Under the pieces are notes generated by a model. That model did no database searches. It was not told the origin of the DNA and saw only the letters and a program-made list of their open reading frames with translations. DNA of 64,000 nt from Cellulosimicrobium sp. Marseille-Q4280 (GTDB taxonomy: Bacteria > Actinomycetota > Actinomycetes > Actinomycetales > Cellulomonadaceae): assembly GCF_943181405.1 (NCBI RefSeq), contig NZ_CALPBY010000004.1:310001-374000 (forward strand). Direction: 5' to 3'. The translations under genes were made by a program, and so were the position numbers. This document shows, in pieces, positions 1 to 64,000 of this stretch (its first letter is position 1; every line of letters begins with the position of its first letter).

Positions 1-114
1 CTTCGACAGTCCGGCGGCGTGCAGCGCGAGCGGGTACCCGGGCGTGATGACGCCGGTCATCACCGCGACGAGCAGCCACGCCAGGCCGGGGCGGGACCGG
101 ATCAGGAGCGCCAT
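1..114 (-). CDS. Membrane protein, N-terminal fragment
   Basis: Only the first 38 codons are inside the window; the gene runs off the left edge. The reading frame begins with an ATG that overlaps the 3' end of the upstream glycosyltransferase gene by 13 bases, so it is the next gene of the same operon. The visible residues are a short basic start (MALLIRSRPG) followed by a hydrophobic stretch (LAWLLVAVMTGVITPG), typical of a first membrane segment with the N-terminus in the cytoplasm. No catalytic motif is visible. Position after two glycosyltransferases suggests a membrane glycosyltransferase, flippase or polymerase, but that is a guess from context only. Confidence 0.55.
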   Translation of the reverse strand, partial: MALLIRSRPGLAWLLVAVMTGVITPGYPLALHAAGLSK

Positions 115-1145
115 GCGTCCCCCTGCGGTCCGAGCGGGACGTACTCGACCGCCGACCCCGCACGGAAGGCCTCGACGTCGAGCCCCGAGCCGGCGACCGC
201 GTCGACGACGCGCACCGCAGACCCGCGCGCGATCTCCGCGCGGGCGTGCTCGGCGTCGGCGGCGTCGAGCACCGTGAGCGTGGTCCGGGGGGACGCGAGC
301 GGTACGGCCTCCCGCAGCGCGCGGACGTGCCGGTCCATCGCGAGGAACGAGTCCAGCCACGCGTGGCCCCGCGGGACGTCGGTGCGCTGCGGGTAGTTCT
401 CGACGAGCCGGACCGCCTGCGCCTCCGGCTCCGGGTGCTTGACGAGGAAGACGGCGCGGTTGCGCTGCCACTCGCGCACCCGGTCGGGGTCGAACCGGAC
501 CACGTGGTGGTGGTCCCAGGTCCAGGCGCGCGTGCTGTGCGCGATCGCGAGGCCGGCCCGGTGGGCGCGGTAGCCGAGGTCGGTGTCCTCCAGGCCCCAC
601 CCCCGGTAGTCGTCGTCGAAGCCTCCGAGCGCCCGGTACGCGTCCACCGGCAGGGAGAGGTTGCAGCTGAACTGCAGGTACCACGCGGCGGCGATGCGGG
701 CGTAGTTGTGGGAGTAGACCGCCGTGACGCGTTCGCGGACCTCGGGACGCCATGCGGTGCCGTCGGCGGGGGAGCGGTGGCGCCGGTGGCCGTTGAGCAG
801 GATCCCGGGGGCGGCCCGGTGCCAGCGCACGTGGTCCTGGAGCCAGCCCGGCGGCGCCTCCTGGTCGGCGTCGACGAGGACGAGGAGGTCTCCGCTCGCG
901 ACGGCGGCCCCCGCGTTGCGTGCGGCCGCCCGGTTGCCGTCGCCCTCGCGGCGCACGACGTGGACCTCCGCGGGCCCGCCGAGGTCGCGCAGGACGTCCG
1001 CGACGGGCTCGTCCGAGCCGTCGTCGACGACGACGATCTCGACCGGCACGTCGACGACCTGCTCCTGGACGGACCGCACGAGTCGCCGCGCGTCGCGGAT
1101 CCCGTCGCGGCAGATGGTCACGACCGACACCGACGCCGGGCTCAT
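102..1145 (-). CDS. Family 2 glycosyltransferase
   Basis: About 347 residues, GT-A fold. The N-terminus has the GT2 nucleotide-sugar pattern: VSVVTICRDG, then EIVVVDDGSDEP, RAAARNAG, and the metal-binding LVLVDADQEAP. Further on, the acceptor-side motif GWGLEDTDLGYR is present, as in the galactosyltransferase-like C-terminal part of polysaccharide-modifying GT2 enzymes. There are no membrane segments, so it is cytoplasmic or membrane-peripheral. The ATG at 1145 overlaps the stop of the preceding glycosyltransferase (ATGA), which fixes the start and indicates translational coupling. A longer frame upstream exists but would lie inside the neighbour. Donor and acceptor sugars cannot be read from sequence; cell-wall glycan, glycolipid or natural-product decoration are all possible. 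Confidence 0.85.
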   Translation of the reverse strand: MSPASVSVVTICRDGIRDARRLVRSVQEQVVDVPVEIVVVDDGSDEPVADVLRDLGGPAEVHVVRREGDGNRAAARNAGAAVASGDLLVLVDADQEAPPGWLQDHVRWHRAAPGILLNGHRRHRSPADGTAWRPEVRERVTAVYSHNYARIAAAWYLQFSCNLSLPVDAYRALGGFDDDYRGWGLEDTDLGYRAHRAGLAIAHSTRAWTWDHHHVVRFDPDRVREWQRNRAVFLVKHPEPEAQAVRLVENYPQRTDVPRGHAWLDSFLAMDRHVRALREAVPLASPRTTLTVLDAADAEHARAEIARGSAVRVVDAVAGSGLDVEAFRAGSAVEYVPLGPQGDAWRS

Positions 1146-2371
1146 GCGCGGGGTCCGAGCGCCGCGAGCCGGGCCGAGGTGAGGACGTGCTCGGCGAGGT
1201 CGCGTGCGCCGTCGTGCGCGGCGAGGACCGCGCCGACGGCCTCGGCACGACGCCGCAGCGCGTCGTCGGCGAGGAGACGTCGGACGGTCGGGACGAAGCG
1301 CGGTGCGACGTCGGCCGGGTCGAGGACCTCGCCCGTCCCGAGGCCGACGGCACGCCCCGCGTTCCACCGCTGCTCGTCCTGCCCCGGGAGCGCGAGCAGC
1401 GGGCGGCCGAGCGCGAGCGCCTCCATGACGCTCGTGTGCCCGCCGTGGGTGACGACGAGGTCGGCGGCGCGCGTCCACAGCATCGACTCGTCGGTGAGCT
1501 GCAGGAGGCGGTCCGCCCGGTGGTCGGCGAGCAGCGCCGGGTCGACGTTCGGTCCGGTGACGAGGACGGTGTGCGCGGGCACGTCGTCGAGCAGCCCGGC
1601 GACGGTGCGCAGGGTGGCGAACCCCTGCGCGGTGCCGCCGAGCGACACGAGGACGACGGGAGCGTGCGGGTCCAGACCCAGAAGCGTGCGGGCCTGTGCC
1701 CGGTCGGGGACCGTGAGCGGGTCGGACGCGAGGACCGGGCCGACGTGCCGGATCTCGTCGACCGTCCGCAGCGCCGCGACCGACAGCGGGTCCCGGACGT
1801 CGGCGAGCGGCTCGAACGCCGAGCGGTCCGGCACGTAGACCACGTCGCCGAGCAGCCGGCCGGCGACGTCGCGGGGGACGCCGAGGCGGTGCAGCGCCGG
1901 GGTCACGTCGCGCACCACGTCCGGGAACGGGAAGGAGAAGAAGCCGGTGTTGACGACCGTGGCCGACCGCACCCCCTCGAGCCGCGCCGAGACCGGTCCT
2001 GTCACGCGGAAGTCGGCGAGCACGACGTCGGCCCCGACCGCGCGGACCAGCGCCCGCTCCTCCTCGAGCGCGACGCGGAGGTACTCCTCGTCCGCGAGCC
2101 GCAGGCGGGGCGCAGGGCGGTGCCCGGGTGACGCCGCGCCGTCGGGTGAGGACGTGACGTCGGGCGACCCCGCGTCGTCGGGCACGGGTGGCAGCGGTGG
2201 CAGCTCGGTGAGCGTCGCGGTCGGGACGCCGCGCGCCTCGGGCCAGCGCCGGGCGTCGGCGGCCACCCCGACGACGACCTCGGCGCCCCGCGCCATGAGC
2301 TCGGTGGCGATGCGCGTGGAGCGCACCACGTGCCCGAGGCCGTGGTAGAAGGGCAGGATCACGACGCGCAC
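1142..2371 (-). CDS. GT-B glycosyltransferase (UGT/MGT type)
   Basis: 409 residues. The N-terminal Rossmann half starts MRVVILPFYHGLGHVVRS, the acceptor-side pattern of macrolide-type and MurG-like GT-B enzymes. The C-terminal half has the donor-binding signature THGGHTSVMEALALGRP followed by LALPGQDEQ, close to the GT1 consensus. The start is a GTG with an AAGGAG ribosome site a few bases upstream. It lies 67 bases downstream of the HemB-like gene and overlaps the GT2 gene by 4 bases, so all four genes here look like one operon. The sugar donor is unknown. A lipid or small-molecule acceptor is the usual role for this family. Confidence 0.85.
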   Translation of the reverse strand: MRVVILPFYHGLGHVVRSTRIATELMARGAEVVVGVAADARRWPEARGVPTATLTELPPLPPVPDDAGSPDVTSSPDGAASPGHRPAPRLRLADEEYLRVALEEERALVRAVGADVVLADFRVTGPVSARLEGVRSATVVNTGFFSFPFPDVVRDVTPALHRLGVPRDVAGRLLGDVVYVPDRSAFEPLADVRDPLSVAALRTVDEIRHVGPVLASDPLTVPDRAQARTLLGLDPHAPVVLVSLGGTAQGFATLRTVAGLLDDVPAHTVLVTGPNVDPALLADHRADRLLQLTDESMLWTRAADLVVTHGGHTSVMEALALGRPLLALPGQDEQRWNAGRAVGLGTGEVLDPADVAPRFVPTVRRLLADDALRRRAEAVGAVLAAHDGARDLAEHVLTSARLAALGPRA

Positions 2372-2438
2372 GGACGCTCCTTCGCGGCTCGGTCCGACCG
2401 GCGGTGGCTCCGCGCGGCCGGGTGCGGTGGACGGTCGG

Positions 2439-3527
2439 TCAGGCGAGCACGCCGCCCCTGAACCAGGCGGTCGCGCCCCGGTCGATGAGGACGGTCCCGC
2501 GCGGCCCGGCCGCGGTGACGGCGTTCACCCACAGCTCCTCGAGCCGTGCGCGGGCCGCGGCGACGCCCTCGTCGTGGGCGAGGAGCGCGAGCAGCTTCGT
2601 GGTGCCGGAGACGGTGTACGCGCCGAGCTCGACCTGCGCCGCCCGGCCGAGGAAGCCCGGCACGTCGGCGCGGACGCGGCGGACCGCCGCGAGGAGGTCG
2701 GGATCCTGCTCGACGAGGCGCGTGGTCGCGGGGTCGTCGAGGAACCGGGCGAGGGCGTCCGCCGAGTCGAGCAGGCGGCGGGTCTCGACGACGACGTGGA
2801 AGTTCTCCACGGGCTTGGTCACCGGGACGTCGGTGCCGGCGTCGATGTCGAGAACCGTCCACAGGAGCATGTCGCGCAGGTTGCCCGGCCAGATCTTCTG
2901 GTTGGTCGTGGGGTGCGTGCTCGACCCGGCATACGCGGTGCTCGTCTCGCTGTTGGTGGAGAACGAGTACACCCGGAGGCCGTCCTGCGCGACGGCGCGC
3001 GTCACCTCGACCTCCCGCGCGACCCGGCCGAGGGTGACGATCCCCGTGCCGCCGGAACGGTGCACGACGGCCGCGAGGTCGTGCAGCAGGTCCAGCGTGG
3101 CGCCGCCGTCGGGCTGTCCGTCGGCGCTCAGACCCCACTGGCCCGCGCGGTCGAGCGCGATGCTGAACGGGTCGACGACGAGCTCGAGCCCGCGGTCCCG
3201 GGCCGCGGTGGCGAGCCCCGCCACGGTGCCCACCCACGTCTCGCGTCGCCGCGCCCAGGCACCGAGGTGCGGGACGGTGTCGTCGAGGAGGCGGACCACG
3301 ACCCCCCGCAGACCCAGGGCGGCGACCTCCGCGAGGCGCGCCGCCGCCGCCGCCGTGCCGAGCCGCTCGTAGCCCGGGATGCTCCGGCTCGGCAGCGCGG
3401 AGCGCGCGTCGAGCCGCAGGTCCACGTCCAGCGGCTGCAGGAACGTACCCGGGTCGATCGTCACGTCGCGCGCTTCCGTCAGCCGTCGCGACATGCCCGC
3501 GGCCCGCATCGTGGCAGACGCCTTCAT
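2439..3527 (-). CDS. Divergent HemB (porphobilinogen synthase) paralogue
   Basis: 362 residues, first gene of the glycosyltransferase operon; ATG with a strong GGAGG site 6 bases upstream. Reading it against known HemB proteins, I recognise the family order: N-terminal RRL...LQPLDV, the PSRSIPGYERL segment (HemB: IPSMPGVYR), the metal loop as VDPFSIALDRAGQWG (about 118-132), a VYSFSTNSETSTAYAG segment (HemB: MSYSTKFASSFYG), the second Schiff-base segment GTDVPVTKPVENF with Lys238 kept, and GAYTVSG (302-308). The first active-site lysine is replaced by Asn192, and the zinc cysteines and the D-HG metal pattern are absent. A roughly 45-residue insert precedes GAYTVSG. It is therefore unlikely to condense two aminolevulinate molecules as in haem synthesis. 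It may act on one amino-ketone or aldehyde substrate linked to the sugar pathway. Function unknown. Confidence 0.7.
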   Translation of the reverse strand: MKASATMRAAGMSRRLTEARDVTIDPGTFLQPLDVDLRLDARSALPSRSIPGYERLGTAAAAARLAEVAALGLRGVVVRLLDDTVPHLGAWARRRETWVGTVAGLATAARDRGLELVVDPFSIALDRAGQWGLSADGQPDGGATLDLLHDLAAVVHRSGGTGIVTLGRVAREVEVTRAVAQDGLRVYSFSTNSETSTAYAGSSTHPTTNQKIWPGNLRDMLLWTVLDIDAGTDVPVTKPVENFHVVVETRRLLDSADALARFLDDPATTRLVEQDPDLLAAVRRVRADVPGFLGRAAQVELGAYTVSGTTKLLALLAHDEGVAAARARLEELWVNAVTAAGPRGTVLIDRGATAWFRGGVLA

Positions 3528-3596
3528 CTGTCCTCCCCCCAGAGGAGCGTCACGCTAGGGGGAACGGTGGGAGCGCTGCCACATCTGCCCGGATGG

Positions 3597-3614
3597 TGGA
3601 CACATCGGTGTCCA
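3597..3614. promoter_or_regulatory. Palindrome in divergent promoter region
   Basis: A perfect inverted repeat TGGACAC-ATCG-GTGTCCA lies in the 211-base gap between the divergent HemB-like gene (start 3527) and the MMPL gene (start 3739). Its size and place fit an operator for a dimeric regulator. No regulator gene is adjacent, so its owner is unknown. Confidence 0.4.
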
Positions 3615-3738
3615 GGACGCTCCCTGCGCTCGCCCGGTGCGGGTGGGTCCGAGGGCGCGGGGCCGACGTCGCCCGCTCCCTCCGGAGAGCAGCGGCGTAT
3701 CGTCAGAGCTCTCCCGTCGACACGGTCCGGAGGCCGCG

Positions 3739-6651
3739 GTGTCCTCAGCGCTCTACTCCCTCGGCCGCTGGGCCGTCCACGCCCGCCGTCTCGTGCTGCT
3801 GGCATGGATCGGGATCCTCGTGGTCGTCGGCGGGTTCGCCGGCCTCGTCCAGCAGGGCCTCGACGACGCCGTCACCATCCCCGGCACCGAGTCGCAGGCG
3901 GCGCTCGACCGGCTCGCCGCGACGTTTCCCCAGGTCAGCGGGGCGAGCGCACAGGTGATCGTGGTCGCGCCCGACGGCTCGACCATCGAGGACGACGCCG
4001 TGCAAGGACCCGTCGAGGACGCCGTCGACGCGCTCGGCGACGTCGACCACGTCGCCGGGGTCACGTCGCCCTACGACGACACCGTGCCCGCGTCCGTCAG
4101 CGACGACGGGACCGCGGCGCTCCTGACGGTCCAGCTCGACCAGGGCGAGAGCGAGGTCGCCGACGCGACGAAGGACGCGCTCGGCAGCGCGGTCGACGAC
4201 CTCGAGGCCGCTCTTCCCGACGGCGCGCAGGCGTCGCTCGGCGGTCAGCTCTTCAGCACCGAGTTCCCCACGCTCACGGTGACCGAGGCGCTCGGCCTGC
4301 TCGTCGCGCTCGTGGTGCTCGTCATCACGTTCGGCTCGTTCGTCGCCGCCGGCCTGCCGCTGCTCAACGCCGCGATGGGAGTCGGCGTCACCATGGGCCT
4401 GCTGTTCGCCGCGACCGCGGTCGCCCAGATCAACTCGACCACCCCGATGCTGGCCGTGATGCTCGGGCTCGCCGTCGGCATCGACTACGCGCTGTTCATC
4501 GTCTCGCGCCACCGCGACGAGCTGGCCACCGGCCTCCCGGTCGACGAGGCGGCCGCGCGGTCCGTCGCGACGGGCGGCTCCGCCGTCATCTTCGCCGGCC
4601 TCACGGTGATGATCGCGCTCGTCGGCCTCGGGGTCGCCGGCATCCCGTTCCTCACCGTCATGGGTGTCGCCGCTGCCGTCGGCGTCGGTCTCGCCGTCCT
4701 CGTCTCGGTCACGCTCCTGCCCGCGATGCTCGGCTTCGCCGGCGAACGGCTCCGGCCGAAGGCTCCCCGAGCGCGTCGCCGCGGACGCCGTCGGGCGGGA
4801 AGGGCGCCCCGGGCCCGGTCGGTGAGGCAGGACGCGTCCGCGTCGGACGCCGACGACGCGAGGGTCGACGGTGCGCCCGCCCCGGACGCGAGCGCGCCCA
4901 CGACGTCGACCGCGTCGACCGGCGTCCAGCACCACAACCGGTTCTTCGCGGGCTGGGTGCGGACCGTGACGCGGGTGCCGCTGCTGACGATCCTCATCGT
5001 GCTGGCGGGCCTCGTGCTGCTGACGCTCCCCGCGAAGGACCTGCGGCTCGCGCTGCCCGACGCGGGGACCCTGCCCGAGGACAACCAGGCGCGCGTCACG
5101 TACGACCTCGTCTCGGAGCACTTCGGGCCGGGCTTCAACGGGCCGCTCATCGTGACCGGCACGATCGTCACGTCGACGGACCCGGTCGGCCTGATGGACG
5201 ACCTGGCCGACGAGATCGGCGACCTGCCCGGCGTCGCCGACGTGCCGCTCGCGACGCCGAACCCCAGCGCGGACACGGGCATCGTCCAGGTGATCCCGAC
5301 GGGCGCTCCCGACTCCGAGGAGACGAAGGACCTCGTCACGCAGATCCGCTCGCAGCACGACCACTTCCTCGACGAGTACGGCGTCGACCTGTCGGTCACG
5401 GGGTTCACGGCCGTCGGGATCGACGTGTCGGACAAGCTCGGGGCGGCGCTCCTGCCGTTCGCGCTCGTCGTGGTCGGGCTGTCGCTCGTGCTGCTGACGA
5501 TGGTGTTCCGCTCGATCGCGGTCCCGATCAAGGCGACGGTGGGCTACCTCTTCTCCGTCGGCGCGGCGTTCGGCGTGGTGACGCTCGTGTTCGAGCAGGG
5601 CGTCATGGCGGACGCGCTCAACGTCACGCGCCTGGGCCCGGTGATCAGCTTCATGCCGATCGTCCTCATGGGCGTCCTGTTCGGCCTCGCCATGGACTAC
5701 GAGGTGTTCCTCGTCTCGCGCATCCGGGAGGACTACGTCCGCTCCGGCGACGCGCGACGGTCGATCTCGACGGGGTTCCAGGCATCCGCGAAGGTCGTCA
5801 CCGCGGCGGCGATCATCATGTTCGCGGTCTTCATCGCGTTCGTGCCCGAGGGCGACATGAGCCTCAAGCCGATCGCGCTCGGGCTCGCGGTCGGCGTGCT
5901 CGTCGACGCGTTCCTCGTGCGCATGACCCTCGTCCCCGCGGTGCTCGCCCTGCTCGGCGACCGCGCGTGGTGGATGCCGCGCCGGCTCGACCGTGTCCTG
6001 CCGTCGTTCGACGTCGAGGGCGAAGGGCTCGCACGCGAGCTCGAGCTGCGCGACTGGCCGGAGCCCGGCGCGACGGACCCCGTCGTCGCGCACGGCCTGG
6101 AGGTCGCGGGTCCGCGGGGCCCGCTCGCCGCGCCCGTCACGGTCCGCGTGCCCGACGGCGGCACGCTCGTCGTGCACGGCGCGTCGGCCGCCGCGGTGAC
6201 CGGGGTGGCGCTCGCGCTCGCCGGGCGCCTCAAGCCGTCGGCCGGGGCGCTCAAGGTCACGGGCCTCGTGCTGCCCGAGCGCGCGTCGAGCGTGCGGCGT
6301 CGGGTCGCCGTCGTCGACCTCGCCGCGGACGCCGCTGCGCTGCCCGGCGACGCCCCGGCCCCGGCGGCGCACCGCACGCACCCGGCCGCCGCCGTCGGGG
6401 CCGTGCTGGCGGAGCACCCGCGCGTCGTCGTGGTGCTCGGGACCGACGCGGTCTCCGCGCCGGACGAGCGCGCCGAGCTCGCGGTGGCCGTCGGCCGGGG
6501 GACCGACGCCGGGACGGCGGTCGTCCTCGGGTCGGTCGGGGCCTTCCCGTCCGACCTGGCCCCTCCCGGATCGCAGGTGCTCGACCTGCAACCTCCCGAG
6601 CCCGCCACGGCGGAGCAGCCGACGACCGATCTCGAGGAGGTGCGCGCATGA
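3739..6651 (+). CDS. MMPL/RND-family exporter with pseudo-ABC tail
   Basis: 970 residues from the GTG at 3739, which has GGAGG 5 bases upstream; a longer frame from 3637 lacks such support. Two MMPL halves are visible. Each has one N-terminal membrane helix, an extracytoplasmic loop and five further helices, with the family motif GIDYALFIVSR in the first half and AMDYEVFLVSRIRE in the second. A basic, low-complexity linker (about 337-395) joins them. After the last helices, roughly residues 780-950 form an extra cytoplasmic domain that resembles an ABC ATPase without its catalytic motifs: VVHGASAAAVTGVALALAG occupies the Walker A place but lacks GKS/T. The gene overlaps the YhgE/Pip gene by ATGA. 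Likely role: proton-driven export of a lipid, drug or peptide across the membrane. Confidence 0.88.
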   Translation: MSSALYSLGRWAVHARRLVLLAWIGILVVVGGFAGLVQQGLDDAVTIPGTESQAALDRLAATFPQVSGASAQVIVVAPDGSTIEDDAVQGPVEDAVDALGDVDHVAGVTSPYDDTVPASVSDDGTAALLTVQLDQGESEVADATKDALGSAVDDLEAALPDGAQASLGGQLFSTEFPTLTVTEALGLLVALVVLVITFGSFVAAGLPLLNAAMGVGVTMGLLFAATAVAQINSTTPMLAVMLGLAVGIDYALFIVSRHRDELATGLPVDEAAARSVATGGSAVIFAGLTVMIALVGLGVAGIPFLTVMGVAAAVGVGLAVLVSVTLLPAMLGFAGERLRPKAPRARRRGRRRAGRAPRARSVRQDASASDADDARVDGAPAPDASAPTTSTASTGVQHHNRFFAGWVRTVTRVPLLTILIVLAGLVLLTLPAKDLRLALPDAGTLPEDNQARVTYDLVSEHFGPGFNGPLIVTGTIVTSTDPVGLMDDLADEIGDLPGVADVPLATPNPSADTGIVQVIPTGAPDSEETKDLVTQIRSQHDHFLDEYGVDLSVTGFTAVGIDVSDKLGAALLPFALVVVGLSLVLLTMVFRSIAVPIKATVGYLFSVGAAFGVVTLVFEQGVMADALNVTRLGPVISFMPIVLMGVLFGLAMDYEVFLVSRIREDYVRSGDARRSISTGFQASAKVVTAAAIIMFAVFIAFVPEGDMSLKPIALGLAVGVLVDAFLVRMTLVPAVLALLGDRAWWMPRRLDRVLPSFDVEGEGLARELELRDWPEPGATDPVVAHGLEVAGPRGPLAAPVTVRVPDGGTLVVHGASAAAVTGVALALAGRLKPSAGALKVTGLVLPERASSVRRRVAVVDLAADAAALPGDAPAPAAHRTHPAAAVGAVLAEHPRVVVVLGTDAVSAPDERAELAVAVGRGTDAGTAVVLGSVGAFPSDLAPPGSQVLDLQPPEPATAEQPTTDLEEVRA

Positions 6652-8777
6652 GCGCAGCCGTCCCGGGCCCCGGCCCGCGCGCCGTCCGCGGTCGCCGGGC
6701 CTGGACCGTCGCCGCCGCCGTCGCGCTGCCGCTCGTCGTGCTCGGTCTGCTCCTGTGGGCCCTGTGGGACCCGCAGGAGCGGCTCGACACCGTGCAGGCG
6801 GCGATCGTCAACCACGACGAGCCCGTCGAGATCCACGGGCAGACCGTGCCCCTCGGGCGCCAGCTCACCGCGGGTCTCGTGAGCGGCGGGGCCGCGTCGA
6901 CCGACACGGGACCGGTCGCGGTCCAGCCGGCGGCCGGCACGACCAACTACGACTGGGTCGTCACCGACTCTGCGGACGCGTCGGCGGGCCTCGCCGACGG
7001 TACGTACGCCGCGGTCGTGACCATCCCGGAGAACTTCTCGGCTGCGGCCACGTCGTTCAGCGGGGACGACCCGTCGGCCGCGACGCAGGCCACGCTCTCG
7101 GTCGAGACCGCGCCCGGCGGACGTGTCGTGGACGAGGCGCTCGCGCGCATCGTCACGACCACGGCGTCGACGGTCCTCGGGCAGACCCTCACGGAGAACT
7201 ACGTCGACGGCGTGCTGGTCGGCTTCACGACCCTGAACGAGCAGCTCGGCGAGGCCGCCGACGGCGCGACGCAGCTCGCGGACGGCGCGTCCGACGCGAA
7301 CGACGGCGCTGCGCAGCTCGCCGACGGCGCCGGCCAGGTCGCGACGGGCGCGGTCGAGCTGGCCTCGGGGGTGGGCGAGCTCGCCGCGGGGGCGGACGAG
7401 CTCGCGGCCGGGACGTCGCAGAGCGCCGACGGCGCGGCGGCGCTCGCCGAAGGTGCCGGCGCTCTGTCCAGCGGGGTCCAGGGCGTCGCCGGCGGAGCCG
7501 CGCAGCTCTCCTCGGGCGTCGCCGACCTCGGGGCGGGGGTCGCGCCCCTGCCCGCGCAGGCCACGGAGCTCGCCGACGGTGCGCAGCAGGTGTCGGACGG
7601 CGTCGGGCGGCTCGTGCAGGAGAACGTCGTGGGCCTCGACGCCGCGAAGCGCGCCGCCGGCTGCGCCGACGACCCGACGTCGGACGTGTGCCAGCGGCTC
7701 GACGCCCAGATCGCCCAGCTCCAGCAGCTCGCCGGCGCGGCGCAGCAGGTCGCCGACGGGAACGCCGCGCTCGCGGGCGACCCGGCGTCGTCCACGGGCC
7801 TGTACGGTCTCGCGGCGGGCGTCCAGCAGCTCGTCGGGGCCTCGCAGCAGCTCTCCGACGGCGCGGCCCAGGCGGCGACCGGGGCGTCCGGTCTCGCGAC
7901 CGGCGCGGACGACCTCGCCGCCGGGCTCGACCAGCTCGACGCGGGCGCGTCCGGGCTCGCGGCGGGCGTAGGCGAGCTCTCGACGGGGGCGGACCAGCTC
8001 GCCACCGGGACCGAGGGGCTGGCGACGGGCGCGACCGACCTGGCCGGCGGCGTCGGGCAGCTCGCCGACGGCTCGTCCGACCTCGCGGACGGTCTGGGGG
8101 AGGCGGTCGGCCAGGTGCCCTCGTACACCGACGACGAGGCCACGCACCTGGCGTCGGTCGTGGCGAACCCGGTCGAGGCGCCCGGGACGGACGGCCTCGG
8201 CACCGGCTCGACCGGGCCGCTGTTCGCGGTGCTCGCGCTGTGGCTCGGGGCGCTCGCGGTGTTCGTCGCCTTCCCGCCCGTGCCGGCGCAGCTCCTCGGG
8301 TCGACGCGCGGTGCCGGTCGCCTCGCGCTCCGGGCCCTCGCCCTGCCTGCCGCGATCGGTGTCGCGACGGGTCTCGTCGTCGGCGGCGTGCTGGCCGCCG
8401 TCGAGGACGCGAACCTCGGCGGGTGGCTCGGGCTGCTCGCCCTCGGCGCACTCTCGTCGGTCGTCTTCGTCGCGCTCAACCAGGCGCTCGCCGCGCTGCT
8501 CGGCAACGTGGGACGCGCGCTGAGCCTGCTCGTCGCCGTCCTCCTCGTCGCGACGGGGATCGTCGCGACGGTCCCCGCGGCGCTCACCGGTCTGCGCGAC
8601 CTGCTGCCCGTCGGGTCCGCGCTCGGCGCGCTCACCGCGGTCGTCGACCCCGGCGCCACCGGAGGAGCGGGCGACGTGGTGTCGCTGGTGATCTGGGCGC
8701 TCGTGTCGGTCGCGGTGACGACCCTCGTCGTCGCCCGGCGCCGGACCGTGCGCGTGGAGCAGCTCCTGCGCGCCTGA
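6648..8777 (+). CDS. YhgE/Pip-family membrane protein
   Basis: 709 residues. One N-terminal membrane helix (about 22-43), then a large extracytoplasmic region, then about five C-terminal helices (from about 525), as in YhgE/Pip and the phage-infection protein family. The extracytoplasmic part carries a long run of short repeats of the type LADGAxxLAxGA (about residues 198-485), which predicts a long coiled or helical rod. A Cys pair (AGCADD and SDVCQR) interrupts the repeats and may form a disulfide. The ATG overlaps the MMPL stop. In related actinobacteria, MMPL and YhgE genes are often paired, and the pair probably forms one export assembly. The substrate is unknown. Confidence 0.85.
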   Translation: MSAAVPGPGPRAVRGRRAWTVAAAVALPLVVLGLLLWALWDPQERLDTVQAAIVNHDEPVEIHGQTVPLGRQLTAGLVSGGAASTDTGPVAVQPAAGTTNYDWVVTDSADASAGLADGTYAAVVTIPENFSAAATSFSGDDPSAATQATLSVETAPGGRVVDEALARIVTTTASTVLGQTLTENYVDGVLVGFTTLNEQLGEAADGATQLADGASDANDGAAQLADGAGQVATGAVELASGVGELAAGADELAAGTSQSADGAAALAEGAGALSSGVQGVAGGAAQLSSGVADLGAGVAPLPAQATELADGAQQVSDGVGRLVQENVVGLDAAKRAAGCADDPTSDVCQRLDAQIAQLQQLAGAAQQVADGNAALAGDPASSTGLYGLAAGVQQLVGASQQLSDGAAQAATGASGLATGADDLAAGLDQLDAGASGLAAGVGELSTGADQLATGTEGLATGATDLAGGVGQLADGSSDLADGLGEAVGQVPSYTDDEATHLASVVANPVEAPGTDGLGTGSTGPLFAVLALWLGALAVFVAFPPVPAQLLGSTRGAGRLALRALALPAAIGVATGLVVGGVLAAVEDANLGGWLGLLALGALSSVVFVALNQALAALLGNVGRALSLLVAVLLVATGIVATVPAALTGLRDLLPVGSALGALTAVVDPGATGGAGDVVSLVIWALVSVAVTTLVVARRRTVRVEQLLRA

Positions 8778-8854
8778 CACCGGCGCGTCGCGGCCGCCGT
8801 GTGGGCGGCGGACGCCAGACTCTCTCGGGCAGGCGGCGAGAGGGACGGTGCGAC

Positions 8855-9913
8855 ATGGACCAGCAGAAGGCACGAGAGATCAAGACGCAGCTCGCGGACT
8901 ACGCGCGCGAGCTCGCCGAGCGCAGCGGCGCGGTCATCGAGGCGAGCGGGGTGCCCGACGGCGCGGTGGACGCCGTGCGCGCCCCGACGCTCGCGCTCGG
9001 GCTCGCCCCGCGCGACGGCGGCGGGTACGCCATCGCGGTCCGGTACCGGCTCGGCGTGCCCGCGGCACGCAGCATCGCGCGAAAGGTCGCGTCGGAGGCC
9101 GGGGACACGGTCGACGTGCGCCGCACCGGGCGGATCCGCCCGCTCGCGGCACCGGACGCGGCGGACCCCTCGGCACCGGGCCTGCGCCCGCCCGTCGTGA
9201 CGGCGCAGGCGTCGGGCGAGACCGGTCGTGCGCGGCCGCTTCGTCCCGGTGTGTCGATCGCGAACGTCGACGTCACCGCCGGGACGCTCGGCGCGTTCGT
9301 CCGGTCGACGACGCCGGTCGAGGGCGCTGCCGCGGACGCCGTCTACGCGCTCTCGAACTGGCACGTCCTGGCGGGCTCGACGACGGCGGAGGTCGGGGAC
9401 GTCGTCGTGCAGCCCGGCCCGGCCGACGGCGGCGGGCCGCGCGACCGGGTGGGCACGCTCGCTCGGCTCGTGCCGCTCGTGGCGGGCGAGACGCAGACCG
9501 TCGACGCGGCGATCGCGCTGCTCGACGAGCCGGAGGTGGACCTCGAGTACCCCGTCGGCCGCATCACGACGACGGCGCGGGCCGAGGGCGGGGAGGCGGT
9601 CGGCAAGATCGGTCGCACCACGTCCGTCACGAGCGGCCGCGTCACGGCGATCGAGCTCGACGACGTCGTCGTCGGCTACGGCGACGAGCTCGGCGCGCTG
9701 CGCTTCGACGACCAGATCGAGGTCGAGTCCACGGGCAGCGGCCCGTTCTCGCGCGGCGGCGACTCGGGGTCGCTCGTGTACCGCGAGGACGGTGTGGCGC
9801 TCGGGCTGCTCTTCGCCGGGTCGGAGACGGGCGGGACGAACGGGACCGGCCTCACGTACTGCAACGCGATCGACACGGTGCTCGAGCGGCTGGGCGTGTC
9901 GCTGCTGGGGTGA
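8855..9913 (+). CDS. Trypsin-like serine protease, cytoplasmic type
   Basis: 352 residues. The C-terminal two thirds show a chymotrypsin-fold triad: His near 170 in SNWHVLAG, Asp near 218 in TVDAAIALLD, and Ser near 304 in RGGDSGSLVY. No signal peptide or membrane helix is seen, so it may act inside the cell or leave by another route. The first 110 residues form a separate small domain: a helix (AREIKTQLADYAREL) followed by strands (LALGLAP, YAIAVRY, TVDVRRTGRI). The same layout is found alone in the next gene. The ATG at 8855 follows a GAGAGG sequence. The substrate is unknown. Domain order suggests a protease whose N-terminal domain binds a partner or inhibits the enzyme. Confidence 0.75.
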   Translation: MDQQKAREIKTQLADYARELAERSGAVIEASGVPDGAVDAVRAPTLALGLAPRDGGGYAIAVRYRLGVPAARSIARKVASEAGDTVDVRRTGRIRPLAAPDAADPSAPGLRPPVVTAQASGETGRARPLRPGVSIANVDVTAGTLGAFVRSTTPVEGAAADAVYALSNWHVLAGSTTAEVGDVVVQPGPADGGGPRDRVGTLARLVPLVAGETQTVDAAIALLDEPEVDLEYPVGRITTTARAEGGEAVGKIGRTTSVTSGRVTAIELDDVVVGYGDELGALRFDDQIEVESTGSGPFSRGGDSGSLVYREDGVALGLLFAGSETGGTNGTGLTYCNAIDTVLERLGVSLLG

Positions 9914-9991
9914 CGGCCGGGGCCGTCAGGACCTCCGTCCCGTGACCTCGCGGCCCGCAGGGTCCACAATGGTTCGAGGAGGTGGTGCCTC

Positions 9992-10258
9992 GTGGCGACC
10001 CTCGAACGAGCACGCGACGCCAAGACGATGCTGCGCGACGAGATCGCGGGCACGGACGGCGTGACCGGCGTCGGGCTGACCCGCTCGGCCGCGCAACCCG
10101 CACGGCAGCATGCCGACGCGGTCCGGCAGGGCGGAGACGACTGGGTCCTGCGGGTCAACGTGACGTCGCGCGACGTCGTCGTCCCGCAGTCCGTGGACGG
10201 CGTGGACGTCGAGGTCCGCGTCGTCGGCGCGGTGACGCCGAGCGCGCCGACGGGCTGA
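9992..10258 (+). CDS. Small protein related to the protease N-domain
   Basis: 88 residues, GTG start with GGAGG upstream. The sequence has an N-terminal helix (ERARDAKTMLRDEIAG), then VTGVGLT, WVLRVNV and VDVEVRVVGAV strands. This follows the first domain of the adjacent protease element by element (AREIKTQL, LALGLAP, YAIAVRY, VDVRRTGRI). It has no protease domain. I infer a stand-alone copy of the regulatory domain, either an inhibitor or targeting partner of the protease or a remnant of a duplicated protease gene. It sits 78 bases after the protease gene on the same strand. Confidence 0.6.
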   Translation: MATLERARDAKTMLRDEIAGTDGVTGVGLTRSAAQPARQHADAVRQGGDDWVLRVNVTSRDVVVPQSVDGVDVEVRVVGAVTPSAPTG

Positions 10259-10278
10259 GCGTGCCGGGAGGCTGAGCC

Positions 10279-11505
10279 TCAGCCGCCGAGGCGCTCGTCG
10301 AGCCAGTCGAACATGCGCTGCTCGGTGAGGGCTCGCGCGAGCGGCTGGCAGTGGTAGTTCGCGCCCTCGGCCGCCGTGAACCGCACGACCGTCGAGACGT
10401 CCGGGGAGAGCCGCGCGAGCTCCTGGGACTGGCCCGGCCAGAACTGCTCGTCCTCCGGGTCGGTGAGGAGGAGCGGCGTGGTGATGCGTGCGGCGACGTC
10501 CCGGGCGTCGTACCTGCGCACCTCGCGCATCGTCGCGGCGTAGCCCTCGACGCCGTACGGGCGGGCACGGAACCGCCACGTGCGGGCCGTCGCCCTGGAC
10601 AGCCGCATCCCGAGCTCCATGTCGCGGTCGAACGCGTGGTCGTCGCCCTTGTCGAGGAGCTTGAGCAGGCTCTTGGGCACCTGCGTCTCCCACGAGGCGG
10701 CGACGTCGACGACGCCCGGGTCGAGGACCGCCGCCGCGGGCCGGTGCTCGAACGCGAGGGCGCGCGCCACCCAGTAGCCCGCCTGGCTGATGCCGTACAC
10801 GGCGATCCGCTCCGGGTCGACGTCGGGACGACCGGCGAGCGCGTCGACCACCGGCGTGAGGACGGCCTCGAAGTCGGGGCGGAACGGGACGCCGTGCTCG
10901 AACAGCATCGACTGCTGCCCGGGGCCGTCGAACACCAGCGCGTGGTAGCCGCGGGCCAGCGCGCCGTGCACGCACGCGCTCCACAGCGACGGCAGCGAAC
11001 CGTCCGAGCCGTTGACGGCGACGACCACCGGCCTCGGGCCGTCGGTCCCGGACCCCGCTGCCGCGCGGAACAGGTAGCCCGGCAGGGTCCTGCCCTCGTA
11101 GGGGATCGCGACGCGCTCGACGTCGAGGCCGGACGTGTCGACCCACCGATCCCACTGCGCGCGGTGCTTGCGGAACGTCGGGAGCAGCGCGTCGTCGGAC
11201 TCCAGCGCCGCCACCGCGTTCACGGCGACGGCGTAGTACGTGGCCGCGCGCAGCGACGCCGCGGCGGCGCTCGTGCGGTGGCCGGCCCGTGCCGCGTCGT
11301 CGACCTGGCCCGCGGTGCGGTCCCCCAGGTCGGACCACGCGGCAAACCACGCGTCGTGGTCCTTCTCCTTGACGCCCCCGACGGCGGCGAGCACCTCTCC
11401 GACGTCGGACGCACCGGAGAACGCATGGCCCAGGACCGTGCGGATCTCGTAGTCGAGGTCGTGGCTGCCGGAGAACCCGGCCGTGAACGGGTCGTGACCG
11501 GACAT
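10279..11505 (-). CDS. Alpha/beta hydrolase, dipeptidyl-peptidase-like
   Basis: 408 residues from the ATG at 11505, which has GAGGGGG 5 bases upstream. The N-terminal third is helical (a cap-like extension). It is followed by a canonical alpha/beta-hydrolase core: PVVVAVNGSDGS near the oxyanion site, the nucleophile elbow VYGISQAGYW (Ser in GISQAG), an acidic segment LLLTDPEDEQFWPGQ with the likely catalytic Asp, and the His in AEGANYHCQ. This arrangement matches the acyl-peptidase or pseudooxynicotine-hydrolase-like group. No signal peptide. The gene is convergent with the small protein gene, with 20 bases between the stops. The physiological substrate is not evident. Confidence 0.75.
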   Translation of the reverse strand: MSGHDPFTAGFSGSHDLDYEIRTVLGHAFSGASDVGEVLAAVGGVKEKDHDAWFAAWSDLGDRTAGQVDDAARAGHRTSAAAASLRAATYYAVAVNAVAALESDDALLPTFRKHRAQWDRWVDTSGLDVERVAIPYEGRTLPGYLFRAAAGSGTDGPRPVVVAVNGSDGSLPSLWSACVHGALARGYHALVFDGPGQQSMLFEHGVPFRPDFEAVLTPVVDALAGRPDVDPERIAVYGISQAGYWVARALAFEHRPAAAVLDPGVVDVAASWETQVPKSLLKLLDKGDDHAFDRDMELGMRLSRATARTWRFRARPYGVEGYAATMREVRRYDARDVAARITTPLLLTDPEDEQFWPGQSQELARLSPDVSTVVRFTAAEGANYHCQPLARALTEQRMFDWLDERLGG

Positions 11506-11583
11506 GATGCCCCCTCGCCGACGGGTCGGACGTCTCCCAGGGTGCTCCTCCCCGGGAGATCCGACCAGCGGGGACAATGAGGC

Positions 11584-13773
11584 GTGACATCTCGCGCTCC
11601 CCGGTCGACCACCACCCGTCTGCCCCGTGTCCGGGCCTCCGAGCTGCGCGGTCGCGGCTGGCTCAACACCGGCGGCAAGGACGTGGCCCTCGCCGACCTG
11701 CGCGGCAAGGTCGTGATCCTCGACTTCTGGACCTTCTGCTGCGTCAACTGTCTCCACGTCCTCGACGAGCTGCGCGAGCTCGAGGAGGCGCACCGCGACG
11801 AGCTCGTGATCATCGGCGTGCACTCGCCGAAGTTCGAGCACGAGGCCGACCCCGACGCCCTGGCTGCTGCCGTCGAGCGGTACGAGGTGCACCACCCCGT
11901 GCTCGACGACCCCGAGCTCGTGACATGGTCCGCGTACACCGCGCGCGCCTGGCCGACGCTCGTCGTCATCGACCCCGAGGGGTACGTCGTCGCGCAGATG
12001 GCAGGGGAGGGCCACGCCTCGGCGATCGCGGTGCTCGTCGACGAGCTCGTCGCGGAGCACGAGGCCCGCGGCACCCTGCACCGTGGCTCAGGCCCCTACG
12101 TACCGCCGGCCCCGACGTCCGGCACGCTGCGGTTCCCCGCCAAGGCGATCACGCTGCCGGGCGGCAACCTGCTCGTCGCGGACGCCGGTCACCACTCGCT
12201 CGCCGAGCTCGCGCCTGACACCGAGACGCTCGTCCGCCGCATCGGCACCGGCGAGCGCGGGCTCGTCGACGGCACGCCCGACGTCGCGCGGTTCAGCGAG
12301 CCGAACGGCCTGTGCCTCGTGCCGGACGGTCTGCGGGCGTCGCTCGGGTACGACGTGCTCGTCACCGACACGGTGAACCATGCGTTGCGGGGCGTGCGGT
12401 TGTCGGACGGCGTCGTGACGACCGTCGCCGGGACGGGCGAGCAGTTCATGGTCGGTGGGGTCGAGAACGTCGTCTTCTCGTCGGGCATCGCGTCGGGTGC
12501 TGTGGTCGGGGCGGCCGGGGACGGTGGTGGTGGCGGGTCTACCATCCGGTCGCTCGTTCCTCGCGACCTCCCGCCAGACCCGCCACGACCCGCCACCACC
12601 ACCGTCCCCGCCCTGTCCTCCGAGCGTCGCCTCGGTCCCTTCGATCCCCGTGCCACGTACGAGCCGCTCGAAGTGAAGCTGTCGTCGCCGTGGGACGTGG
12701 CGTGGTCCGGCGAGCTGGGCGGTTTCGTCGTCGCGATGGCCGGGAACCACACCCTGTGGGCGTTCGACGGGGGGTGGAAGATCGGGCTGCTCGCCGGGAC
12801 GATGAACGAAGGGCTCGAGGACGGGCGCGGCGAGGATGCGTGGTTCGCGCAGCCGTCCGGGTTGGCCGTGGCTGCCGACGGGGCCGTCTGGGTCGCGGAC
12901 GCGGAGACGTCGGCGCTGCGCCGTGTCGACGGGCTACGTGGCGGCGTCGCGGTCGTGCCGGACGGAGTGTCGGTGCGGACGGCCGTCGGGCAGGGGCTGT
13001 TCGACTTCGGGCACCGGGACGGGCCGACCGACCAGGCGCTGTTCCAGCACCCGCTGGGGGTCGCGGTGCTGCCCGACGGGAGCGTCGTCGTCGCCGACAC
13101 GTACGACGGCGCGATCCGTCGCGTCGTGCTCGACGGCGCGGCGTCGGGCGCCGACGTCGGGGACGACGCCGCCGGGACGCGGCTCGCGGGCGAGGTCACG
13201 ACGCTGGCGACCGGGCTCGCCGAGCCGAGCGACGTCGTCGTGCAGGTGGTCGAGGATGCCGACGGGCCGGCGCAGGTCCACCTGCTCGTCGTCGAGTCGA
13301 CGGCGCACCGGATCACGCGCGTCGCGCTGCCCGCCGACCTCGCGGGAGAGGTGCTCGACGGCGGCGCGCACCGCACGCAGCGACCCGTCACCGAGATCGC
13401 GGCCGGGGCGCTGCGGCTCGACGTGCCGTTCGTGCCCGCGCCCGGTCAGAAGCTCGACGACCGGTTCGGGCCGTCGACCGAGCTCCGCGTGAGCGCGACG
13501 CCGCCGGAGCTGCTGCTCGCCGGCGCGGGCACGGGCACGGAGCTCGGCCGCGACCTGGCGATCGACCCCGCCGTGACCGAGGGGGTGCTGCACGTGACGG
13601 CTCGGGCTGCGTCGTGCGACGTCGTGCCGCTCGGACCCGACGGCCGGCCGGACCCGGACGTCTTCCCTGCGTGCCACCTCGCGCAGCAGGACTGGGGCGT
13701 CCCGGTGCGCGTCGTCGCCGGGGACGGCACGCCGGGAGCCGTCCCGGAGCTCACGCTCCCGCTGCGCGGCTGA
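11584..13773 (+). CDS. Thioredoxin-NHL repeat protein (NHLRC2-like)
   Basis: 729 residues. Residues about 20-165 form a thioredoxin/TlpA-like domain with the motif FWTFCCVNCLHVLDEL (CVNC at the redox site). Residues 190-560 form an NHL beta-propeller with repeats such as LLVADAGHHSLAEL, DVLVTDTVNHALRGV, VWVADAETSALRRV and VVVADTYDGAIRRV. A short beta-rich C-terminal domain follows. This is the architecture of vertebrate NHLRC2 and its bacterial relatives. A Gly/Pro-rich insert (about 305-345) breaks the propeller and coincides with a perfect DNA inverted repeat. A GACAAT -10-like box at 11573-11578 lies 5 bases before the GTG, so the message may be leaderless. The 3' end overlaps the convergent gene by 23 bases. 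Confidence 0.82.
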   Translation: MTSRAPRSTTTRLPRVRASELRGRGWLNTGGKDVALADLRGKVVILDFWTFCCVNCLHVLDELRELEEAHRDELVIIGVHSPKFEHEADPDALAAAVERYEVHHPVLDDPELVTWSAYTARAWPTLVVIDPEGYVVAQMAGEGHASAIAVLVDELVAEHEARGTLHRGSGPYVPPAPTSGTLRFPAKAITLPGGNLLVADAGHHSLAELAPDTETLVRRIGTGERGLVDGTPDVARFSEPNGLCLVPDGLRASLGYDVLVTDTVNHALRGVRLSDGVVTTVAGTGEQFMVGGVENVVFSSGIASGAVVGAAGDGGGGGSTIRSLVPRDLPPDPPRPATTTVPALSSERRLGPFDPRATYEPLEVKLSSPWDVAWSGELGGFVVAMAGNHTLWAFDGGWKIGLLAGTMNEGLEDGRGEDAWFAQPSGLAVAADGAVWVADAETSALRRVDGLRGGVAVVPDGVSVRTAVGQGLFDFGHRDGPTDQALFQHPLGVAVLPDGSVVVADTYDGAIRRVVLDGAASGADVGDDAAGTRLAGEVTTLATGLAEPSDVVVQVVEDADGPAQVHLLVVESTAHRITRVALPADLAGEVLDGGAHRTQRPVTEIAAGALRLDVPFVPAPGQKLDDRFGPSTELRVSATPPELLLAGAGTGTELGRDLAIDPAVTEGVLHVTARAASCDVVPLGPDGRPDPDVFPACHLAQQDWGVPVRVVAGDGTPGAVPELTLPLRG
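12516..12610. repeat. 24-bp perfect inverted repeat inside the NHL gene
   Basis: Arms at 12516-12539 and 12587-12610 are exact reverse complements (24 bp), separated by 47 bases. The element is in frame and encodes the Gly-rich and Pro-rich low-complexity insert of the NHL propeller. It could be a short palindromic insertion element fixed within the gene. Confidence 0.7.
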
Positions 13774-16399
13774 CGAGGCGGCGCGCCGTCTTGGCGGCGC
13801 GCGACGCCCCGGTGAACCCCCCTGCCCACTCCCGGAAGTCGAGGTCCTCGACGTCCCCGTGGCCGCCCCGCGCGGACTCCTCCTCGAGGCGGTCGAGCAG
13901 CGACGACAGCCCGCGGGTGCTGCGGTCGACTCGCGGGAGCAGACGCACCAGGACGTCCACCACCGCGTCGCGAGCACCCGGGGCCGCGTCGGCCGCGTCG
14001 CCGAGCGCAGGCCCCCAGCGCGACACCGTCGCGGCCGGCGCGAGCAGGGCCATCGCGTCTGCCACCTCTGCCGCGCTGACGCGCCCAGGTACGACGAGTG
14101 CCGCGAACACGTCCGCAGCGCGCACCCTGTCGGAGTGCTCGCTCGCCGCGAGCCCCGCCGCGATCGTCGCCGCACTGAGCGATCCCGTGCGCCCGGGGTG
14201 CGTGAGCAGCGCGTCGAGCACGATGGGGACGTCCGGCTCGCGGGTCGACCAGGTCAGGGACGCGTCGAGCACGGAGCGGACGCCGGCGACCAGGAAGTGC
14301 TCGGCGTCGTGCGGGAACGTCGTGGCTGTCCAGGCGTGCCAGTCGTTGAGGTGCTCGGCGTCGTAGTGCCGGACGGTGCGGCTCGTGACGGCAGGGGGCT
14401 CGCGGTACGTCGTGGCGTGCGGTGACACACGGTCGACGGCGACGGTGAACCTCCAGACGTGTCGGCCGTACGACAGCTCCACGCGGGGCCTGACGTTCGC
14501 CGCGATCGGCAGTCCACGCCCAGTGGTCCCGAGACCCGCGTCCACCAGCGCCGGGTCCGCGCAGAGCGGGTCGCGCGTGCGCGACGCCGCCACCCACCAC
14601 GCGGCCGTGCCGCGGTCGACGTCGTGGCGCACGATGTCGGCGGACGCAGCGGGCCCTCCCAGAGCGTGCACGACCACCCGGGACAGGGTGGGGTCCAGAG
14701 GCACCCCCGCCGTGCGCCAGGCGCTGAGCGCGGCCGGTCGTCCGTCGGGATGAAGCCGCAGCAGCGCGGCGGCGAGGTCGTTCGTCCTCGGCGTGCCAGG
14801 CGTGCCAGGCGTGCCGAGCAGGTCGAGCAGACGCCGGACGAACGCCTCGGGGTCGATCCACGGGCCGTTCGTCGGCGTGGCGAGGAGCGGCGTACGAGGT
14901 GCAGCACCGGACAGCCCTGCCCCCACCTCGGCGAGGCGCTCGCGCAGGAAGCCGGTCTCGGCGGGCCTCGGTGAGGCGTGCGGGCCCGGTGGTACCGGGG
15001 TGCCGCACGCGTCGAGAACCATGTCGGCGATCGCTGCAGAGACCGGGGATCCCCACTCCATGCCGTCGCGTTCCCGCTGGGCGACGGTACGTGCGCGACG
15101 GGCGAGCGGTGCGAGCGCGAAAGGGTCGGGCAGGACCGCGAGTGCTGCCAGCACCTGCTCCACCTCGAGCGGGTCGGAAGCATCCTCGAGGAGGGCCGCC
15201 GTGCGTTCCAGGGCCTCGCCGGCGGACACCGGCGGGGGTAGCCGCAGCGCGGGTGGTGACCATTTCGTCGAATCGGCTTGTGCGGGTGTCTCCGTGGAGT
15301 CGGCAGCAGGTCGTGCGACCCGGGCGGAGAGCGTCGGATGGACCGGCGTGTCGACGGCACGGTGGAGAGCGCCGGCTCGTTCCAGGACGTCGAGGGCACG
15401 GGACTGCACGTCGACGTGCGGGTGGTCGAGAGCGCGTACGGCGCTCTCCAGCACGGTCGGGTCCGCGGGGAGGCGCCTGGCGACGACGTCGAGCAGGCGC
15501 ACCGCCTTCAGGGCGGTGCCCTTCCCGGCCGTCGCGAACACGACGCCCAGGCCAGGTCCGACGGTCGCGTCGTCGAGGAGACCGGACTTCTCGACCGTGC
15601 AGAGACGGTCGACGGCGAAGGTCACCGAGGCGGGGACGCTCGACCGCACGACGGCGAGGAACGCGGGCTGCCTGCGCGCGAGCTCGGCCGGAGTCGGGTC
15701 CAGCGCTGTGAAGGTCCGCGCGAACCATCCCGCCTGATAGGCCCCCAGGTCGCTCACGAGCGCACCGAGACAGGCGTCGAGCGCTCGGTCGCGGTCCACG
15801 GTGCCGTCCGCAGCGAGCTCGACCACCGTCTGGGTCCACGACCCTCCGCCGTACCTGCCGTACCTGTCGGCGTTCGTCAGGCTCACCTCCCCGCCGCCCT
15901 CGGTCGAGAACATCGGCCAGAAGCAGCGGTCCACGAGCTCGGGGTCCTCACGGATCACGTACGCCGAGGTCGCGTCGTCGCTCCGGCGGGTGCACAGCCC
16001 GCTGACGAACGCGAGCACGTAGTCCCGGTCCGGGTCGAGAGCGACCGCCCCGAGACGCTCCAACGTCCGGATCGTGACGAACTCCGGACGGAAGAGAAGG
16101 GTCTCCGACATGTTCTCCACCTCCCTTCTCACGGTGTCCGGTAGCCACCGCGGCGGGGTGTCGGAGGAACGGAGCGGGCGCTCACCGTCGGCGAGGGCCT
16201 CGAGCGCCGAGCAGACAGCACGCCAGGTGATCAGGTGACGCTCCCAGTCACGCACGCCCGGGTCCGCGGCACGCGCGGCATCGCCCCGCTCCTGGAGCAT
16301 GCCGAACACGTCGGCGCGAGGGACTCCGCGGAGCCGCGAGAACGGTACTGAGGGGTACACGGGTAGGAGGATCGCACCTTCCGCCGACAGGGACGCCAC
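13751..16399 (-). CDS. DUF6493-like helical-repeat protein A
   Basis: 882 residues, GTG start with GGGAGG 7 bases upstream. No catalytic motif or membrane segment. The N-terminal half shows the DUF6493-type signature: WFARTFTALDPTPAELARRQ, then FAVDRLCTVEKSGLLDD, TAGKGTALKAVRLLDVVARR and HPHVDVQSRALDVLE, which read as HEAT-like alpha-helical repeats. The C-terminal part (LDALLTHPGRTG, AAGLAASEHSDRVRAADVF) parallels the C-terminus of the gene at 17829. The middle is Pro-rich and variable. It is divergent from the SWIM gene, with only 44 bases between starts, so the genes probably share a control region. In other actinobacteria such proteins occur with SWIM proteins, MoxR-type ATPases and VWA proteins (recalled, not checked here). 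A scaffold role is likely. Confidence 0.65.
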   Translation of the reverse strand: MASLSAEGAILLPVYPSVPFSRLRGVPRADVFGMLQERGDAARAADPGVRDWERHLITWRAVCSALEALADGERPLRSSDTPPRWLPDTVRREVENMSETLLFRPEFVTIRTLERLGAVALDPDRDYVLAFVSGLCTRRSDDATSAYVIREDPELVDRCFWPMFSTEGGGEVSLTNADRYGRYGGGSWTQTVVELAADGTVDRDRALDACLGALVSDLGAYQAGWFARTFTALDPTPAELARRQPAFLAVVRSSVPASVTFAVDRLCTVEKSGLLDDATVGPGLGVVFATAGKGTALKAVRLLDVVARRLPADPTVLESAVRALDHPHVDVQSRALDVLERAGALHRAVDTPVHPTLSARVARPAADSTETPAQADSTKWSPPALRLPPPVSAGEALERTAALLEDASDPLEVEQVLAALAVLPDPFALAPLARRARTVAQRERDGMEWGSPVSAAIADMVLDACGTPVPPGPHASPRPAETGFLRERLAEVGAGLSGAAPRTPLLATPTNGPWIDPEAFVRRLLDLLGTPGTPGTPRTNDLAAALLRLHPDGRPAALSAWRTAGVPLDPTLSRVVVHALGGPAASADIVRHDVDRGTAAWWVAASRTRDPLCADPALVDAGLGTTGRGLPIAANVRPRVELSYGRHVWRFTVAVDRVSPHATTYREPPAVTSRTVRHYDAEHLNDWHAWTATTFPHDAEHFLVAGVRSVLDASLTWSTREPDVPIVLDALLTHPGRTGSLSAATIAAGLAASEHSDRVRAADVFAALVVPGRVSAAEVADAMALLAPAATVSRWGPALGDAADAAPGARDAVVDVLVRLLPRVDRSTRGLSSLLDRLEEESARGGHGDVEDLDFREWAGGFTGASRAAKTARRLVSRAAGA

Positions 16400-16443
16400 C
16401 GGGCACCTCCCGTTCTGTCGGTCCGGGCACCTACGCTGCCGCC

Positions 16444-17832
16444 ATGTCCACGACGACGGAGCAGACGCTCCGCTACGCGCGGCCCTCGCTGATGAGCCCC
16501 GGCTCGCGGGGGAACGAGCTCATGCTGTCGACGAGCGGCGGGGTGTCGACGTCGGGAGAGACGGACCACCCCCGCTTCTTCGACGACTTCCTCGGGCACG
16601 CCGAGCAGAACGCGGCGGCGCTGCTCGCCGTCTCTCGCGTGGCGCGCACGCGCTTCTACACGCCACCCGGCATGCTCGCGGCCGCACTCCGCGCCGCTGA
16701 CCCCGTGGTCACGAGCAACGGCGACCGCCTGCGGTTCGAGAGCTTCTCCGCGTGCTGCGGCGTCTATGCCCGTCTCGACCTCCTCCCTGGGAGCCTGGAG
16801 GCACCCGCGCTCGCGAGCGGGACCACCAACGTCGACTTCAACCCGCCCGTCCGTGAGGCCCTCGCCCGTGTCGGTGGCCGTGACCCCCTCCACCTCCGGG
16901 TCGGGGAGGACGTGGTCGTCACCACGCTCGACGGTTCCGTCACCGAGAAGAAGGTGCCCCTTCCGGAACGGTGGTTGCGCGGTTTCGCGGAGGCGCAGGT
17001 CGCCGCGGCAGGGATGGAGCCGGTCATCGACGTCGCCGCCGTGGAGGCGCGGCGCTTCCTGCGCTCGCTCCCGCGGACCCCGTCCCGCGGCAGCCTGTGG
17101 GTCACGTCGACGACCTCTGGGCTGCGGCTGGCGAGCCGACCGTCGGGACCCAGCGTCGGGCTCTCGGGCGTCGAGCGGCTGCGCGTCGCCGAGCCACTGC
17201 TCCGGTTCGCCCGCAGGCTGCGGATCTACACGCGAGTGGTCGACGACGGAGCGGTCGCCGCGAGCGTGTGGGAGGTGGAGCTCGACGACGCCCGGTTGGT
17301 GCTCGGGATCAGTCCGGAGCGCTCGCGCGGGTTCTCCGGCGAGGGCGGTGTGCTGGTCGATCTCGCGGACGACGCGGCCGTCGACGACGCCGATCTGGTC
17401 TCCGCGGTCCTGGCGTTCGAGCCTGTCGTGGACGTCGATCACCTGAGCTGCGAGACGCGTCTGACCACGGAACGGGTTCGTCGGGCCCTGACGCGTCTCG
17501 GTGCCGCGGGTCGGGTCGGGTTCGACGTCGCGGAGCGAGCGTACTTCCACCGCGAGCTGCCCTACGACCGCGAGTCCATCGACCGGATGCACCCCCGCCT
17601 CGCCGGTGCCCGCGCCCTGGTCGCCGACGGCGCCGTCCGGTTCGTCCGCCTGGGTCCGGCGGGTGGGGGCGACGACTGGCGCACCGCGCACGTGCGCAGC
17701 GGCGACGTGGAGCACGTGGTCCGGCTCGGGCCGCAGGGCGACCGGTGCACGTGCCCCTGGTTCGCGAGGCACCGGGACTTGCGGGGACCGTGCAAGCACG
17801 TGCTGGCCGCTCGCGCGGCGAGCACCTCGTGA
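16444..17832 (+). CDS. SWIM zinc-finger protein
   Basis: 462 residues. The C-terminus has a SWIM motif, CTCPW near residue 435 followed by GPCKHVLA near 450 (CxC...CxH), which binds zinc and mediates DNA or protein contact. The rest lacks an enzyme motif. The N-terminal region (RFYTPPGMLAAALRAADPVV) is typical of YehQ-like SWIM proteins. A TACGCT box lies 6 bases before the ATG and there is no good ribosome site, so a leaderless message is likely. The stop overlaps the GTG of the following DUF6493-like gene (GTGA), so the two are translated together. Probable role: nucleic-acid or partner-binding module of the DUF6493-SWIM system. Confidence 0.8.
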   Translation: MSTTTEQTLRYARPSLMSPGSRGNELMLSTSGGVSTSGETDHPRFFDDFLGHAEQNAAALLAVSRVARTRFYTPPGMLAAALRAADPVVTSNGDRLRFESFSACCGVYARLDLLPGSLEAPALASGTTNVDFNPPVREALARVGGRDPLHLRVGEDVVVTTLDGSVTEKKVPLPERWLRGFAEAQVAAAGMEPVIDVAAVEARRFLRSLPRTPSRGSLWVTSTTSGLRLASRPSGPSVGLSGVERLRVAEPLLRFARRLRIYTRVVDDGAVAASVWEVELDDARLVLGISPERSRGFSGEGGVLVDLADDAAVDDADLVSAVLAFEPVVDVDHLSCETRLTTERVRRALTRLGAAGRVGFDVAERAYFHRELPYDRESIDRMHPRLAGARALVADGAVRFVRLGPAGGGDDWRTAHVRSGDVEHVVRLGPQGDRCTCPWFARHRDLRGPCKHVLAARAASTS

Positions 17833-20342
17833 CGGCAGGCCCGGCGGCAGGAGTCCGGTACGAGGACCTCTGTGCGCGCCTGACCGGCCGGACGCCGCTC
17901 GACGAGGTCGTCGCGTTCCTCGCGCCCCTGTCGGAGCCGGAACGGCGCGCTCTGGGTCGAGGACTGTCGGCCGCCATCGAGCGCAACGAGGTGGAGCGCG
18001 CGGCGCTGGAGCACCGCGCGACCTTCCTCGCACTGCTCGGTTGCGCGACGAACCCACGCGGGGTCTCGTCGCACCTCTGGCGGTTGCGGGTCGACCGGGC
18101 AGACGTGGACCTCGCGCTGCAGGTGCTGGCCGACCGTTCTCCGCTCTGGCTCGGGCAGCTCGCGCAGGTGCTCGTCGACGCCGGCGACACCGACCGCACA
18201 TGGGGCCTCGTCCGCGCGCTGGTCCGCGCCGGGATTTGCGCGCGGCCCGAGGGCGACGAGTATCGGAGGGCTCTCGTCAGCGAGGTAGGGACGGGGGCGC
18301 CGGGTGGCGCCATCGGTCTCCTGCGCTCCGACCCTCGACTCGTCGAGGACGAGCTGTGGGAAGTGCTCGGGACCGAGCGGATGGGCCGGCAGCTCGCCCA
18401 GGTCGACTCGTGGGCCACCCACCCCGAGCGCACGTGGCAGCACGCGCTCGTCGTCCTCCAGAGCGCGGAGGGCGAGCCTCGGCTCGACCGCGCTCGGCTC
18501 CTCGACGTGACGGTGGACGCGCTCGTCGCCGATCGTGCGGCGGTGGACGTGCGGTGGTTCGTGAACCTGCACGACGCGCTCGACGTGACGCCGCAGGAGA
18601 CCGTCGACCGCCAGGACCGCTACCTCGTCGGACTCGCCAACGAGGTGAGCACGGTGGTGCGGCTCTGCCAACGTCAGCTCGGTCGGATCGCCGGACGTGG
18701 TCTCGACGTGGAGGCTCTCCTCGACGCGAGCCCCGTCGTCCTGGAGCACCGGACGAAGGGTGTCGTCCAGGCGCACAGGGCGCTGCTCTCGACCGTGTCT
18801 CGCAGCATGCCGGAGGTCGCTCCGCGGGTGGCCGAGGTGATCGTGGAGCGGAGTGCACCTGCGGCGACGCTCCTGCCCGACCCGGCCCCGCTGGCGCCCG
18901 CGCTGCCGATCCGGCCGGTGGACGACACCGACGAGCTGGTGGAGCTCGCAGCGCGCGTGCTCGAGGAGCCGTGCGAGATCCCCAGCGTTGAACGGTTGCT
19001 CGACGGCATCGCGCGGTGGCCGGACGGTGCGCGGCTCGTCGGGGCGAGAGCGCTCGCCGCGCGCGCCGAGCAGGTCCTCGAGATGTCGTGGGTCGGGCCG
19101 TGGCAGGGAGCGCACCCCGGGGCCGACGTCGCAGCGCTCTTGCTGGCCTGGCTCCTCGGAGTCCGGCCACCGCGAGCAACGCGCTATCGCGGCTGGTTCA
19201 GCATGCCCTCGTCGTTGCGTCCAGATCCGGACGGAGCGCTCCCGCTGCTTCGTCCCGCGGACTCGCTCGGCGTGTGGTGGTCCCTGCGCGTCCGGGAGGT
19301 CGCCGAGCACGCCGCCCGCGGTGCGGACGGAAGGCCGCTGCTCGCGCTGCCCACGACGGACGACGGCGTCGTCGACCGTGCGGCCGTGACGGAGCGGCTG
19401 GTTCGCGTCCCGGCCGGTGCTCCACCTCTCCGCTTCGACGTCGCGCTCGCGGCGCTCCGGCTGCCCGTGGACGCCGCACCGAGACTCCCGGCGAAGAACC
19501 GTACGGCGGCCACCCTCGGCCGGGACCTCGGGCGTCGGGCGGCATCGTCCCCTCGATGGGAGCAGGTCGTGGCCGACGTGCCGGCGGACGACCATGTGCT
19601 CGAGGGGCCCACCGTCCCCGTCGCGAGCTGGCGCGACGCGGGCGCACCACGATCCCGTCGCGCCGGCGACGACCCGATCGATGCCCTCTTGAGAGGCCCG
19701 GATGCCCTCGTCCGCTTCCCGGGCGACATCGAGACGCTCTGCACGCACCCGTGGCCGCTCATGTTCCCCCACCATCCCGATCTCTTGGCTGCTTACGCCC
19801 ACGGCGCGCTGATCCGGTCCGTCAGGGCATCGCGCTGTCCGACTCCCGTGCTCGCAGGGCTCGGCCGAGCAGCCGGCGCGAGCTCGGTCACCGCCTCGGC
19901 CCTGGTGCTGGGCCTGTCGGCGAAGGACCCGGTCGGCCGGGTCGCTGCCGCCGATGCCCTCGCGGACCTCGCGGGTCGGGGAGTGCTGGACGGTGCCGAT
20001 CTGGGGCGCGAGATCGGTCGCCTCGTTGCGGCAGGCGCCGTCGTCGGGAGCCGCGTCGCCCGGTCGATGCAGGACGCCGGCCGCTCCCACACGCCGGCGG
20101 CCGCCCTCGTCGCGGTCGCCGTGACGACGTTGCTGCCGGTCCTCGGCCGACGACCAGACGCGCACCTGTTCGTCGCCGCGTTGGCCGACGCAGCGACGGC
20201 GACCGGCCAGGAGGTCACGCTGCCCTCCGATCTCGAGGCACTCGCCGCGAGCCGCTCGCGGACAGTCCTCGCCGTGGAGTGCCGGCGCGTACCGCGGCGA
20301 GGAGCTACGGGAACGGCCACGCCGGCGGTCACTCCCAGGTGA
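17829..20342 (+). CDS. DUF6493-like helical-repeat protein B
   Basis: 837 residues, GTG start overlapping the SWIM stop. Family signs are HDALDVTPQETVDRQDRYLV in the middle, HRTKGVVQAHRALLSTVSR, and the C-terminal PHHPDLLAAYAHGALI, LVLGLSAKDPVGRVAAADAL and LADLAGRGVLDGADLGREIG. These match the C-terminal third of protein A in order, so A and B are paralogues with different N-terminal halves. Repeated helical pairs suggest a HEAT-like solenoid and no enzyme motif is visible. Its last 14 bases overlap the convergent EIIA gene. It is probably a structural partner of the SWIM protein. Neither a MoxR ATPase nor a VWA gene follows. Confidence 0.65.
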   Translation: MTAGPAAGVRYEDLCARLTGRTPLDEVVAFLAPLSEPERRALGRGLSAAIERNEVERAALEHRATFLALLGCATNPRGVSSHLWRLRVDRADVDLALQVLADRSPLWLGQLAQVLVDAGDTDRTWGLVRALVRAGICARPEGDEYRRALVSEVGTGAPGGAIGLLRSDPRLVEDELWEVLGTERMGRQLAQVDSWATHPERTWQHALVVLQSAEGEPRLDRARLLDVTVDALVADRAAVDVRWFVNLHDALDVTPQETVDRQDRYLVGLANEVSTVVRLCQRQLGRIAGRGLDVEALLDASPVVLEHRTKGVVQAHRALLSTVSRSMPEVAPRVAEVIVERSAPAATLLPDPAPLAPALPIRPVDDTDELVELAARVLEEPCEIPSVERLLDGIARWPDGARLVGARALAARAEQVLEMSWVGPWQGAHPGADVAALLLAWLLGVRPPRATRYRGWFSMPSSLRPDPDGALPLLRPADSLGVWWSLRVREVAEHAARGADGRPLLALPTTDDGVVDRAAVTERLVRVPAGAPPLRFDVALAALRLPVDAAPRLPAKNRTAATLGRDLGRRAASSPRWEQVVADVPADDHVLEGPTVPVASWRDAGAPRSRRAGDDPIDALLRGPDALVRFPGDIETLCTHPWPLMFPHHPDLLAAYAHGALIRSVRASRCPTPVLAGLGRAAGASSVTASALVLGLSAKDPVGRVAAADALADLAGRGVLDGADLGREIGRLVAAGAVVGSRVARSMQDAGRSHTPAAALVAVAVTTLLPVLGRRPDAHLFVAALADAATATGQEVTLPSDLEALAASRSRTVLAVECRRVPRRGATGTATPAVTPR

Positions 20343-20793
20343 GCAGCTCCTCGCCGTGGGAGGCCCACGCGCCGGTCTCGGCGAGGGGCGTCACGGCGTC
20401 GGGCTTCGCCTCCAGCGCGACGACCGGGCACACGGCGGAACGGCCGCCCGCCCGGACGGCCGCGGGGTCCCACGAGACGAGCACGGTCCCGCGCTCGACG
20501 TGGGCGCCCTGCGCGACGTGCGTCGTGAAGCCCTCGCCGCCGAGCTTCACCGTGTCGATGCCGAGGTGCACGAGGACGGCACGGCCGTCGTCGTGCTGGA
20601 CGACGAACGCGTGCGGGTGCAGCTTGACGACCGTCCCGGTGATCGGCGCGACGGCGACGCCGCCCTGCGCGTCGTCGGGCTCGACCGCGAGCCCCGGGCC
20701 GACGAGACCGGCGGAGAAGACGGGGTCGTCGACCTCGCTCACGTCGACGACCGTGCCGGTCACGGGCACCAGGACCGTCAGCGGAGCGCCCAT
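20329..20793 (-). CDS. crr: PTS EIIA component, glucose/GlcNAc type
   Basis: 154 residues, a single EIIA(Glc) domain. The phosphorylated histidine is His76 in LVHLGIDTVKL. The partner metal/active-site histidine region HPHAFVVQH lies just before it, and GEGFTTHVAQG follows. It accepts phosphate from HPr and passes it to EIIB. The ATG shares one base with the stop of the EIIB gene (TGATG), so it is coupled to the upstream EIIB genes. It is the last gene of the GntR-EIIB-EIIB-EIIA operon. The stop overlaps the convergent DUF6493-like gene by 14 bases. Confidence 0.9.
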   Translation of the reverse strand: MGAPLTVLVPVTGTVVDVSEVDDPVFSAGLVGPGLAVEPDDAQGGVAVAPITGTVVKLHPHAFVVQHDDGRAVLVHLGIDTVKLGGEGFTTHVAQGAHVERGTVLVSWDPAAVRAGGRSAVCPVVALEAKPDAVTPLAETGAWASHGEELLTWE

Positions 20794-21023
20794 CAGCGGA
20801 GGTCCTCGATGTCGCTGGCCAAGGTGTCCGCCTCGGGCCCCACGATGACCTGGATCGCGTCGCCCGAGCGCACGACGGCGATCGCGCCGGCTGCGGTGAG
20901 TGCCGCGTCGTCGACGAGCGCCGGGTCGTCGACCTCGACCCGCAGCCGCGTGATGCACGGTTCGAGGTCGAGGACGTTCGCGTCGCCGCCGAGGGCGCGG
21001 AGGATCTGTTCTGCCTTGCTCAC
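20793..21023 (-). CDS. PTS EIIB component (first copy)
   Basis: 76 residues, a stand-alone EIIB of the glucose family. The phosphocysteine is Cys23 in DLEPCITRLRVEV. The GTG start has AGGAG 6 bases upstream. A second EIIB gene lies just upstream and both keep the cysteine. It transfers phosphate from EIIA to the sugar bound by EIIC. Having EIIB as a separate short protein, rather than fused to EIIC, is usual for actinobacterial GlcNAc systems. Confidence 0.88.
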   Translation of the reverse strand: MSKAEQILRALGGDANVLDLEPCITRLRVEVDDPALVDDAALTAAGAIAVVRSGDAIQVIVGPEADTLASDIEDLR

Positions 21024-21100
21024 GGGGTGCTCCTCGTGGTCCGGTCCGGCCACGGCCGGTGTGCGGGTCCCGGCGGGCCGGGCTGGGTGGTGGGGCGTCG

Positions 21101-21346
21101 TCACATGAGGTCGGCCAGGTCGGACGCGATCGTGTCGACCTGGGGGCCGACCACGACCTGCACGACACGGCCGTTGACCATGACGCCGAAGGCGCCGGCG
21201 CGGCGCAGCGCCGCCTGGTCGACGAGGGACGGGTCCTTGACGAGCGATCTCAGGCGGGTGGTGCACGGGTCGATCTCGTCGACGTTCTCCACGCCGCCGA
21301 GTCCGGCGAGGATGGTCGCGGCGCGCTCGGCGTCGGACAGGGTCAT
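21101..21346 (-). CDS. PTS EIIB component (second copy)
   Basis: 81 residues, with the phosphocysteine Cys28 in EIDPCTTRLRSLV. ATG with GGAAGG upstream. It is paralogous to the EIIB 78 bases downstream: the same DPALVD/DPSLVD, AGAIAV/AGAFGV and VGPEADTLASD/VGPQVDTIASD blocks line up. Two active EIIB proteins beside a single EIIC gene suggest either specificity for two sugars or a second EIIC elsewhere. It starts 12 bases after the GntR stop, in one operon. Confidence 0.88.
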   Translation of the reverse strand: MTLSDAERAATILAGLGGVENVDEIDPCTTRLRSLVKDPSLVDQAALRRAGAFGVMVNGRVVQVVVGPQVDTIASDLADLM

Positions 21347-21358
21347 CGGTCCTTCCCT

Positions 21359-22174
21359 TCAGTCGGCACGGCCGGCGTCGGCCGGCGTCGGCACGGTGGC
21401 GAGCGGGACGTCGTCGTCCAGCGGTACGGGTCGGGGTCGCGGCACCAGCATGGGTCGCGCCTCGCGGAGGGGGACGACCACGCTGTAGCGGTCACCGCGA
21501 TAGCAGGATCGCGAGTACATGAGGGGCTGGTCGCCGGCGAACGTCCGGCGCACGGTGCGCAGGACGGCCCGGGTCCCGCGCATCTCCAGCAGCGCCTGCT
21601 CCTGCGTGGTCGCCTCGGACGCGGAGATGGTGTCCTCGCCCCACGTCGGCGCGAGGCCGCGCTCGCGCAGCGCCCCGTACATGCTCGGGGGCACGCCGTC
21701 GTCGAGGAGGTCGGGGGCGAGGTCGCACGGGATCCAGACCTCTTCGACGCTCATCGGGGAGCCGTCCGCGGACCGCAGCCGCACCACGTGGTGCATCGGC
21801 GAGCCCTGGGGGCGGCCGAGCGCCTCGGCGACGGACGACGGCGCGGGCGCGGCGCCGGTCTCCAGCACCCGGGTGCCGGGTTCCATGCCGCGCCGTCGGG
21901 CCTCCTCGCCGAACGTCGTCAGCCGCATCTCGAAGTCCGCCCGCGGCGGGGCGACGAACGTCCCCCGCCCCTGCGCGCGCTCCAGGACGCCCTCGTTCAC
22001 GAGCGCGTCGACGGCCTGCCGGACGGTCATGCGCGAGACGTTGAAGGTCTCCGTGAGCGTGCGCTCGGACGGGATGGCGTCGCCGACGTCGAGCTCGGTC
22101 GTCACGAGGTCGGCGAGGTACGCACGCACCGCGAGGTACTTGTGCTCACCGCCCTGTGCCCGTGACCTGCTCAT
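21359..22174 (-). CDS. GntR/HutC-family regulator, DasR-like
   Basis: 271 residues. An N-terminal winged helix (about 12-75) contains IPSERTLTETFNVSRMTVRQAVDALVNEGVLERAQGRG, here cited in part as SRMTVRQAVDALVNEG. A C-terminal UTRA ligand domain has LRSADGSPMSVEEVWIP and PLMYSRSCYRGDRYSVVVPL. This is the architecture of DasR and NagR, which sense amino-sugar phosphates. Start chosen at ATG 22174; a long open frame upstream is not supported. It is divergent from EIIC. The gap holds two 16-base sites that each match the DasR consensus at 13 positions, so it probably represses itself, the PTS operon and, from a third site, HPr. Confidence 0.88.
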   Translation of the reverse strand: MSRSRAQGGEHKYLAVRAYLADLVTTELDVGDAIPSERTLTETFNVSRMTVRQAVDALVNEGVLERAQGRGTFVAPPRADFEMRLTTFGEEARRRGMEPGTRVLETGAAPAPSSVAEALGRPQGSPMHHVVRLRSADGSPMSVEEVWIPCDLAPDLLDDGVPPSMYGALRERGLAPTWGEDTISASEATTQEQALLEMRGTRAVLRTVRRTFAGDQPLMYSRSCYRGDRYSVVVPLREARPMLVPRPRPVPLDDDVPLATVPTPADAGRAD

Positions 22175-22296
22175 CGTCGCGCGTCGTCCTCGTCCGTCGG
22201 TCGTCTGCTCGTGCACCCGCGCATTGTCCCGCCGGCCGCAGGAGACCCTGCGGAGGTGACGGACGCCGCCCGTGTGGCCCCCGTCACTCCCGGGGG

Positions 22297-22302
22297 TTGA
22301 CA
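22297..22302 (+). promoter_or_regulatory. Candidate -35 box of the EIIC promoter
   Basis: A consensus TTGACA lies 5-10 bases before the first DasR-like site. A good -10 box at normal spacing is not obvious, so the promoter call rests mainly on this hexamer and its position. The operators would overlap the polymerase site. Confidence 0.4.
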
Positions 22303-22306
22303 CATC

Positions 22307-22322
22307 ATGAGGTCTAGACCAC
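22307..22322. promoter_or_regulatory. DasR-like operator 1
   Basis: Sequence TGAGGTCTAGACCACT. It matches the published DasR-responsive element ACTGGTCTAGACCACT at 13 of 16 positions and contains the perfect core GGTCTAGACC. It lies in the divergent GntR/EIIC control region. Confidence 0.75.
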
Positions 22323-22332
22323 TCTTCCTGCA

Positions 22333-22348
22333 AGTGGTCCAGACAACT
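22333..22348. promoter_or_regulatory. DasR-like operator 2
   Basis: Sequence AGTGGTCCAGACAACT, 13 of 16 matches to the DasR consensus, centred 26 bases from operator 1. Two sites on nearly the same helix face would allow cooperative repression of both divergent units. Confidence 0.65.
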
Positions 22349-22441
22349 GGACCGGCAACGACGCCCGCACCAGTCGCGCCACCGCCGCCGCTCGACGCCT
22401 GCCCGGCCTGACTCCAGGCCGCGACCCCAGAGGAGAACCAC

Positions 22442-23875
22442 ATGACCACCGTCGCGGAACCGACGAGGACGAAGAGGGGGATCCCCGGCTTCGCCCAGCT
22501 CCAGCGCATCGGGCGCTCCCTCATGCTGCCCATCGCGTCCCTGCCCGCAGCCGCCCTGCTGTTGCGGCTCGGCCAGCCCGACATGCTCGGCGCCGACGGC
22601 GTCGCGGGCACCTTCGCCTGGATGCAGCCGGTCGCGGACGTGCTCGGCGCAGCCGGGAACGCGCTCTTCGGCAACCTGCCGATCATCTTCGCGCTCGGTG
22701 TCGCGGTCGGGTACGCGAAGAAGGCCGACGGGACGACGGGCCTCGCCGCGCTCATCGGCTACCTGGTGTTCTCGGGGGTCAGCGACTCGCTCTCGCCGTA
22801 CGTCCTCGGCGAGGCGCCGGAGGGGGAGACGCAGGAGCTCATCAACTACGGCGTGCTCGGGGGCATCGTCATCGGGCTCACCGCCGCGCTGCTCTACCAG
22901 AAGTACTACCGGATCAAGCTGCCCCCGTACCTCGCGTTCTTCGGCGGCCGGCGCTTCGTCCCCATCGTCACCGCGGGCGCGGCCGTGCTCATCGCGGTCG
23001 TCGGCGCGCTGATCTACCCGGCGTTCGACTGGCTCATCAACGACACGATCGGCGGCTTCGTCACCGGGTCCACGATCCTCGGCGCGTTCGTCTTCGGCAC
23101 CCTCAACCGGCTGCTCGTCCCGCTCGGCCTGCACCACCTGCTCAACTCGCTGCCGTGGTTCCAGTTCGGCAGCTACGAGACCGCCGACGGCACCGTGGCG
23201 AACGGCGACATCTTCCGCTTCCTCGCGGGCGACCCCACGGCAGGCACGTTCCTCACCGGCTTCTTTCCGATCATGATGTTCGCGCTGCCCGCCGCGGCGC
23301 TCGCGATCGTCCACACCGCCAAGCCGAAGAACCGCAAGGTCATCGCCGGGATCATGGGCTCCGCGGCGCTCGTCTCGTTCGTCACGGGCGTGACCGAGCC
23401 GCTCGAGTTCGCGTTCCTCTACGTCGCGTACCCGCTCTACGTCATCCACGCCGTCCTCACGGGCACGTCCCTCGCGCTCGTCAACGCGCTCGGCATCCGT
23501 GACGGCTTCGGCTTCTCCGCGGGCGTCATCGACTACCTGCTGAACTTCCGGATCGCCGAGATGCCGCTGCTCCTCATCCCCATCGGCCTGGGGTACGCGG
23601 TGATCTACTACTTCCTGTTCCGGTTCGTCATCACGCGCTGGAACCTGCGCACGCCGGGCCGCGAGGACGACGACGAGCCGGGCCTCGCGACGCCGGACGC
23701 CACGACCGACGCACCCGCCGACGTCGTCGCTCCCCCCGCCGGCGCGTCCTCCGACGCCGCGACGTCCGACGCCGCCTCGACCGACCAGGGACGTCGGGGC
23801 CGAGGCACGGACCCGGAGCGGACGGGCGCCGCTGCGGGCGCGGCGTCCGACGCCCGCGGCGGAGGCGCGGCGTGA
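22442..23875 (+). CDS. PTS EIIC permease, probably N-acetylglucosamine
   Basis: 477 residues, about ten membrane helices. Family motifs are PIASLPAAALLLRLG, NLPIIFALGVAVGYAKKADG, VPLGLHHLLNSLPWFQFGSY and the sugar-site GVTEPLEFAFLYVAYPLY. The HHLLNS-PWFQ segment is closer to NagE-type EIIC than to PtsG. DasR-like operators upstream also favour GlcNAc. Residues after about 400 form an acidic, Ala/Thr/Asp-rich disordered tail with no EIIB or EIIA domain; these are separate genes on the other strand. The stop overlaps the EI start (GTGA). It transports and phosphorylates the sugar with EIIB. Confidence 0.88.
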   Translation: MTTVAEPTRTKRGIPGFAQLQRIGRSLMLPIASLPAAALLLRLGQPDMLGADGVAGTFAWMQPVADVLGAAGNALFGNLPIIFALGVAVGYAKKADGTTGLAALIGYLVFSGVSDSLSPYVLGEAPEGETQELINYGVLGGIVIGLTAALLYQKYYRIKLPPYLAFFGGRRFVPIVTAGAAVLIAVVGALIYPAFDWLINDTIGGFVTGSTILGAFVFGTLNRLLVPLGLHHLLNSLPWFQFGSYETADGTVANGDIFRFLAGDPTAGTFLTGFFPIMMFALPAAALAIVHTAKPKNRKVIAGIMGSAALVSFVTGVTEPLEFAFLYVAYPLYVIHAVLTGTSLALVNALGIRDGFGFSAGVIDYLLNFRIAEMPLLLIPIGLGYAVIYYFLFRFVITRWNLRTPGREDDDEPGLATPDATTDAPADVVAPPAGASSDAATSDAASTDQGRRGRGTDPERTGAAAGAASDARGGGAA

Positions 23876-25578
23876 CGGTCGCCGACGCTGCCCGGGTGGC
23901 CGACGCGGCCTCGGGGCTGACGGGGGTGCCCGTCAGCCCCGGCCGGGTGGTCGGCGTCGTCGTGACGATGCCGGCCCCCGTGCCGGAGCCGGACAGCGCA
24001 CGGCTCCCCGAGGACGCCGACGTCGAGCTCTCGGTGACCCAGGTCCTGGCCGCGGTCACCGCGGTCCAGGAGGACCTCACCGCGCGGTCCGCGCGCGCCG
24101 AGGGCACGGCCGCCGAGGTGCTCGCCGTGACCGCGGCGATGGCCGCGGACCCCGCCCTCGCCCGGGACGCTGTCGGCCGCGTCCAGGAGGGGCGCACGGC
24201 CCCGGCGCGCGCGGTGTGGGAGGCAGGGTCCGACGCCGCGTCGCGGCTCGAGGCGGTCGGCGGTCTCCTCGGCGAGCGGGCCCGCGACGTGCGAGACGTG
24301 CGCGACCGGATCGTCGCCGCGCTGCTCGGGCTCCCCGTGCCGGGAGTCCCTGACCCCGGGAGCCCTTTCGTGCTCGTCGCCGACGACCTCGCGCCCGCCG
24401 ACACCGCGCAGCTCGACCCCGAGCGGGTCCTGGCGGTCGTCACGCGCGGCGGTGGCCCGACGTCGCACACCGCCATCCTCGCGCGGGCCCTCGGCATCCC
24501 GGCCGTCGTCGCGGTGGACGGCGCGCTCGACCTGCGCGACGGCGAGACCGTGCTCGTCGACGGCGCGGCGGGAACCGTCGGGCGCGACCCGTCGGCCGCC
24601 GCGGTCGCCGCCGTCGCGTCCGGTCGACGTGAGCGGCGCACGTTCGACGGCGCGGGCCGGACCGCCGACGGCCGTCGTGTCGAGCTCCTGGCGAACGTGG
24701 CCTCCGGGGAGGACGCCCGTGCGGCGGCCGCGGCCGGGGCGGAGGGCGTCGGGCTGTTCCGCACCGAGTTCTGCTTCCTGGGACGGGCCGTCGAGCCGGG
24801 CGTCGACGAGCAGGTCGAGGCCTACCGCGCGGTGCTCGCGGCGTTCGGAGGCCGCAAGGTCGTCGTGCGCACGCTCGACGCGGGCGCCGACAAGCCGCTG
24901 CCGTTCGTCACCGCGGAGTCCGAGCCGAACCCGGCCCTCGGCGTCCGGGGCCTGCGGACGTCGCGGCGACACCCCGAGGTCCTCGACCGGCAGCTCGACG
25001 CCATCGCGCGGGCAGCCGCGGCGGAGGACGCCGACGTGTGGGTCATGGCGCCCATGATCGCGACCCCCGACGAGGCCGACGCTTTCGTGGAGCTGTGCGC
25101 GACGCACGGCCTCGACCGCGCGGGCGTGATGATCGAGGTGCCGTCGGCCGCCCTCGGTGCACGCTGGGCGCTCGCTCGCGCGACCTTCGCGAGCATCGGG
25201 ACGAACGACCTCACGCAGTACACGATGGCGGCCGACCGCGAGGTCTCCGACCTCGCGCGCCTCGCGACGGCGTGGCAGCCGGCGGTGCTCGCGCTCGTCG
25301 GTGCCGCGTGCTCGGGCGCGGCGCTCAATGACCGCCCGATCGGGGTCTGTGGTGAGGCGGCGGCCGACCCCGTGCTCGCACCCGTGCTCGTGGGGCTCGG
25401 CGTCACCTCGCTGTCGATGACGCCCGTCGCGCTCGCGGACGTCGCGGCGGTGCTCGCCGCGACGTCGTCGGAGCTGTGCGAGGAGCTCGCGTTCCTCGCG
25501 CTGCAGCAGCCCACGGCCGAGGCCGCGCGCGCGGCCGTGCGCGCGCGGCTCCCCGTGCTCGACGAGCTGGGTCTCTAG
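23872..25578 (+). CDS. ptsI: PTS enzyme I
   Basis: 568 residues, normal length. The N-terminal HPr-binding and phosphohistidine domain has RGGGPTSHTAILARALGIP with the active His near 200. The C-terminal PEP-binding barrel has EGVGLFRTEFCFLGR, NPALGVRGLR, IGTNDLTQYTMAADR and the catalytic Cys in GVCGEAAADP. It moves phosphate from PEP to HPr. GTG start with GGAGG 6 bases upstream, overlapping the EIIC stop, so it is expressed with EIIC. The stop is one base from the convergent HPr stop. Confidence 0.95.
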   Translation: MTVADAARVADAASGLTGVPVSPGRVVGVVVTMPAPVPEPDSARLPEDADVELSVTQVLAAVTAVQEDLTARSARAEGTAAEVLAVTAAMAADPALARDAVGRVQEGRTAPARAVWEAGSDAASRLEAVGGLLGERARDVRDVRDRIVAALLGLPVPGVPDPGSPFVLVADDLAPADTAQLDPERVLAVVTRGGGPTSHTAILARALGIPAVVAVDGALDLRDGETVLVDGAAGTVGRDPSAAAVAAVASGRRERRTFDGAGRTADGRRVELLANVASGEDARAAAAAGAEGVGLFRTEFCFLGRAVEPGVDEQVEAYRAVLAAFGGRKVVVRTLDAGADKPLPFVTAESEPNPALGVRGLRTSRRHPEVLDRQLDAIARAAAAEDADVWVMAPMIATPDEADAFVELCATHGLDRAGVMIEVPSAALGARWALARATFASIGTNDLTQYTMAADREVSDLARLATAWQPAVLALVGAACSGAALNDRPIGVCGEAAADPVLAPVLVGLGVTSLSMTPVALADVAAVLAATSSELCEELAFLALQQPTAEAARAAVRARLPVLDELGL

Positions 25579-25579
25579 G

Positions 25580-25849
25580 TCAGGAGACCGCGGTCTGCTC
25601 GAGGAACGCCGCGAGCGCGTCGAGCGACGCGGTCGCGCCGTCGCCGTCGTCCGCCGTGGCCAGGACGACCTCGTCGCCCGCGTCGACGCCGAGGGTCATG
25701 ACGCCGAGGATGCTCGCCGCCTCGACGGGCTCGCCACCTCGCTTGGCGATCGTCACAGGGGTCGGCTGCGCCGCGGCCTCCTTGACGAAGAGCGCGGCGG
25801 GGCGGGCGTGCAGGCCCTCCGCGAGGGCGACGACGACGGGACGTTCCAC
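25580..25849 (-). CDS. ptsH: Phosphocarrier protein HPr
   Basis: 89 residues from the GTG at 25849 (GGAG upstream). A longer frame from 25882 would add residues not found in HPr and would start inside the operator. His14 in AEGLHARPAA is the phosphate acceptor. The region EAASILGVMTLGV carries the Ser46-equivalent, although an HPr kinase is normally absent from actinobacteria. It is transcribed towards ptsI from its own promoter, which contains a DasR-like palindrome. Confidence 0.93.
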   Translation of the reverse strand: MERPVVVALAEGLHARPAALFVKEAAAQPTPVTIAKRGGEPVEAASILGVMTLGVDAGDEVVLATADDGDGATASLDALAAFLEQTAVS

Positions 25850-25866
25850 GGGGCTCTCCAACCGAC

Positions 25867-25884
25867 AGGTGGTATGGACCACCT
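25867..25884. promoter_or_regulatory. DasR-like palindrome upstream of ptsH
   Basis: AGGTGGT-ATGG-ACCACCT, a perfect 7+7 inverted repeat, 18 bases before the HPr start. It matches 11 of 16 positions of the DasR element. It would place HPr in the same regulon as the divergent PTS operon, and it also lies upstream of the sugar isomerase gene. Confidence 0.55.
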
Positions 25885-25960
25885 CATCGTAGGGGTCGGG
25901 GTGCGCGAGGGGAAGGGTTCGCTGGTGTGGGTCGCGGAGGACGGGTCTAGGGTGGCCCGC

Positions 25961-26845
25961 ATGTCAGACGCGACGACGCCGCGGCCTCCCGCCGAGCCGG
26001 GAGAGCCGCGCATCCACGTCACGCTCTCCACCGCCAGCGTCTACCCGCGTCGCGCGGGCTACGCCTTCGAGGCGGCCGCCGACCTGGGGTACGACGGCAT
26101 GGAGGTCATGGTGTGGTCCGACGAGACCACCCAGGACGCCGCGGCGCTCAACCGGCTCTCCGCCGACCACGGCATGCCGATCCGCAGCATCCACGCGCCG
26201 ACGCTCCTCGTGAGCCAGCGCGTGTGGGGGCGCCCGCCGGGGCCCAAGCTGCGGCGCAGCGTCGAGCTCGCGCAGGAGGTCGGGGCGAGCACGGTCGTCG
26301 TGCACCCGCCGTTCCGGTGGCAGTACAAGTACGCGCGCGAGTTCGAGGAGCTGGTCCGCGAGCTCGACGAGACCGAGGGCGTGACGATCGCCGTCGAGAA
26401 CATGTACCCCTGGCGCGGGCGCAAGCGGGAGATGCAGGCGTACCTGCCCGGCTGGGACCCGTCCGAGCACGGCTACGACCACGTCACGCTCGACCTGTCG
26501 CACGCGGCCGTCGCCCAGCAGGACGCCCTCATGCTGCTCGACGTGTTCGACGGCCGGCTCGCGCACGTCCACCTGGCCGACGGGTCGGCGTCGATCAAGG
26601 ACGAGCACCTCGTCCCGGGCCGGGGTGACCAGCCGTGCGACAAGGTGCTCGCCGAGCTCGTGCGGCGCGGGTGGTCGGGCGACGTCGTCGTGGAGATCGC
26701 GACACGTCGCGCGCGGACGGCGGCCGAGCGCAAGGAGGACCTCGCGGCGTCGCTGTTCTTCGCGCGCACGTACCTCACGCCGGACCCGCACCCGACCTAC
26801 GAGCCGCCGCCGGGCCACGCGCACCGCCACCTCGACGCCTGGTGA
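25961..26845 (+). CDS. Sugar phosphate isomerase/epimerase-like TIM barrel
   Basis: 294 residues, AP-endonuclease-2/xylose-isomerase-like fold. Likely metal ligands are seen in order: IHAPTLL, VVHPPFRW, AVENMYPW (Glu), TLDLSHAAV (Asp/His), HVHLADG and VVVEIATR (Glu). No signal peptide. A TAGGGT box at 25948-25953 lies 7 bases before the ATG, so the message is probably leaderless. It is divergent from ptsH. Substrate unknown; sugar or inositol-type hydroxy-ketones are typical. Confidence 0.78.
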   Translation: MSDATTPRPPAEPGEPRIHVTLSTASVYPRRAGYAFEAAADLGYDGMEVMVWSDETTQDAAALNRLSADHGMPIRSIHAPTLLVSQRVWGRPPGPKLRRSVELAQEVGASTVVVHPPFRWQYKYAREFEELVRELDETEGVTIAVENMYPWRGRKREMQAYLPGWDPSEHGYDHVTLDLSHAAVAQQDALMLLDVFDGRLAHVHLADGSASIKDEHLVPGRGDQPCDKVLAELVRRGWSGDVVVEIATRRARTAAERKEDLAASLFFARTYLTPDPHPTYEPPPGHAHRHLDAW

Positions 26846-26928
26846 CGCGCGCACCGACCGCGTGCGCGGCGTCGGGCAGGCGATACCGGGCCGGTGCGGC
26901 CCGGGCGGGCGCGGCCTGGCCCGCGCTG

Positions 26929-26960
26929 CCGGGCTCGCCCGTCGGACGAGGCGAGCCCGG
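26929..26960. terminator. Bidirectional hairpin terminator
   Basis: Perfect 11-bp stem, CCGGGCTCGCC (26929-26939) with GGCGAGCCCGG (26950-26960), loop of 10 bases, between the convergent isomerase and ThuA-like genes. Confidence 0.65.
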
Positions 26961-26975
26961 CCCTGAGCGTCCGGG

Positions 26976-28442
26976 TCAGTCCGAGCCGTAGGCGACGACG
27001 GCCTCCTCCGAGACCTGCTCGCCGTCGCGCTCCGCGGTGACGGTCACGGTCGCCTCGCCGGCGGGGGCGTCGGCGACCCGCGTGGCGAACGACTGGTAGG
27101 CCGACGCGCCGGGTGCGACGTCCTCGAACGTCCGCGTGCCGTACGGCGTGCTGACGGTGACGTCGACCGCCGTCTGCTCGTCGTTGACGACCCGCACCGC
27201 GACGTAGTCCCTGCTGCCGAGGGTGCGCAGCTGCGCCTCGGCGGAGAAGGCGAGGTCGGCGTCACCGCCGACCAGCGCGGACTGCCAGTCCGTGAGGTCC
27301 GCGAGCTTCGTGGCGAGCAGCGCCGTGTCGCCGGCGTCGTCGGAGAGGCTGTCGACGAGCTCCTGGGCAGCAGCGATCGCGGTCAGCGCCGCGGCGTGGT
27401 CGCCGGCGTCCGCGGCGGCCTCCGCGTCGTCGAGGTGCGCGGTGATGCCCGCGACGGCCTCGGCGTCACCGTGGCTCGTGGTGTCGAGCTCCTCGACGAT
27501 GCCGTCGACCTCGCCGAAGGTCACGCAGTTGCCGCCGCCCTCGACGACGCCCGCGGTCCACTCGACGCCCTTGAGGACGTGCTCGCGGAACAGCGGGTCG
27601 GTCCACGACTGGTCGGTGTGACCGGCGCCCTCGTACCAGGAGCGTCCGCCCTCGAAGTTGTGGCACCACGCGAGCGGGTGGTCCTCGCCCATCGCATTGT
27701 TGCCCGGCGAGTAGGTCGACTCGTCGAGCGTGATGAGGACGTGGACGTCCTCGCGGGGGTTGGTCGTGTAGTTGTACCACTCGTCGAACCGCTCCCAGGC
27801 GGCGGGGAGGTGCTCCGTCGACGGGTGCGCCGGGCTCTCGACGCGCATGGTCGCGGTCTGCTGCGCCGGGTGGCTCGCGAAGCGCGCGCCGCCGCCGGTG
27901 AGCTCGCTGTACCAGGGCACGGTGTGCATCGTGTCGGTCGCGGCGTGGAGGCCGACGAAGCCGCCGCCGGAGCGGATGTAGCCCTGGAACGCGGCGAGCT
28001 CGGCGTCGTCGAGCAGGCGCGGTGTGGCGGGGTTGAGCGAGTTCGTGTTGTCGACGGGGGAGACGAAGACGATCGTCGCGTACTGCTGCAGGTCCTCGGT
28101 GCTCGTGAACGGCGTGCTCGCCATGGTCAGGTCGGGCTGGCCGGGCGAGCCGGGGCCCCACCAGCCGCTCGACGTGTTCGGCGGGTCCCACACGTCGACG
28201 GTGAAACCGTTGTCCGCACCGAGCTCGATGAGGGTGCGCGTCGTGTCGTCGATGTGGGAGTGCCGGAACCCGAGCGTCTCGCCGACCACGAGGATCTTGT
28301 AGGGCTCGTCGGCGGCGGCGACGGTCGCGACCGGGGTGCTGGACGACGCCGGGGCGGCGAGCGCGACACCCGTGACGGCCAGTGGGACGGCGACGAGTCC
28401 TGCCGCCGCCCGATGAATGGTCTTTCCGTTGAACAAATGCAT
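26976..28442 (-). CDS. Secreted ThuA-like domain protein
   Basis: 488 residues. A signal peptide (about 1-44) ends in an Ala-rich cleavage region. Residues about 47-300 form a ThuA-like class I glutamine-amidotransferase-like fold (KILVVGETLGFRHSHIDDT, GGGFVGLHAATDTMHTVPWY, HPLAWCHNFEGGRSWYEGAGH). A helical segment of about 310-385 resembles FIVAR-type modules, and the C-terminus is an Ig-like beta domain (AVDVTVSTPYGTRTFEDV). No sorting signal or membrane anchor. ThuA-like proteins are found in carbohydrate loci and are linked to sugar oxidation or trehalose use, but their reaction is not settled. RBS GAGGAG upstream. The promoter has an AT-rich inverted repeat. Confidence 0.82.
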   Translation of the reverse strand: MHLFNGKTIHRAAAGLVAVPLAVTGVALAAPASSSTPVATVAAADEPYKILVVGETLGFRHSHIDDTTRTLIELGADNGFTVDVWDPPNTSSGWWGPGSPGQPDLTMASTPFTSTEDLQQYATIVFVSPVDNTNSLNPATPRLLDDAELAAFQGYIRSGGGFVGLHAATDTMHTVPWYSELTGGGARFASHPAQQTATMRVESPAHPSTEHLPAAWERFDEWYNYTTNPREDVHVLITLDESTYSPGNNAMGEDHPLAWCHNFEGGRSWYEGAGHTDQSWTDPLFREHVLKGVEWTAGVVEGGGNCVTFGEVDGIVEELDTTSHGDAEAVAGITAHLDDAEAAADAGDHAAALTAIAAAQELVDSLSDDAGDTALLATKLADLTDWQSALVGGDADLAFSAEAQLRTLGSRDYVAVRVVNDEQTAVDVTVSTPYGTRTFEDVAPGASAYQSFATRVADAPAGEATVTVTAERDGEQVSEEAVVAYGSD

Positions 28443-28523
28443 GCGTGCTTCTCCTCGTCTCGCCGGTGAGCAGTGAGAGCCGTGCTGGCCGCACCGCAGC
28501 GGAGCGGTGTCGGTACCTGGCCT

Positions 28524-28552
28524 ACTTTTAGCGAGTGTTGTTCAAAAGTCAA
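28524..28552 (-). promoter_or_regulatory. Promoter with overlapping inverted repeat
   Basis: On the minus strand, TTGACT (28552-28547) and TAAAAG (28530-28525) are spaced 16 bases. An inverted repeat ACTTTT...AAAAGT (28524-28549) overlaps both boxes, so a repressor bound there would block polymerase. It is unusually AT-rich for this genome and drives the ThuA-like gene. Confidence 0.6.
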
Positions 28553-28635
28553 GGAAACTGAGCATGACTTCTGCGCGCGATGTGCCGAGGTCGGCCGTGC
28601 CGGTCGAGTCCCGGTGGCTGATCGCGTGGTCGGAG

Positions 28636-29358
28636 TCAGCGCGACGCGACGGCCCAGCGGAACGCGTTGCGCAGCACGTAGCGCCCGTCGTCCTGCCGGA
28701 ACGGTGCCGCGGCGGTGAGCAGCACGGGCGCGACCTCGGCCCGGTCCTGCGGGTCGGCCCCGGCGGTCAGGGCGTGCACGAGCGACGTCGCGTCGGGGAG
28801 CACCATCGGTGTCGCGGTGAGTCGCTCGGCCTGCACCGTGAGGCCGTGCGAGGCGAGGAGGTCGCCCAGGTAGCCGGGCTCGCGGGTCTCGTCGCTCGGC
28901 TCGTGGTCGTCGCCCGCGAGCGCGCGCTCGAGGACGGTGAGGTCGTTGTGGTGGTCCCCGGCCCAGCTCGCGACCGCAACCCGGAGACCCACGCGCGCGC
29001 ACTCGCGCACCGTCTCCTCGACGTCCGTGAACGCGAGCGCGTTCACGAGCGTGACCAGGTCGAACGCGTCGTCGGGCCACGGCAGGTCCTCCCCGCGGGC
29101 GACGCGGACGTCGCTGCGCGGGCTCCGCGCGCGGGCGAGGGCGACCATCGCCGCGGAGGGGTCGCAGCCCGCGGTGACGGCGCCCGCGTCGTCGAGCAGG
29201 GCGAGGAGCTCGCCCGACCCGCAGCCGACGTCGAGCACGCGCCACCCCGCGGCCAGGCCGGCGGCCGCGAGCAGCGCCCGCTGCGCAGGTTCGGCGACCG
29301 GAGCCCAGTACCGCGCCCAGTCGATCGCGACCGATGACCAGTCGTCGACGTCGTCCAT
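28636..29358 (-). CDS. Class I SAM-dependent methyltransferase
   Basis: 240 residues with the SAM-binding motif I VLDVGCGSGELLALL, an acidic residue after strand 2 (AGCDPSAAMV), and motif DLVTLVNALAF. This is a UbiE/type-11 methyltransferase core with no extra domain. Start at ATG 29358. It is divergent from the MFS gene. Substrate not evident. The stop is 193 bases from the ThuA-like start on the same strand, so it is probably a separate unit. Confidence 0.82.
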   Translation of the reverse strand: MDDVDDWSSVAIDWARYWAPVAEPAQRALLAAAGLAAGWRVLDVGCGSGELLALLDDAGAVTAGCDPSAAMVALARARSPRSDVRVARGEDLPWPDDAFDLVTLVNALAFTDVEETVRECARVGLRVAVASWAGDHHNDLTVLERALAGDDHEPSDETREPGYLGDLLASHGLTVQAERLTATPMVLPDATSLVHALTAGADPQDRAEVAPVLLTAAAPFRQDDGRYVLRNAFRWAVASR

Positions 29359-29432
29359 GCCACCATCCTCGCCCGACGCCGTCGCGGGCGGGCGTCACGG
29401 TCACGGCCGGGCGCCGCGTAGGCTCGTCGACC

Positions 29433-30833
29433 GTGGCCCGGGTCAACGGTCTTCTCGCCGACACGACGCCCCTGCGTACCTCCGCGCCGTTCCGACGCCT
29501 GTGGTGGGGGCTCGGGATCTCCAACCTCGGCTCGCAGCTCACGGTCGTCGCCGTGGGCCTGCAGGTCTACGCGCTCACCGGGTCGTCGCTCGCGGTCGGT
29601 GTCCTCGGGATCTGCGCGCTCGTGCCGCTCGTCGTGCTCGGGCTGTACGGCGGCGCGCTCGTCGACGCGTACGACCGCCGCAAGGTCGCGCTCGCGGCGT
29701 CGGCCGCCCTGTGGGTGGTCACGAGTCTCGTCGCGCTCCAGGCGTGGCTCCACCTCGACTCGGTGGGTGTGCTCTACGCGCTCGTCGCGGCGCAGTCCGC
29801 GGCGTTCGCGATCAACAACCCCGCGCGGTCGGCGATCATCCCGCGCCTCGTCGAGCCGCGGCTCCTCCCCGCCGCGAACGCGCTCCAGACGCTCGCGTGG
29901 AACGTCGCGCTGACCGTCGGGCCGCTCGGGGGCGCGCTCCTCGTGGCGCTGTGGGGCTACCAGGTCGCGTACACGATCGACGCGGTGCTGTTCACCGCGG
30001 CGCTGTGGGCGGTGTGGCGGCTGCCGGACATCCCGCCCCTGTCAGGGCCACAGGTCAGCGCCGTGACCCCTGGCCCTGACACGACGCTCGGGGGTGACGA
30101 CGTGTCAGGCGCACAGGTCACCCCGGTGACCTCTCGCCCTGACACGGCCCGACGCCGCCGCCGGGGTCGCGCGGTCGGGTGGCGGTCCGTCGTCGACGGG
30201 CTGCGCTACCTCGGCACGCAGCCGAACATCCGCACGACGTTCCTCGTGGACCTCGCGGCGATGGTCCTCGCGTCGCCACGCGTGCTGCTGCCCGCCGCAG
30301 GGGTCGTCTGGCTCGGCGGGGGAGAGGCCACGACCGGCGTGCTCACCGCGGCCTTCGCGATCGGTGCGGTGCTCGCGAGCGCATTCTCCGGCGGCCTGTC
30401 GCGCGTGCGGTGGCAGGGCCGGGTGATCGTCTGGGCGATCACCGCGTACGGGGCGTCGATCGTGCTGTTCGGGCTCGTGCTGCTCGGGGTCGGCGCGACG
30501 TCGCCCTCGACCGTCCTCGTCGGGTGGGTCGTCGCGGCGTGCGTCGCGCTCGCGCTCGCCGGGGCGTCGGACGCCGTGAGCTCCGTGTTCCGCCAGACCA
30601 TCCTCCAGACCGCGGCTCCCGACGAGATGCGCGGACGCCTCCAGGGCGTGTTCATCGTGGTCGTCGCGGGCGGACCGCGGCTCGGCGAGCTCGTGCTCGG
30701 CGCGCAGTCGACGTGGACCGGCGAGGCGTGGGCGGCGGTCCTCGGCGGGATCGCGTGCGTCGTCGCGCTGTGGCTGGTCGTCCGCGCGCAGCGCCGGTTC
30801 TGGCGCTACGACGCGCTGCACCCCGAGCCCTGA
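29433..30833 (+). CDS. MFS exporter, EntS-like (MFS_3)
   Basis: 466 residues, about 12 membrane helices. MFS_3 signs are GISNLGSQLTVVAVGLQVYA, YGGALVDAYDRRKVAL (motif A) and NNPARSAIIPRLV. The GTG at 29433 is preceded by TAGGCT (29419-29424) at 8 bases, so a leaderless start is likely; a frame opening at 29334 would overlap the methyltransferase. The central cytoplasmic loop is enlarged by two copies of a 42-base palindromic repeat encoding Ser/Pro/Thr-rich sequence. Related proteins export siderophores, macrolides or other small molecules. Confidence 0.82.
   Translation: MARVNGLLADTTPLRTSAPFRRLWWGLGISNLGSQLTVVAVGLQVYALTGSSLAVGVLGICALVPLVVLGLYGGALVDAYDRRKVALAASAALWVVTSLVALQAWLHLDSVGVLYALVAAQSAAFAINNPARSAIIPRLVEPRLLPAANALQTLAWNVALTVGPLGGALLVALWGYQVAYTIDAVLFTAALWAVWRLPDIPPLSGPQVSAVTPGPDTTLGGDDVSGAQVTPVTSRPDTARRRRRGRAVGWRSVVDGLRYLGTQPNIRTTFLVDLAAMVLASPRVLLPAAGVVWLGGGEATTGVLTAAFAIGAVLASAFSGGLSRVRWQGRVIVWAITAYGASIVLFGLVLLGVGATSPSTVLVGWVVAACVALALAGASDAVSSVFRQTILQTAAPDEMRGRLQGVFIVVVAGGPRLGELVLGAQSTWTGEAWAAVLGGIACVVALWLVVRAQRRFWRYDALHPEP
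30040..30144. repeat. Two tandem 42-bp palindromic repeats in the MFS loop
   Basis: Copies at 30040-30081 and 30103-30144 begin TGTCAGG and end CCTGACA. Each is itself an imperfect palindrome with an inner AGGTCA...TGACC pair. Together they encode the Ser/Pro/Thr-rich loop between the two MFS halves. They look like copies of a genomic palindromic repeat family inserted in frame. Confidence 0.7.
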
Positions 30834-30854
30834 CGGACGCCGAGACGCGGGCCT

Positions 30855-30883
30855 CCGCCCCGGACCGTCCGGGTCAGGGGCGG
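30855..30883. terminator. Hairpin between convergent genes
   Basis: CCGCCCC (30855-30861) pairs with GGGGCGG (30877-30883) around 15 bases, between the stops of the MFS and HxlR genes. Confidence 0.5.
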
Positions 30884-30886
30884 GGC

Positions 30887-31297
30887 TCACGTCGCGGCGG
30901 GGACGGCGCCCACCACCTGCCCGCCGAGCCGCTCGAGACGACCCCGCCCCCAGTCGCCGAGCGACTCGAGCGCCGTGTTGAGCGCGCTGCCGTGCTCCGT
31001 GAGCGAGTACTCGACCCGCGGCGGGACCTCGGGGAACACCTCCCGCCGGAGCAGGCCGTCGGCCTCCATCTCGCGGAGCTGTTGCGCGAGCACCTTGTCG
31101 CTCACGCCCGGCAGACCGCGCTTGAGCGCGGCGTACCGGCGCACGCCGTGGTCCTCGAGCTCCCAGAGGATCAGCGACTTCCACTTGCCGCTCACCACGT
31201 CCATCGCGGCGTCGAGGCCGCACACGTAGGGGCCGCGGCGCGGGGGCAGGGCCGGCTGCCCGTCGTGCAGCACGGTCGCGGAGGGTGTCGTCGTCAT
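30887..31297 (-). CDS. HxlR-family transcriptional regulator
   Basis: 136 residues, MarR-like winged helix of the HxlR group: CGLDAAMDVVSGKWKSLILWEL, YAALKRGLPGVSDKVLAQQLREME and EYSLTEHG are the conserved helix, recognition helix and wing. The conserved Cys at the start (YVCGLD) could be a redox or electrophile sensor as in HypR or YodB. ATG with AAGGAG upstream. It is divergent from two imine-reductase-like genes. The gap contains two similar 12-base palindromes, so it probably controls both directions. Confidence 0.88.
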   Translation of the reverse strand: MTTTPSATVLHDGQPALPPRRGPYVCGLDAAMDVVSGKWKSLILWELEDHGVRRYAALKRGLPGVSDKVLAQQLREMEADGLLRREVFPEVPPRVEYSLTEHGSALNTALESLGDWGRGRLERLGGQVVGAVPAAT

Positions 31298-31391
31298 CGC
31301 TCGCTCCTTCGTCTCCGGTCGGCGGGTGCGTGCCCTCCGACGGGCGTCGCCCGCAGGAGTCCCGAAGGCTCTGCCCCCGTGACCTGCACGC

Positions 31392-31423
31392 TCACCTGGA
31401 GGTGAGAACCCCACCTCGAAGTG
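31392..31423. promoter_or_regulatory. Tandem HxlR operator candidates
   Basis: CACCTGGAGGTG (31393-31404, extending to TCACCT-GG-AGGTGA at 31392-31405) and CACCTCGAAGTG (31412-31423) are two related palindromes, 19 bases apart, between the divergent HxlR and oxidoreductase genes. Confidence 0.6.
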
Positions 31424-31522
31424 CGTTCTTCCCGGACGACCGGACGACGGCGAGGGTGGACGACGAAGGGCACGCCGCGTCGTCGGACGTCGCCCGGTCT
31501 TCCCACCCGACCCGGAGGAACG

Positions 31523-32464
31523 ATGCCAGACCAGTCAGCCGCCACAGCTCCCGCCCTGCCCTCGACACCATCGCCGCTCCCCGTGACCGTCCTCGGCCTC
31601 GGGGCGATGGGCAGCGCCCTCGCCGCCGCGACCGCCGAGGCGGGCCACCCGACCACCGTCTGGAACCGCACGGCGGGACGCGCTGACGCGCTCGTCGCCG
31701 CCGGAGCGCGCGAGGCGACCTCGGTGCGGGACGCCGTCGGCTCGTCTCCGCTCGTCGTGGCCGTCCTGCTCGACCACGCGTCGGTCCACGAGACGCTCGG
31801 CCCCGTCGCGGACGCGCTCGCCGGCCGGACGCTGGTCGACCTCGTCACGACGACGCCCGAGGAGTCGCGGGAGCTGGCCGCCTGGGCGACGTCCCACGGC
31901 ATCGACTACCTCGACGGCGGGATCATGGCGGTCCCCGCGATGATCGGCGGGCCGGGCTCGGAGGTCCTCTACAGCGGGTCGCGCGCCGTGTTCGACGCCG
32001 CGCGTCCCGTGCTCGACACGTGGGGCGAGAGCACGTGGCTCGGCGAGGACCCCGGCCTCGCGCCGCTCTACGACCTCGCGCTGCTCGCCGGCATGTACGC
32101 GATGTTCGCGGGCTTCTTCCACGGTGTCGCGATGGTCGGGACGGCGGGCGTGAGCGCGACGGACTTCGCCCGCCGCGCGGCGCCCTGGCTCGTCGCGATG
32201 ACGTCGGGCCTCGCCGACTACGCCGACGTGATCGACCGTCGCGACTACGGCGGTCCCGGCCAGCAGAGCCTCGAGTTCTCGGACCCCTCGGACATGGTCC
32301 GTGCGAGCGAGGAGGCCGGGCTCGCGACGGACGTCGTCGCTGCCGTGCAGGCGCTGGTCCGGCGCCAGGTCGACGCCGGTCACGGCGCCGACGGGTTCGC
32401 ACGTGCCGTCGAGAGCATCCGGACCGACACCACCCGGACCCACACCGCAGGAGGAACCCGATGA
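31523..32464 (+). CDS. Imine-reductase-like NAD(P)-dependent dehydrogenase 1
   Basis: 313 residues from ATG 31523 (GGAGGAACG upstream). The N-terminal Rossmann fold has VTVLGLGAMGSALAAATAEAG and WNRTAGRADAL, whose Arg favours NADP. The C-terminal helical dimerisation domain is of the imine-reductase/hydroxyisobutyrate-dehydrogenase type (PLYDLALLAGMYAMFAGFFHG, GADGFARAVE). The catalytic Lys of hydroxy-acid dehydrogenases is not present at the usual place, which fits imine reductases. It overlaps the next, paralogous gene by ATGA and is divergent from the HxlR regulator. Likely reduces a small imine or reactive carbonyl. Confidence 0.78.
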   Translation: MPDQSAATAPALPSTPSPLPVTVLGLGAMGSALAAATAEAGHPTTVWNRTAGRADALVAAGAREATSVRDAVGSSPLVVAVLLDHASVHETLGPVADALAGRTLVDLVTTTPEESRELAAWATSHGIDYLDGGIMAVPAMIGGPGSEVLYSGSRAVFDAARPVLDTWGESTWLGEDPGLAPLYDLALLAGMYAMFAGFFHGVAMVGTAGVSATDFARRAAPWLVAMTSGLADYADVIDRRDYGGPGQQSLEFSDPSDMVRASEEAGLATDVVAAVQALVRRQVDAGHGADGFARAVESIRTDTTRTHTAGGTR

Positions 32465-33375
32465 GCAAGCCCACCCCCGTCACCGTGATCGGCCTCGGCC
32501 CGATGGGCCAGGCCATGGTCCGCACGCTGCTCGCCGCGGGCCACCCGGTCACCGTGTGGAACCGCACGCCGTCGCGCGCGGACGCGCTCGTGGCGGAGGG
32601 CGCGGCTCTCGTCGCGTCGCCGGCCGAGGCCGTGGCGGCGAGCGACGTCGTCGTGCTGAGCCTGACCGACTACGCGGCGATGTACGACGTCCTCGGCGCG
32701 GCGCCGGACGCGCTGCGAGGAAGGACTCTCGTCAACCTCAGCTCGGACACCCCGGGCGCGACGCGCGTCGCCGCCCGGTGGGCTGCCGACCACGCCGCGA
32801 CGCTCGTGGTCGGCGGCGTCATGGCGCCGCCGCCGATGGTCGGGACCTCGGACGCGTACGTCTACTACAGCGGGCCCGAGGCGGCGTTCCGGTCCCACGA
32901 GCGCACCCTCGGGCTCCTCGGCGCACCGCGGTACCTCGGTGAGGACCCGGGTCTCGCGCAGCTCATGTACCAGGCGCAGCTCGACGTGTTCCTCACGGCA
33001 CTGTCCGGGGTCGCGCACGCGGCGGCGCTCGCGCAGGCCGCCGGGGTGCCGCCGACCCAGTTCGTCCCCGAGGCGCTGCAGACGCTCGTCACCACGCCCG
33101 CGATGATCGGGGCCGACGAGGCGGCGGGGGTGGAGTTCGAGACCGGCGTCCACCCCGGCTCCCTCAGCACCGTGACGATGATGGGCGCGACCGCGGCGCA
33201 CGTCCTCGGCGCGAGCGAGGAGCTGGGAGTCGACCCCGAGCTGCCGCGCGCGGTCCAGTCGCACTACGAGCGCGCGCTCGCGGCGGGGCACGGGCGGGAC
33301 GGCTGGACGGCGATCTTCGAGGGGATCAGAGCGGGCGTCGACGTGGGCTCCGGTGCTCGGGCGGCGCGTCGGTAG
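32461..33375 (+). CDS. Imine-reductase-like NAD(P)-dependent dehydrogenase 2
   Basis: 304 residues. The same layout as the preceding gene: VTVIGLGPMGQAMVRTLLAAG, VWNRTPSRADAL, then GGVMAPPPMVGTSDAYVYYSG and a helical C-domain ending GHGRDGWTAIFEGI. Clear tandem duplication with divergence, possibly giving different substrate ranges or a heterodimer. Overlap with the upstream gene predicts translational coupling under HxlR control. Confidence 0.78.
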   Translation: MSKPTPVTVIGLGPMGQAMVRTLLAAGHPVTVWNRTPSRADALVAEGAALVASPAEAVAASDVVVLSLTDYAAMYDVLGAAPDALRGRTLVNLSSDTPGATRVAARWAADHAATLVVGGVMAPPPMVGTSDAYVYYSGPEAAFRSHERTLGLLGAPRYLGEDPGLAQLMYQAQLDVFLTALSGVAHAAALAQAAGVPPTQFVPEALQTLVTTPAMIGADEAAGVEFETGVHPGSLSTVTMMGATAAHVLGASEELGVDPELPRAVQSHYERALAAGHGRDGWTAIFEGIRAGVDVGSGARAARR

Positions 33376-33385
33376 TGTGGAGCGT

Positions 33386-34300
33386 GTGACCGACGCACCG
33401 CGCGAGACCTCGTCCGGGACCTCGCCGCGGGACCGGGAGGGGATCTTCGTCGCCGGTCCCGCATCGTGGAACCGGATCGTCCAGCTCGACGCGCTCCCGG
33501 ACCCCACCCCGCACGCGGTGCTCGCGCGCGACTCCTACGACACCGTCGGCGGGACGTCCGCCGGGAAGGCGCTCAACCTCGCGGCTCTCGGCCGGCCGGT
33601 CACCCTGCGCACCGTGCTCGGAGCCGACGACGACGGCGCGCGCGTGCGCTCGGTCCTCGAGTCCGGCGGGGTGCGGCTGCTCGTCGAGCCGTCGCCCGAC
33701 GGGCGGACGGAGAGCCACCTCAACCTCATGGACCGTGACGGTGGCCGCGTGTCGGTGTACCTGCGCGCCCCGGGCGAGGTCGCGGCGTCGGGTGCGGGGT
33801 GGGACGCGGCCGTCGCAGCGCTCGACGCCGCCGCCGTGGTCGTCGTCGATCTCGCCGTCCCGGCTCTGCCTGTGCTCGACCTCGCCGTCGCGCGCGGGCG
33901 GGAGGTCTGGGTGGACCTGCACGACTACGACGGCGCGGCGGACTTCCACCGCCCGTGGGTCGAGGCGGGGACGCACGTGTTCCTCAGCTCCGACCGCCTG
34001 CCCGATCATCGCGCGTTCATGGTGGCCCGGCTCGGTGCCGGCGCGCGGTTGGTCGTGTGCACGCACGGCGCTCGCGGGGCGACGGCGCTCACCGCCGAGG
34101 GGTTCGTCGACGTCCCCGCGCAGCCGGTCGAGGACGTCGTCGACACGAACGGCGCCGGGGACGCGTTCTTCGCGGGGTTCCTCGACGCGCACCTGCGCGG
34201 CGAGCCCGTCGAGGCGGCGATGCGGGCCGGGGCCGCGCACGCGGCCCGCGTCGTACGCAGCCCCGGTCTCGCCCCGCTCGGCGGCGTCGAGCGGGGCTGA
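33386..34300 (+). CDS. PfkB-family carbohydrate kinase
   Basis: 304 residues from the GTG at 33386; a TAGTGT box (33373-33378) lies 7 bases upstream, consistent with a leaderless message. A slightly longer frame from 33353 is possible. PfkB signature 1 is seen around GGTSAGKALNLAALG and signature 2 is DTNGAGDAFFAGFLDAH, with the catalytic Asp. The N-terminal substrate region (GPASWNRIVQLDALP) is variable. It phosphorylates a sugar or nucleoside with ATP; the substrate cannot be assigned. It begins 10 bases after the oxidoreductase stop. Confidence 0.85.
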   Translation: MTDAPRETSSGTSPRDREGIFVAGPASWNRIVQLDALPDPTPHAVLARDSYDTVGGTSAGKALNLAALGRPVTLRTVLGADDDGARVRSVLESGGVRLLVEPSPDGRTESHLNLMDRDGGRVSVYLRAPGEVAASGAGWDAAVAALDAAAVVVVDLAVPALPVLDLAVARGREVWVDLHDYDGAADFHRPWVEAGTHVFLSSDRLPDHRAFMVARLGAGARLVVCTHGARGATALTAEGFVDVPAQPVEDVVDTNGAGDAFFAGFLDAHLRGEPVEAAMRAGAAHAARVVRSPGLAPLGGVERG

Positions 34301-34360
34301 CGCCGTCCGGTCCTCGGCGGACCCGGCGCGGCAGGGCTCAGCACGGCCGGCCGGCCCCGG

Positions 34361-35440
34361 TCAGCCGCGACCGGAGTCGACGAGCGCGTCGTCGGCCGTC
34401 GTGCCCGCGCCCGTGGGTGCGGTGGTCGGGGCGCCAGCGGACCGAGCCCGGGAGGGACGGTGCCCGGCGAGCACGAGCCCGACCCCGAGCACGGCCCAGC
34501 CGGCGAGGACGAGCCACGGCAGGGTCGTGTCCGCGGCAGGGAAGTACGACAGGTCGCGCAGGAGCGTCGCGGACGCGCCCGGCGGGAACCACTGCCCGAC
34601 GGCGCCCCAGGGCGCGAGCAGCATCTCGACCGGCACGGCTGCGGCGGAGAGCGGGTTGGCGACCAGCAGGAAGAGCACCGGCCCGACGGCGATCCCCGGC
34701 CGCCCGAGCACGGCCGCGGCGCCGACGACCGTCCCGGAGATCCCGAGGAGGGTGAGCCCCACGGCCGCGGAGTCGGCGAGGAACGCCCCGTGCAGCCCGC
34801 CGAGGCCGTGCAGGATCCCGGTGATCGCGAGGCCTCCGGTCACCGCGTAGGTGCCGAGCGCGGCGAGCCGTCGTCCGGTGCCGTGGACGGCGAGCGCGAT
34901 CGCGACACCGCCGGCGATCCCGCCGAGGACCAGCGGGAACGTGGCGGCGGAGAGCGTCGTGCCGCGCGCGTCGTCGGGGGACAGCGGCACGACGTCGGTC
35001 ACGACGACCGTGGGCGCGGTGCCCGCCGGTGCGCCCTGGGCGGCCGCCGCGGAGTCGACCTGCGCCTGGAGCGCGGCCGCCTGCTGACCGAGGAGCTGCG
35101 CGACGACGGGGCTCGCGGCCGACGCCGTGAGGACCTCGGGCTCCGGGCCGAGCACGATCGCGCCGTAGACGTCACGCGACTCGACGAGCGCGACGGCGGC
35201 GTCGCGGTCGGCGACGGCGGTGATGTCGAGCGCGCCGGGGGCGCCGTGCGCGAGGCCGGCCTCGACCTGGGCGACCGCCTCGGCCGGTCCGGCGACGGCG
35301 ACCGGGAGGTCCCGCGCCTCGGCGGTGACCGACGGCCACAGGAAGGCCAGGACCACGACGCTCACCACGACGACGAGTCCGACGGCGATCCCGAGGGCGC
35401 GACGCCAGGGCGTCGCGACGGGTGCGGGGTGCGTGCTCAT
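34361..35440 (-). CDS. ABC-2-like membrane protein, YhgE-related
   Basis: 359 residues from ATG 35440 (GGAGG 6 bases upstream). One N-terminal helix (about 15-38), an extracytoplasmic domain of about 130 residues (VAVAGPAEAVAQVEAGL, YGAIVLGPEPEVLTASAAS), then about six helices. This is the shape of ABC-2 type or YhgE-like export proteins without an ATPase. It is divergent from a TetR regulator with two perfect palindromes between them, so it is the probable regulated target. Likely exports a toxic or amphipathic compound. The tail is rich in Ala/Gly/Thr. Confidence 0.72.
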   Translation of the reverse strand: MSTHPAPVATPWRRALGIAVGLVVVVSVVVLAFLWPSVTAEARDLPVAVAGPAEAVAQVEAGLAHGAPGALDITAVADRDAAVALVESRDVYGAIVLGPEPEVLTASAASPVVAQLLGQQAAALQAQVDSAAAAQGAPAGTAPTVVVTDVVPLSPDDARGTTLSAATFPLVLGGIAGGVAIALAVHGTGRRLAALGTYAVTGGLAITGILHGLGGLHGAFLADSAAVGLTLLGISGTVVGAAAVLGRPGIAVGPVLFLLVANPLSAAAVPVEMLLAPWGAVGQWFPPGASATLLRDLSYFPAADTTLPWLVLAGWAVLGVGLVLAGHRPSRARSAGAPTTAPTGAGTTADDALVDSGRG

Positions 35441-35453
35441 GACGGGCCTCCAA

Positions 35454-35467
35454 AACGAATGTTCGTT
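35454..35467. promoter_or_regulatory. TetR operator candidate 1
   Basis: AACGAA-TG-TTCGTT, perfect inverted repeat, just upstream of the ribosome site of the membrane-protein gene. Confidence 0.65.
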
Positions 35468-35503
35468 CTCTATAGCGTCCACCTGTGCCGCGAGGTCTGT
35501 CAA

Positions 35504-35515
35504 GAACGATCGTTC
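35504..35515. promoter_or_regulatory. TetR operator candidate 2
   Basis: GAACGATCGTTC, a perfect 12-base palindrome sharing the CGTTC half-site with operator 1. It sits before the -10-like TAGGCT (35519-35524) of the TetR gene, so it would give autorepression. Confidence 0.65.
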
Positions 35516-35531
35516 GGTTTAGGCTGGCCCG

Positions 35532-36125
35532 GTGCCCAGGGTCACCGAGGAGTACCGCGCCGCGCGCCGGGACGAGATCGTCGACGCGGCGTTGCGCGTG
35601 TTCCGGCGCAAGGGCTTCCAGGCGGCCTCGATGGCCGACATCATCGCCGAGTCGGGCCTGTCGGCGGGGGCGATCTACGGGTACTTCGCCAGCAAGTCCG
35701 AGATCGTCCGCGCGACGGCGACCCGGATCGTGGGGGCGCGGGTGCTCGACGTCGAAAGGCTCGCCGCGCAGGAGCCGCTGCCCGCGCCGGCCCAGGTCGT
35801 CCGGGTGCTCATGACGGGGGTGCAGCGCGAGCTCGGCGACCCCGGAATCCTCGTGCAGCTCTGGGGGGAGGCGATGACCGACCCCGCGCTGCGGGGCCTC
35901 GCGGCGGGCGTCGTCGGTCGCATCCGGACGACGTTCGAGCACTACCTCACGGAGTGGCACCAGCGGGCGAACGGCCTCGCCGGGGCCGCGGCGACCGCGC
36001 TCGCCGTCGAGCAGGCGCCGCTGTTCGTCGGTGTGTGCCAGGGCTGCATCCTGCAGTCCGGGCTGTTCGAGGACTTCGACCGCGACGGCTACCTCGACCA
36101 GCTCGACCGGTACCTCCCGCGCTGA
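35532..36125 (+). CDS. TetR/AcrR-family regulator
   Basis: 197 residues. N-terminal helix-turn-helix: EIVDAALRVFRRKGFQAASM, ADIIAESGLSAGAIYGYFAS (recognition helix SAGAIYGYF). The C-terminal ligand domain is helical. The GTG start lies 7 bases after TAGGCT, so a leaderless message is likely. It is divergent from the ABC-2-like membrane protein and presumably represses it and itself through the two palindromes in the gap. Confidence 0.9.
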   Translation: MPRVTEEYRAARRDEIVDAALRVFRRKGFQAASMADIIAESGLSAGAIYGYFASKSEIVRATATRIVGARVLDVERLAAQEPLPAPAQVVRVLMTGVQRELGDPGILVQLWGEAMTDPALRGLAAGVVGRIRTTFEHYLTEWHQRANGLAGAAATALAVEQAPLFVGVCQGCILQSGLFEDFDRDGYLDQLDRYLPR

Positions 36126-36187
36126 CGGGCCGGCCCGCTCGTCGTCGCCGGACGTCGTCGGACGGCGGGCGTCGTCGGTGCGCCGGG

Positions 36188-38494
36188 CTACGACGCGGCG
36201 AAGAGCGGCGCCCGGCCGGGCGGCTGCGCGGGCGGCGGGCTCTGCTCCCCGGGACGGACCGGCCGCACCTGCGCCGGCTGCTCCGGGGTGAGCCGGAGCT
36301 CGTCGCCGTCGTGCACGATCCGCAGCTTCTCCCCGGACACGAGCCGGTACGTCACCCCGTCGCTGCGCACCTCGACGCGGGCGCTCGCGCCCGCCGCGTG
36401 CACCGGGAACGCGTACCCGGTCAACCGAGACGGCAGGCAGGGCGCGAGGTGGAGCACGCCGCCGTCGAGGCGCGCGCCGCCGAGCCCGGCGACCATCGCG
36501 GTCCACGCCCCGGCGAGCGACGCGACGTGCAGGCCGCCGTCGGTCGACGCGCGCAGGTCGCACAGGTCGAGGAGCGCGCACTCGCGGGCATACGCGTAGG
36601 CGAGGTCCACGTAGCCGATCTCCGCGGCGACCACCGCCTGCACCGGAGCGGACAGCGACGAGTCGCGGACCGTGAGGGGCTCGTAGTAGTCGAAGTCGCG
36701 ACGCCTCTGCTCGGGCGTGAACTCCTCCCGCGCGACGTGCAGCGCGAGCACGAGGTCGGCCTGCTTGACCACCTGCCGACGGTAGAGCTCGGAGTAGTGC
36801 ACGTGGTCGTCGAGCGGGAACCGCGCCGTGCCCCGCGCCTCGAAGTCCCAGTGCGCGTGGCGCGTGAAGTCCTGCGACTGCTCGGTGACCTGCAGCTCGT
36901 CGGAGTACGGCACGATCATCCGGTCGGCCGCGAGGAGCCACGCCGCGCGCTCGTCGGCGCTGACGCCCAGGCGGTGGGCCTGCTCGGGATACCGGTCGCA
37001 CAGGCCCGCGGCGGCCCGGAGGTTCTGGCGCGCCACGAGGTTGGTATAGGTGTTGTTGTCCACGATCGCGGTGTACTCGTCCGGTCCGGTCACGCCGTCG
37101 ATGCGGAACCCGGCGTCCGTGTGGTGCCCGCGGCCCGCCCACAGCCGCGCCGTCTCGACGACCAGGTCCACGGCGACGTCCCGCGCGAACGCCTCGTCCC
37201 CCGTGGCTGCGACGTACCGCACGGCGGCGAGCGCGACGGCGGCGCTGACGTGGAACGCGGCCGTACCGGCGGGCCAGTAGCCCGACGACTCCCGACCGCT
37301 GATCGTCCGCCACGGGAACGCGGCGCCCGGCAGACCCAGCTCGGCCGCGCGCTCGCGCGCCCGAGGCAGGGTGGTGTGCCGCCAGCGCAGGTGCGCGGCC
37401 GCCGCGCCGGGCAGGACGTGGTCCAGGACCGGGAGCACGAAGGTCTCCGAGTCCCAGAAGGCGTGCCCGCCGTACCCGGTGCCCGTCAGGCCCTTGGCGC
37501 GGACGCCGACGCCGTCGACGCAGGCCGATGCCTGCACGGTCTGGAAGAGGGAGTACCGCGCGGCCTGCTGCATCTCGTCGTCGCCCTCGAGCTCGACGTC
37601 ACCGCGCGCCCAGACGTCGGCGAGGAGCTCCGCCTGCTCGCGCTGAAGCTGCTCCCAGCCGGCCGCCAGCGCGTCGGCGAGCGCCGCGTGCGCCCGCGCC
37701 GGGAGGGCGTCGGCGTCCGGCCCGCCCACGTGGGCCGCGAGCACCAGCACGGTGAGCCACTGACCCGCACGCAGGTCCACGGTGAGCGTGGCGGCCCCGG
37801 CGCGGTGGTGCCACACCGGCGTCACGCCGTCCGCGCACTCCACGACGTGAGCCGTCTCGACGGCGACACCCCGGCCCGAGCGGACGGTGCGCTGGTGCAC
37901 GGACGAGCCCTCGGCGTCGTGCCGGCACGACGTCGTGACGAGCCCGGGCTCCGTGCGCTCACGGTCGGCGTCGTCGCCGTGGGAGCAGTCAGGTGCGGGT
38001 CGCAGGGCGACCGTGACGTCGTCGTGTGCGAGCACGTGCCAACGGGACGCGACGAGCTCCGGTCGCGTGAGCGACACGAGGCGCCGGTTGACGAGGGTCG
38101 TGCTCCCTCCCGACGGCGCGGTCCACCGCAGCTCCCGGTCCAGGACGCCGGCGCGCAGGTCGAGGGCGCGGTCGTGCGACCCGGCGGCCGAGGCGTCGAC
38201 AGGCGTGCCGTCCACGGACCAGCCGACACGCCAGGCGTCGACCACCGGGACGAGGCGTTCCTCCACCTCGGGATAGGCGTAGCCGCCCTCGGCGTACGTC
38301 TGGTCGTACTCCTCGAGCACGGTGGCGAGGAGCGTCGCCGGGTCGGCGTCCGCGGGGGTCTCGTCGAGGACTCCGCGCACGCCGACGTACCCGTTCGACA
38401 GGGACAGGATCGAGGCCGCTGCCTGGGGGCCGTCGAGGTCGAGGTCGGACTCCCGGACCGACCAGGGGCTGAGATCGCTCGTCACGGGTGCCAC
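36188..38494 (-). CDS. Glycoside hydrolase family 65 phosphorylase
   Basis: 768 residues. Family 65 signs: N-terminal beta-sandwich (LSNGYVGVRGVLDE), then KGLTGTGYGGHAFWDSETFV, the catalytic Glu in GVTGPDEYTAIVDNNTYTN, and QADLVLALH and YYEPLTVRDSSLSAPVQAVV (phosphate and acceptor region). It uses inorganic phosphate to split an alpha-glucosyl disaccharide (maltose, trehalose, kojibiose or nigerose class) into beta-glucose 1-phosphate. Exact specificity is not readable. No signal peptide, cytoplasmic. No beta-phosphoglucomutase gene is fused or adjacent. Start GTG 38494; a GTG at 38482 is an alternative. It lies 59 bases after the response regulator on the same strand and may be read from it. 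Confidence 0.9.
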   Translation of the reverse strand: MAPVTSDLSPWSVRESDLDLDGPQAAASILSLSNGYVGVRGVLDETPADADPATLLATVLEEYDQTYAEGGYAYPEVEERLVPVVDAWRVGWSVDGTPVDASAAGSHDRALDLRAGVLDRELRWTAPSGGSTTLVNRRLVSLTRPELVASRWHVLAHDDVTVALRPAPDCSHGDDADRERTEPGLVTTSCRHDAEGSSVHQRTVRSGRGVAVETAHVVECADGVTPVWHHRAGAATLTVDLRAGQWLTVLVLAAHVGGPDADALPARAHAALADALAAGWEQLQREQAELLADVWARGDVELEGDDEMQQAARYSLFQTVQASACVDGVGVRAKGLTGTGYGGHAFWDSETFVLPVLDHVLPGAAAAHLRWRHTTLPRARERAAELGLPGAAFPWRTISGRESSGYWPAGTAAFHVSAAVALAAVRYVAATGDEAFARDVAVDLVVETARLWAGRGHHTDAGFRIDGVTGPDEYTAIVDNNTYTNLVARQNLRAAAGLCDRYPEQAHRLGVSADERAAWLLAADRMIVPYSDELQVTEQSQDFTRHAHWDFEARGTARFPLDDHVHYSELYRRQVVKQADLVLALHVAREEFTPEQRRRDFDYYEPLTVRDSSLSAPVQAVVAAEIGYVDLAYAYARECALLDLCDLRASTDGGLHVASLAGAWTAMVAGLGGARLDGGVLHLAPCLPSRLTGYAFPVHAAGASARVEVRSDGVTYRLVSGEKLRIVHDGDELRLTPEQPAQVRPVRPGEQSPPPAQPPGRAPLFAAS

Positions 38495-38553
38495 ACCATC
38501 ACGACCCGTACGTGCTCACCCGTCGAGGGGCGCGTGCCCCCGGGCGCTGCGGC

Positions 38554-39264
38554 CTACGCCAGCCCCGTGTCCCGCGCGACGATCGCGGCCTGCATGCGCG
38601 ACGTGACCCCGAGCTTCGCGAGCACCCGGGAGACGTGGGTCTTCGCCGTCGCCTCCGAGATGAACAGCTCCGTCGCGATGCCCTGGTTCGACAGCCCGCG
38701 GCCCAGCGCCGCGAGGACGTCGACCTCGCGCGGCGTGAGGTCGGCCAGCCGGGGGTCGCCCGCCGTGCCCGGTTCCCGTCCCGTGCCCGACGGGTGGGCC
38801 GGCTCCCCGGGGCGAGGGCCGTCGTCGGGCCCGGGACCGCGGGCGAACGCTGCCAGCAGGCGCCGGGTGACCTCCGGGGCGAGCACGCCGTCGCCGTCGG
38901 CGACGCGGCGCACGGCGTCGAGCAGCGCCGCGGGCTCCGCGGTCTTGAGAAGGAAGCCCGCCGCGCCGGCGCGCAGCGCGCCGTCGACGTACTCGTCGAG
39001 GTCGAACGTCGTGAGGACGAGGACGTCCGCGAGTCCCTCGGTCGTGATGACGCGCGTCGCCTCGATCCCGTCGACGCCCGGCATGCGCAGGTCCATGAGC
39101 ACGACGTCCGGGCGCAGCGCCCGCGCGTTGGTGATCGCCGCCGTCCCGTCGGCGGCCTCGCCGACGACCTCGACGTCGTCCGCCGCCTCGAGCAGCAGGC
39201 GCAGCCCGGCGCGGATCGCGGCGTGGTCGTCGGCGAGGATCACGCGGACCGTCGGGCGCATCAT
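38554..39264 (-). CDS. NarL/LuxR-family response regulator
   Basis: 236 residues. Receiver domain (1-125) with ADDH acidic pair, phospho-acceptor Asp58 in VLMDLRMPG, Thr and Lys switch residues (VLTTFD, LLKTAEP). The C-terminal LuxR helix-turn-helix is LTPREVDVLAALGRGLSNQG and ATAKTHVSRVLAKLGV. The linker between them is an unusually long Gly/Pro-rich stretch. The ATG overlaps the kinase stop by ATGA, so it pairs with that kinase. Confidence 0.93.
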   Translation of the reverse strand: MMRPTVRVILADDHAAIRAGLRLLLEAADDVEVVGEAADGTAAITNARALRPDVVLMDLRMPGVDGIEATRVITTEGLADVLVLTTFDLDEYVDGALRAGAAGFLLKTAEPAALLDAVRRVADGDGVLAPEVTRRLLAAFARGPGPDDGPRPGEPAHPSGTGREPGTAGDPRLADLTPREVDVLAALGRGLSNQGIATELFISEATAKTHVSRVLAKLGVTSRMQAAIVARDTGLA

Positions 39265-40607
39265 CTCGGTGCCCCCGACGCCGATGCCGGACCACCGGTG
39301 GGCCCGGCCGCCGGGACCGCCGCGCGGACGGTCCACCCGCCACCGCCCGTCGACCCGTCCGCGGGCCCGGCGTCGAGCGTGCCGCCGACCCCCTCGGCAC
39401 GCTCGCGCATCGTCAGCAGACCCGTTCCTGCGCTGAGCGCCGGGTCCCCCAGCGGGGTGGGCGCGGGCGTCCCGTGGTCGTGGACGGTGAGCACGACGTC
39501 GTCGCCCGACCGTTCGAGCCGCACGGCGACCGGCGCCCCCGGCGCGTGCTTGAGCGCGTTCGTCAACGCCTCCTGCGCGACCCGGTAGAGCGTCTGGTCC
39601 ACGGCGGCGGGCAGCCCGGCGGCACGGGGGTCGTCCGTGAAGGTCACCTCGGTCCCCGTCGCGCGCGCGGCGTCGAGCAGCGTGCCGATCTCGGCGAGCC
39701 GACCGGGGGCGACCACCGGTTCGGACCCGCGCCGCTCGCTGCGCAGGAGCAGGATCATCGACCGCATCTCCTCCAGCGACGTGACCGCGCTCGTGCGCAC
39801 CTGCTCCAGCGCCGCCCGGTCGCGCGTCGCGTCCGGCGGGAGCTGGAGCGCGGCACCCGAGTGGATGGCGATCGCGGAGAGGTGCGACGCGATGACGTCG
39901 TGCAGGTCGCGCGCCATCGCCGCGCGCTCGGCCCGGACGGCCTCGTGCCGGTCGAGCTCGGCGATGCGCTCGAGGTCGCTCGCGCGCTCGCGCTCGAGCT
40001 CCGCGGCGCGGGCGGCGCTCGCGGCGTCGCGGGCTGCGAGGTCGGCCCGGTCGCGCTCCAGGTCGGCGAGCTCGGTCTTCTGGCGCACGTTCGTCGCCCA
40101 CCACAGGGGCAGCAGCAGCACGGCGCCCAGCTGCAGACCCGTGTACACGAACACCCGCACGTCGCGCGCGGCCTCGCCGGCCGCGACTGCGCCGAGCACC
40201 GAGACGGTCACCGTGACGCCCCACAGCCAGGCCCGCGCCCGCGGGCTGCCCCACGTCGCCGCCGCGTACAGCAGGTCCCACAGCACCACGGTGATCGCGA
40301 GGGACCCGCCCCACGAGAGGTCCACCAGCATGACGACGACGCCGCCCGCCAGCGCGAGCATCGGCCGGCGGCGCTTGACGAGGATGAGGGCGCAGCCGAC
40401 CGCGAGCAGCGCGTACCGCCACCACGGCTCGGGCGTCACGATCCCGATCGCGCCGTCGACCGACACGAGGTCGACGAGCCCGACCTCGATGAGCACCCAC
40501 CCGAGCGCGAACGTCATGACGGCGGTGACGACGTCGTTGCGCGAGTCCTCGAGGCGCCACACCTGGCGCAGGGCGCCGTCGCGGGACCACCAGCGGGCTG
40601 AGCTCAC
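39261..40607 (-). CDS. NarL-type sensor histidine kinase
   Basis: 448 residues from GTG 40607. About five N-terminal membrane helices with short loops and no large sensor domain, then a coiled coil, HisKA_3 box (ARDLHDVIASHLSAIAIHSG, phospho-His in DLHD) and an HATPase_c domain with QEALTNALKHAPGAPV and GTGLLTMRERAEGVGG. This architecture senses within or at the membrane. The open frame extends far upstream, but no start there is credible. It pairs with the response regulator immediately downstream; targets are unknown but may include the adjacent GH65 gene. Confidence 0.9.
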   Translation of the reverse strand: MSSARWWSRDGALRQVWRLEDSRNDVVTAVMTFALGWVLIEVGLVDLVSVDGAIGIVTPEPWWRYALLAVGCALILVKRRRPMLALAGGVVVMLVDLSWGGSLAITVVLWDLLYAAATWGSPRARAWLWGVTVTVSVLGAVAAGEAARDVRVFVYTGLQLGAVLLLPLWWATNVRQKTELADLERDRADLAARDAASAARAAELERERASDLERIAELDRHEAVRAERAAMARDLHDVIASHLSAIAIHSGAALQLPPDATRDRAALEQVRTSAVTSLEEMRSMILLLRSERRGSEPVVAPGRLAEIGTLLDAARATGTEVTFTDDPRAAGLPAAVDQTLYRVAQEALTNALKHAPGAPVAVRLERSGDDVVLTVHDHGTPAPTPLGDPALSAGTGLLTMRERAEGVGGTLDAGPADGSTGGGGWTVRAAVPAAGPTGGPASASGAPR

Positions 40608-40745
40608 GGCTCCATCCCAGCACACGGGCCGTCGTCGTGGGATCGGTCGAAGGGTGTAGGCGGGGCGCGGCGGCGCTCCGCGGCGGGTCCGAGGATCGTC
40701 CGTCCGGCCGACGACGCGGCCGCCCGCTCGGGGGAAGGTCGGGCC

Positions 40746-41576
40746 ATGGACCTTCCCCTCGACCTCGCCGGCGCCGACGGCACCGGGCTCGGCCTCGCCA
40801 CGATGGCCGGCATCCTCGTCGTGCTCGCGCTCGTCGACTCGACGAGCTTCGGGACGCTGCTCATCCCGGTGTGGCTGCTGCTCGCGCCCGGGCGGATCCG
40901 CGCCGGCCGTGTGCTCACCTACCTGGCGACCGTGGCGGGCTTCTACCTCGCCGTCGGGATCGTCGTCATGCTCGGCGCCGGGGCGTTCCTCGACCGCTTC
41001 GGCGACGCTCTCGACACGCGGGCCGCGGCGATCGTGCAGCTCCTGCTCGGCATCGGGCTCTTCGCGCTGAGCTTCCGGTTCGACGGCAAGCGCGCCGCGC
41101 GCCGCGCGGAGCGTGCCGCGGCGGACGGCCGCCCGCCCGCGCCGGGAAGGTTGTCCCGGTGGCGCGAGCGGGCGCTCGGCATCGAGTCCGGGGCCGACGT
41201 CGGCGGTGCGCAGGCTGGCGCGACCGTGCGGACGCGGCCGTCCGTCCTGCCGCTCGTCGGTCTCGCGCTCGGTGCCGTGGCGATCGAGGTCGGCACGATG
41301 CTGCCGTACCTCGCCGCGATCGGGATCGTCACCACGTCCGACGTCGCGTGGCCGGCCTCCGCGGGCGTGCTCGCCGCGTACTGCGTCGTGATGATCGCTC
41401 CGGCGCTCCTGCTCCTCCTCGGCAGGCTCGTCGCAGCACGCGCGGTGGACCCGCTCCTGCACCGGCTCGACCGGTGGCTGACCAAGAACGCCGCCGAGAT
41501 GACCGGCTGGGTCCTCGGGATCCTCGGCGTCCTGCTCGCGCTGAACGCCATGGGGCGGCTCGGCTGGACGGGCTGA
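40746..41576 (+). CDS. GAP/Sap-family membrane protein
   Basis: 276 residues, about six membrane helices in two groups of three, separated by a basic cytoplasmic loop. The N-terminal sequence ILVVLALVDSTSFGTLLIPV is characteristic of the GAP family, related to the mycobacterial sulfolipid-1 addressing protein and LysE-like exporters. GAAGG lies 8 bases before the ATG. It probably assists export of a glycolipid or similar molecule. Divergent from the histidine kinase with 138 bases between starts. Confidence 0.72.
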   Translation: MDLPLDLAGADGTGLGLATMAGILVVLALVDSTSFGTLLIPVWLLLAPGRIRAGRVLTYLATVAGFYLAVGIVVMLGAGAFLDRFGDALDTRAAAIVQLLLGIGLFALSFRFDGKRAARRAERAAADGRPPAPGRLSRWRERALGIESGADVGGAQAGATVRTRPSVLPLVGLALGAVAIEVGTMLPYLAAIGIVTTSDVAWPASAGVLAAYCVVMIAPALLLLLGRLVAARAVDPLLHRLDRWLTKNAAEMTGWVLGILGVLLALNAMGRLGWTG

Positions 41577-41630
41577 CGGTCGTGACCGGTCGGTACGCCT
41601 GTCACGACGACCGAGCACGTGCGTGCGGCC

Positions 41631-41648
41631 CGTCCGGAGAGCCGGACG
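41631..41648. terminator. Small hairpin between convergent genes
   Basis: CGTCCGG-agag-CCGGACG, 7-bp stem with a 4-base loop, between the GAP-family stop and the stop of the surface protein. Confidence 0.45.
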
Positions 41649-41675
41649 TGCCGCGCCCGCACGGCGCTCCGCTCG

Positions 41676-43451
41676 TCAGCGTGCCCGACGCCGCAGCGCC
41701 AGCACGACCGCACCCGCCAGGACCAGCGCAGCCGCGACCGCGACGGGGGCGACCGTCGCCGCGCCCGTCGTCGCGAGCGCACCGCTCGTCGACGGACGCC
41801 GTGCAGCGGCCGTCGGGGCGGGGGTGCCGGTCGGGTCGACGGCGCCCGGGTCGCTCGGGTCGGTGAGGTCGGTGGTGTCCGGATCGGTGGTGCCTGGATC
41901 GGTGGTGCCCGGGTCGGTGGTGCCCGGGTCGATGGTGCCCGGGTCGATGGGGTCGGTGGGGTCGGTCGGGACCCACGGGCCAGGCGTCCCGTCCGCGGTG
42001 TTGGTGAGGACCAGCTCGACGATGGTGCCGTCGCCGACGACGAAGGTCGCCGACCCGTCCGGGCCGACCCTCACGCCGTCGCCCGTCCAGCGCGGCTCGC
42101 CCCACCGGACGCCCTCGATCTCCGGCAGCGCGACCTCGGTGAGCTCGACCTGCGTGCCGACGGGCAGGCCGTCGACGACCTGCCGCTCGTCGGCGCGCAG
42201 CGTCAGCGGGTCGGCTGCGACACCGTCGAGGGTCTGCTCGACGGTGAACGTGGTCCCGGTCGGCACGACGTCGGCCTTCCTGTCGTCGACGACCTTGGTG
42301 ACCGCGTAGCCGCCCGTGGGCGTGGGGACCGGGTCGCCACCGCAGGGGATCGTCCCTGCGAAGAGGAACGCGTGCGCCTCTCCTTCGCCCGCCAGGACGA
42401 GGTTGCGCGCGACGACCTGGCCGTCGAGCGGCGAGGCGGAGACCGTCAGGTCGGCCGCGGGCGCGTAGACGGAGCCGTCGATCCGCACCGGGCTCGTGAG
42501 CGAGACCGGCCCGGTGACGGCCGAGAGGTCCCACAGGATGTACGGCGAGTACGTTCCCTGCGGATCCATCCGGAACCCCGTGAGGTCGGTCGTGCCAGCG
42601 GGCACCCGGACGATCAGCGGGTTCGTCGGGCCGGGCGCGGCACTGCCGTCGGAGAGCTGGAGCAGGCCTGCGCCCGCGACGTCGGCGTAGTCCACGACGT
42701 TCGGGGCGACGGCGGAGAGCGGCTCGAGCACGTACCGCTCGCCCCACGACCCCGCGACCCCGACCTGGTGCCCGGCCCCCGTCGGCGAACCCAGGTCGGC
42801 AAGACACCGCTGCACGGTCTCGAAGGGGGTCGCCCCTGCCTCGACGTAGCTCGCGACGTCGTCGCGCTCGGTCCGGACCGTCTCCTGACCCGCAGGCCAG
42901 GGCTGGTTCGTCGCGTCGATCGCGGGGGCGTCGTCCGTCGCCGTCCGCCAGCGGACCCATCCACCGCGCTCGAAGGCCGCGAAGTCCGTGCTGTCGTGCG
43001 CGACCTTGAGGTGACCGGCGAGGGCAGGGTCGCCGCCCGACCCGGAGTTCTTGATCTCGACGAGCCCGGAGTCCGTGGAGTACGAGCCGACGAGGAGGCG
43101 GGTGGGGTCGCCGTCCACGGTCGGGATCGTGTAGCCCGGCGTCCCGGCGACGTAGTGGTGGATCGCATACGTCCCTCCGCCGCTGCGCGTGACGGTGAGC
43201 TCACCGCCGACGGCGATGCTGCCCTCCGTCTCCTGGTTCGCGAGGGTGGCGTCCTGGCGCGCGTACACGCTGAAGCCGCCGGCGAGGTCGAACGGGTTGA
43301 CGGTGATCGGAGCAGAGGTCGACGGGTCGGATGCGCTCGCGGCCGATGCCGTCGCCGCAGGGGTGAGGGCGACGGCTCCGGCGAGGAACGCGGTGCCGAC
43401 GAGTCGCGCGGCGCGGCGGCGGTCGCGACGGGGTCGCGGGAGCATGGTCAT
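41676..43451 (-). CDS. Choice-of-anchor A surface protein with LAxTG signal
   Basis: 591 residues from ATG 43451 (GGAG 7 bases upstream). Signal peptide about 1-38. A choice-of-anchor A type beta-helical domain covers about 45-350. A DUF5979/prealbumin-like domain follows (GGYAVTKVVDDRKADVVPTG, VVDGLPVGTQVELTEV). Then comes a DPGTT tandem-repeat stalk and a C-terminal wall-sorting signal: LATTGA, hydrophobic helix, RRRAR. The LAxTG form is the class E sortase signal of high-GC actinobacteria. It is displayed on the cell wall, probably as an adhesin or structural protein. No sortase gene is in the window. Confidence 0.8.
   Translation of the reverse strand: MTMLPRPRRDRRRAARLVGTAFLAGAVALTPAATASAASASDPSTSAPITVNPFDLAGGFSVYARQDATLANQETEGSIAVGGELTVTRSGGGTYAIHHYVAGTPGYTIPTVDGDPTRLLVGSYSTDSGLVEIKNSGSGGDPALAGHLKVAHDSTDFAAFERGGWVRWRTATDDAPAIDATNQPWPAGQETVRTERDDVASYVEAGATPFETVQRCLADLGSPTGAGHQVGVAGSWGERYVLEPLSAVAPNVVDYADVAGAGLLQLSDGSAAPGPTNPLIVRVPAGTTDLTGFRMDPQGTYSPYILWDLSAVTGPVSLTSPVRIDGSVYAPAADLTVSASPLDGQVVARNLVLAGEGEAHAFLFAGTIPCGGDPVPTPTGGYAVTKVVDDRKADVVPTGTTFTVEQTLDGVAADPLTLRADERQVVDGLPVGTQVELTEVALPEIEGVRWGEPRWTGDGVRVGPDGSATFVVGDGTIVELVLTNTADGTPGPWVPTDPTDPIDPGTIDPGTTDPGTTDPGTTDPDTTDLTDPSDPGAVDPTGTPAPTAAARRPSTSGALATTGAATVAPVAVAAALVLAGAVVLALRRRAR
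41867..41941 (-). repeat. 15-bp tandem repeats encoding the DPGTT stalk
   Basis: Five near-identical 15-base units (type GGTCGGTGGTGCCCG on the plus strand) run without spacers, with degenerate copies on either side. They encode DPGTT pentapeptides in the stalk just before the wall anchor. Copy number is likely to vary between strains. Confidence 0.75.
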
Positions 43452-43641
43452 GTCGATCTCCAGGGGGTCGTCCGGAGAAGCGACGCTGGTCCTGCCGGTG
43501 ATCGGGCTGTCGAACTGGACAACCGTCCAGCTCGTCTCCCCGTTCCCGCTCCGGACCGCCTGGCGACCTTCGGCGTGGCGCGCGGGACGAAGGTCCCGGA
43601 CCTCGGACGCGTGGCCGGCGAGTCCTCGGCCACGCACGACC

Positions 43642-43671
43642 GTGGCCCGCCCGGAAGGCCGGACGGGCCAC
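43642..43671 (-). terminator. Hairpin terminator of the flotillin unit
   Basis: GTGGCCCGCCCGG (43642-43654) pairs with CCGGACGGGCCAC (43659-43671) with one G-T pair and a 4-base loop, 21 bases after the flotillin stop on the minus strand. Confidence 0.7.
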
Positions 43672-43692
43672 GACTCGAAGGGGCGCGAGAGG

Positions 43693-45168
43693 TCAGACGC
43701 GCGTGCCGTTCGACTCCGACGTGGCGCCGGTGCCGGGCAGCGTGCTGCCCGCCAGGCCGGCGATGAGCTGGTTGATGTCGACGCCCGTGAGCTGCTTGAT
43801 GACGCCCTGGCCCTCCCCGAGGACCGAGGCGACGTTCTTCGTGATCGCGGACGCGCCGTCGGTGGAGATGACGGTCATGCCCTGGATGTTGCCGATCGGC
43901 TCGGCCGCGGCGCGCACGATCTCGGGCAGGCGCTCGATGAGCTCCTGCACGAGGGCCGCCTCACCGTACTTCTTGAGCGCCTCGGCCTTGGCGTCGGTGG
44001 CGACCGCCTCGGCGCGACCCTCGGCCTCGATCGCCGACGCGCGAGCCTCACCCTCGGCCTTGATACCGGCCGCCAGGGCGACCTGGCGGTCACGCTCGGC
44101 CTCACCGGCGCGGCGCACCGCGGCGGCGGACGCCTCGGCGTCCTGGATCGCCGCCGTCTTGTTCGCCTCGGCGATGACGGTGCGCTTGTAGGCCTCCGCC
44201 TCCGTGGACGCGTTCGCGGCGTCACGACGCGCGTTCGCCTCCTGGACCTCGGCGTACGCCTTGGCCTCGGCCGGCTTGCGGATCTCGATGTCGAGTCGCT
44301 CCTGCGTCACGCGAGCCTGCTCGGCGAGCGCCTCGCGCTCCTGCTGCGCGACGAGACGGTCCTGCTCGGCGCGGGCCAGCTGGCCGGCCGCGTCCGCCTC
44401 GGCGTTCGCGCGGTCGGTGTCGGCCTTGATGACGGCGCGCTTGAGGTCGAGCGCCTTCTGACGCTCGGCGATCTGCTCCGCCGCCTCGATGACCGCGAAC
44501 TCCGACGCACGCTGCGCCTCGGCCTCGGAGACCTCGGCGACCTGGCGGGCGCGCGCGTTCTCGGCGCGGCCCAGGTTGGACAGGTAGTCCGACCCCGGCG
44601 TCGAGATGTCGGAGATGTTGAGCAGGTCGACCTGCAGGCCCTGCTCGGACAGGTCGGCCTTGGTGGACTCCACCACGCGGTCCGACAGTCCCTTGCGGTC
44701 CGAGATGATCTGCTCGATCGTCATGTCGCCGACGATGGAGCGCAGCGAGCCCTCGAGGGACTCCTTGATGATCTCGGTGAGCGTGCCCTGCTGGGACAGG
44801 AAGCGCTGGGCGGCACGCCGCACGCCCTCCTCGTCGCCGCGGACCTTGAAGTTGATCGACGCCTTGATGGCGATCTTGATGCGGTGCTTGTCCACGCCCT
44901 CGACGGTGATCCCGATCTGACGCTGCTCGAGCGAGATGGGGAAGCCCTGCTGGAGGATCGGCCAGACGAACGTGCGGCCGCCGACGATGACCTTCTGGCC
45001 GCTGCCGGTGGCCTCCTTGCGGCCCGCGCCGCGGCCCACGATGACGAGGGCCTCGTTCGGCGGGACGCGACGGATGCGCTTGCTGATGAAGATGATCACC
45101 GCGAAGAACGCGATGACCAGGGCGACGATCGCCAGGGTCGTGATGAGGTTGTTCGAGTCGTCCAGCAT
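43693..45168 (-). CDS. floT: Flotillin-like SPFH/band 7 protein
   Basis: 491 residues. An N-terminal hydrophobic anchor (about 8-30), an SPFH domain (about 35-205: PPNEALVIVGRGAG, GVDKHRIKIAIKASINFKV, VGDMTIEQIISDRKGLSDRV), then a long Ala/Glu-rich coiled coil with EAxA repeats (about 210-430) and a small C-terminal domain. These proteins oligomerise in membrane microdomains and affect signalling and membrane fluidity. An NfeD gene lies directly upstream, the usual partner. AAGGAG is present upstream but about 20 bases from the ATG, so the start has a weak ribosome site. Confidence 0.9.
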   Translation of the reverse strand: MLDDSNNLITTLAIVALVIAFFAVIIFISKRIRRVPPNEALVIVGRGAGRKEATGSGQKVIVGGRTFVWPILQQGFPISLEQRQIGITVEGVDKHRIKIAIKASINFKVRGDEEGVRRAAQRFLSQQGTLTEIIKESLEGSLRSIVGDMTIEQIISDRKGLSDRVVESTKADLSEQGLQVDLLNISDISTPGSDYLSNLGRAENARARQVAEVSEAEAQRASEFAVIEAAEQIAERQKALDLKRAVIKADTDRANAEADAAGQLARAEQDRLVAQQEREALAEQARVTQERLDIEIRKPAEAKAYAEVQEANARRDAANASTEAEAYKRTVIAEANKTAAIQDAEASAAAVRRAGEAERDRQVALAAGIKAEGEARASAIEAEGRAEAVATDAKAEALKKYGEAALVQELIERLPEIVRAAAEPIGNIQGMTVISTDGASAITKNVASVLGEGQGVIKQLTGVDINQLIAGLAGSTLPGTGATSESNGTRV

Positions 45169-45291
45169 GGTCAGCGCCGGGGCGCGTCTCCTTCCGTTCG
45201 GGCGGTGGGCGTGCGGTGCGTGCGAAGGTTCGGGTGGCCTGTGCGGCGGTGCGGGCGGGCCGGGCGGCGGTGCAGCAGGTGCGGGACGTCG

Positions 45292-45762
45292 TCAGTCGTT
45301 CGCGAAGTGCCGGCGCACGCGCACCTTGCTGCCGGACTGCTCGAGGACGACGACGCGCGCGCCCTCGGGGATGGGCTCCTCCGACCAGGCGAGCCGGCGC
45401 TCGAGCTCGTGCGCGGCGTCGAGCGACACCTCGCCGCGGGCCGGGTCGATGGCGGTCGTCGCGGTGCCCTGCACGCCGACGAGCGACACGGGCGTCCCGT
45501 CCTCCGAGTCGCGCAGGTGCGTGACGAGGCGCTGGACGACGAGCACGACGACGACCGCGACGACGAGCGAGCCGACGTACGCGACCCACGTGGGCAGGCC
45601 GTTGGCCGTGACGATGACCCCGACGGACCCGAACACCACGCCCCCGACCCCCAGCGAGGTACCCGAGAGCGTCCCGTCACCCAGGTCGACGATCTCCCCG
45701 ACCAGGAGCGAGAGGAGGAGCAGCGCGAGCGCGGCGATGCCGATGACGAGGAAGACGATCAT
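45292..45762 (-). CDS. NfeD-like membrane protein
   Basis: 156 residues. Two N-terminal hydrophobic segments plus a third around 65-85, then an OB-fold domain (GVQGTATTAIDPARGEVSLD, ARVVVLEQSGSKVRVRRHF) as in short NfeD proteins without the protease domain. It probably interacts with the flotillin encoded downstream on the same strand, 123 bases away. ATG 45762 with AAGGGA upstream. Confidence 0.85.
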   Translation of the reverse strand: MIVFLVIGIAALALLLLSLLVGEIVDLGDGTLSGTSLGVGGVVFGSVGVIVTANGLPTWVAYVGSLVVAVVVVLVVQRLVTHLRDSEDGTPVSLVGVQGTATTAIDPARGEVSLDAAHELERRLAWSEEPIPEGARVVVLEQSGSKVRVRRHFAND

Positions 45763-45957
45763 TCGTGGTCCCTTGAGCGACGCGTGGAGTTGTCGTGAAC
45801 GTGCGCACACCATACCGTGACGCGCGCGCGAGATCGGCCGTCCACAGCCACCCGGGCATGGGGACCTCTCCCCGCGCCGGTTCGCCTCGCGGGCGGCGAC
45901 CACGGATGTTTGAGTTCCACCCATGCGGACAGACCCTGCGCGACGCGAGATGCTCCG

Positions 45958-46875
45958 GTGATCGAGGTCGAGCACCTCACCAAGACCTATGGCGAGACGG
46001 TCGCCGTCGACGACCTGAGCTTCGTGGTGCGCACCGGCCGGGTGACCGGGCTGCTCGGCCCGAACGGTGCGGGCAAGTCGACGACGATGCGCATGATCCT
46101 GGGCCTGCACCGGCCGACGAGCGGGGTCGTCCGGATCGACGGGAAGCCGTTCGTCGACGACCCGGCGCCGCTCACGGCCGTCGGCGCCATGCTCGACGCC
46201 CACGCGGTGCACCCGGGCCGCACCGCGCGCACCCACCTGCGGTCGATCGCGCTCACGCACCGGCTGCCCTCCTCCCGCGTGGACGAGGTGCTGGAGACGA
46301 CGGGACTGGCCGCGGTGGCCGGTCGTCGCATCGGCACGTTCTCGCTGGGGATGGGGCAGCGCCTGGGCATCGCCGCCGCGCTCCTGGGGCGCCCGCGCAC
46401 GCTCGTGCTCGACGAGCCCGTGAACGGCCTCGACCCCGACGGCGTGCACTGGGTCCGCGAGCTCGTGCGCGCGCTCGCGGCGCAGGGCACGACCGTCCTC
46501 GTCTCGAGCCACCTCATGAGCGAGATGGCGCTCACGGCGGACGACGTCGTCGTCCTGGGCCGCGGACGGCTCGTCGCCAGCGGGACGGTCGAGGAGATCG
46601 TCGCGGCTGCGACGGGGGGCAGCGTCCGGGTCCGGACCGCGGAGGCGTCCGACGCGCTGGCCGCCGAGGTCCGTGCGTCCGGCGGCACGGTCGCGTCGAC
46701 GGAGGAACGGGTGCTGACCGTGACCGGGCTGTCGAGCGACCAGGTCGGCGCGCTCGCGATGCGCACCGGCACGGTGCTCGCGGAGCTCGTCCCGCAGCAC
46801 GTCTCGCTGGAGGACGCGTTCTTCGAGCTGACGAAGGACGCCGTCGAGTACTCGACCGACGGGGGCCCCCGATGA
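45958..46875 (+). CDS. ABC transporter ATP-binding protein
   Basis: 305 residues from GTG 45958. Walker A GLLGPNGAGKSTTMRM, signature FSLGMGQRLGIAAALLG (LGMGQ form of LSGGQ), Walker B TLVLDEPVNGLDPDG, and H-loop VLVSSHLMSE. A C-terminal ~80-residue extension (VRVRTAEASDALAAEV) is usual in the DrrA/BcrA-type exporter group. It powers the permease encoded next, whose ATG overlaps its stop. The upstream frame to 45817 lacks homology and is not used. Confidence 0.93.
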   Translation: MIEVEHLTKTYGETVAVDDLSFVVRTGRVTGLLGPNGAGKSTTMRMILGLHRPTSGVVRIDGKPFVDDPAPLTAVGAMLDAHAVHPGRTARTHLRSIALTHRLPSSRVDEVLETTGLAAVAGRRIGTFSLGMGQRLGIAAALLGRPRTLVLDEPVNGLDPDGVHWVRELVRALAAQGTTVLVSSHLMSEMALTADDVVVLGRGRLVASGTVEEIVAAATGGSVRVRTAEASDALAAEVRASGGTVASTEERVLTVTGLSSDQVGALAMRTGTVLAELVPQHVSLEDAFFELTKDAVEYSTDGGPR

Positions 46876-47714
46876 CCGCACAGCCCGCACGGCCCGCGCC
46901 CCCGACGACGTCGCCGGCCACGTCGCCCGCCCCGCCCCCGACGAGCGCGCCGCGGCTGGGGTTCGGCGGCCTCGTCGCGTCCGAGTCGCTCAAGGCGCGG
47001 GGCCTGCGGTCGACGTGGTGGCTCCTGTCCCTCGCCCTGCTCGTGCCGGTCCTCGTCGCGGTGATCACGGCGCTCACCGAGCGGTCGGACGTCACCGACG
47101 CCGACACCGCGCTCGCCGGTGCGGTCGGCGCGTTCACGGACACGAACTACCTCGGGCTCCTGCTCCTCGTCGTCCTCGGGACGATCGTGGGCACCACGGA
47201 GTACGAGCGCGGTGCCGTCCTCACCACGTTCGCCGTCGTGCCGCGCCGCGTGCCGGTCGTCCTCGCCAAGGCCGTGGTGGTCGCCGCGGCCGCCCTCGTG
47301 GCCTCGGTGGTCTCCGGCGTGGTGTCGTTCCTCGTCGCGGCCCTCGTGCTCGGTCACGGGTCAGCCGGAGGGATCACCGACCCGGTCGTGCTGCGCGTGC
47401 TCGCGGGCACGGCGTTCTACCAGGCCGCCGCGGCGGTGATCGCCCTCGCGTTCGGGCTCGTCGTCCGGTCCAGTGCCGGCGGCATCGCCGCGACCCTCGG
47501 CTTCCTCTACGTCGTGCCCGCGCTGCTGCAGGCGATCCCGGTCGACGCCGTCGGCCGCTTCGCCCGCTCGCTCCCGGGGCCGGAGGGCACGGTCCTGGAG
47601 CTCCCGAGCGGAGCCGACGGTGCGACGCTCACATGGAGCGTCGTCGCGATCGTGGTCTGGACGGCGGTCGTGGTGGCCGCTGCCTGCGTCGTCGTGCGCC
47701 GCCGGGACGTCTGA
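46872..47714 (+). CDS. ABC-2 type permease
   Basis: 280 residues with a Pro/Thr/Ala-rich N-terminal tail and six membrane helices (LLSLALLVPVLVAVITAL, LLLLVVLGTIVGTTEYERG and so on). The TTEYERGAVLTTF motif after the second helix is typical of the lantibiotic/ABC-2 permease group. It pairs with the overlapping ATPase as an exporter of a peptide, lipid or drug. No peptide or biosynthetic gene is adjacent, so the substrate is unknown. Confidence 0.85.
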   Translation: MTAQPARPAPPTTSPATSPAPPPTSAPRLGFGGLVASESLKARGLRSTWWLLSLALLVPVLVAVITALTERSDVTDADTALAGAVGAFTDTNYLGLLLLVVLGTIVGTTEYERGAVLTTFAVVPRRVPVVLAKAVVVAAAALVASVVSGVVSFLVAALVLGHGSAGGITDPVVLRVLAGTAFYQAAAAVIALAFGLVVRSSAGGIAATLGFLYVVPALLQAIPVDAVGRFARSLPGPEGTVLELPSGADGATLTWSVVAIVVWTAVVVAAACVVVRRRDV

Positions 47715-47729
47715 CAAGAGGCCTCGGCC

Positions 47730-49427
47730 TCAGGCGGGCTCGAGCAGGCCGTGCTCGCCGACCGCGCCGACGCTGAGCGTCCGGTAGCCGTGCGAGGCGA
47801 AGAGCACGGTCACGCGTTCGCCCTCGCCGTTCTCCTCGCCGGCGTCGTACCCCATGACCGTGCCGTCGCCGAACTCGGCGTGCCGCACCTGCGAGCCTGC
47901 GGGGAACGGCACCGTGTCGTCGACGACCCGTTCCGTCGCCGTGCCCGCCAAGCACGTGTCGCAGCGCCCGCAGGGCTCGGCGAGCTCCTCGCCGAGGTAG
48001 GCGAGGAGGAACTGGCGCCGGCACTGCGCGGTCTCGGCGTACGCGCGCATCATGTCGAGGCGCGAGTCGTCCACGCGGCGCCGGTCCTCGGCGAGCTCGA
48101 CCGCGGCGTCGGCGACGTCGGCCGGTCGCGCGCCCGGGCCCAGCAGCGCGCGGGCGTCGGTCACGAGCGCGCGCAGGCGCGCCAGGCGGCGCGGTAGCCG
48201 GCCGCGCGGCGACGTGGCGTCACCGGCGCTCGTCCCGGGGGGCGGGTCGGCGGGGCCAGCCGGGTCGTGCGCACCGCGCAGCGCGCGCGCCACCTCGAGC
48301 ACGTCGCCGCGGTCCGGCACGCCGACCCGGAAGTAGCGCTGCAGCCCCAGGTCCTCCGGCCGGTAGAACAGGACGGCGACGGCGGGCTCGCCGTCGCGGC
48401 CCGCGCGACCCACCTCCTGGTAGTAGCCGTCCGGGGACCCGGGCACGTCGGCGTGCACGACGAACCGCACGTCCGGCTTGTCGATCCCCATGCCGAACGC
48501 CGACGTCGCGACGACGACGTCGACCTCGTCCTCGGTGAACCGGCGCTGGGCCTCTTCGCGCTCGGCACGGCGCATGCCGCCGTGGTAGGCGACGGCGCGC
48601 AGCGCCCGGCCGGTGCTCGGGTCGGCGAGGGCGTCGGCGAGCTCGGTGGTGTGGCGGCGGGTCGCGACGTACACGATGCCGATCCCCTTCTCCGCCTCCT
48701 CGCGCACGCGCTCCACGACCGCGCGCCGCTTGTCCGCGTCGTCGATCGCACGGACCACCTCGAGCGCGATGCCGGGGCGGGCGAACCCTCGGACGATCAC
48801 CGCGGCGTCGCGCAGGTGCAGGCGGGCGGCGACGTCCTCGCGGACGGGTGGCGCCGCGGTCGCGGTGAGCGCGAGGACGCGCGGGCGCGGGTCGAGCGTG
48901 TCGATGCGCTCGCCGAGCCGCAGGTACTCCGGCCGGAAGTCGTGGCCCCACACGGAGACGCAGTGCGCCTCGTCCACGGCCACGAGGCTCGGTCGCGCGG
49001 CGCGGACGGCGTCGAGCACCTCGGCGTTGGCGAGCTGCTCGGGCGACAGGAAGAGGAAGTCGAGCTCCCCGGCGGCTGCCGCCTCGAGCGCGGCGCGCCG
49101 CTCGGCGGCGGGCACGGCGGAGCTCACCGCCGCGGCCGCCGCCTCCCCGTCCCCGAGCTCGAGCAGCGAGCGCATCTGGTCATGCTGGAGGGCGATGAGG
49201 GGTGAGACGACGAGCGTCGGCCCGGGCAGCTCGAGGCCCGGCAGCTGGTAGACCGCGGACTTCCCGGCGCCCGTGGGCAGGACGAGGAGGACGTCGTGAC
49301 CGTCGAGGAGCGCGGAGATCGCCTCGGCCTGGCCCGGCCGCAGCCGCTCCCACCCGAACACCTCGCGCGCCGTGGTCCGTACCTCGGCGAGGGTCGGCGC
49401 GCCCGGCGCCGTGGCGCCCTCCGTCAC
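47730..49427 (-). CDS. recQ: RecQ-family ATP-dependent DNA helicase
   Basis: 565 residues from GTG 49427. Motif I LVLPTGAGKSAVYQLP, motif II DEAHCVSVWGHDFRPEYLRL, motif III LALTATAAPPVREDV, motif VI YYQEVGRAGRDGEP. The RecQ zinc-binding part is present (QCRRQFLLAYLGEE, EPCGRCDTC) and is followed by a short domain with no HRDC. It unwinds DNA 3'-5' in recombination and repair. The GTG overlaps the stop of the pyruvate oxidase gene (GTGA), so it is translationally coupled to a metabolic gene. Confidence 0.93.
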   Translation of the reverse strand: MTEGATAPGAPTLAEVRTTAREVFGWERLRPGQAEAISALLDGHDVLLVLPTGAGKSAVYQLPGLELPGPTLVVSPLIALQHDQMRSLLELGDGEAAAAAVSSAVPAAERRAALEAAAAGELDFLFLSPEQLANAEVLDAVRAARPSLVAVDEAHCVSVWGHDFRPEYLRLGERIDTLDPRPRVLALTATAAPPVREDVAARLHLRDAAVIVRGFARPGIALEVVRAIDDADKRRAVVERVREEAEKGIGIVYVATRRHTTELADALADPSTGRALRAVAYHGGMRRAEREEAQRRFTEDEVDVVVATSAFGMGIDKPDVRFVVHADVPGSPDGYYQEVGRAGRDGEPAVAVLFYRPEDLGLQRYFRVGVPDRGDVLEVARALRGAHDPAGPADPPPGTSAGDATSPRGRLPRRLARLRALVTDARALLGPGARPADVADAAVELAEDRRRVDDSRLDMMRAYAETAQCRRQFLLAYLGEELAEPCGRCDTCLAGTATERVVDDTVPFPAGSQVRHAEFGDGTVMGYDAGEENGEGERVTVLFASHGYRTLSVGAVGEHGLLEPA

Positions 49428-51232
49428 GGGCGCGGGACGTTGCGCAGGTTCGCCCGCGCCATCGACACGACCTCGCCCATCCCTCCGCCGAGGACCTCCT
49501 TGCTCATCGCGGCGGCGAACCCGCGGACCTGGCCCGCGGTGATGTTCGGGGGGATCGACAGCGCGCGCGGGTCGGTGACGACGTCGACGAGCGCCGGACC
49601 GGGGCGGTGCAGCGCGTCCTCCAGGGCGCGCCGCAGGTCGCGGGGATGCTCCACGCGGACCGCGGGGATACCGATCGCGTTCGCCACGGCCGCGTAGTCG
49701 ACCTGCGGCGACTCGGTGCCGAACATCGGCAGGCCGTCGACGAGCATCTCGAGCCGCACCATCCCGAGGCTGGCGTTGTCGAACAGGACGACCTTCACGG
49801 GCAGGTCGTACTGCCGCAGCGTGACGAGCTCGCCGAGGAGCATCGAGAGACCGCCGTCGCCCGCCATCGCGACGACCTGCCGGTCGTGACCGGCCTCGCG
49901 CGTCGCCGCCGCGGCGCCGATCGCGTGGGGCAGCGCGTTGGCCATCGAGCCGTGGAGGAACGAGCCGACGATGCGGCGTCGGCCGTTCGGCGTGATGTAC
50001 CGGGCGGCCCAGACGTTGCACATGCCCGTGTCGACGGTGAAGACGGCGTCGTCCGCGGCGACCTGGTCGAGGACGTCGGCGACGTACTCCGGGTGGATGG
50101 GGGTCGTGCGCTCGACCTTCTTCGTGTACGCGCCGACGACTCCGCTCATCGCCTTCTCGTGCTTGCCCACCATCTTGTCGAGGAACGTGCGCGACCGCGC
50201 CTTCCTCACGAGCGGGAGCAGCATCCGCACGGTCTCGCCGACGTCGCCGACGACCGCGAGGTCGAGCCGCGTGCGACGCCCGAGCCGCGTGGGCTCGACG
50301 TCGACCTGTGCGGTCCGGACCTCGGCCGGCAGGAACTGGTCGTACGGGAAGTCCGTGCCGAGCAGGAGCAGCAGGTCGCAGTCGTGCATGGCGTCGAACG
50401 CGGCGCCGTAGCCGAGCAGGCCCGACATGCCGACGTCGAACGGGTTGTCGTACTGGATGAACTCCTTGCCGCGCAGCGAGTGGCCCACGGGCGCGGCGAT
50501 CTTGTCGGCGAGCGCGATGACGTCGTCGCGCGCGTCCCGCACTCCCGCGCCGGCGAAGATCGTCACCTTCTTCGCGGCGTCGATCGCCTCGGCGAGCTCC
50601 TGGACCGACCGCACGTCCGGGACGATGCGCGGGCGCGGGGGCCGGCACGCGACGTCCGGTACCGCGGCCGGGGCGTCGAGATCGGCGACGTCTCCCGGGA
50701 GCGTCAGGACCGCGACGCCCGGCGCGCCGAACGCGTGGTGGATCGCCGAGTTGATGACGCGCGGCGCCTGCTCGGCGCTCGAGATCATCTCCGAGTACAC
50801 GGAGCACTCGGTGAAGAGCCGGTCGGGGTGCGTCTCCTGGAAGAACCCCGTGCCGATCTGCTTGCTCGGGATGTGGCTCGCGATGGCCAGCACCGGCACG
50901 CGCGACCGGTTGGCGTCGTAGAGGCCGTTGATGAGGTGGAGGTTGCCGGGGCCGCACGAGCCCGCGCACACGGCGAGCTCGCCCGTGACCTCGGCCTCGG
51001 CGGCCGCCGCGAACGCCGCGGCCTCCTCGTGCCGCACGTGCACCCACTCGATGCCCTTGCCCGCGTTGTCGCCGGTGTTGGACCGGTGCACGGCGTCGAC
51101 GACGGGGTTGAGGCTGTCGCCGACGATGCCGTAGATCCGGCGCACCCCCGCCTCGATGAGCTGCGCGACGAGCAGGTCCGCGACCGTGCGGTCGCGCTTG
51201 TCCTGCGGGGGGCGGCCGATTCCGAACGGCAT
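49424..51232 (-). CDS. poxB: Pyruvate oxidase / quinone pyruvate dehydrogenase
   Basis: 602 residues. TPP-enzyme order: N-terminal PYR domain (YGIVGDSLNPVVDAVH, VRHEEAAAFAA with the catalytic Glu), middle FAD/DHS-like domain (TIFAGAGVRDARDDV), and a C-terminal PP domain with the Mg/TPP motif VVAMAGDGGLSMLLGELV and NASLGMVRLEM. The C-terminal tail (about 25 residues after IPPNIT) would be the membrane-binding part as in PoxB. It oxidises pyruvate to acetate and CO2, passing electrons to menaquinone. ATG with GGAGG 6 bases upstream. Confidence 0.92.
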   Translation of the reverse strand: MPFGIGRPPQDKRDRTVADLLVAQLIEAGVRRIYGIVGDSLNPVVDAVHRSNTGDNAGKGIEWVHVRHEEAAAFAAAAEAEVTGELAVCAGSCGPGNLHLINGLYDANRSRVPVLAIASHIPSKQIGTGFFQETHPDRLFTECSVYSEMISSAEQAPRVINSAIHHAFGAPGVAVLTLPGDVADLDAPAAVPDVACRPPRPRIVPDVRSVQELAEAIDAAKKVTIFAGAGVRDARDDVIALADKIAAPVGHSLRGKEFIQYDNPFDVGMSGLLGYGAAFDAMHDCDLLLLLGTDFPYDQFLPAEVRTAQVDVEPTRLGRRTRLDLAVVGDVGETVRMLLPLVRKARSRTFLDKMVGKHEKAMSGVVGAYTKKVERTTPIHPEYVADVLDQVAADDAVFTVDTGMCNVWAARYITPNGRRRIVGSFLHGSMANALPHAIGAAAATREAGHDRQVVAMAGDGGLSMLLGELVTLRQYDLPVKVVLFDNASLGMVRLEMLVDGLPMFGTESPQVDYAAVANAIGIPAVRVEHPRDLRRALEDALHRPGPALVDVVTDPRALSIPPNITAGQVRGFAAAMSKEVLGGGMGEVVSMARANLRNVPRP

Positions 51233-51370
51233 GACGTACCTCCACGGGTGGGGACGGGTCGTCCTCCATCCTGCGTCGGGCGGCGGTCGGTCGCAGGGCG
51301 AGCCCGCGGCGGTCGGCCCGGGCCGGTACGACCGTGTCCCGGCGCTCGACGTCGTGGTCGGCGCCGCACG

Positions 51371-52780
51371 TCAGCGTGCACCCGCCGGTGCGACGCGGAG
51401 CAGCGCCACCGCCAGCAGGGCCCCCAGCGCCGCAACGCCGGCCAGGGCCAGCAGCGCGAGCTCGAAACCCTCGGTCAGCGCGGAGTCCGACGGCGGACCG
51501 GCGGACCGGCGCGTCGCGTAGCCCACGGCGACCGCCGAGGCGAGCGCCGCACCGGTCGTCGTCCCGATCGCGAACGACGTCTCCTCCAGACCTGCCGCCA
51601 GTCCGGCGTCGCGCTCCTCCGTACCGGCCAGCGCGGCGATCTGGCCCGCGACGAAGGCCGCGCCCAGTCCGGCCCCGAAGACGGTGAGTCCCGGGAGAAG
51701 GTCCACCGGCACGCCTGCGGGCGAGAGCCGGCTCAGCAGCACGCACGCGATCGCCAGGAGGCCCAGGCCCGCGGTGGCCACGAGCCGGAACCCCGAGCGG
51801 GTGACCAGGTGCTGCCCGACCATCACCGCGAGCACGGAGGCGACGGTCATGGTCGCCGTCGTCAGCCCGAACTGGATCGCCGAGAACCCGAGCACCTGCT
51901 GCGCGTACAGGGTCACGACGATCAGCAGTCCGTCGACCGCGATGCCCGCGATCACGACGACCAGGTTGCCGCCGGCCCGGGTGCGCGAGGAGAGGACCCG
52001 CAGGGGTACCAGGGGTGCCGGGCTACGACGCTCGACCGCGACGAACGCGGCTGCCGCCACCACGGCACCCGCAGCCAACGTCGCCGCGGCGACACCCGGC
52101 CCGTCCTCGGCGACCCGGAACAACGCCAGGAGCATCAGCGTCAGCGCGGCGGTGATCGTCACCGCACCCGCGACGTCCGGACGCTGCCCGCCCGCAGAGC
52201 CCTCGGGCAGCAGCACCCGGCAGAGCGACAGCACCACCAGGCAGACGGGGACGTTGGTGAGGAAGATCCACTCCCAGCCCGGCCCGTCGGTCAGCACGCC
52301 ACCCAGCAGGAGACCGGCCGACGCGCCGGCCCCGCCGAGCCCGCCCCAGATCCCCAGGGCCTTGTTGCGGTCGGGGCCGTCGGGAAAGACCTGCATCACG
52401 ATCGACAGCCCCGCAGGCGTCATCACCGCAGCGCCCACTCCCTGGACCACACGGGCGGCGATGAGCACCTCGCTCGACCAGGCCAGGCCGCACGCCACCG
52501 ACGACACCGCGAAGACGCCCACCGAGGCCATGAACACCCGGCGCCGTCCGAGGAGGTCGGCCAGCCGCCCACCCAGCAGCAGCAGCCCACCGATCGCCAC
52601 CCCGTAGGCGGTGACCACCCATTGCGTCTGGGCAGGGGCGAAGCCGAGGTCGACGGCGATCACCGGTAGCGCCGCGTACACGCTGGTCGAGTCGAGCACC
52701 CCCATGAACATGGCCATGCACACCACGGCCAGCGCCCACCACCGCCGCGTCACCGTCCTCGGGCGACCCACGCTCACCAT
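51371..52780 (-). CDS. MFS drug exporter, DHA2 (EmrB/QacA) type
   Basis: 469 residues, about 14 helices. Motif A LGGRLADLLGRRRVFMASV, motif C-like GPGWEWIFLTNVPV, and FMGVLDSTSVYAALPVI in the first helix are typical. The ATG at 52780 is 4 bases after GGAGG; the GTG at 52783 would be too close to it. It is probably a proton-driven multidrug exporter. No adjacent regulator is seen, and it is a single unit on the minus strand. Confidence 0.88.
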   Translation of the reverse strand: MVSVGRPRTVTRRWWALAVVCMAMFMGVLDSTSVYAALPVIAVDLGFAPAQTQWVVTAYGVAIGGLLLLGGRLADLLGRRRVFMASVGVFAVSSVACGLAWSSEVLIAARVVQGVGAAVMTPAGLSIVMQVFPDGPDRNKALGIWGGLGGAGASAGLLLGGVLTDGPGWEWIFLTNVPVCLVVLSLCRVLLPEGSAGGQRPDVAGAVTITAALTLMLLALFRVAEDGPGVAAATLAAGAVVAAAAFVAVERRSPAPLVPLRVLSSRTRAGGNLVVVIAGIAVDGLLIVVTLYAQQVLGFSAIQFGLTTATMTVASVLAVMVGQHLVTRSGFRLVATAGLGLLAIACVLLSRLSPAGVPVDLLPGLTVFGAGLGAAFVAGQIAALAGTEERDAGLAAGLEETSFAIGTTTGAALASAVAVGYATRRSAGPPSDSALTEGFELALLALAGVAALGALLAVALLRVAPAGAR

Positions 52781-52899
52781 CACGCCTCCTCGGCAGCCTG
52801 CCGGAACCCTCGTGGGTGCGTCGGCGCTGAAGAGGTAGATGCCCGCCGGCCCCCGGACTCATCGGGACGCGGGCGAAGACGTCGGGCGGCCGGTCCCGC

Positions 52900-54042
52900 T
52901 CAGGCGAGCCCGTGCGCGCGGACGCCCGCCACGAGCGCGGCGACCTCGGCCTCCCGGTGCGCCGAGAACGGCGACCGACGGCGCTCGACGGCCCGCTCGG
53001 CGTCCTCCGTGACGAGCTCGGCGTTGAGCTGCGCGCCGGCCATCACGCCGGCCGCGGCCGACGCGCCGACCATCGCCGACAGGTCGCTCGTGTTGCCCGC
53101 GGCCCACACGCCCGGCACCGCCGTCGCGCCGCGGGCGTCGACCGGGACGAACCGCCCACCCATCGGGTGCTCCTCGAGCTCGCCGCCGAGCTGCTCGAAC
53201 AGCTCGCCGCGCGCGACGAAGCGCGGCGCGACCGCGACCGCGTCGACGGCGAACGTCGTGCCGTCCTCGAGCACGACGCCGCGGAGCGAGCCGCCGGCCA
53301 CGCCGTCCTCTCCTGCCGGTCGGGTACCCGGAACGCCCACGTCGAGGCGTGCGACCCGCCCCTCGACCACGCGCACGCCGAGGGCCGCGAGCTTCTCCCA
53401 CGCCGCGTCGTCGGGCTCGGGTGCGGTGTGGAGGAAGAGCGTGACGTCGTCGCTCAGCTGGCGCAGCAGCAGCACCTGGTGCACCGCGTTCGGCCCCGTG
53501 CCGAGGACGCCGATGCGGCGACCGCGCACCTCGTAGCCGTGGCAGTACGGGCAGTGGATGACGTCCCGGCCCCACAGCTCCCGCACGCCCGGGACGTCGG
53601 GCAGCTCGTCGACGAGGCCGGCGGCGAGCAGCACCCGCCGGGCGCGGACCGTCGTCGGCGCCCGGCCGTCGACGGGGCCCGACGCGTCCGTGCGGTCCGT
53701 GCGGTCCGCGCCGGCAGCGCCGGCAGTGGCGAGCGTGGCGAGCGGCGCGACGTCGAGGGCGAACCCGTCTCCCTCCCTGCGCACGGCGACGACGCGGCCG
53801 GGCCGGACCTGCGCGCCGTACGACGCCGCCTCGCGCCGCCCGGCGGCGAGCAGCTCGCGGGGCGGGACGCCCTCACGCCCGAGCAGGTTGTGCGCGCCCT
53901 CGGCGGGCGCGTTGCGGGGTTCGCCCGCGTCGATCACGACGACGGAGCGCAGCGAGCGGGCGAGCGTCACCGCGGCGGACAGCCCGGCGGGTCCGCCACC
54001 GACGATCGCGACGTCGTGGGTGGGGAGCGAGGTGGTGGTCAT
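52900..54042 (-). CDS. Thioredoxin-reductase-like FAD oxidoreductase
   Basis: 380 residues. N-terminal FAD motif VAIVGGGPAGLSAAVTLARS, active-site CPYC in VIHCPYCHGYE, second NAD(P) motif IGVLGTGPNAVHQVLL, and a C-terminal GVWAAGNTSDLSAMVGASAAAG. It resembles the thioredoxin-reductase-like or dithiol-oxidase group found in tailoring roles (compare HlmI and GliT). A 20-residue low-complexity insert follows residue 100. It is 24 bases downstream of the methyltransferase, in one operon that is divergent from an XRE-cupin regulator. Confidence 0.85.
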   Translation of the reverse strand: MTTTSLPTHDVAIVGGGPAGLSAAVTLARSLRSVVVIDAGEPRNAPAEGAHNLLGREGVPPRELLAAGRREAASYGAQVRPGRVVAVRREGDGFALDVAPLATLATAGAAGADRTDRTDASGPVDGRAPTTVRARRVLLAAGLVDELPDVPGVRELWGRDVIHCPYCHGYEVRGRRIGVLGTGPNAVHQVLLLRQLSDDVTLFLHTAPEPDDAAWEKLAALGVRVVEGRVARLDVGVPGTRPAGEDGVAGGSLRGVVLEDGTTFAVDAVAVAPRFVARGELFEQLGGELEEHPMGGRFVPVDARGATAVPGVWAAGNTSDLSAMVGASAAAGVMAGAQLNAELVTEDAERAVERRRSPFSAHREAEVAALVAGVRAHGLA

Positions 54043-54066
54043 GGGGTCTCCTCAGCAGGGATCGGG

Positions 54067-54975
54067 TCAGCGGGAGGGGCGGCGCGCCGCCCAGAGGATG
54101 CGGCCGCTGCGGGCCGTCGGCTCGTCGCCGGGGGGCTCGGGGTCGGTGCCCGACGCCGTGCGCTCGGGCCGGTCGAGGAAGGCGGCGATCGCGGCGACGT
54201 CCTCGGGCGGGAGGTGCGGCGCGAGGTGGTCGCGCTGGCGCTCGAGGGCCGTGCGCACCCAGCGCGTCGCGTCGGGTCCGGTCGCCGGTGACGACTCGAG
54301 CTCGACGCGCTCCACGAGCCGGAACCCGGCGCGCTGGAGGTGGGGCGTCCAGTCGGGGTACTGGTTCCACCCGGCGTGCGTCATCGCCTCGGCGAGGCGG
54401 CCGGCGAGGCCCTCGCGTCCGACGGACCGCGGCAGGACGGGCGTCGTCCCGGTCATCTCGACGACCGCGACCAGCCCGCCGGGGGCGAGCGCGGCGTAGG
54501 CGTCGCGCAGGACGCGGTCGGGGTCCGCGACGTGGTGCATCGACGCGGACGCCCACACGAGGTCGGCCTCGCCGGTCGCGGGCCACCCGTCGTCCAGGTC
54601 GGCCTCGACGGTGCGGACCCGCTCGCCGACACCCGCGCCGTCGGCGGCGGCGCGCAGGCGGCCGAGCATCACGGACGACGAGTCGACGGCGACGACCTGC
54701 GCGTCCGGGAGGGCCTTCGCGAGCGCGAGCGTCCCGGTCCCGGTGCCCGCGCCGAGGTCGACGACGGTCCGAGTGGGCGACGGCGCGAGGGCCGCGACGC
54801 GCGCGACGACGTCGGCGAGGAGGTCCGCGAAGACCACGGCGTCGAGCTCGAGGATCTCGGCGCAGGCGTCGTCGTCGGGGCGGGCACCTCCGTGGGCGCC
54901 TTCATGGGCACCGACGTGGGCATGGCCGTGGTGACCTGAAGCATGGTCGTGGTGGTGGTGGTCGTGCGACGTCAT
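54067..54975 (-). CDS. SAM methyltransferase with His-rich N-terminus
   Basis: 302 residues. The first 31 residues contain 12 histidines (MTSHDHHHHDH...), a likely metal-binding tail. A class I methyltransferase domain follows: VVDLGAGTGTGTLALAKALP (motif I), VVAVDSSSVMLG, ADLVWASASMHHVADPD, and GGLVAVVEMTG. A TACCGT box lies 6 bases before the ATG (minus strand), so a leaderless message is likely. It is operonic with the FAD oxidoreductase. The His tail suggests sensing or handling of a metal or metalloid, such as methylation of As, Se or Te, but this is only inference. Confidence 0.8.
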   Translation of the reverse strand: MTSHDHHHHDHASGHHGHAHVGAHEGAHGGARPDDDACAEILELDAVVFADLLADVVARVAALAPSPTRTVVDLGAGTGTGTLALAKALPDAQVVAVDSSSVMLGRLRAAADGAGVGERVRTVEADLDDGWPATGEADLVWASASMHHVADPDRVLRDAYAALAPGGLVAVVEMTGTTPVLPRSVGREGLAGRLAEAMTHAGWNQYPDWTPHLQRAGFRLVERVELESSPATGPDATRWVRTALERQRDHLAPHLPPEDVAAIAAFLDRPERTASGTDPEPPGDEPTARSGRILWAARRPSR

Positions 54976-55009
54976 GCCACCACGGTAGGCCGGATCTGCG
55001 CAGGAGACA

Positions 55010-55015
55010 TAGACT
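55010..55015 (+). promoter_or_regulatory. -10 box of the XRE-cupin gene
   Basis: TAGACT lies 7 bases before the ATG of the XRE-cupin gene, so transcription should begin at or next to the start codon. No clear -35 box. Confidence 0.45.
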
Positions 55016-55033
55016 CTTGCGCATGACGCAAGA
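55015..55033. promoter_or_regulatory. Operator palindrome across the start codon
   Basis: TCTTGCG-CATGA-CGCAAGA, a perfect 7+7 inverted repeat centred on the ATG of the XRE-cupin gene and 40 bases from the divergent methyltransferase start. Its place predicts direct autorepression and control of the divergent operon. Confidence 0.65.
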
Positions 55034-55616
55034 AGTCGACCTCGACGCCGTCGTCCGGCAGCGCATCCGCGGGCTGCGCCTCGCGCGCGGCTGGACGCTC
55101 GACGCGCTCGCGGCCCGGTGCTACCTCAGCCCGTCGACGCTGAGCCGCATCGAGACGGGGGGGCGCCGCATCGCGCTCGACCAGCTCGTGCCCATCGCCC
55201 GTGCGCTCGGCACGACGCTCGACCAGCTCGTCGAGCCGGTCGACGACGAGGACGTCGTGATCCGCCCCGAGCCCAGCCGGCACGAGGGCGTCACGACGTG
55301 GCTCCTGTCGCGCGAGCGTGCGGGGAGCACCGTCGCGAAGATGCGGATCACGCCGGAGCGGCCGGTCGGTCCCGAGCACCAGCGCGTGCACCCCGGCCAC
55401 GAGTGGTTCACCGTGCTCTCCGGGACCGCGTGCCTCTACCTCGGCGAGCGCCGCGTGCTCGTCCAGGCCGGGCAGGCCGCGGAGTTCTCGACGATGGTCC
55501 CGCACTCGTTCGGCGCGCACGACGGCCCGGTCGAGATCCTCACGATCTTCGACCACGACGGCGAGCGCGCCCACCTGCGGGACGGCCGGCCCGGCGCGAC
55601 GCCGCCGACCGGCTGA
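55023..55616 (+). CDS. XRE-family regulator with cupin domain
   Basis: 197 residues. N-terminal helix-turn-helix (about 12-65) with RIRGLRLARGWTLDALAARC and LSPSTLSRIETGGRRI; C-terminal cupin (about 110-185) with HQRVHPGHEWFTVLSG and VPHSFGAHDGPVEIL. Regulators of this type sense small metabolites, redox compounds or metals in the cupin barrel. It is divergent from the methyltransferase/oxidoreductase operon with only 47 bases between starts, which predicts it controls that operon. The operator overlaps its own start codon. Confidence 0.9.
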   Translation: MTQEVDLDAVVRQRIRGLRLARGWTLDALAARCYLSPSTLSRIETGGRRIALDQLVPIARALGTTLDQLVEPVDDEDVVIRPEPSRHEGVTTWLLSRERAGSTVAKMRITPERPVGPEHQRVHPGHEWFTVLSGTACLYLGERRVLVQAGQAAEFSTMVPHSFGAHDGPVEILTIFDHDGERAHLRDGRPGATPPTG

Positions 55617-55636
55617 GGGACCGCCGTCGGGCACCC

Positions 55637-55728
55637 GCCGAACCCGGGGTTGCACGGCAACGTCCCGTGCCGAACCCCGGGACATGTGTCGTTCGGGCCG
55701 TTCAAGGGCGCACAACCCGGGGTTCGGC
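55637..55728. repeat. Complex palindromic repeat element
   Basis: Arms GCCGAACCCGGGGTTG (55637-55652) and CAACCCGGGGTTCGGC (55713-55728) are reverse complements at 15 of 16 positions. Between them is an inner hairpin GCACGG...CCGTGC (55652-55670) and a further CCGAACCCCGGG copy. It fills most of the gap between the convergent XRE-cupin and MFS genes and looks like an interspersed extragenic palindrome that may also terminate transcription. Confidence 0.6.
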
Positions 55729-55776
55729 AGGAGCGATGACCGACGGCGCACCGGTGGGCCGACGGCGCGAGGCGCG

Positions 55777-57081
55777 TCAGGGTGCCGGCGCGACGTCCTC
55801 CCGCGCGGCGCTGCGCCGCAGCGACCGGACTGCCGCGAGCGCCAGCACGACCGCGAGCAGCGCCGCCGCGACGACGACCTCGAACCCGGCGTGCGCGCCG
55901 GCCGCGTCGATCCGCGTCCCGGCCACGGACGACCCGATCGACACGCCCACGCCGAGCGACGTCCCGACCCACGCGAGACCCTCGGTGAGCTGGTTCGGGG
56001 CGACGAGGTTCTGGACGAGCCCGTTGCCGTTGATGAGCGTCGGCGCGATGGCGAAGCCGGTCACGAACATCACCGCCGCGAGCACGGGCAGCGACGTGAC
56101 GAAGAAGAACAGGCTCACGCCGACGCCGAGGCCGACGATCCCGAGCACGAAACGCCGCCACAGCGGCGACACCCAGTGCCGGGCGCCGTAGAACAGCCCG
56201 GACAGCAGCGAGCCGGACGCGAAGACCGCGAGGATCAGCCCGGCGGCGCCCTGCTGCCCCTGCTCCTCGGCGAACGCGATCGTCGACACGTCGGTGGCGC
56301 CGAACACGATGCCCATCGCGACGAAGATCACGGCGAGCACGACCATCCCCGTCGACCGCATGGCCGACCGCTGCTTGACGCCCGGCTCCGGCACGACGAC
56401 GGGCGGCTCCGTCCCGCGCTGCGAGAGGAACCACAGCCCGCCCACGACGGCCGCGACGAGCGGCACGAGCAGCCCGGCGGACGGGAACACGGTCGTCGCG
56501 AGGATCGTGGCGAGCACGGGCCCGACGACGAACACCAGCTCGTCGAGCGCGGACTCGAGGGAGTAGGCGGTGTGCAGGCGCCGGGGGTCGTCGAGCACCC
56601 CGGTCCACCGGGCACGGACCATCGACCCGTACGAGCCCTGCGTCCCGCCGGCGATCGCGGCGAAGACGTAGAGCGTCCACTCGGGCGTGCCGAGCACCGC
56701 GCACAGGATGAGCCCGCCGAGCCCGAGGGTCGTCGCCGCCAGCAGGGGCAGCATGACCTTCCGCTGGCCGACGCGGTCGACGAGCCGCGCGATCTGCGGC
56801 GAGAAGATCGCCTGCACCACGATGAGCACCGCCGCGACGCGGCCGGCGAGGGCGTACTCGCCGTAGATCCCCTGGATCATGAGGATCGTGCCGATGCCGA
56901 CCATGGACATCGGCAGGCGTGCCACGAGCGCGGCGGCGGAGAAGCGCCAGGCGCCGGGAACGGTCAGGACCGCCCGGTAGGGGTTGCGCGACGCCGGGGC
57001 CTCGGGGGCCGCGACGCCGCGCTCGTCACTGGGGTCGTCGTCCTCCGGTCCGGCCGGGGAGAGCGGGGGATCCTGCACCAC
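55777..57081 (-). CDS. MFS transporter
   Basis: 434 residues from GTG 57081, with a GACACT box 6 bases upstream; a second GTG follows at once. A polar, acidic N-terminal tail (PEDDDPSDERG) precedes about 12 helices. Motif A is seen as ARLVDRVGQRKVMLPLL, and the central loop includes VVVPEPGVKQRSAM. The SYGSMVRARWTGVLDDPRR segment is typical of sugar-efflux-like or uncharacterised actinobacterial MFS proteins. Substrate unknown. Ends next to the palindromic element. Confidence 0.82.
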   Translation of the reverse strand: MVQDPPLSPAGPEDDDPSDERGVAAPEAPASRNPYRAVLTVPGAWRFSAAALVARLPMSMVGIGTILMIQGIYGEYALAGRVAAVLIVVQAIFSPQIARLVDRVGQRKVMLPLLAATTLGLGGLILCAVLGTPEWTLYVFAAIAGGTQGSYGSMVRARWTGVLDDPRRLHTAYSLESALDELVFVVGPVLATILATTVFPSAGLLVPLVAAVVGGLWFLSQRGTEPPVVVPEPGVKQRSAMRSTGMVVLAVIFVAMGIVFGATDVSTIAFAEEQGQQGAAGLILAVFASGSLLSGLFYGARHWVSPLWRRFVLGIVGLGVGVSLFFFVTSLPVLAAVMFVTGFAIAPTLINGNGLVQNLVAPNQLTEGLAWVGTSLGVGVSIGSSVAGTRIDAAGAHAGFEVVVAAALLAVVLALAAVRSLRRSAAREDVAPAP

Positions 57082-57127
57082 CGTCCCAGTGTCGCACCGG
57101 GTGCTCGCATCGTGGACGATGGGCGCC

Positions 57128-57427
57128 ATGAGCCAGGACACAGACCCGCAGACGATCGACGTCGTCGACGCCGGCGACCGCTTCGAGGCCCGCACCCCGG
57201 ACGGCGTCGTCGCCGGGTTCGCCGAGTACGTGCGCGAGCCGGGGCGGGTGATCTTCACGCACGCCGAGGTCGACCCGGCGTTCGAGGGCCGGGGCGTCGG
57301 GTCGGCGCTCGTCGTCGGCGCGCTCGACCAGGTCCGCGCGTCGGGCGAGCGCGTCGTGCCGCTGTGCCCGTTCGTCAAGGCCTACATCGCGCGCCACCCC
57401 GCGTACGAGGACCTCACGCGCCGCTGA
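57128..57427 (+). CDS. GNAT-like N-acetyltransferase (YidJ/Gtn10 type)
   Basis: 99 residues, ATG 57128. Short GNAT core of the COG2388 kind: GVVAGFAEYVREPGRVIFTH, then the acetyl-CoA site VDPAFEGRGVGSALVVGAL, and VVPLCPFVKAYIARHPAYEDL, where the Cys and the HP-Y end are conserved. Such small enzymes acetylate a protein or small amine; the substrate is unknown. Divergent from the MFS gene, 46 bases apart. Confidence 0.85.
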   Translation: MSQDTDPQTIDVVDAGDRFEARTPDGVVAGFAEYVREPGRVIFTHAEVDPAFEGRGVGSALVVGALDQVRASGERVVPLCPFVKAYIARHPAYEDLTRR

Positions 57428-57440
57428 GCCCCGACGCACG

Positions 57441-57475
57441 ACGGCGCGGGTGCGGTCGTGCCGCACCCTCGCCGT
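57441..57475. terminator. Strong bidirectional terminator hairpin
   Basis: A 15-base stem with one mismatch (57441-57455 with 57461-57475) and a 5-base TCGTG loop, between the convergent acetyltransferase and lipoprotein genes. Confidence 0.75.
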
Positions 57476-57523
57476 CGCGCTCGTCCCCGGGCCTGCCGCA
57501 GCGCGGACGGCCCGGTCGGACGG

Positions 57524-58252
57524 TCAGGAGATCGTGCCGGTCCCCGAGCCCTCGAGGCGCTCGTCGTGCAGGAGCTCGCCCTCGGCGTCGACCGGTGTGA
57601 TGACGGACTCGAACGTGATCGGCGACCCGGGCTGGTACGGGAAGTTCTCGCCGTACGAGTAGGTCTGGTCCGTGCCGAGCGTGTACACCGACGGCTCGCG
57701 GTAGGCCCCGTCCGCCATGCCGTTCCGGTTGACGCCCTGCGCGTCGGTGAGGTCGAAGTCCGTGACGGAGTCCATGCCCTGCATGTAGGGCCAGTCGTCG
57801 TAGCGCGCGCTCGTGTTGACGAGGCTCGAGCCGAGGTCGATCGGCTCGCCCTCGTTCGTCACGACGTAGTTGACGAAGACGATGTCGTCCCCCACGGCGA
57901 TGATCGGCTCGTTCTTCTCCGGGTCGACGAAGTTCCCGGTCTTCGTCGCCGGGACGACGCTCACCTGGTAGACGTCGACGCGCACGTCGCCGACGGTGTA
58001 GGTCGAGATCTGCTCGCCCGGGTCCTTGAGGGGGTTCGCCCAGTCGGGCTGCTCGCCGTCGCTCGCGGGCGCCGCGTCCTCCTCGGCCGCCTCGGTCTCG
58101 TCGTCCGCCGGCTCGGCCTCCGTCTCGGCCGACTCCTCGACGGCCGGGGCGCTGGTCTCCGCGGGCGCGTCCCCGCCGTCGGAGCAGGCTGCGAGGCCGA
58201 GGACGAGAGCGGACGCGACAGCGAGGTGGGCGGCGGTACGGGCAGGGCGCAT
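57524..58252 (-). CDS. Lipoprotein of unknown function
   Basis: 242 residues from ATG 58252. A lipoprotein signal peptide has the lipobox LGLAACSDGG, so the Cys at about 23 is acylated and the protein is held on the outer face of the membrane. An acidic, Ala/Glu-rich spacer (about 25-68) precedes a beta-rich domain (TYTVGDVRVDVYQVSVVPA, IVFVNYVVTNEGEPIDLGSS), similar in type to DUF4352 or Ig-like domains. No enzyme motif. The role is probably binding or envelope sensing. Confidence 0.75.
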   Translation of the reverse strand: MRPARTAAHLAVASALVLGLAACSDGGDAPAETSAPAVEESAETEAEPADDETEAAEEDAAPASDGEQPDWANPLKDPGEQISTYTVGDVRVDVYQVSVVPATKTGNFVDPEKNEPIIAVGDDIVFVNYVVTNEGEPIDLGSSLVNTSARYDDWPYMQGMDSVTDFDLTDAQGVNRNGMADGAYREPSVYTLGTDQTYSYGENFPYQPGSPITFESVITPVDAEGELLHDERLEGSGTGTIS

Positions 58253-58398
58253 GAGGACTCCGGGCTCGTCGGGTGGGATTCCCGGCGACCGTACGTGGGC
58301 GCGGCGCGCGCAGCGATGGGTACCGGTGCCCATCCAGCACGGTGGGACCGAGGACCTTCGCCTGTTGCGCAAGATTCCGCGAGGCACGAGCCTTCCGG

Positions 58399-58414
58399 TA
58401 TGACCCACGTCACG
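58399..58414. promoter_or_regulatory. CRP/FNR-type site upstream of frdA
   Basis: TATGACCCACGTCACG resembles the CRP-family half-site pattern TGTGA-N6-TCACA at 8 of 10 positions and lies 57 bases before the frdA GTG. It may provide carbon or redox control. A TTGCGCAA palindrome lies about 30 bases further upstream. Confidence 0.35.
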
Positions 58415-58470
58415 TCCGTCCCCCCGGTCCGACGGCCCGCTGTGCGAGACAGGGCCGGAGGTCCCGTCCG

Positions 58471-60420
58471 GTGACGCGGCTGCGGGTCGAGCACGCGGAC
58501 GTCGTCGTGGTCGGTGGCGGCGCGGCCGGGCTGAGCGCGGCGCTCGCGATCGCGGAGGCGGCCGCCCGCGAGGCGACGGCCGACGAGACCGCCCGGACCC
58601 CCGTCGTCGCACTCGTGTCGAAGGTGTACCCGATGCGCTCGCACACCGTCGCGGCCGAGGGCGGCGCCGCGGGCGTCGTCGGGGACGACGACTCGCTGGA
58701 GCAGCACGTCGCCGACACCCTCGCAGGCGGCGCGGGGCTGTGCGAGGAGGACGCGGTGCGGTTCGTCGTCGAGCGCGCGGCCGGCGAGCTGTGGCGGCTC
58801 GAACGCTGGGGCATGCCCTGGAGCCGCGGCGACGACGGGCACGTCGCGATCCGCCGGTTCGGCGGGATGAGCCGCGCGCGCACGTGGTTCGCCGCCGACC
58901 GCACCGGGTTCCACCTGCTGCACACGCTCTTCCAGACGTCGCTGCGCCACTCGGGCGACGCCGGACCGATCCGCCGCTACGACGAGCACCACGTCCTCGA
59001 CCTCGTGGTCACGGGTGAGGTCGTGGACGGCGGCGGGCCGGCCGTCGCGGGCGGTTCGCCAGGCGCGCAGGTGCGCGGCGTCGTCGTGCACGACCAGCAC
59101 CGCGGCGAGCCGCTGCTCCTCGCCGCGCCCGCGGTGGTCCTCGCGACCGGCGGCGCGGCGCGCGCGTGGGGGACGAGCACGAACGCGGGGATCGTCACGG
59201 GCGACGGCATGGCGATGGCGCTGCGCGCGGGCGTCCCGCTGCGCGACCTCGAGCTCCTCCAGTTCCACCCGACCGGCCTGCCCGGCAGCGGCATCCTGCT
59301 CACCGAGGCGGTGCGCGGCGAGGGCGGCGTGCTGCTCGACGCCGACGGCAAGCGGTACCTCGCCGACTACGGCCTCGGCCCCGAGACGCCCGTCGGGTCG
59401 CCCGTGCCCCGCACGATGGAGCTCGGCCCGCGCGACCGGCTGTCGCAGGCGTTCTGGCACGCGGACCGCGACGGTCGCACGATCCCCTCGCCCGACGGCG
59501 GCGTCGTGCTGCTCGACCTGCGCCACCTCGGCCGCGAGCGCATCGCCGAGCGGCTGCCGCTCGTGGCGAGCCTCGCGAAGCAGTTCGCGGGCGTGGACCC
59601 CGCGCTCGAGCCGGTCCCCGTCCGCCCGACGGCGCACTACACGATGGGCGGCATCCGCACCGACGCGCGGGGCGCGACGGAGATCGGCGGGCTGTTCGCC
59701 GCCGGGGAGTGCGCGTCGACCGGGCTGCACGGGGCCAACCGGCTCGGGTCGAACTCGCTCGTGGAGACGCTCGTCGTGGGACGCGCGGCCGGCGAGCAGG
59801 CGCTCGGGTGGTCGCGCGAGCACGCCGTCGGGGGCGGGCGCGTGACCGGCGGTGCTGCGGCCGCCGGTGCGGGGGTCGGCCCCGGGAGCGTCGCGGCGGA
59901 CGTCGTGGACCGCGCCGCGGAGGTCGCGGACCGTCACCTCGCGATGCGGGGTCGCGGCACCGAGCCTCCTGCCGCAATCCGCGCGGAGCTGGGCCGCGTG
60001 CTCGACGCGGACGCCGGGATCTACCGCGACGCCGAGGGGCTGCGGCGGGCGCTCGCGGCGCTCGAGGAGCTGCGCGCACGCTACGACGACGTCCGCGTCG
60101 CCGACACGGGCGCGGTGCTCAACACCGACTGGGCGACGACTGTCGAGCTCGGCGCGACGCTGCTCGTGGCCCATGTCGCGGTCGCGGCGGCGCTCGCGCG
60201 CGAGGAGTCGCGTGGCGCGCACCAGCGCCTGGACTTCCCCGGCACCGACGACGTCCCGCGCCACTCGCTCGCGGCGCTCGACGCCGACGGCGGGGTGCGG
60301 ATCACGCACGCGCCCGTGGGTGGACGGCCGTCGTCCGGCGCCGAGCACGACCTCACGGACGGAAAGAGCGCGAGAACGACCGCCAGGTCGTTCTCGGCGG
60401 CAGAGGGAGCGGGCTCGTGA
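58471..60420 (+). CDS. frdA: Fumarate reductase flavoprotein subunit
   Basis: 649 residues from GTG 58471 (GGAGG upstream). FAD motif VVVVGGGAAGLSAALAIAE. Close agreement with E. coli FrdA, as I recall it: SHTVAAEGGAAGVV (FAD-linking His), RRFGGMSRARTWFAADRTGF, LLQFHPTGLPGSGILLTEA, GPRDRLSQAFWH, RPTAHYTMGGI and GLHGANRLGSNSLVETLV. It therefore belongs to the FrdA type rather than the usual actinobacterial SdhA. It reduces fumarate or oxidises succinate, covalently bound FAD, on the cytoplasmic face. It overlaps frdB by GTGA. Its C-terminus is an unusual Ser/Arg-rich tail. Confidence 0.9.
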   Translation: MTRLRVEHADVVVVGGGAAGLSAALAIAEAAAREATADETARTPVVALVSKVYPMRSHTVAAEGGAAGVVGDDDSLEQHVADTLAGGAGLCEEDAVRFVVERAAGELWRLERWGMPWSRGDDGHVAIRRFGGMSRARTWFAADRTGFHLLHTLFQTSLRHSGDAGPIRRYDEHHVLDLVVTGEVVDGGGPAVAGGSPGAQVRGVVVHDQHRGEPLLLAAPAVVLATGGAARAWGTSTNAGIVTGDGMAMALRAGVPLRDLELLQFHPTGLPGSGILLTEAVRGEGGVLLDADGKRYLADYGLGPETPVGSPVPRTMELGPRDRLSQAFWHADRDGRTIPSPDGGVVLLDLRHLGRERIAERLPLVASLAKQFAGVDPALEPVPVRPTAHYTMGGIRTDARGATEIGGLFAAGECASTGLHGANRLGSNSLVETLVVGRAAGEQALGWSREHAVGGGRVTGGAAAAGAGVGPGSVAADVVDRAAEVADRHLAMRGRGTEPPAAIRAELGRVLDADAGIYRDAEGLRRALAALEELRARYDDVRVADTGAVLNTDWATTVELGATLLVAHVAVAAALAREESRGAHQRLDFPGTDDVPRHSLAALDADGGVRITHAPVGGRPSSGAEHDLTDGKSARTTARSFSAAEGAGS

Positions 60421-61259
60421 GCGAGACGGGGAGCACGGTGCGGCTTGAGGTGGCACGTCAGGACCCCGACGGCGCAGCACGGCGCGACGTGTTCGACGTC
60501 CCGTTCGACGACCGCACGTCCGTGCTCGACGCGCTGCAGTGGGTCAAGGACAACGCCGACCCGACACTGACGTTCCGGTGGTCGTGCAAGATGGCGGTCT
60601 GCGGGTCGTGCGGCGTCATGGTCAACGGCCGCCCGGTGCTCGGGTGCGAGACGTTCGTGCGCGGCTACCGCACGTCGGGCCTCGTCGTGGAGCCGCTGGC
60701 GCACGCCGAGGTGCTGCGCGACCTCGTCGTCGACACCGACACGTTCCTCGGCAAGCTCGCCGCGGTGAAGCCGTGGCTCGTGCCCGACGGCGCGACGCGG
60801 CTCCCGCTGGCCGGCCCGGCGGGGGAGGCCCTCGCCCTGGGCGCGGACCCGGGTCCGGGTGCGCACGACCCGGCCCCGGACCCAGGCGACGACGCGCTGC
60901 GGGCGCGCGGGCCGGCGTCGGGCAGCGTCCAGGCGCCGGGCGAGCTCGCCGCGTTCCGGGACTTCGCGCAGTGCATCGACTGCATGCTCTGCTACGCGGC
61001 GTGCCCGCAGCTCGAGCCGGCGCCCGACTTCCTCGGCCCGGCGGTCGTCGCGACCGCCCGGCGGTGGGACGAGGACTCGCGCGACGGCGGCGAGCTGGAC
61101 CGTGCGGACGTCCTCGACACGGAGAACGGCGCGTGGCCGTGCATCCAGGTGGGTGCGTGCACGCAGGTGTGCCCGAAGGGTGTGGACCCGGCGCGCGCGC
61201 TGCGGGACGCGCAGCGTGTCGCGACCGAGACCTGGGACGCCCGTCAGGCGCCGCGCTAG
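60417..61259 (+). CDS. frdB: Fumarate reductase iron-sulfur subunit
   Basis: 280 residues. [2Fe-2S] ligands SCKMAVCGSCGVMVNGRPVL with the fourth Cys in GCETF; [4Fe-4S] motif CIDCMLCYAACP; [3Fe-4S]/quinone-side motif CIQVGACTQVCPKGVDPA. These match FrdB. A Pro/Gly/Asp-rich insert separates the two halves (about 135-180). It carries electrons between FrdA and the membrane quinone. No gene for the membrane anchors FrdC/FrdD or SdhC/SdhD follows, so the anchor must be elsewhere or the pair is soluble. Confidence 0.9.
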   Translation: MSETGSTVRLEVARQDPDGAARRDVFDVPFDDRTSVLDALQWVKDNADPTLTFRWSCKMAVCGSCGVMVNGRPVLGCETFVRGYRTSGLVVEPLAHAEVLRDLVVDTDTFLGKLAAVKPWLVPDGATRLPLAGPAGEALALGADPGPGAHDPAPDPGDDALRARGPASGSVQAPGELAAFRDFAQCIDCMLCYAACPQLEPAPDFLGPAVVATARRWDEDSRDGGELDRADVLDTENGAWPCIQVGACTQVCPKGVDPARALRDAQRVATETWDARQAPR

Positions 61260-61280
61260 GTCTCCGGTTCTCGCCGAGGG

Positions 61281-61337
61281 AGAAGCTCCGGTCGCGAGGT
61301 AGGACGCCGGGGGTTCTCCCTCGCGACCGGAGCTTCT
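61281..61337. terminator. 19-bp perfect hairpin between convergent genes
   Basis: Arms 61281-61299 and 61319-61337 are exact reverse complements with a 19-base loop. A further direct copy of the CTCGCGACCGG half lies at 61341-61350. It lies between frdB and pgm stops and could act as a terminator for both, or be a copy of an extragenic palindrome. Confidence 0.65.
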
Positions 61338-61353
61338 ACCTCGCGACCGGGAG

Positions 61354-63036
61354 TCAGCTGCCGAGCGCGGCCGAGACGACGTCCTTCGCCTCGGCCTGGA
61401 CCTGCGCCAGGTGCTCCTCCGACACGAACGACTCGGCGTAGATCTTGTAGACGTTCTCCGTGCCCGACGGCCGCGCCGCGAACCAGGCGTTCTCGGTCGT
61501 CACCTTGAGGCCGCCGATCGCCGCGTCGTTGCCCGGTGCGCTCGTGAGCTTCGCGGTGATCTGCTCGCCCGCGAGGTCGGTCGCGGTGACCTGCTCGGGC
61601 GAGAGCTTGCCGAGCGTCGCCTTCTCCTCGAGCGTCGCGGGGGCGTCGACGCGCGCGTACCAGGACTCGCCGTACCGCGCGACGAGCTCGCGGTGGTGCT
61701 CCGACGGCGACTTCCCGGTCGTCGCGATGATCTCCGACGCGAGCAGCGCGAGCAGCAGGCCGTCCTTGTCGGTCGACCAGACGCGGCCGTCCTTGCGCAG
61801 GAACGACGCCCCCGCGGACTCCTCGCCGCCGAACCCGACCGAGCCGTCGAGCAGCCCGGGCACGAACCACTTGAACCCGACCGGCACCTCGATCAGCCGG
61901 CGCCCGAGCCCGCCCGCCACACGGTCGATGAGCGCCGACGACACGAGCGTCTTGCCGATCGCCGCGTCGTCGCGCCATCCGCCCCGGGCGCCGCCGTACA
62001 GGTACTCGATCGCGACGGCGAGGTAGTGGTTCGGGTTCATGAGCCCGGCGTCGGGCGTGACGATGCCGTGGCGGTCGGAGTCGGCGTCGTTGCCCGTCGC
62101 GACGTCGAACGGCGCCTCCTCGCCCGTGCCCGTCATCCCCGCGACGAGCGACGCCATCGCGTACGGCGACGAGCAGTCCATGCGGATCTTGCCGTCCCAG
62201 TCGAGCGTCATGAACGACCAGCGCGGGTCGACCTGCGGGTTCACGACGGTCAGGTCGAGCCCGTACCGCTCGCCGATCTCGCCCCAGTACTCGACCGACG
62301 CGCCGCCCAGCGGGTCCGCGCCGATGCGCACGCCCGCCGCGCGGATCGCCTCGAGGTCGAGGACGTTCACGAGGTCGTCGACGTACGTCGTGAGGAAGTC
62401 GTGCTTGTGGACGTGCTCCGACTCCAGCGCCTGCGTCAGCGCGACGCGGGGGACCGCCCCGACGCCGGTGCGCAGGATCTCGTTCGCGCGGTCCGCGATC
62501 CAGCCGGTGGCCTCGGAGCCGGCCGGCCCGCCGTGCGGCGGGTTGTACTTGAAGCCGCCGTCGCGCGGCGGGTTGTGCGACGGCGTGACGACGATGCCGT
62601 CCGCGAGGCCGGGGCCCGTGGTCCGCACGCCCTCGGACGTCCCGGCGCCGTTGTGCAGGAGGATCGACTGCGAGACGGCAGGGGTGGGCGTGAAGGAGTC
62701 CCGCGCGTCGACGAGGGTGGTCACGCCCGCGGCGACGAGCACCTCGAGCGCCGTCTGCCACGCGGGGAGCGACAGGGCGTGCGTGTCGCGGCCGATGTAC
62801 AGCGGTCCGTCCGTGCCCTGCGACCGCCGGTACTCCACGATCGCCGCCGTGATCGCGACGATGTGGGCCTCGTTGAACGCGTGGTCGAGGCTCGACCCGC
62901 GGTGGCCCGACGTGCCGAACACGACCTTCTGCGCGGGGTCGTCGACGTCGGGGGACAGGTCGTAGTAGGCGCCGACCACGGCGTCGACGTCGATGAGGTC
63001 GCTGGGCTGGGCGGGGGTGCCGGCGCGGGGGTCCAT
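61354..63036 (-). CDS. pgm: Phosphoglucomutase (alpha-D-glucose-specific)
   Basis: 560 residues, normal for the Pgm/alpha-PGM class. Phosphoserine in [20 protein letters not shown]; sugar-binding loop in [12 protein letters not shown]; metal loop [16 protein letters not shown]; phosphate-binding C-terminal [14 protein letters not shown]. It converts glucose 1-phosphate to glucose 6-phosphate, which links to GH65 and glycogen products (note that GH65 gives the beta anomer, so a separate mutase is needed). ATG 63036 with an AGGAT box 6 bases upstream. Confidence 0.95.
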
Positions 63037-63058
63037 GGGTCGATCCTGCCAGGGGTGG

Positions 63059-63081
63059 CCGTCCCCCGTCAGCCGGGACGG
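63059..63081 (-). terminator. Small hairpin after the TetR gene
   Basis: CCGTCCC and GGGACGG (63059-63065 and 63075-63081) form a 7-bp stem with a 9-base loop, just past the TetR stop. Confidence 0.4.
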
Positions 63082-63091
63082 GAAGGCCGTC

Positions 63092-63871
63092 TCAGCGACC
63101 GGCGTTCGCCCGGTCGATCGCCATCTCGACGGCGTCGAGCAGGCGGTCGAGGCTCGCGTCGAACGGGCCCTGCGGGGCGTCGAACCCGCCCGCGACGTAG
63201 ACGCGCGTCATGGTGGGGTAGCGCTCGACGTCGAACCAGTCCTCCCAGAACGAGCTGAGCGTCGTCCAGTACTCGTCGCTGCCGTCCTGCTCGGACGACT
63301 CGGCGATCGTCGCGCGCGCCAGCCCCTGCACGTAGTTGTCCACCAGGCCGAGCGTCTCCACGACCTGGATCTCGCCGAGGCCGGTGTCGACGATCGTGCG
63401 CAGCCCGGCCTCCTGGGCGTCGAGCACGTGCGGGGCGAGGGGCGCGCGCCACATGTTGGTCTGCAGGATCCACGGGTGGCGCAGGTAGAGGTGCCACATC
63501 TCGTGCGCGTACTGCGCGAGCGCCCGACGCCACGGGTCGCCGGCGGCAGGCAGGTCGAGCTCGGAGTAGGCCCGGTCGATCATGAGGTCGACGAGCTCCG
63601 TGCGCCCGGGGACGTACGTGTAGAGCGACATCGCGCCGACGCCCAGCTCGGTCGCGACGCGGCGCATCGAGAGCGCGTCGAGCCCGCCCTCCTGCGCGAC
63701 GGCGATCCCGGCCCGCACGACGTCGTCGAGCGTGAGTCGTGGCTTGCGTCCCCGGGTCGCAGGGGAGGGCGGGTCCCACAGGAGCGCGAGCCGGCGCGTG
63801 ACCTCGGGCGTGCGCACGACCTCGGCGATCCCCGCGCGTGCGTGCTCGGCGGCGGCGACCGCGCTCGGCAC
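63092..63871 (-). CDS. TetR-family regulator, 5' end uncertain
   Basis: 259 residues from the GTG at 63871. The same frame stays open to the window edge, so the true start may lie to the right of it; no good ribosome site is visible at 63871. HTH region: [40 protein letters not shown]. The C-terminus is of the TetR_C/TetR-D type ([28 protein letters not shown]). The residues before the HTH are Pro/Ala-rich and may be a disordered lead. Targets unknown; adjacent to pgm but probably unrelated. Confidence 0.8.
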
Positions 63872-64000
63872 CCCGGCCTCGGCGGCCGCGACGACGCCGC
63901 GCGGCCGGTCCCGGGTCCCGTCCCCGCCGGCCTCGGCGGGCTCGTCGGACCCGGCCGGCCCGGCAGGGCTGCCCGGGACGGGCGGGGTGCCCGACGGCGC

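Follow-up and report, generated by a model that had tools for sequence, protein, structure and literature searches.

Porphobilinogen synthase (PBGS, also known as ALA dehydratase; HemB; PF00490) is generally known as a single-purpose, nearly universal enzyme of the heme pathway, and the locus analyzed here raises the question of why a HemB-like protein that has lost one of the two PBGS lysines is encoded directly ahead of glycosyltransferase genes. The window, that is, the whole stretch of 64,000 nucleotides of Cellulosimicrobium sp. Marseille-Q4280 DNA that was analyzed, opens with a cassette of four genes on one strand, encoding the HemB-like protein, two glycosyltransferases (GT1 and GT2) and an MFS transporter (Table 1). 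The HemB-like protein derives from porphobilinogen synthase but most likely no longer is one, and it may help build a sugar-decorated small molecule.

Table 1. Cassette genes and diagnostic segments of the HemB-like gene, in window coordinates
Feature	Position	Strand	Remarks
HemB-like (PBGS paralogue) gene	2439-3527	-	heads the cassette; 362 aa
YSFSTNSETS, residues 187-196	2940..2969	-	replaces HemB YSAKYAS; A-site lysine position is Asn192 (or Glu194)
Lys238 codon	2814..2816	-	P-site lysine kept (VTKP); end of predicted strand 234-238
KP-to-VSG insert, 43 residues (~245-287)	2667..2795	-	39 residues in the Dyadobacter relative
VSG, residues 306-308	2604..2612	-	P-site motif, kept
GT1 glycosyltransferase	1142..2371	-	MGT/CalG-like C-terminal half; THGGH motif; GTG start
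GT2, family-2 glycosyltransferase, 347 aa	102..1145	-	DDGS, DAD and EDTDL motifs
Start of the 433-aa MFS transporter	1..114	-	overlaps the end of GT2; extends beyond the window (L002:12813-14114)
Stretch dissimilar to congeners, window part	1..3689	.	L002 about 12872-17689; congeners have a TetR gene here

The HemB-like open reading frame starts with ATG, is preceded by a GGAGG-like site and has a coding-type GC3 of 0.96. Its product shares the ancestry and fold of PBGS. Profile-profile comparison with HemB (hhalign) gives 98.7%, and the HemB profile scores the protein at 42.6 bits, compared to 15.2 bits for the best of 4000 shuffles, which excludes chance as the source of the similarity. A Pfam search (E<=10, HMMER filters on) returned no families and did not detect PF00490; the score against NCBIfam NF006762 (17.3 of 297 bits) is likewise under the cut-off; searched by itself against the sequences in the PDB, the HemB-like protein recovered no PBGS; and its match to the HemB of the same strain in plain BLASTP was not significant (best segment E 0.016). 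Given these last two results, the homology is visible only with profiles or via a relative in Dyadobacter beijingensis. The comparison to the ALAD profile called for in the first-pass annotation thus failed in Pfam and succeeded with hhalign and the HemB profile score. Assignment to some other protein family was considered and dropped since neither Pfam nor NCBIfam reports one; in particular, Pfam reports no aldolase family, which sets the protein apart from deoxyribose-phosphate aldolase (DERA) and other class I aldolases. The same genome carries a single ordinary hemB copy about 110 kb away (G000:C4:201200-202204), so that the HemB-like gene is not the only hemB and is a paralogue, as initially proposed.

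Comparison of the active-site residues shows that the P-site lysine and VSG are retained. The HemB sequence order noticed at first pass is indeed present: D119, K238 (in VTKP), Y304, V306, S307 and G308 all align with ordinary HemB, and Lys238 is the counterpart of Lys252 of human PBGS, which is described in a passage of PMC7725820 as the P-site Schiff-base lysine. At the A-site position, no lysine is found in any of four alignments. Three of these (hhalign, hmmsearch against E. coli PBGS, and MAFFT) place Asn192 there, in agreement with the original assignment, and the fourth (MAFFT L-INS-i) places Glu194 because of a two-residue insertion; accordingly, the claimed loss of the lysine stands and the identity of the replacing residue depends on the alignment. 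All 46 ordinary HemB frames contain the A-site lysine (YSAK), and both this lysine and the YGPFR arginine, invariant across 20 aligned ordinary HemBs, are gone from the HemB-like protein. The zinc cysteines and the HG metal pattern are lost as well, as had been stated, with DPFSIALDRAGQWGLS taking the place of the cysteines and HGHCG; neither the Cys-type ligand set (HGHCG) nor the Asp-type set (DVAMDPYSSDGHDG, the metal-site type in the ordinary HemB of Dyadobacter) is kept. Elsewhere in the rebuilt pocket, QKI replaces YQM and WGxS replaces HGHCG, and the Glu that follows VSG in HemB is missing. The insert between KP and VSG, absent from PBGS, is real, although it spans 43 residues rather than the 45 originally counted.

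The structural comparison also suggested at first pass points in the same direction: in a VIA-align search confined to Foldseek's top 1000, the first 33 of the 50 PDB rows listed for the predicted fold are all PBGS, although the alignment underlying the model held two ordinary HemBs, which favours the PBGS fold. The five versions of the model have pLDDT values from 71.2 to 52.0, with residues 195-215, adjoining the active site, below 50. In the model, one strand (residues 185-192) ends at Asn192 and another (234-238) at Lys238; class I aldolases have their single essential lysine where a barrel strand terminates on its C-terminal side, a placement that Lys238 may share. Overall, the prediction is a barrel of the PBGS type in which the P-site lysine closes a strand.

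The only relative that we found is encoded in a gene set with a PhzE-like enzyme (L033) in Dyadobacter beijingensis, a member of another phylum, Bacteroidota. The two proteins are 43% identical over a 72-residue core and 33% identical over 256 residues, and have in common VYSFSTNSETS, QKI, KPxExFH and LGAYxVSGT; the relative shows the same losses and also contains the insert. Because the relative was retrieved with YSFSTNSE as a search pattern, 8 of the 11 identical residues in VYSFSTNSETS were ascertained and are no independent proof of constraint. The two scans of genome contigs used exact eight-residue patterns and miss members lacking such strings, and further searches were limited to five, or in one case ten, scored candidates per genome. 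The relative passes the Pfam cut-off (46.3 vs 24.6) and fails that of NCBIfam (44.4 of 297). In the phylogenetic tree, the two proteins form one clade on branches of 7.24 and 5.82 changes per column, both very long and accompanied by a program warning of odd letter make-up; this single clade and the common insert speak against the A-site lysine having been lost twice independently. Like the window's genome, that of D. beijingensis also holds an ordinary hemB. The Dyadobacter copy lies between PabAB-like and PhzE-like genes for chorismate enzymes; no glycosyltransferase or MFS gene was seen adjoining it, and a literature search for the gene set found no paper. A heme-oxygenase-like protein of this gene set recurs on Pseudomonas plasmids; one Pseudomonas region examined contains no annotated HemB-like gene near it, so that this protein is no pointer to the HemB-like function.

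The partners of the HemB-like gene in the window conform to the first-pass description of two coupled glycosyltransferases and a membrane protein, the latter now identified as an MFS transporter. The ATG of GT2 overlaps the GT1 stop codon (ATGA), whereas a gap of 67 bases separates the HemB-like gene from GT1. The matches of GT1 are of the natural-product type (oleandomycin glycosyltransferase, CalG2 and CalG4), with the likeness located in its C-terminal half and the score against NCBIfam MGT, 81.8 of 260 bits, under the cut-off. GT2 resembles the polysaccharide enzymes EpsD and chondroitin synthase. In PHROGs, GT2 has weak matches to glycosyltransferase families, and the MFS protein a likewise weak one to a single family of unknown function. 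None of the four cassette genes has a match to a chorismate enzyme.

At the corresponding locus of congeners, a TetR gene is present and the cassette is absent in all eight stretches that hold both flanks; the search for TetR in this strain covered L002 and the window. Co-directional biosynthetic, tailoring and export genes combined with a patchy distribution, a trait of specialised-metabolite clusters, are found here. Nothing prominent in the way of repeats or mobile elements was apparent at the cassette edges among the matches listed. Phage or plasmid cargo was rejected as an explanation: no HemB-like match was found in phages or plasmids and no HemB-like relative in viral contigs, the only plasmid match with the Dyadobacter copy as the query being an annotated ordinary hemB of Arthrobacter, and no glycosyltransferase match was found in plasmids at 1e-20, nor any GT2 match in phages at 1e-10. 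An anti-phage system was likewise rejected, PADLOC yielding no match to the four cassette proteins.

Our best explanation, a tentative one to which we give somewhat less than an even chance, is that the locus is a cassette acquired for a specialised metabolite and led by an aldolase-like offshoot of PBGS with a single Schiff-base lysine. A specialised metabolite is a plausible product, judging from the relative in another phylum and the natural-product-type matches of GT1. Lys238 would still bind a small keto or amino-keto acid through its ketone as an imine, 5-aminolevulinate being the simplest candidate because it is made in every cell with hemB. Without a metal or second lysine, the ligand would be joined with, or cleaved from, a different partner in the style of class I aldolases; GT1 and GT2 would glycosylate the product, and the MFS protein would export it. 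We infer, along the lines of the first-pass annotation, that an active HemB-like enzyme could act on an amino-ketone and so feed a glycoconjugate. The more elaborate version, which we consider possible but rather doubtful, is that the PBGS fold has a novel branch, known so far from a single actinomycete and a single species of Bacteroidota, which left tetrapyrrole synthesis for specialised metabolism and kept only the P half-site, where Lys238 would form an imine with aminolevulinate or another keto acid; its A half-site, rebuilt with NSETS and QKI, would bring in a different partner for a metal-free, cross-condensing or aldolase-like reaction, with the product doubly glycosylated and exported in this strain.

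Several alternatives have to be weighed against a recruited one-lysine enzyme of this kind. Lys238 might take part in lyase, isomerase or amine chemistry unrelated to an aldol or pyrrole-type condensation, with a compound derived from chorismate as one conceivable substrate; the chorismate-enzyme neighbours of the Dyadobacter copy and the extensive rebuilding of the pocket speak for this, but the window cassette lacks any chorismate-enzyme match, and we regard such chemistry as unlikely. Somewhat less probable is that the HemB-like gene is a mere neighbour with a separate role, while the glycosyltransferases and the transporter act on a cell-surface glycan. The polysaccharide-enzyme affinities of GT2, the gap before GT1 in place of the overlaps further down, and the different neighbours of the Dyadobacter copy would fit; however, the four genes share a strand and one stretch missing at the congeners' locus, and GT1 is nearer to natural-product glycosyltransferases.

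The retained P-site lysine and VSG bear on two further possibilities. They argue against a HemB homologue that has lost catalysis and serves in binding or regulation, as does the sharing of QKI, KPxExFH and LGAYxVSGT between two phyla. The disappearance of the A-site lysine, metal ligands and YGPFR arginine, the very long tree branches, and the fact that the identity of the replacement motif partly reflects how the relative was found would all agree with such a pseudoenzyme, which we nevertheless hold to be improbable, marginally more so than the neighbour scenario. The same retained elements could also be read as signs that porphobilinogen is still being made, by a porphobilinogen synthase with one lysine and no metal. 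This seems highly improbable, given the ordinary hemB in both genomes, the loss of two otherwise invariant residues, and neighbours that are glycosyltransferases instead of heme genes.

If the recruited one-lysine enzyme is real, it would show how a two-substrate pyrrole synthase can be converted into another carbon-bond-forming enzyme, and with a natural one-lysine variant it becomes possible to test how the two PBGS lysines share the work. Passages of sections 5 and 6 of PMC11481567 name hemB only as a deletion strain, and the term is absent from PMC10098953 in a term search. VYSFSTNSETS, QKI and the KP..VSG insert provide a searchable signature for an undescribed class of metabolites. Beyond the first-pass annotation, the analysis brought to light a second family member, the replaced TetR locus and the identity of the MFS exporter.

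The HemB-like protein keeps the P-site lysine and the VSG motif of HemB along with a rebuilt A half-site and metal site, a combination that fits an enzyme with one imine left. The A-site lysine and the carboxylate-binding arginines have known roles in porphobilinogen synthase. In the predicted structure, strand 234-238 ends at Lys238 (VTKP), the P-site lysine position in the alignment, and strand 185-192 ends at Asn192, in the place of the A-site lysine; the residue opposite the latter is Asn192 in three alignments and Glu194 in one. In the human enzyme, the P-site Schiff-base lysine is Lys252, according to PMC7725820. Alignment with the second HemB-like member, from Dyadobacter beijingensis, indicates that both proteins contain DPxxxxxxxxxxWGxS in place of the metal motif, lack YGPFR, carry QKI instead of YQM, which brings a new lysine (Lys211), and have Thr instead of Glu after VSG. 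The KP-VSG insert comprises 43 residues in the window protein and 39 in the Dyadobacter relative; among 20 ordinary HemBs, 19 have one and the same distance between KP and VSG, the value of 86 in the twentieth probably reflecting another KP picked by the script.

The ordinary HemBs came from 48 examined loci, 46 of which contain a HemB frame; L014 and L023, with no such frame, and ten weak search rows without a locus were left out. The P-site lysine is present in all 46 frames because these were selected by the KP...VSG pattern; the A-site motif was detected by pattern in 43 and on reading in the other three (L019, L029, L058). A 20-row alignment of HemBs from the same loci shows no variation at either lysine or at the YGPFR arginine.

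A single-sequence search of 39 relatives and 394 class, 200 family and 396 phylum genomes (overlapping samples that include the own genome) yielded no other full-length match to the window protein. Weak matches (E 1e-3 to 1e-8) occur in 9 other class, 1 other family and 29 other phylum genomes; apart from L014 and L023, those that were read are ordinary HemBs. The genome_contigs collection (84,980 species by its description), scanned with patterns in two runs, yielded the single Dyadobacter relative, which is 43% identical over a 72-residue core and 33% over 256 aligned positions, and forms one clade with the window protein (support 100/100), yet with very long branches. With the Dyadobacter copy as query, no other match at 1e-10 was found in 222 genomes of its family; among 373 genomes of its phylum, 18 others match at up to 37.1 bits, compared to 739 for the copy itself. 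For GT1, a search of 344 other genomes of the class gave no relative at E<=1e-30.

The occurrence of YSFSTNSE in the relative is ascertained because it was among the search patterns. The two proteins also have QKI, KPxExFH and LGAYxVSGT in common, none of which was a search pattern for the relative; such conservation argues against simple decay. Lys238 would still make one imine, with a second substrate that would be new or absent, and the product would be glycosylated and exported. The proposed one-imine chemistry is that of class I aldolases, the next fold group in structural comparison of the predicted model. Among titles and abstract beginnings (subscription papers being outside the search), we found no paper describing a HemB paralogue with only one of the lysines, or a homologue of HemB encoded in a cluster outside tetrapyrrole synthesis.

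Genes of the HemB-like cassette (window coordinates)
Feature	Position	Strand	Remarks
HemB-like gene, 362-residue ORF	2439-3527	-	GC3 0.96, coding-type codon usage; GGAGG-like site ahead of ATG
GT1	1142-2371	-	next after HemB-like gene
GT2	102-1145	-	after GT1
MFS transporter	start at 114, out of window to L002:12813	-	after GT2

Within the cassette, 67 bases separate the HemB-like gene from GT1, GT1 and GT2 have an ATGA in common, and the transporter starts within the end of GT2. In Dyadobacter, the HemB-like gene belongs to a same-strand run with genes for PabAB-like, PhzE-like (435.9 bits to 3r74), KAS III-like, AMP ligase, FeeM-like acyltransferase, heme-oxygenase-like (207.3 bits to 3dde), isochorismate synthase and PPTase proteins; the neighbours scanned include no glycosyltransferase. 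That genome also has an ordinary hemB (478.3 bits). The two settings have in common only that each gene set looks biosynthetic and lacks heme genes. The Dyadobacter set (L033:7087-18049 and L040:1062-1769) includes three chorismate-binding enzymes along with the AMP ligase, acyltransferase, heme-oxygenase-like protein and PPTase. A plasmid set (NZ_CP046442.1, 31225-38967) of anthranilate synthase, phenylacetate-CoA ligase-like, acetyltransferase, heme-oxygenase-like and flavodoxin genes resembles it in parts and contains no annotated HemB.

The S9 peptidase adjoining the cassette is present in twelve congeners, nine of which were compared (G001, G003 and G011, with matches partial or near a contig end, were left out). 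The peptidase, an alpha/beta hydrolase and a WYL regulator are found in all nine stretches, and the MMPL gene in eight; the HemB-like gene, GT1 and the transporter are found in none, and GT2 has one partial match (28.6%, L043). DNA similarity of L002, the own-genome stretch reaching past the window edge, to the congeners ends near 12871 and returns at 17690 (17726 in L042). In all eight congener stretches that include both flanks, a TetR gene occupies this place, and none was found in the ninth, L002 or the window; the cassette therefore stands in place of TetR. Thus, a local repressor may be missing for the divergently oriented MMPL gene (window about 3739-6651). The segment without TetR is L002:12872-17689 (window up to 3689). 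In the congener stretches L041-L048, the WYL-MMPL gap is a small variable spot: four have about 3 kb, with apparent alpha/beta hydrolase and glyoxalase-like frames in translations, whereas the remaining four have 1.0-1.3 kb. L002 and the window contain no tRNA genes and no Rfam matches at gathering score, and the GC content does not point to a foreign donor of the cassette.

Elsewhere in the window, the large gene adjoining MMPL contains 21-base periodic repeats (7247-8092) and has no Pfam match at 1e-5, and a single protein (11584-13773) combines a thioredoxin-like domain with NHL repeats.
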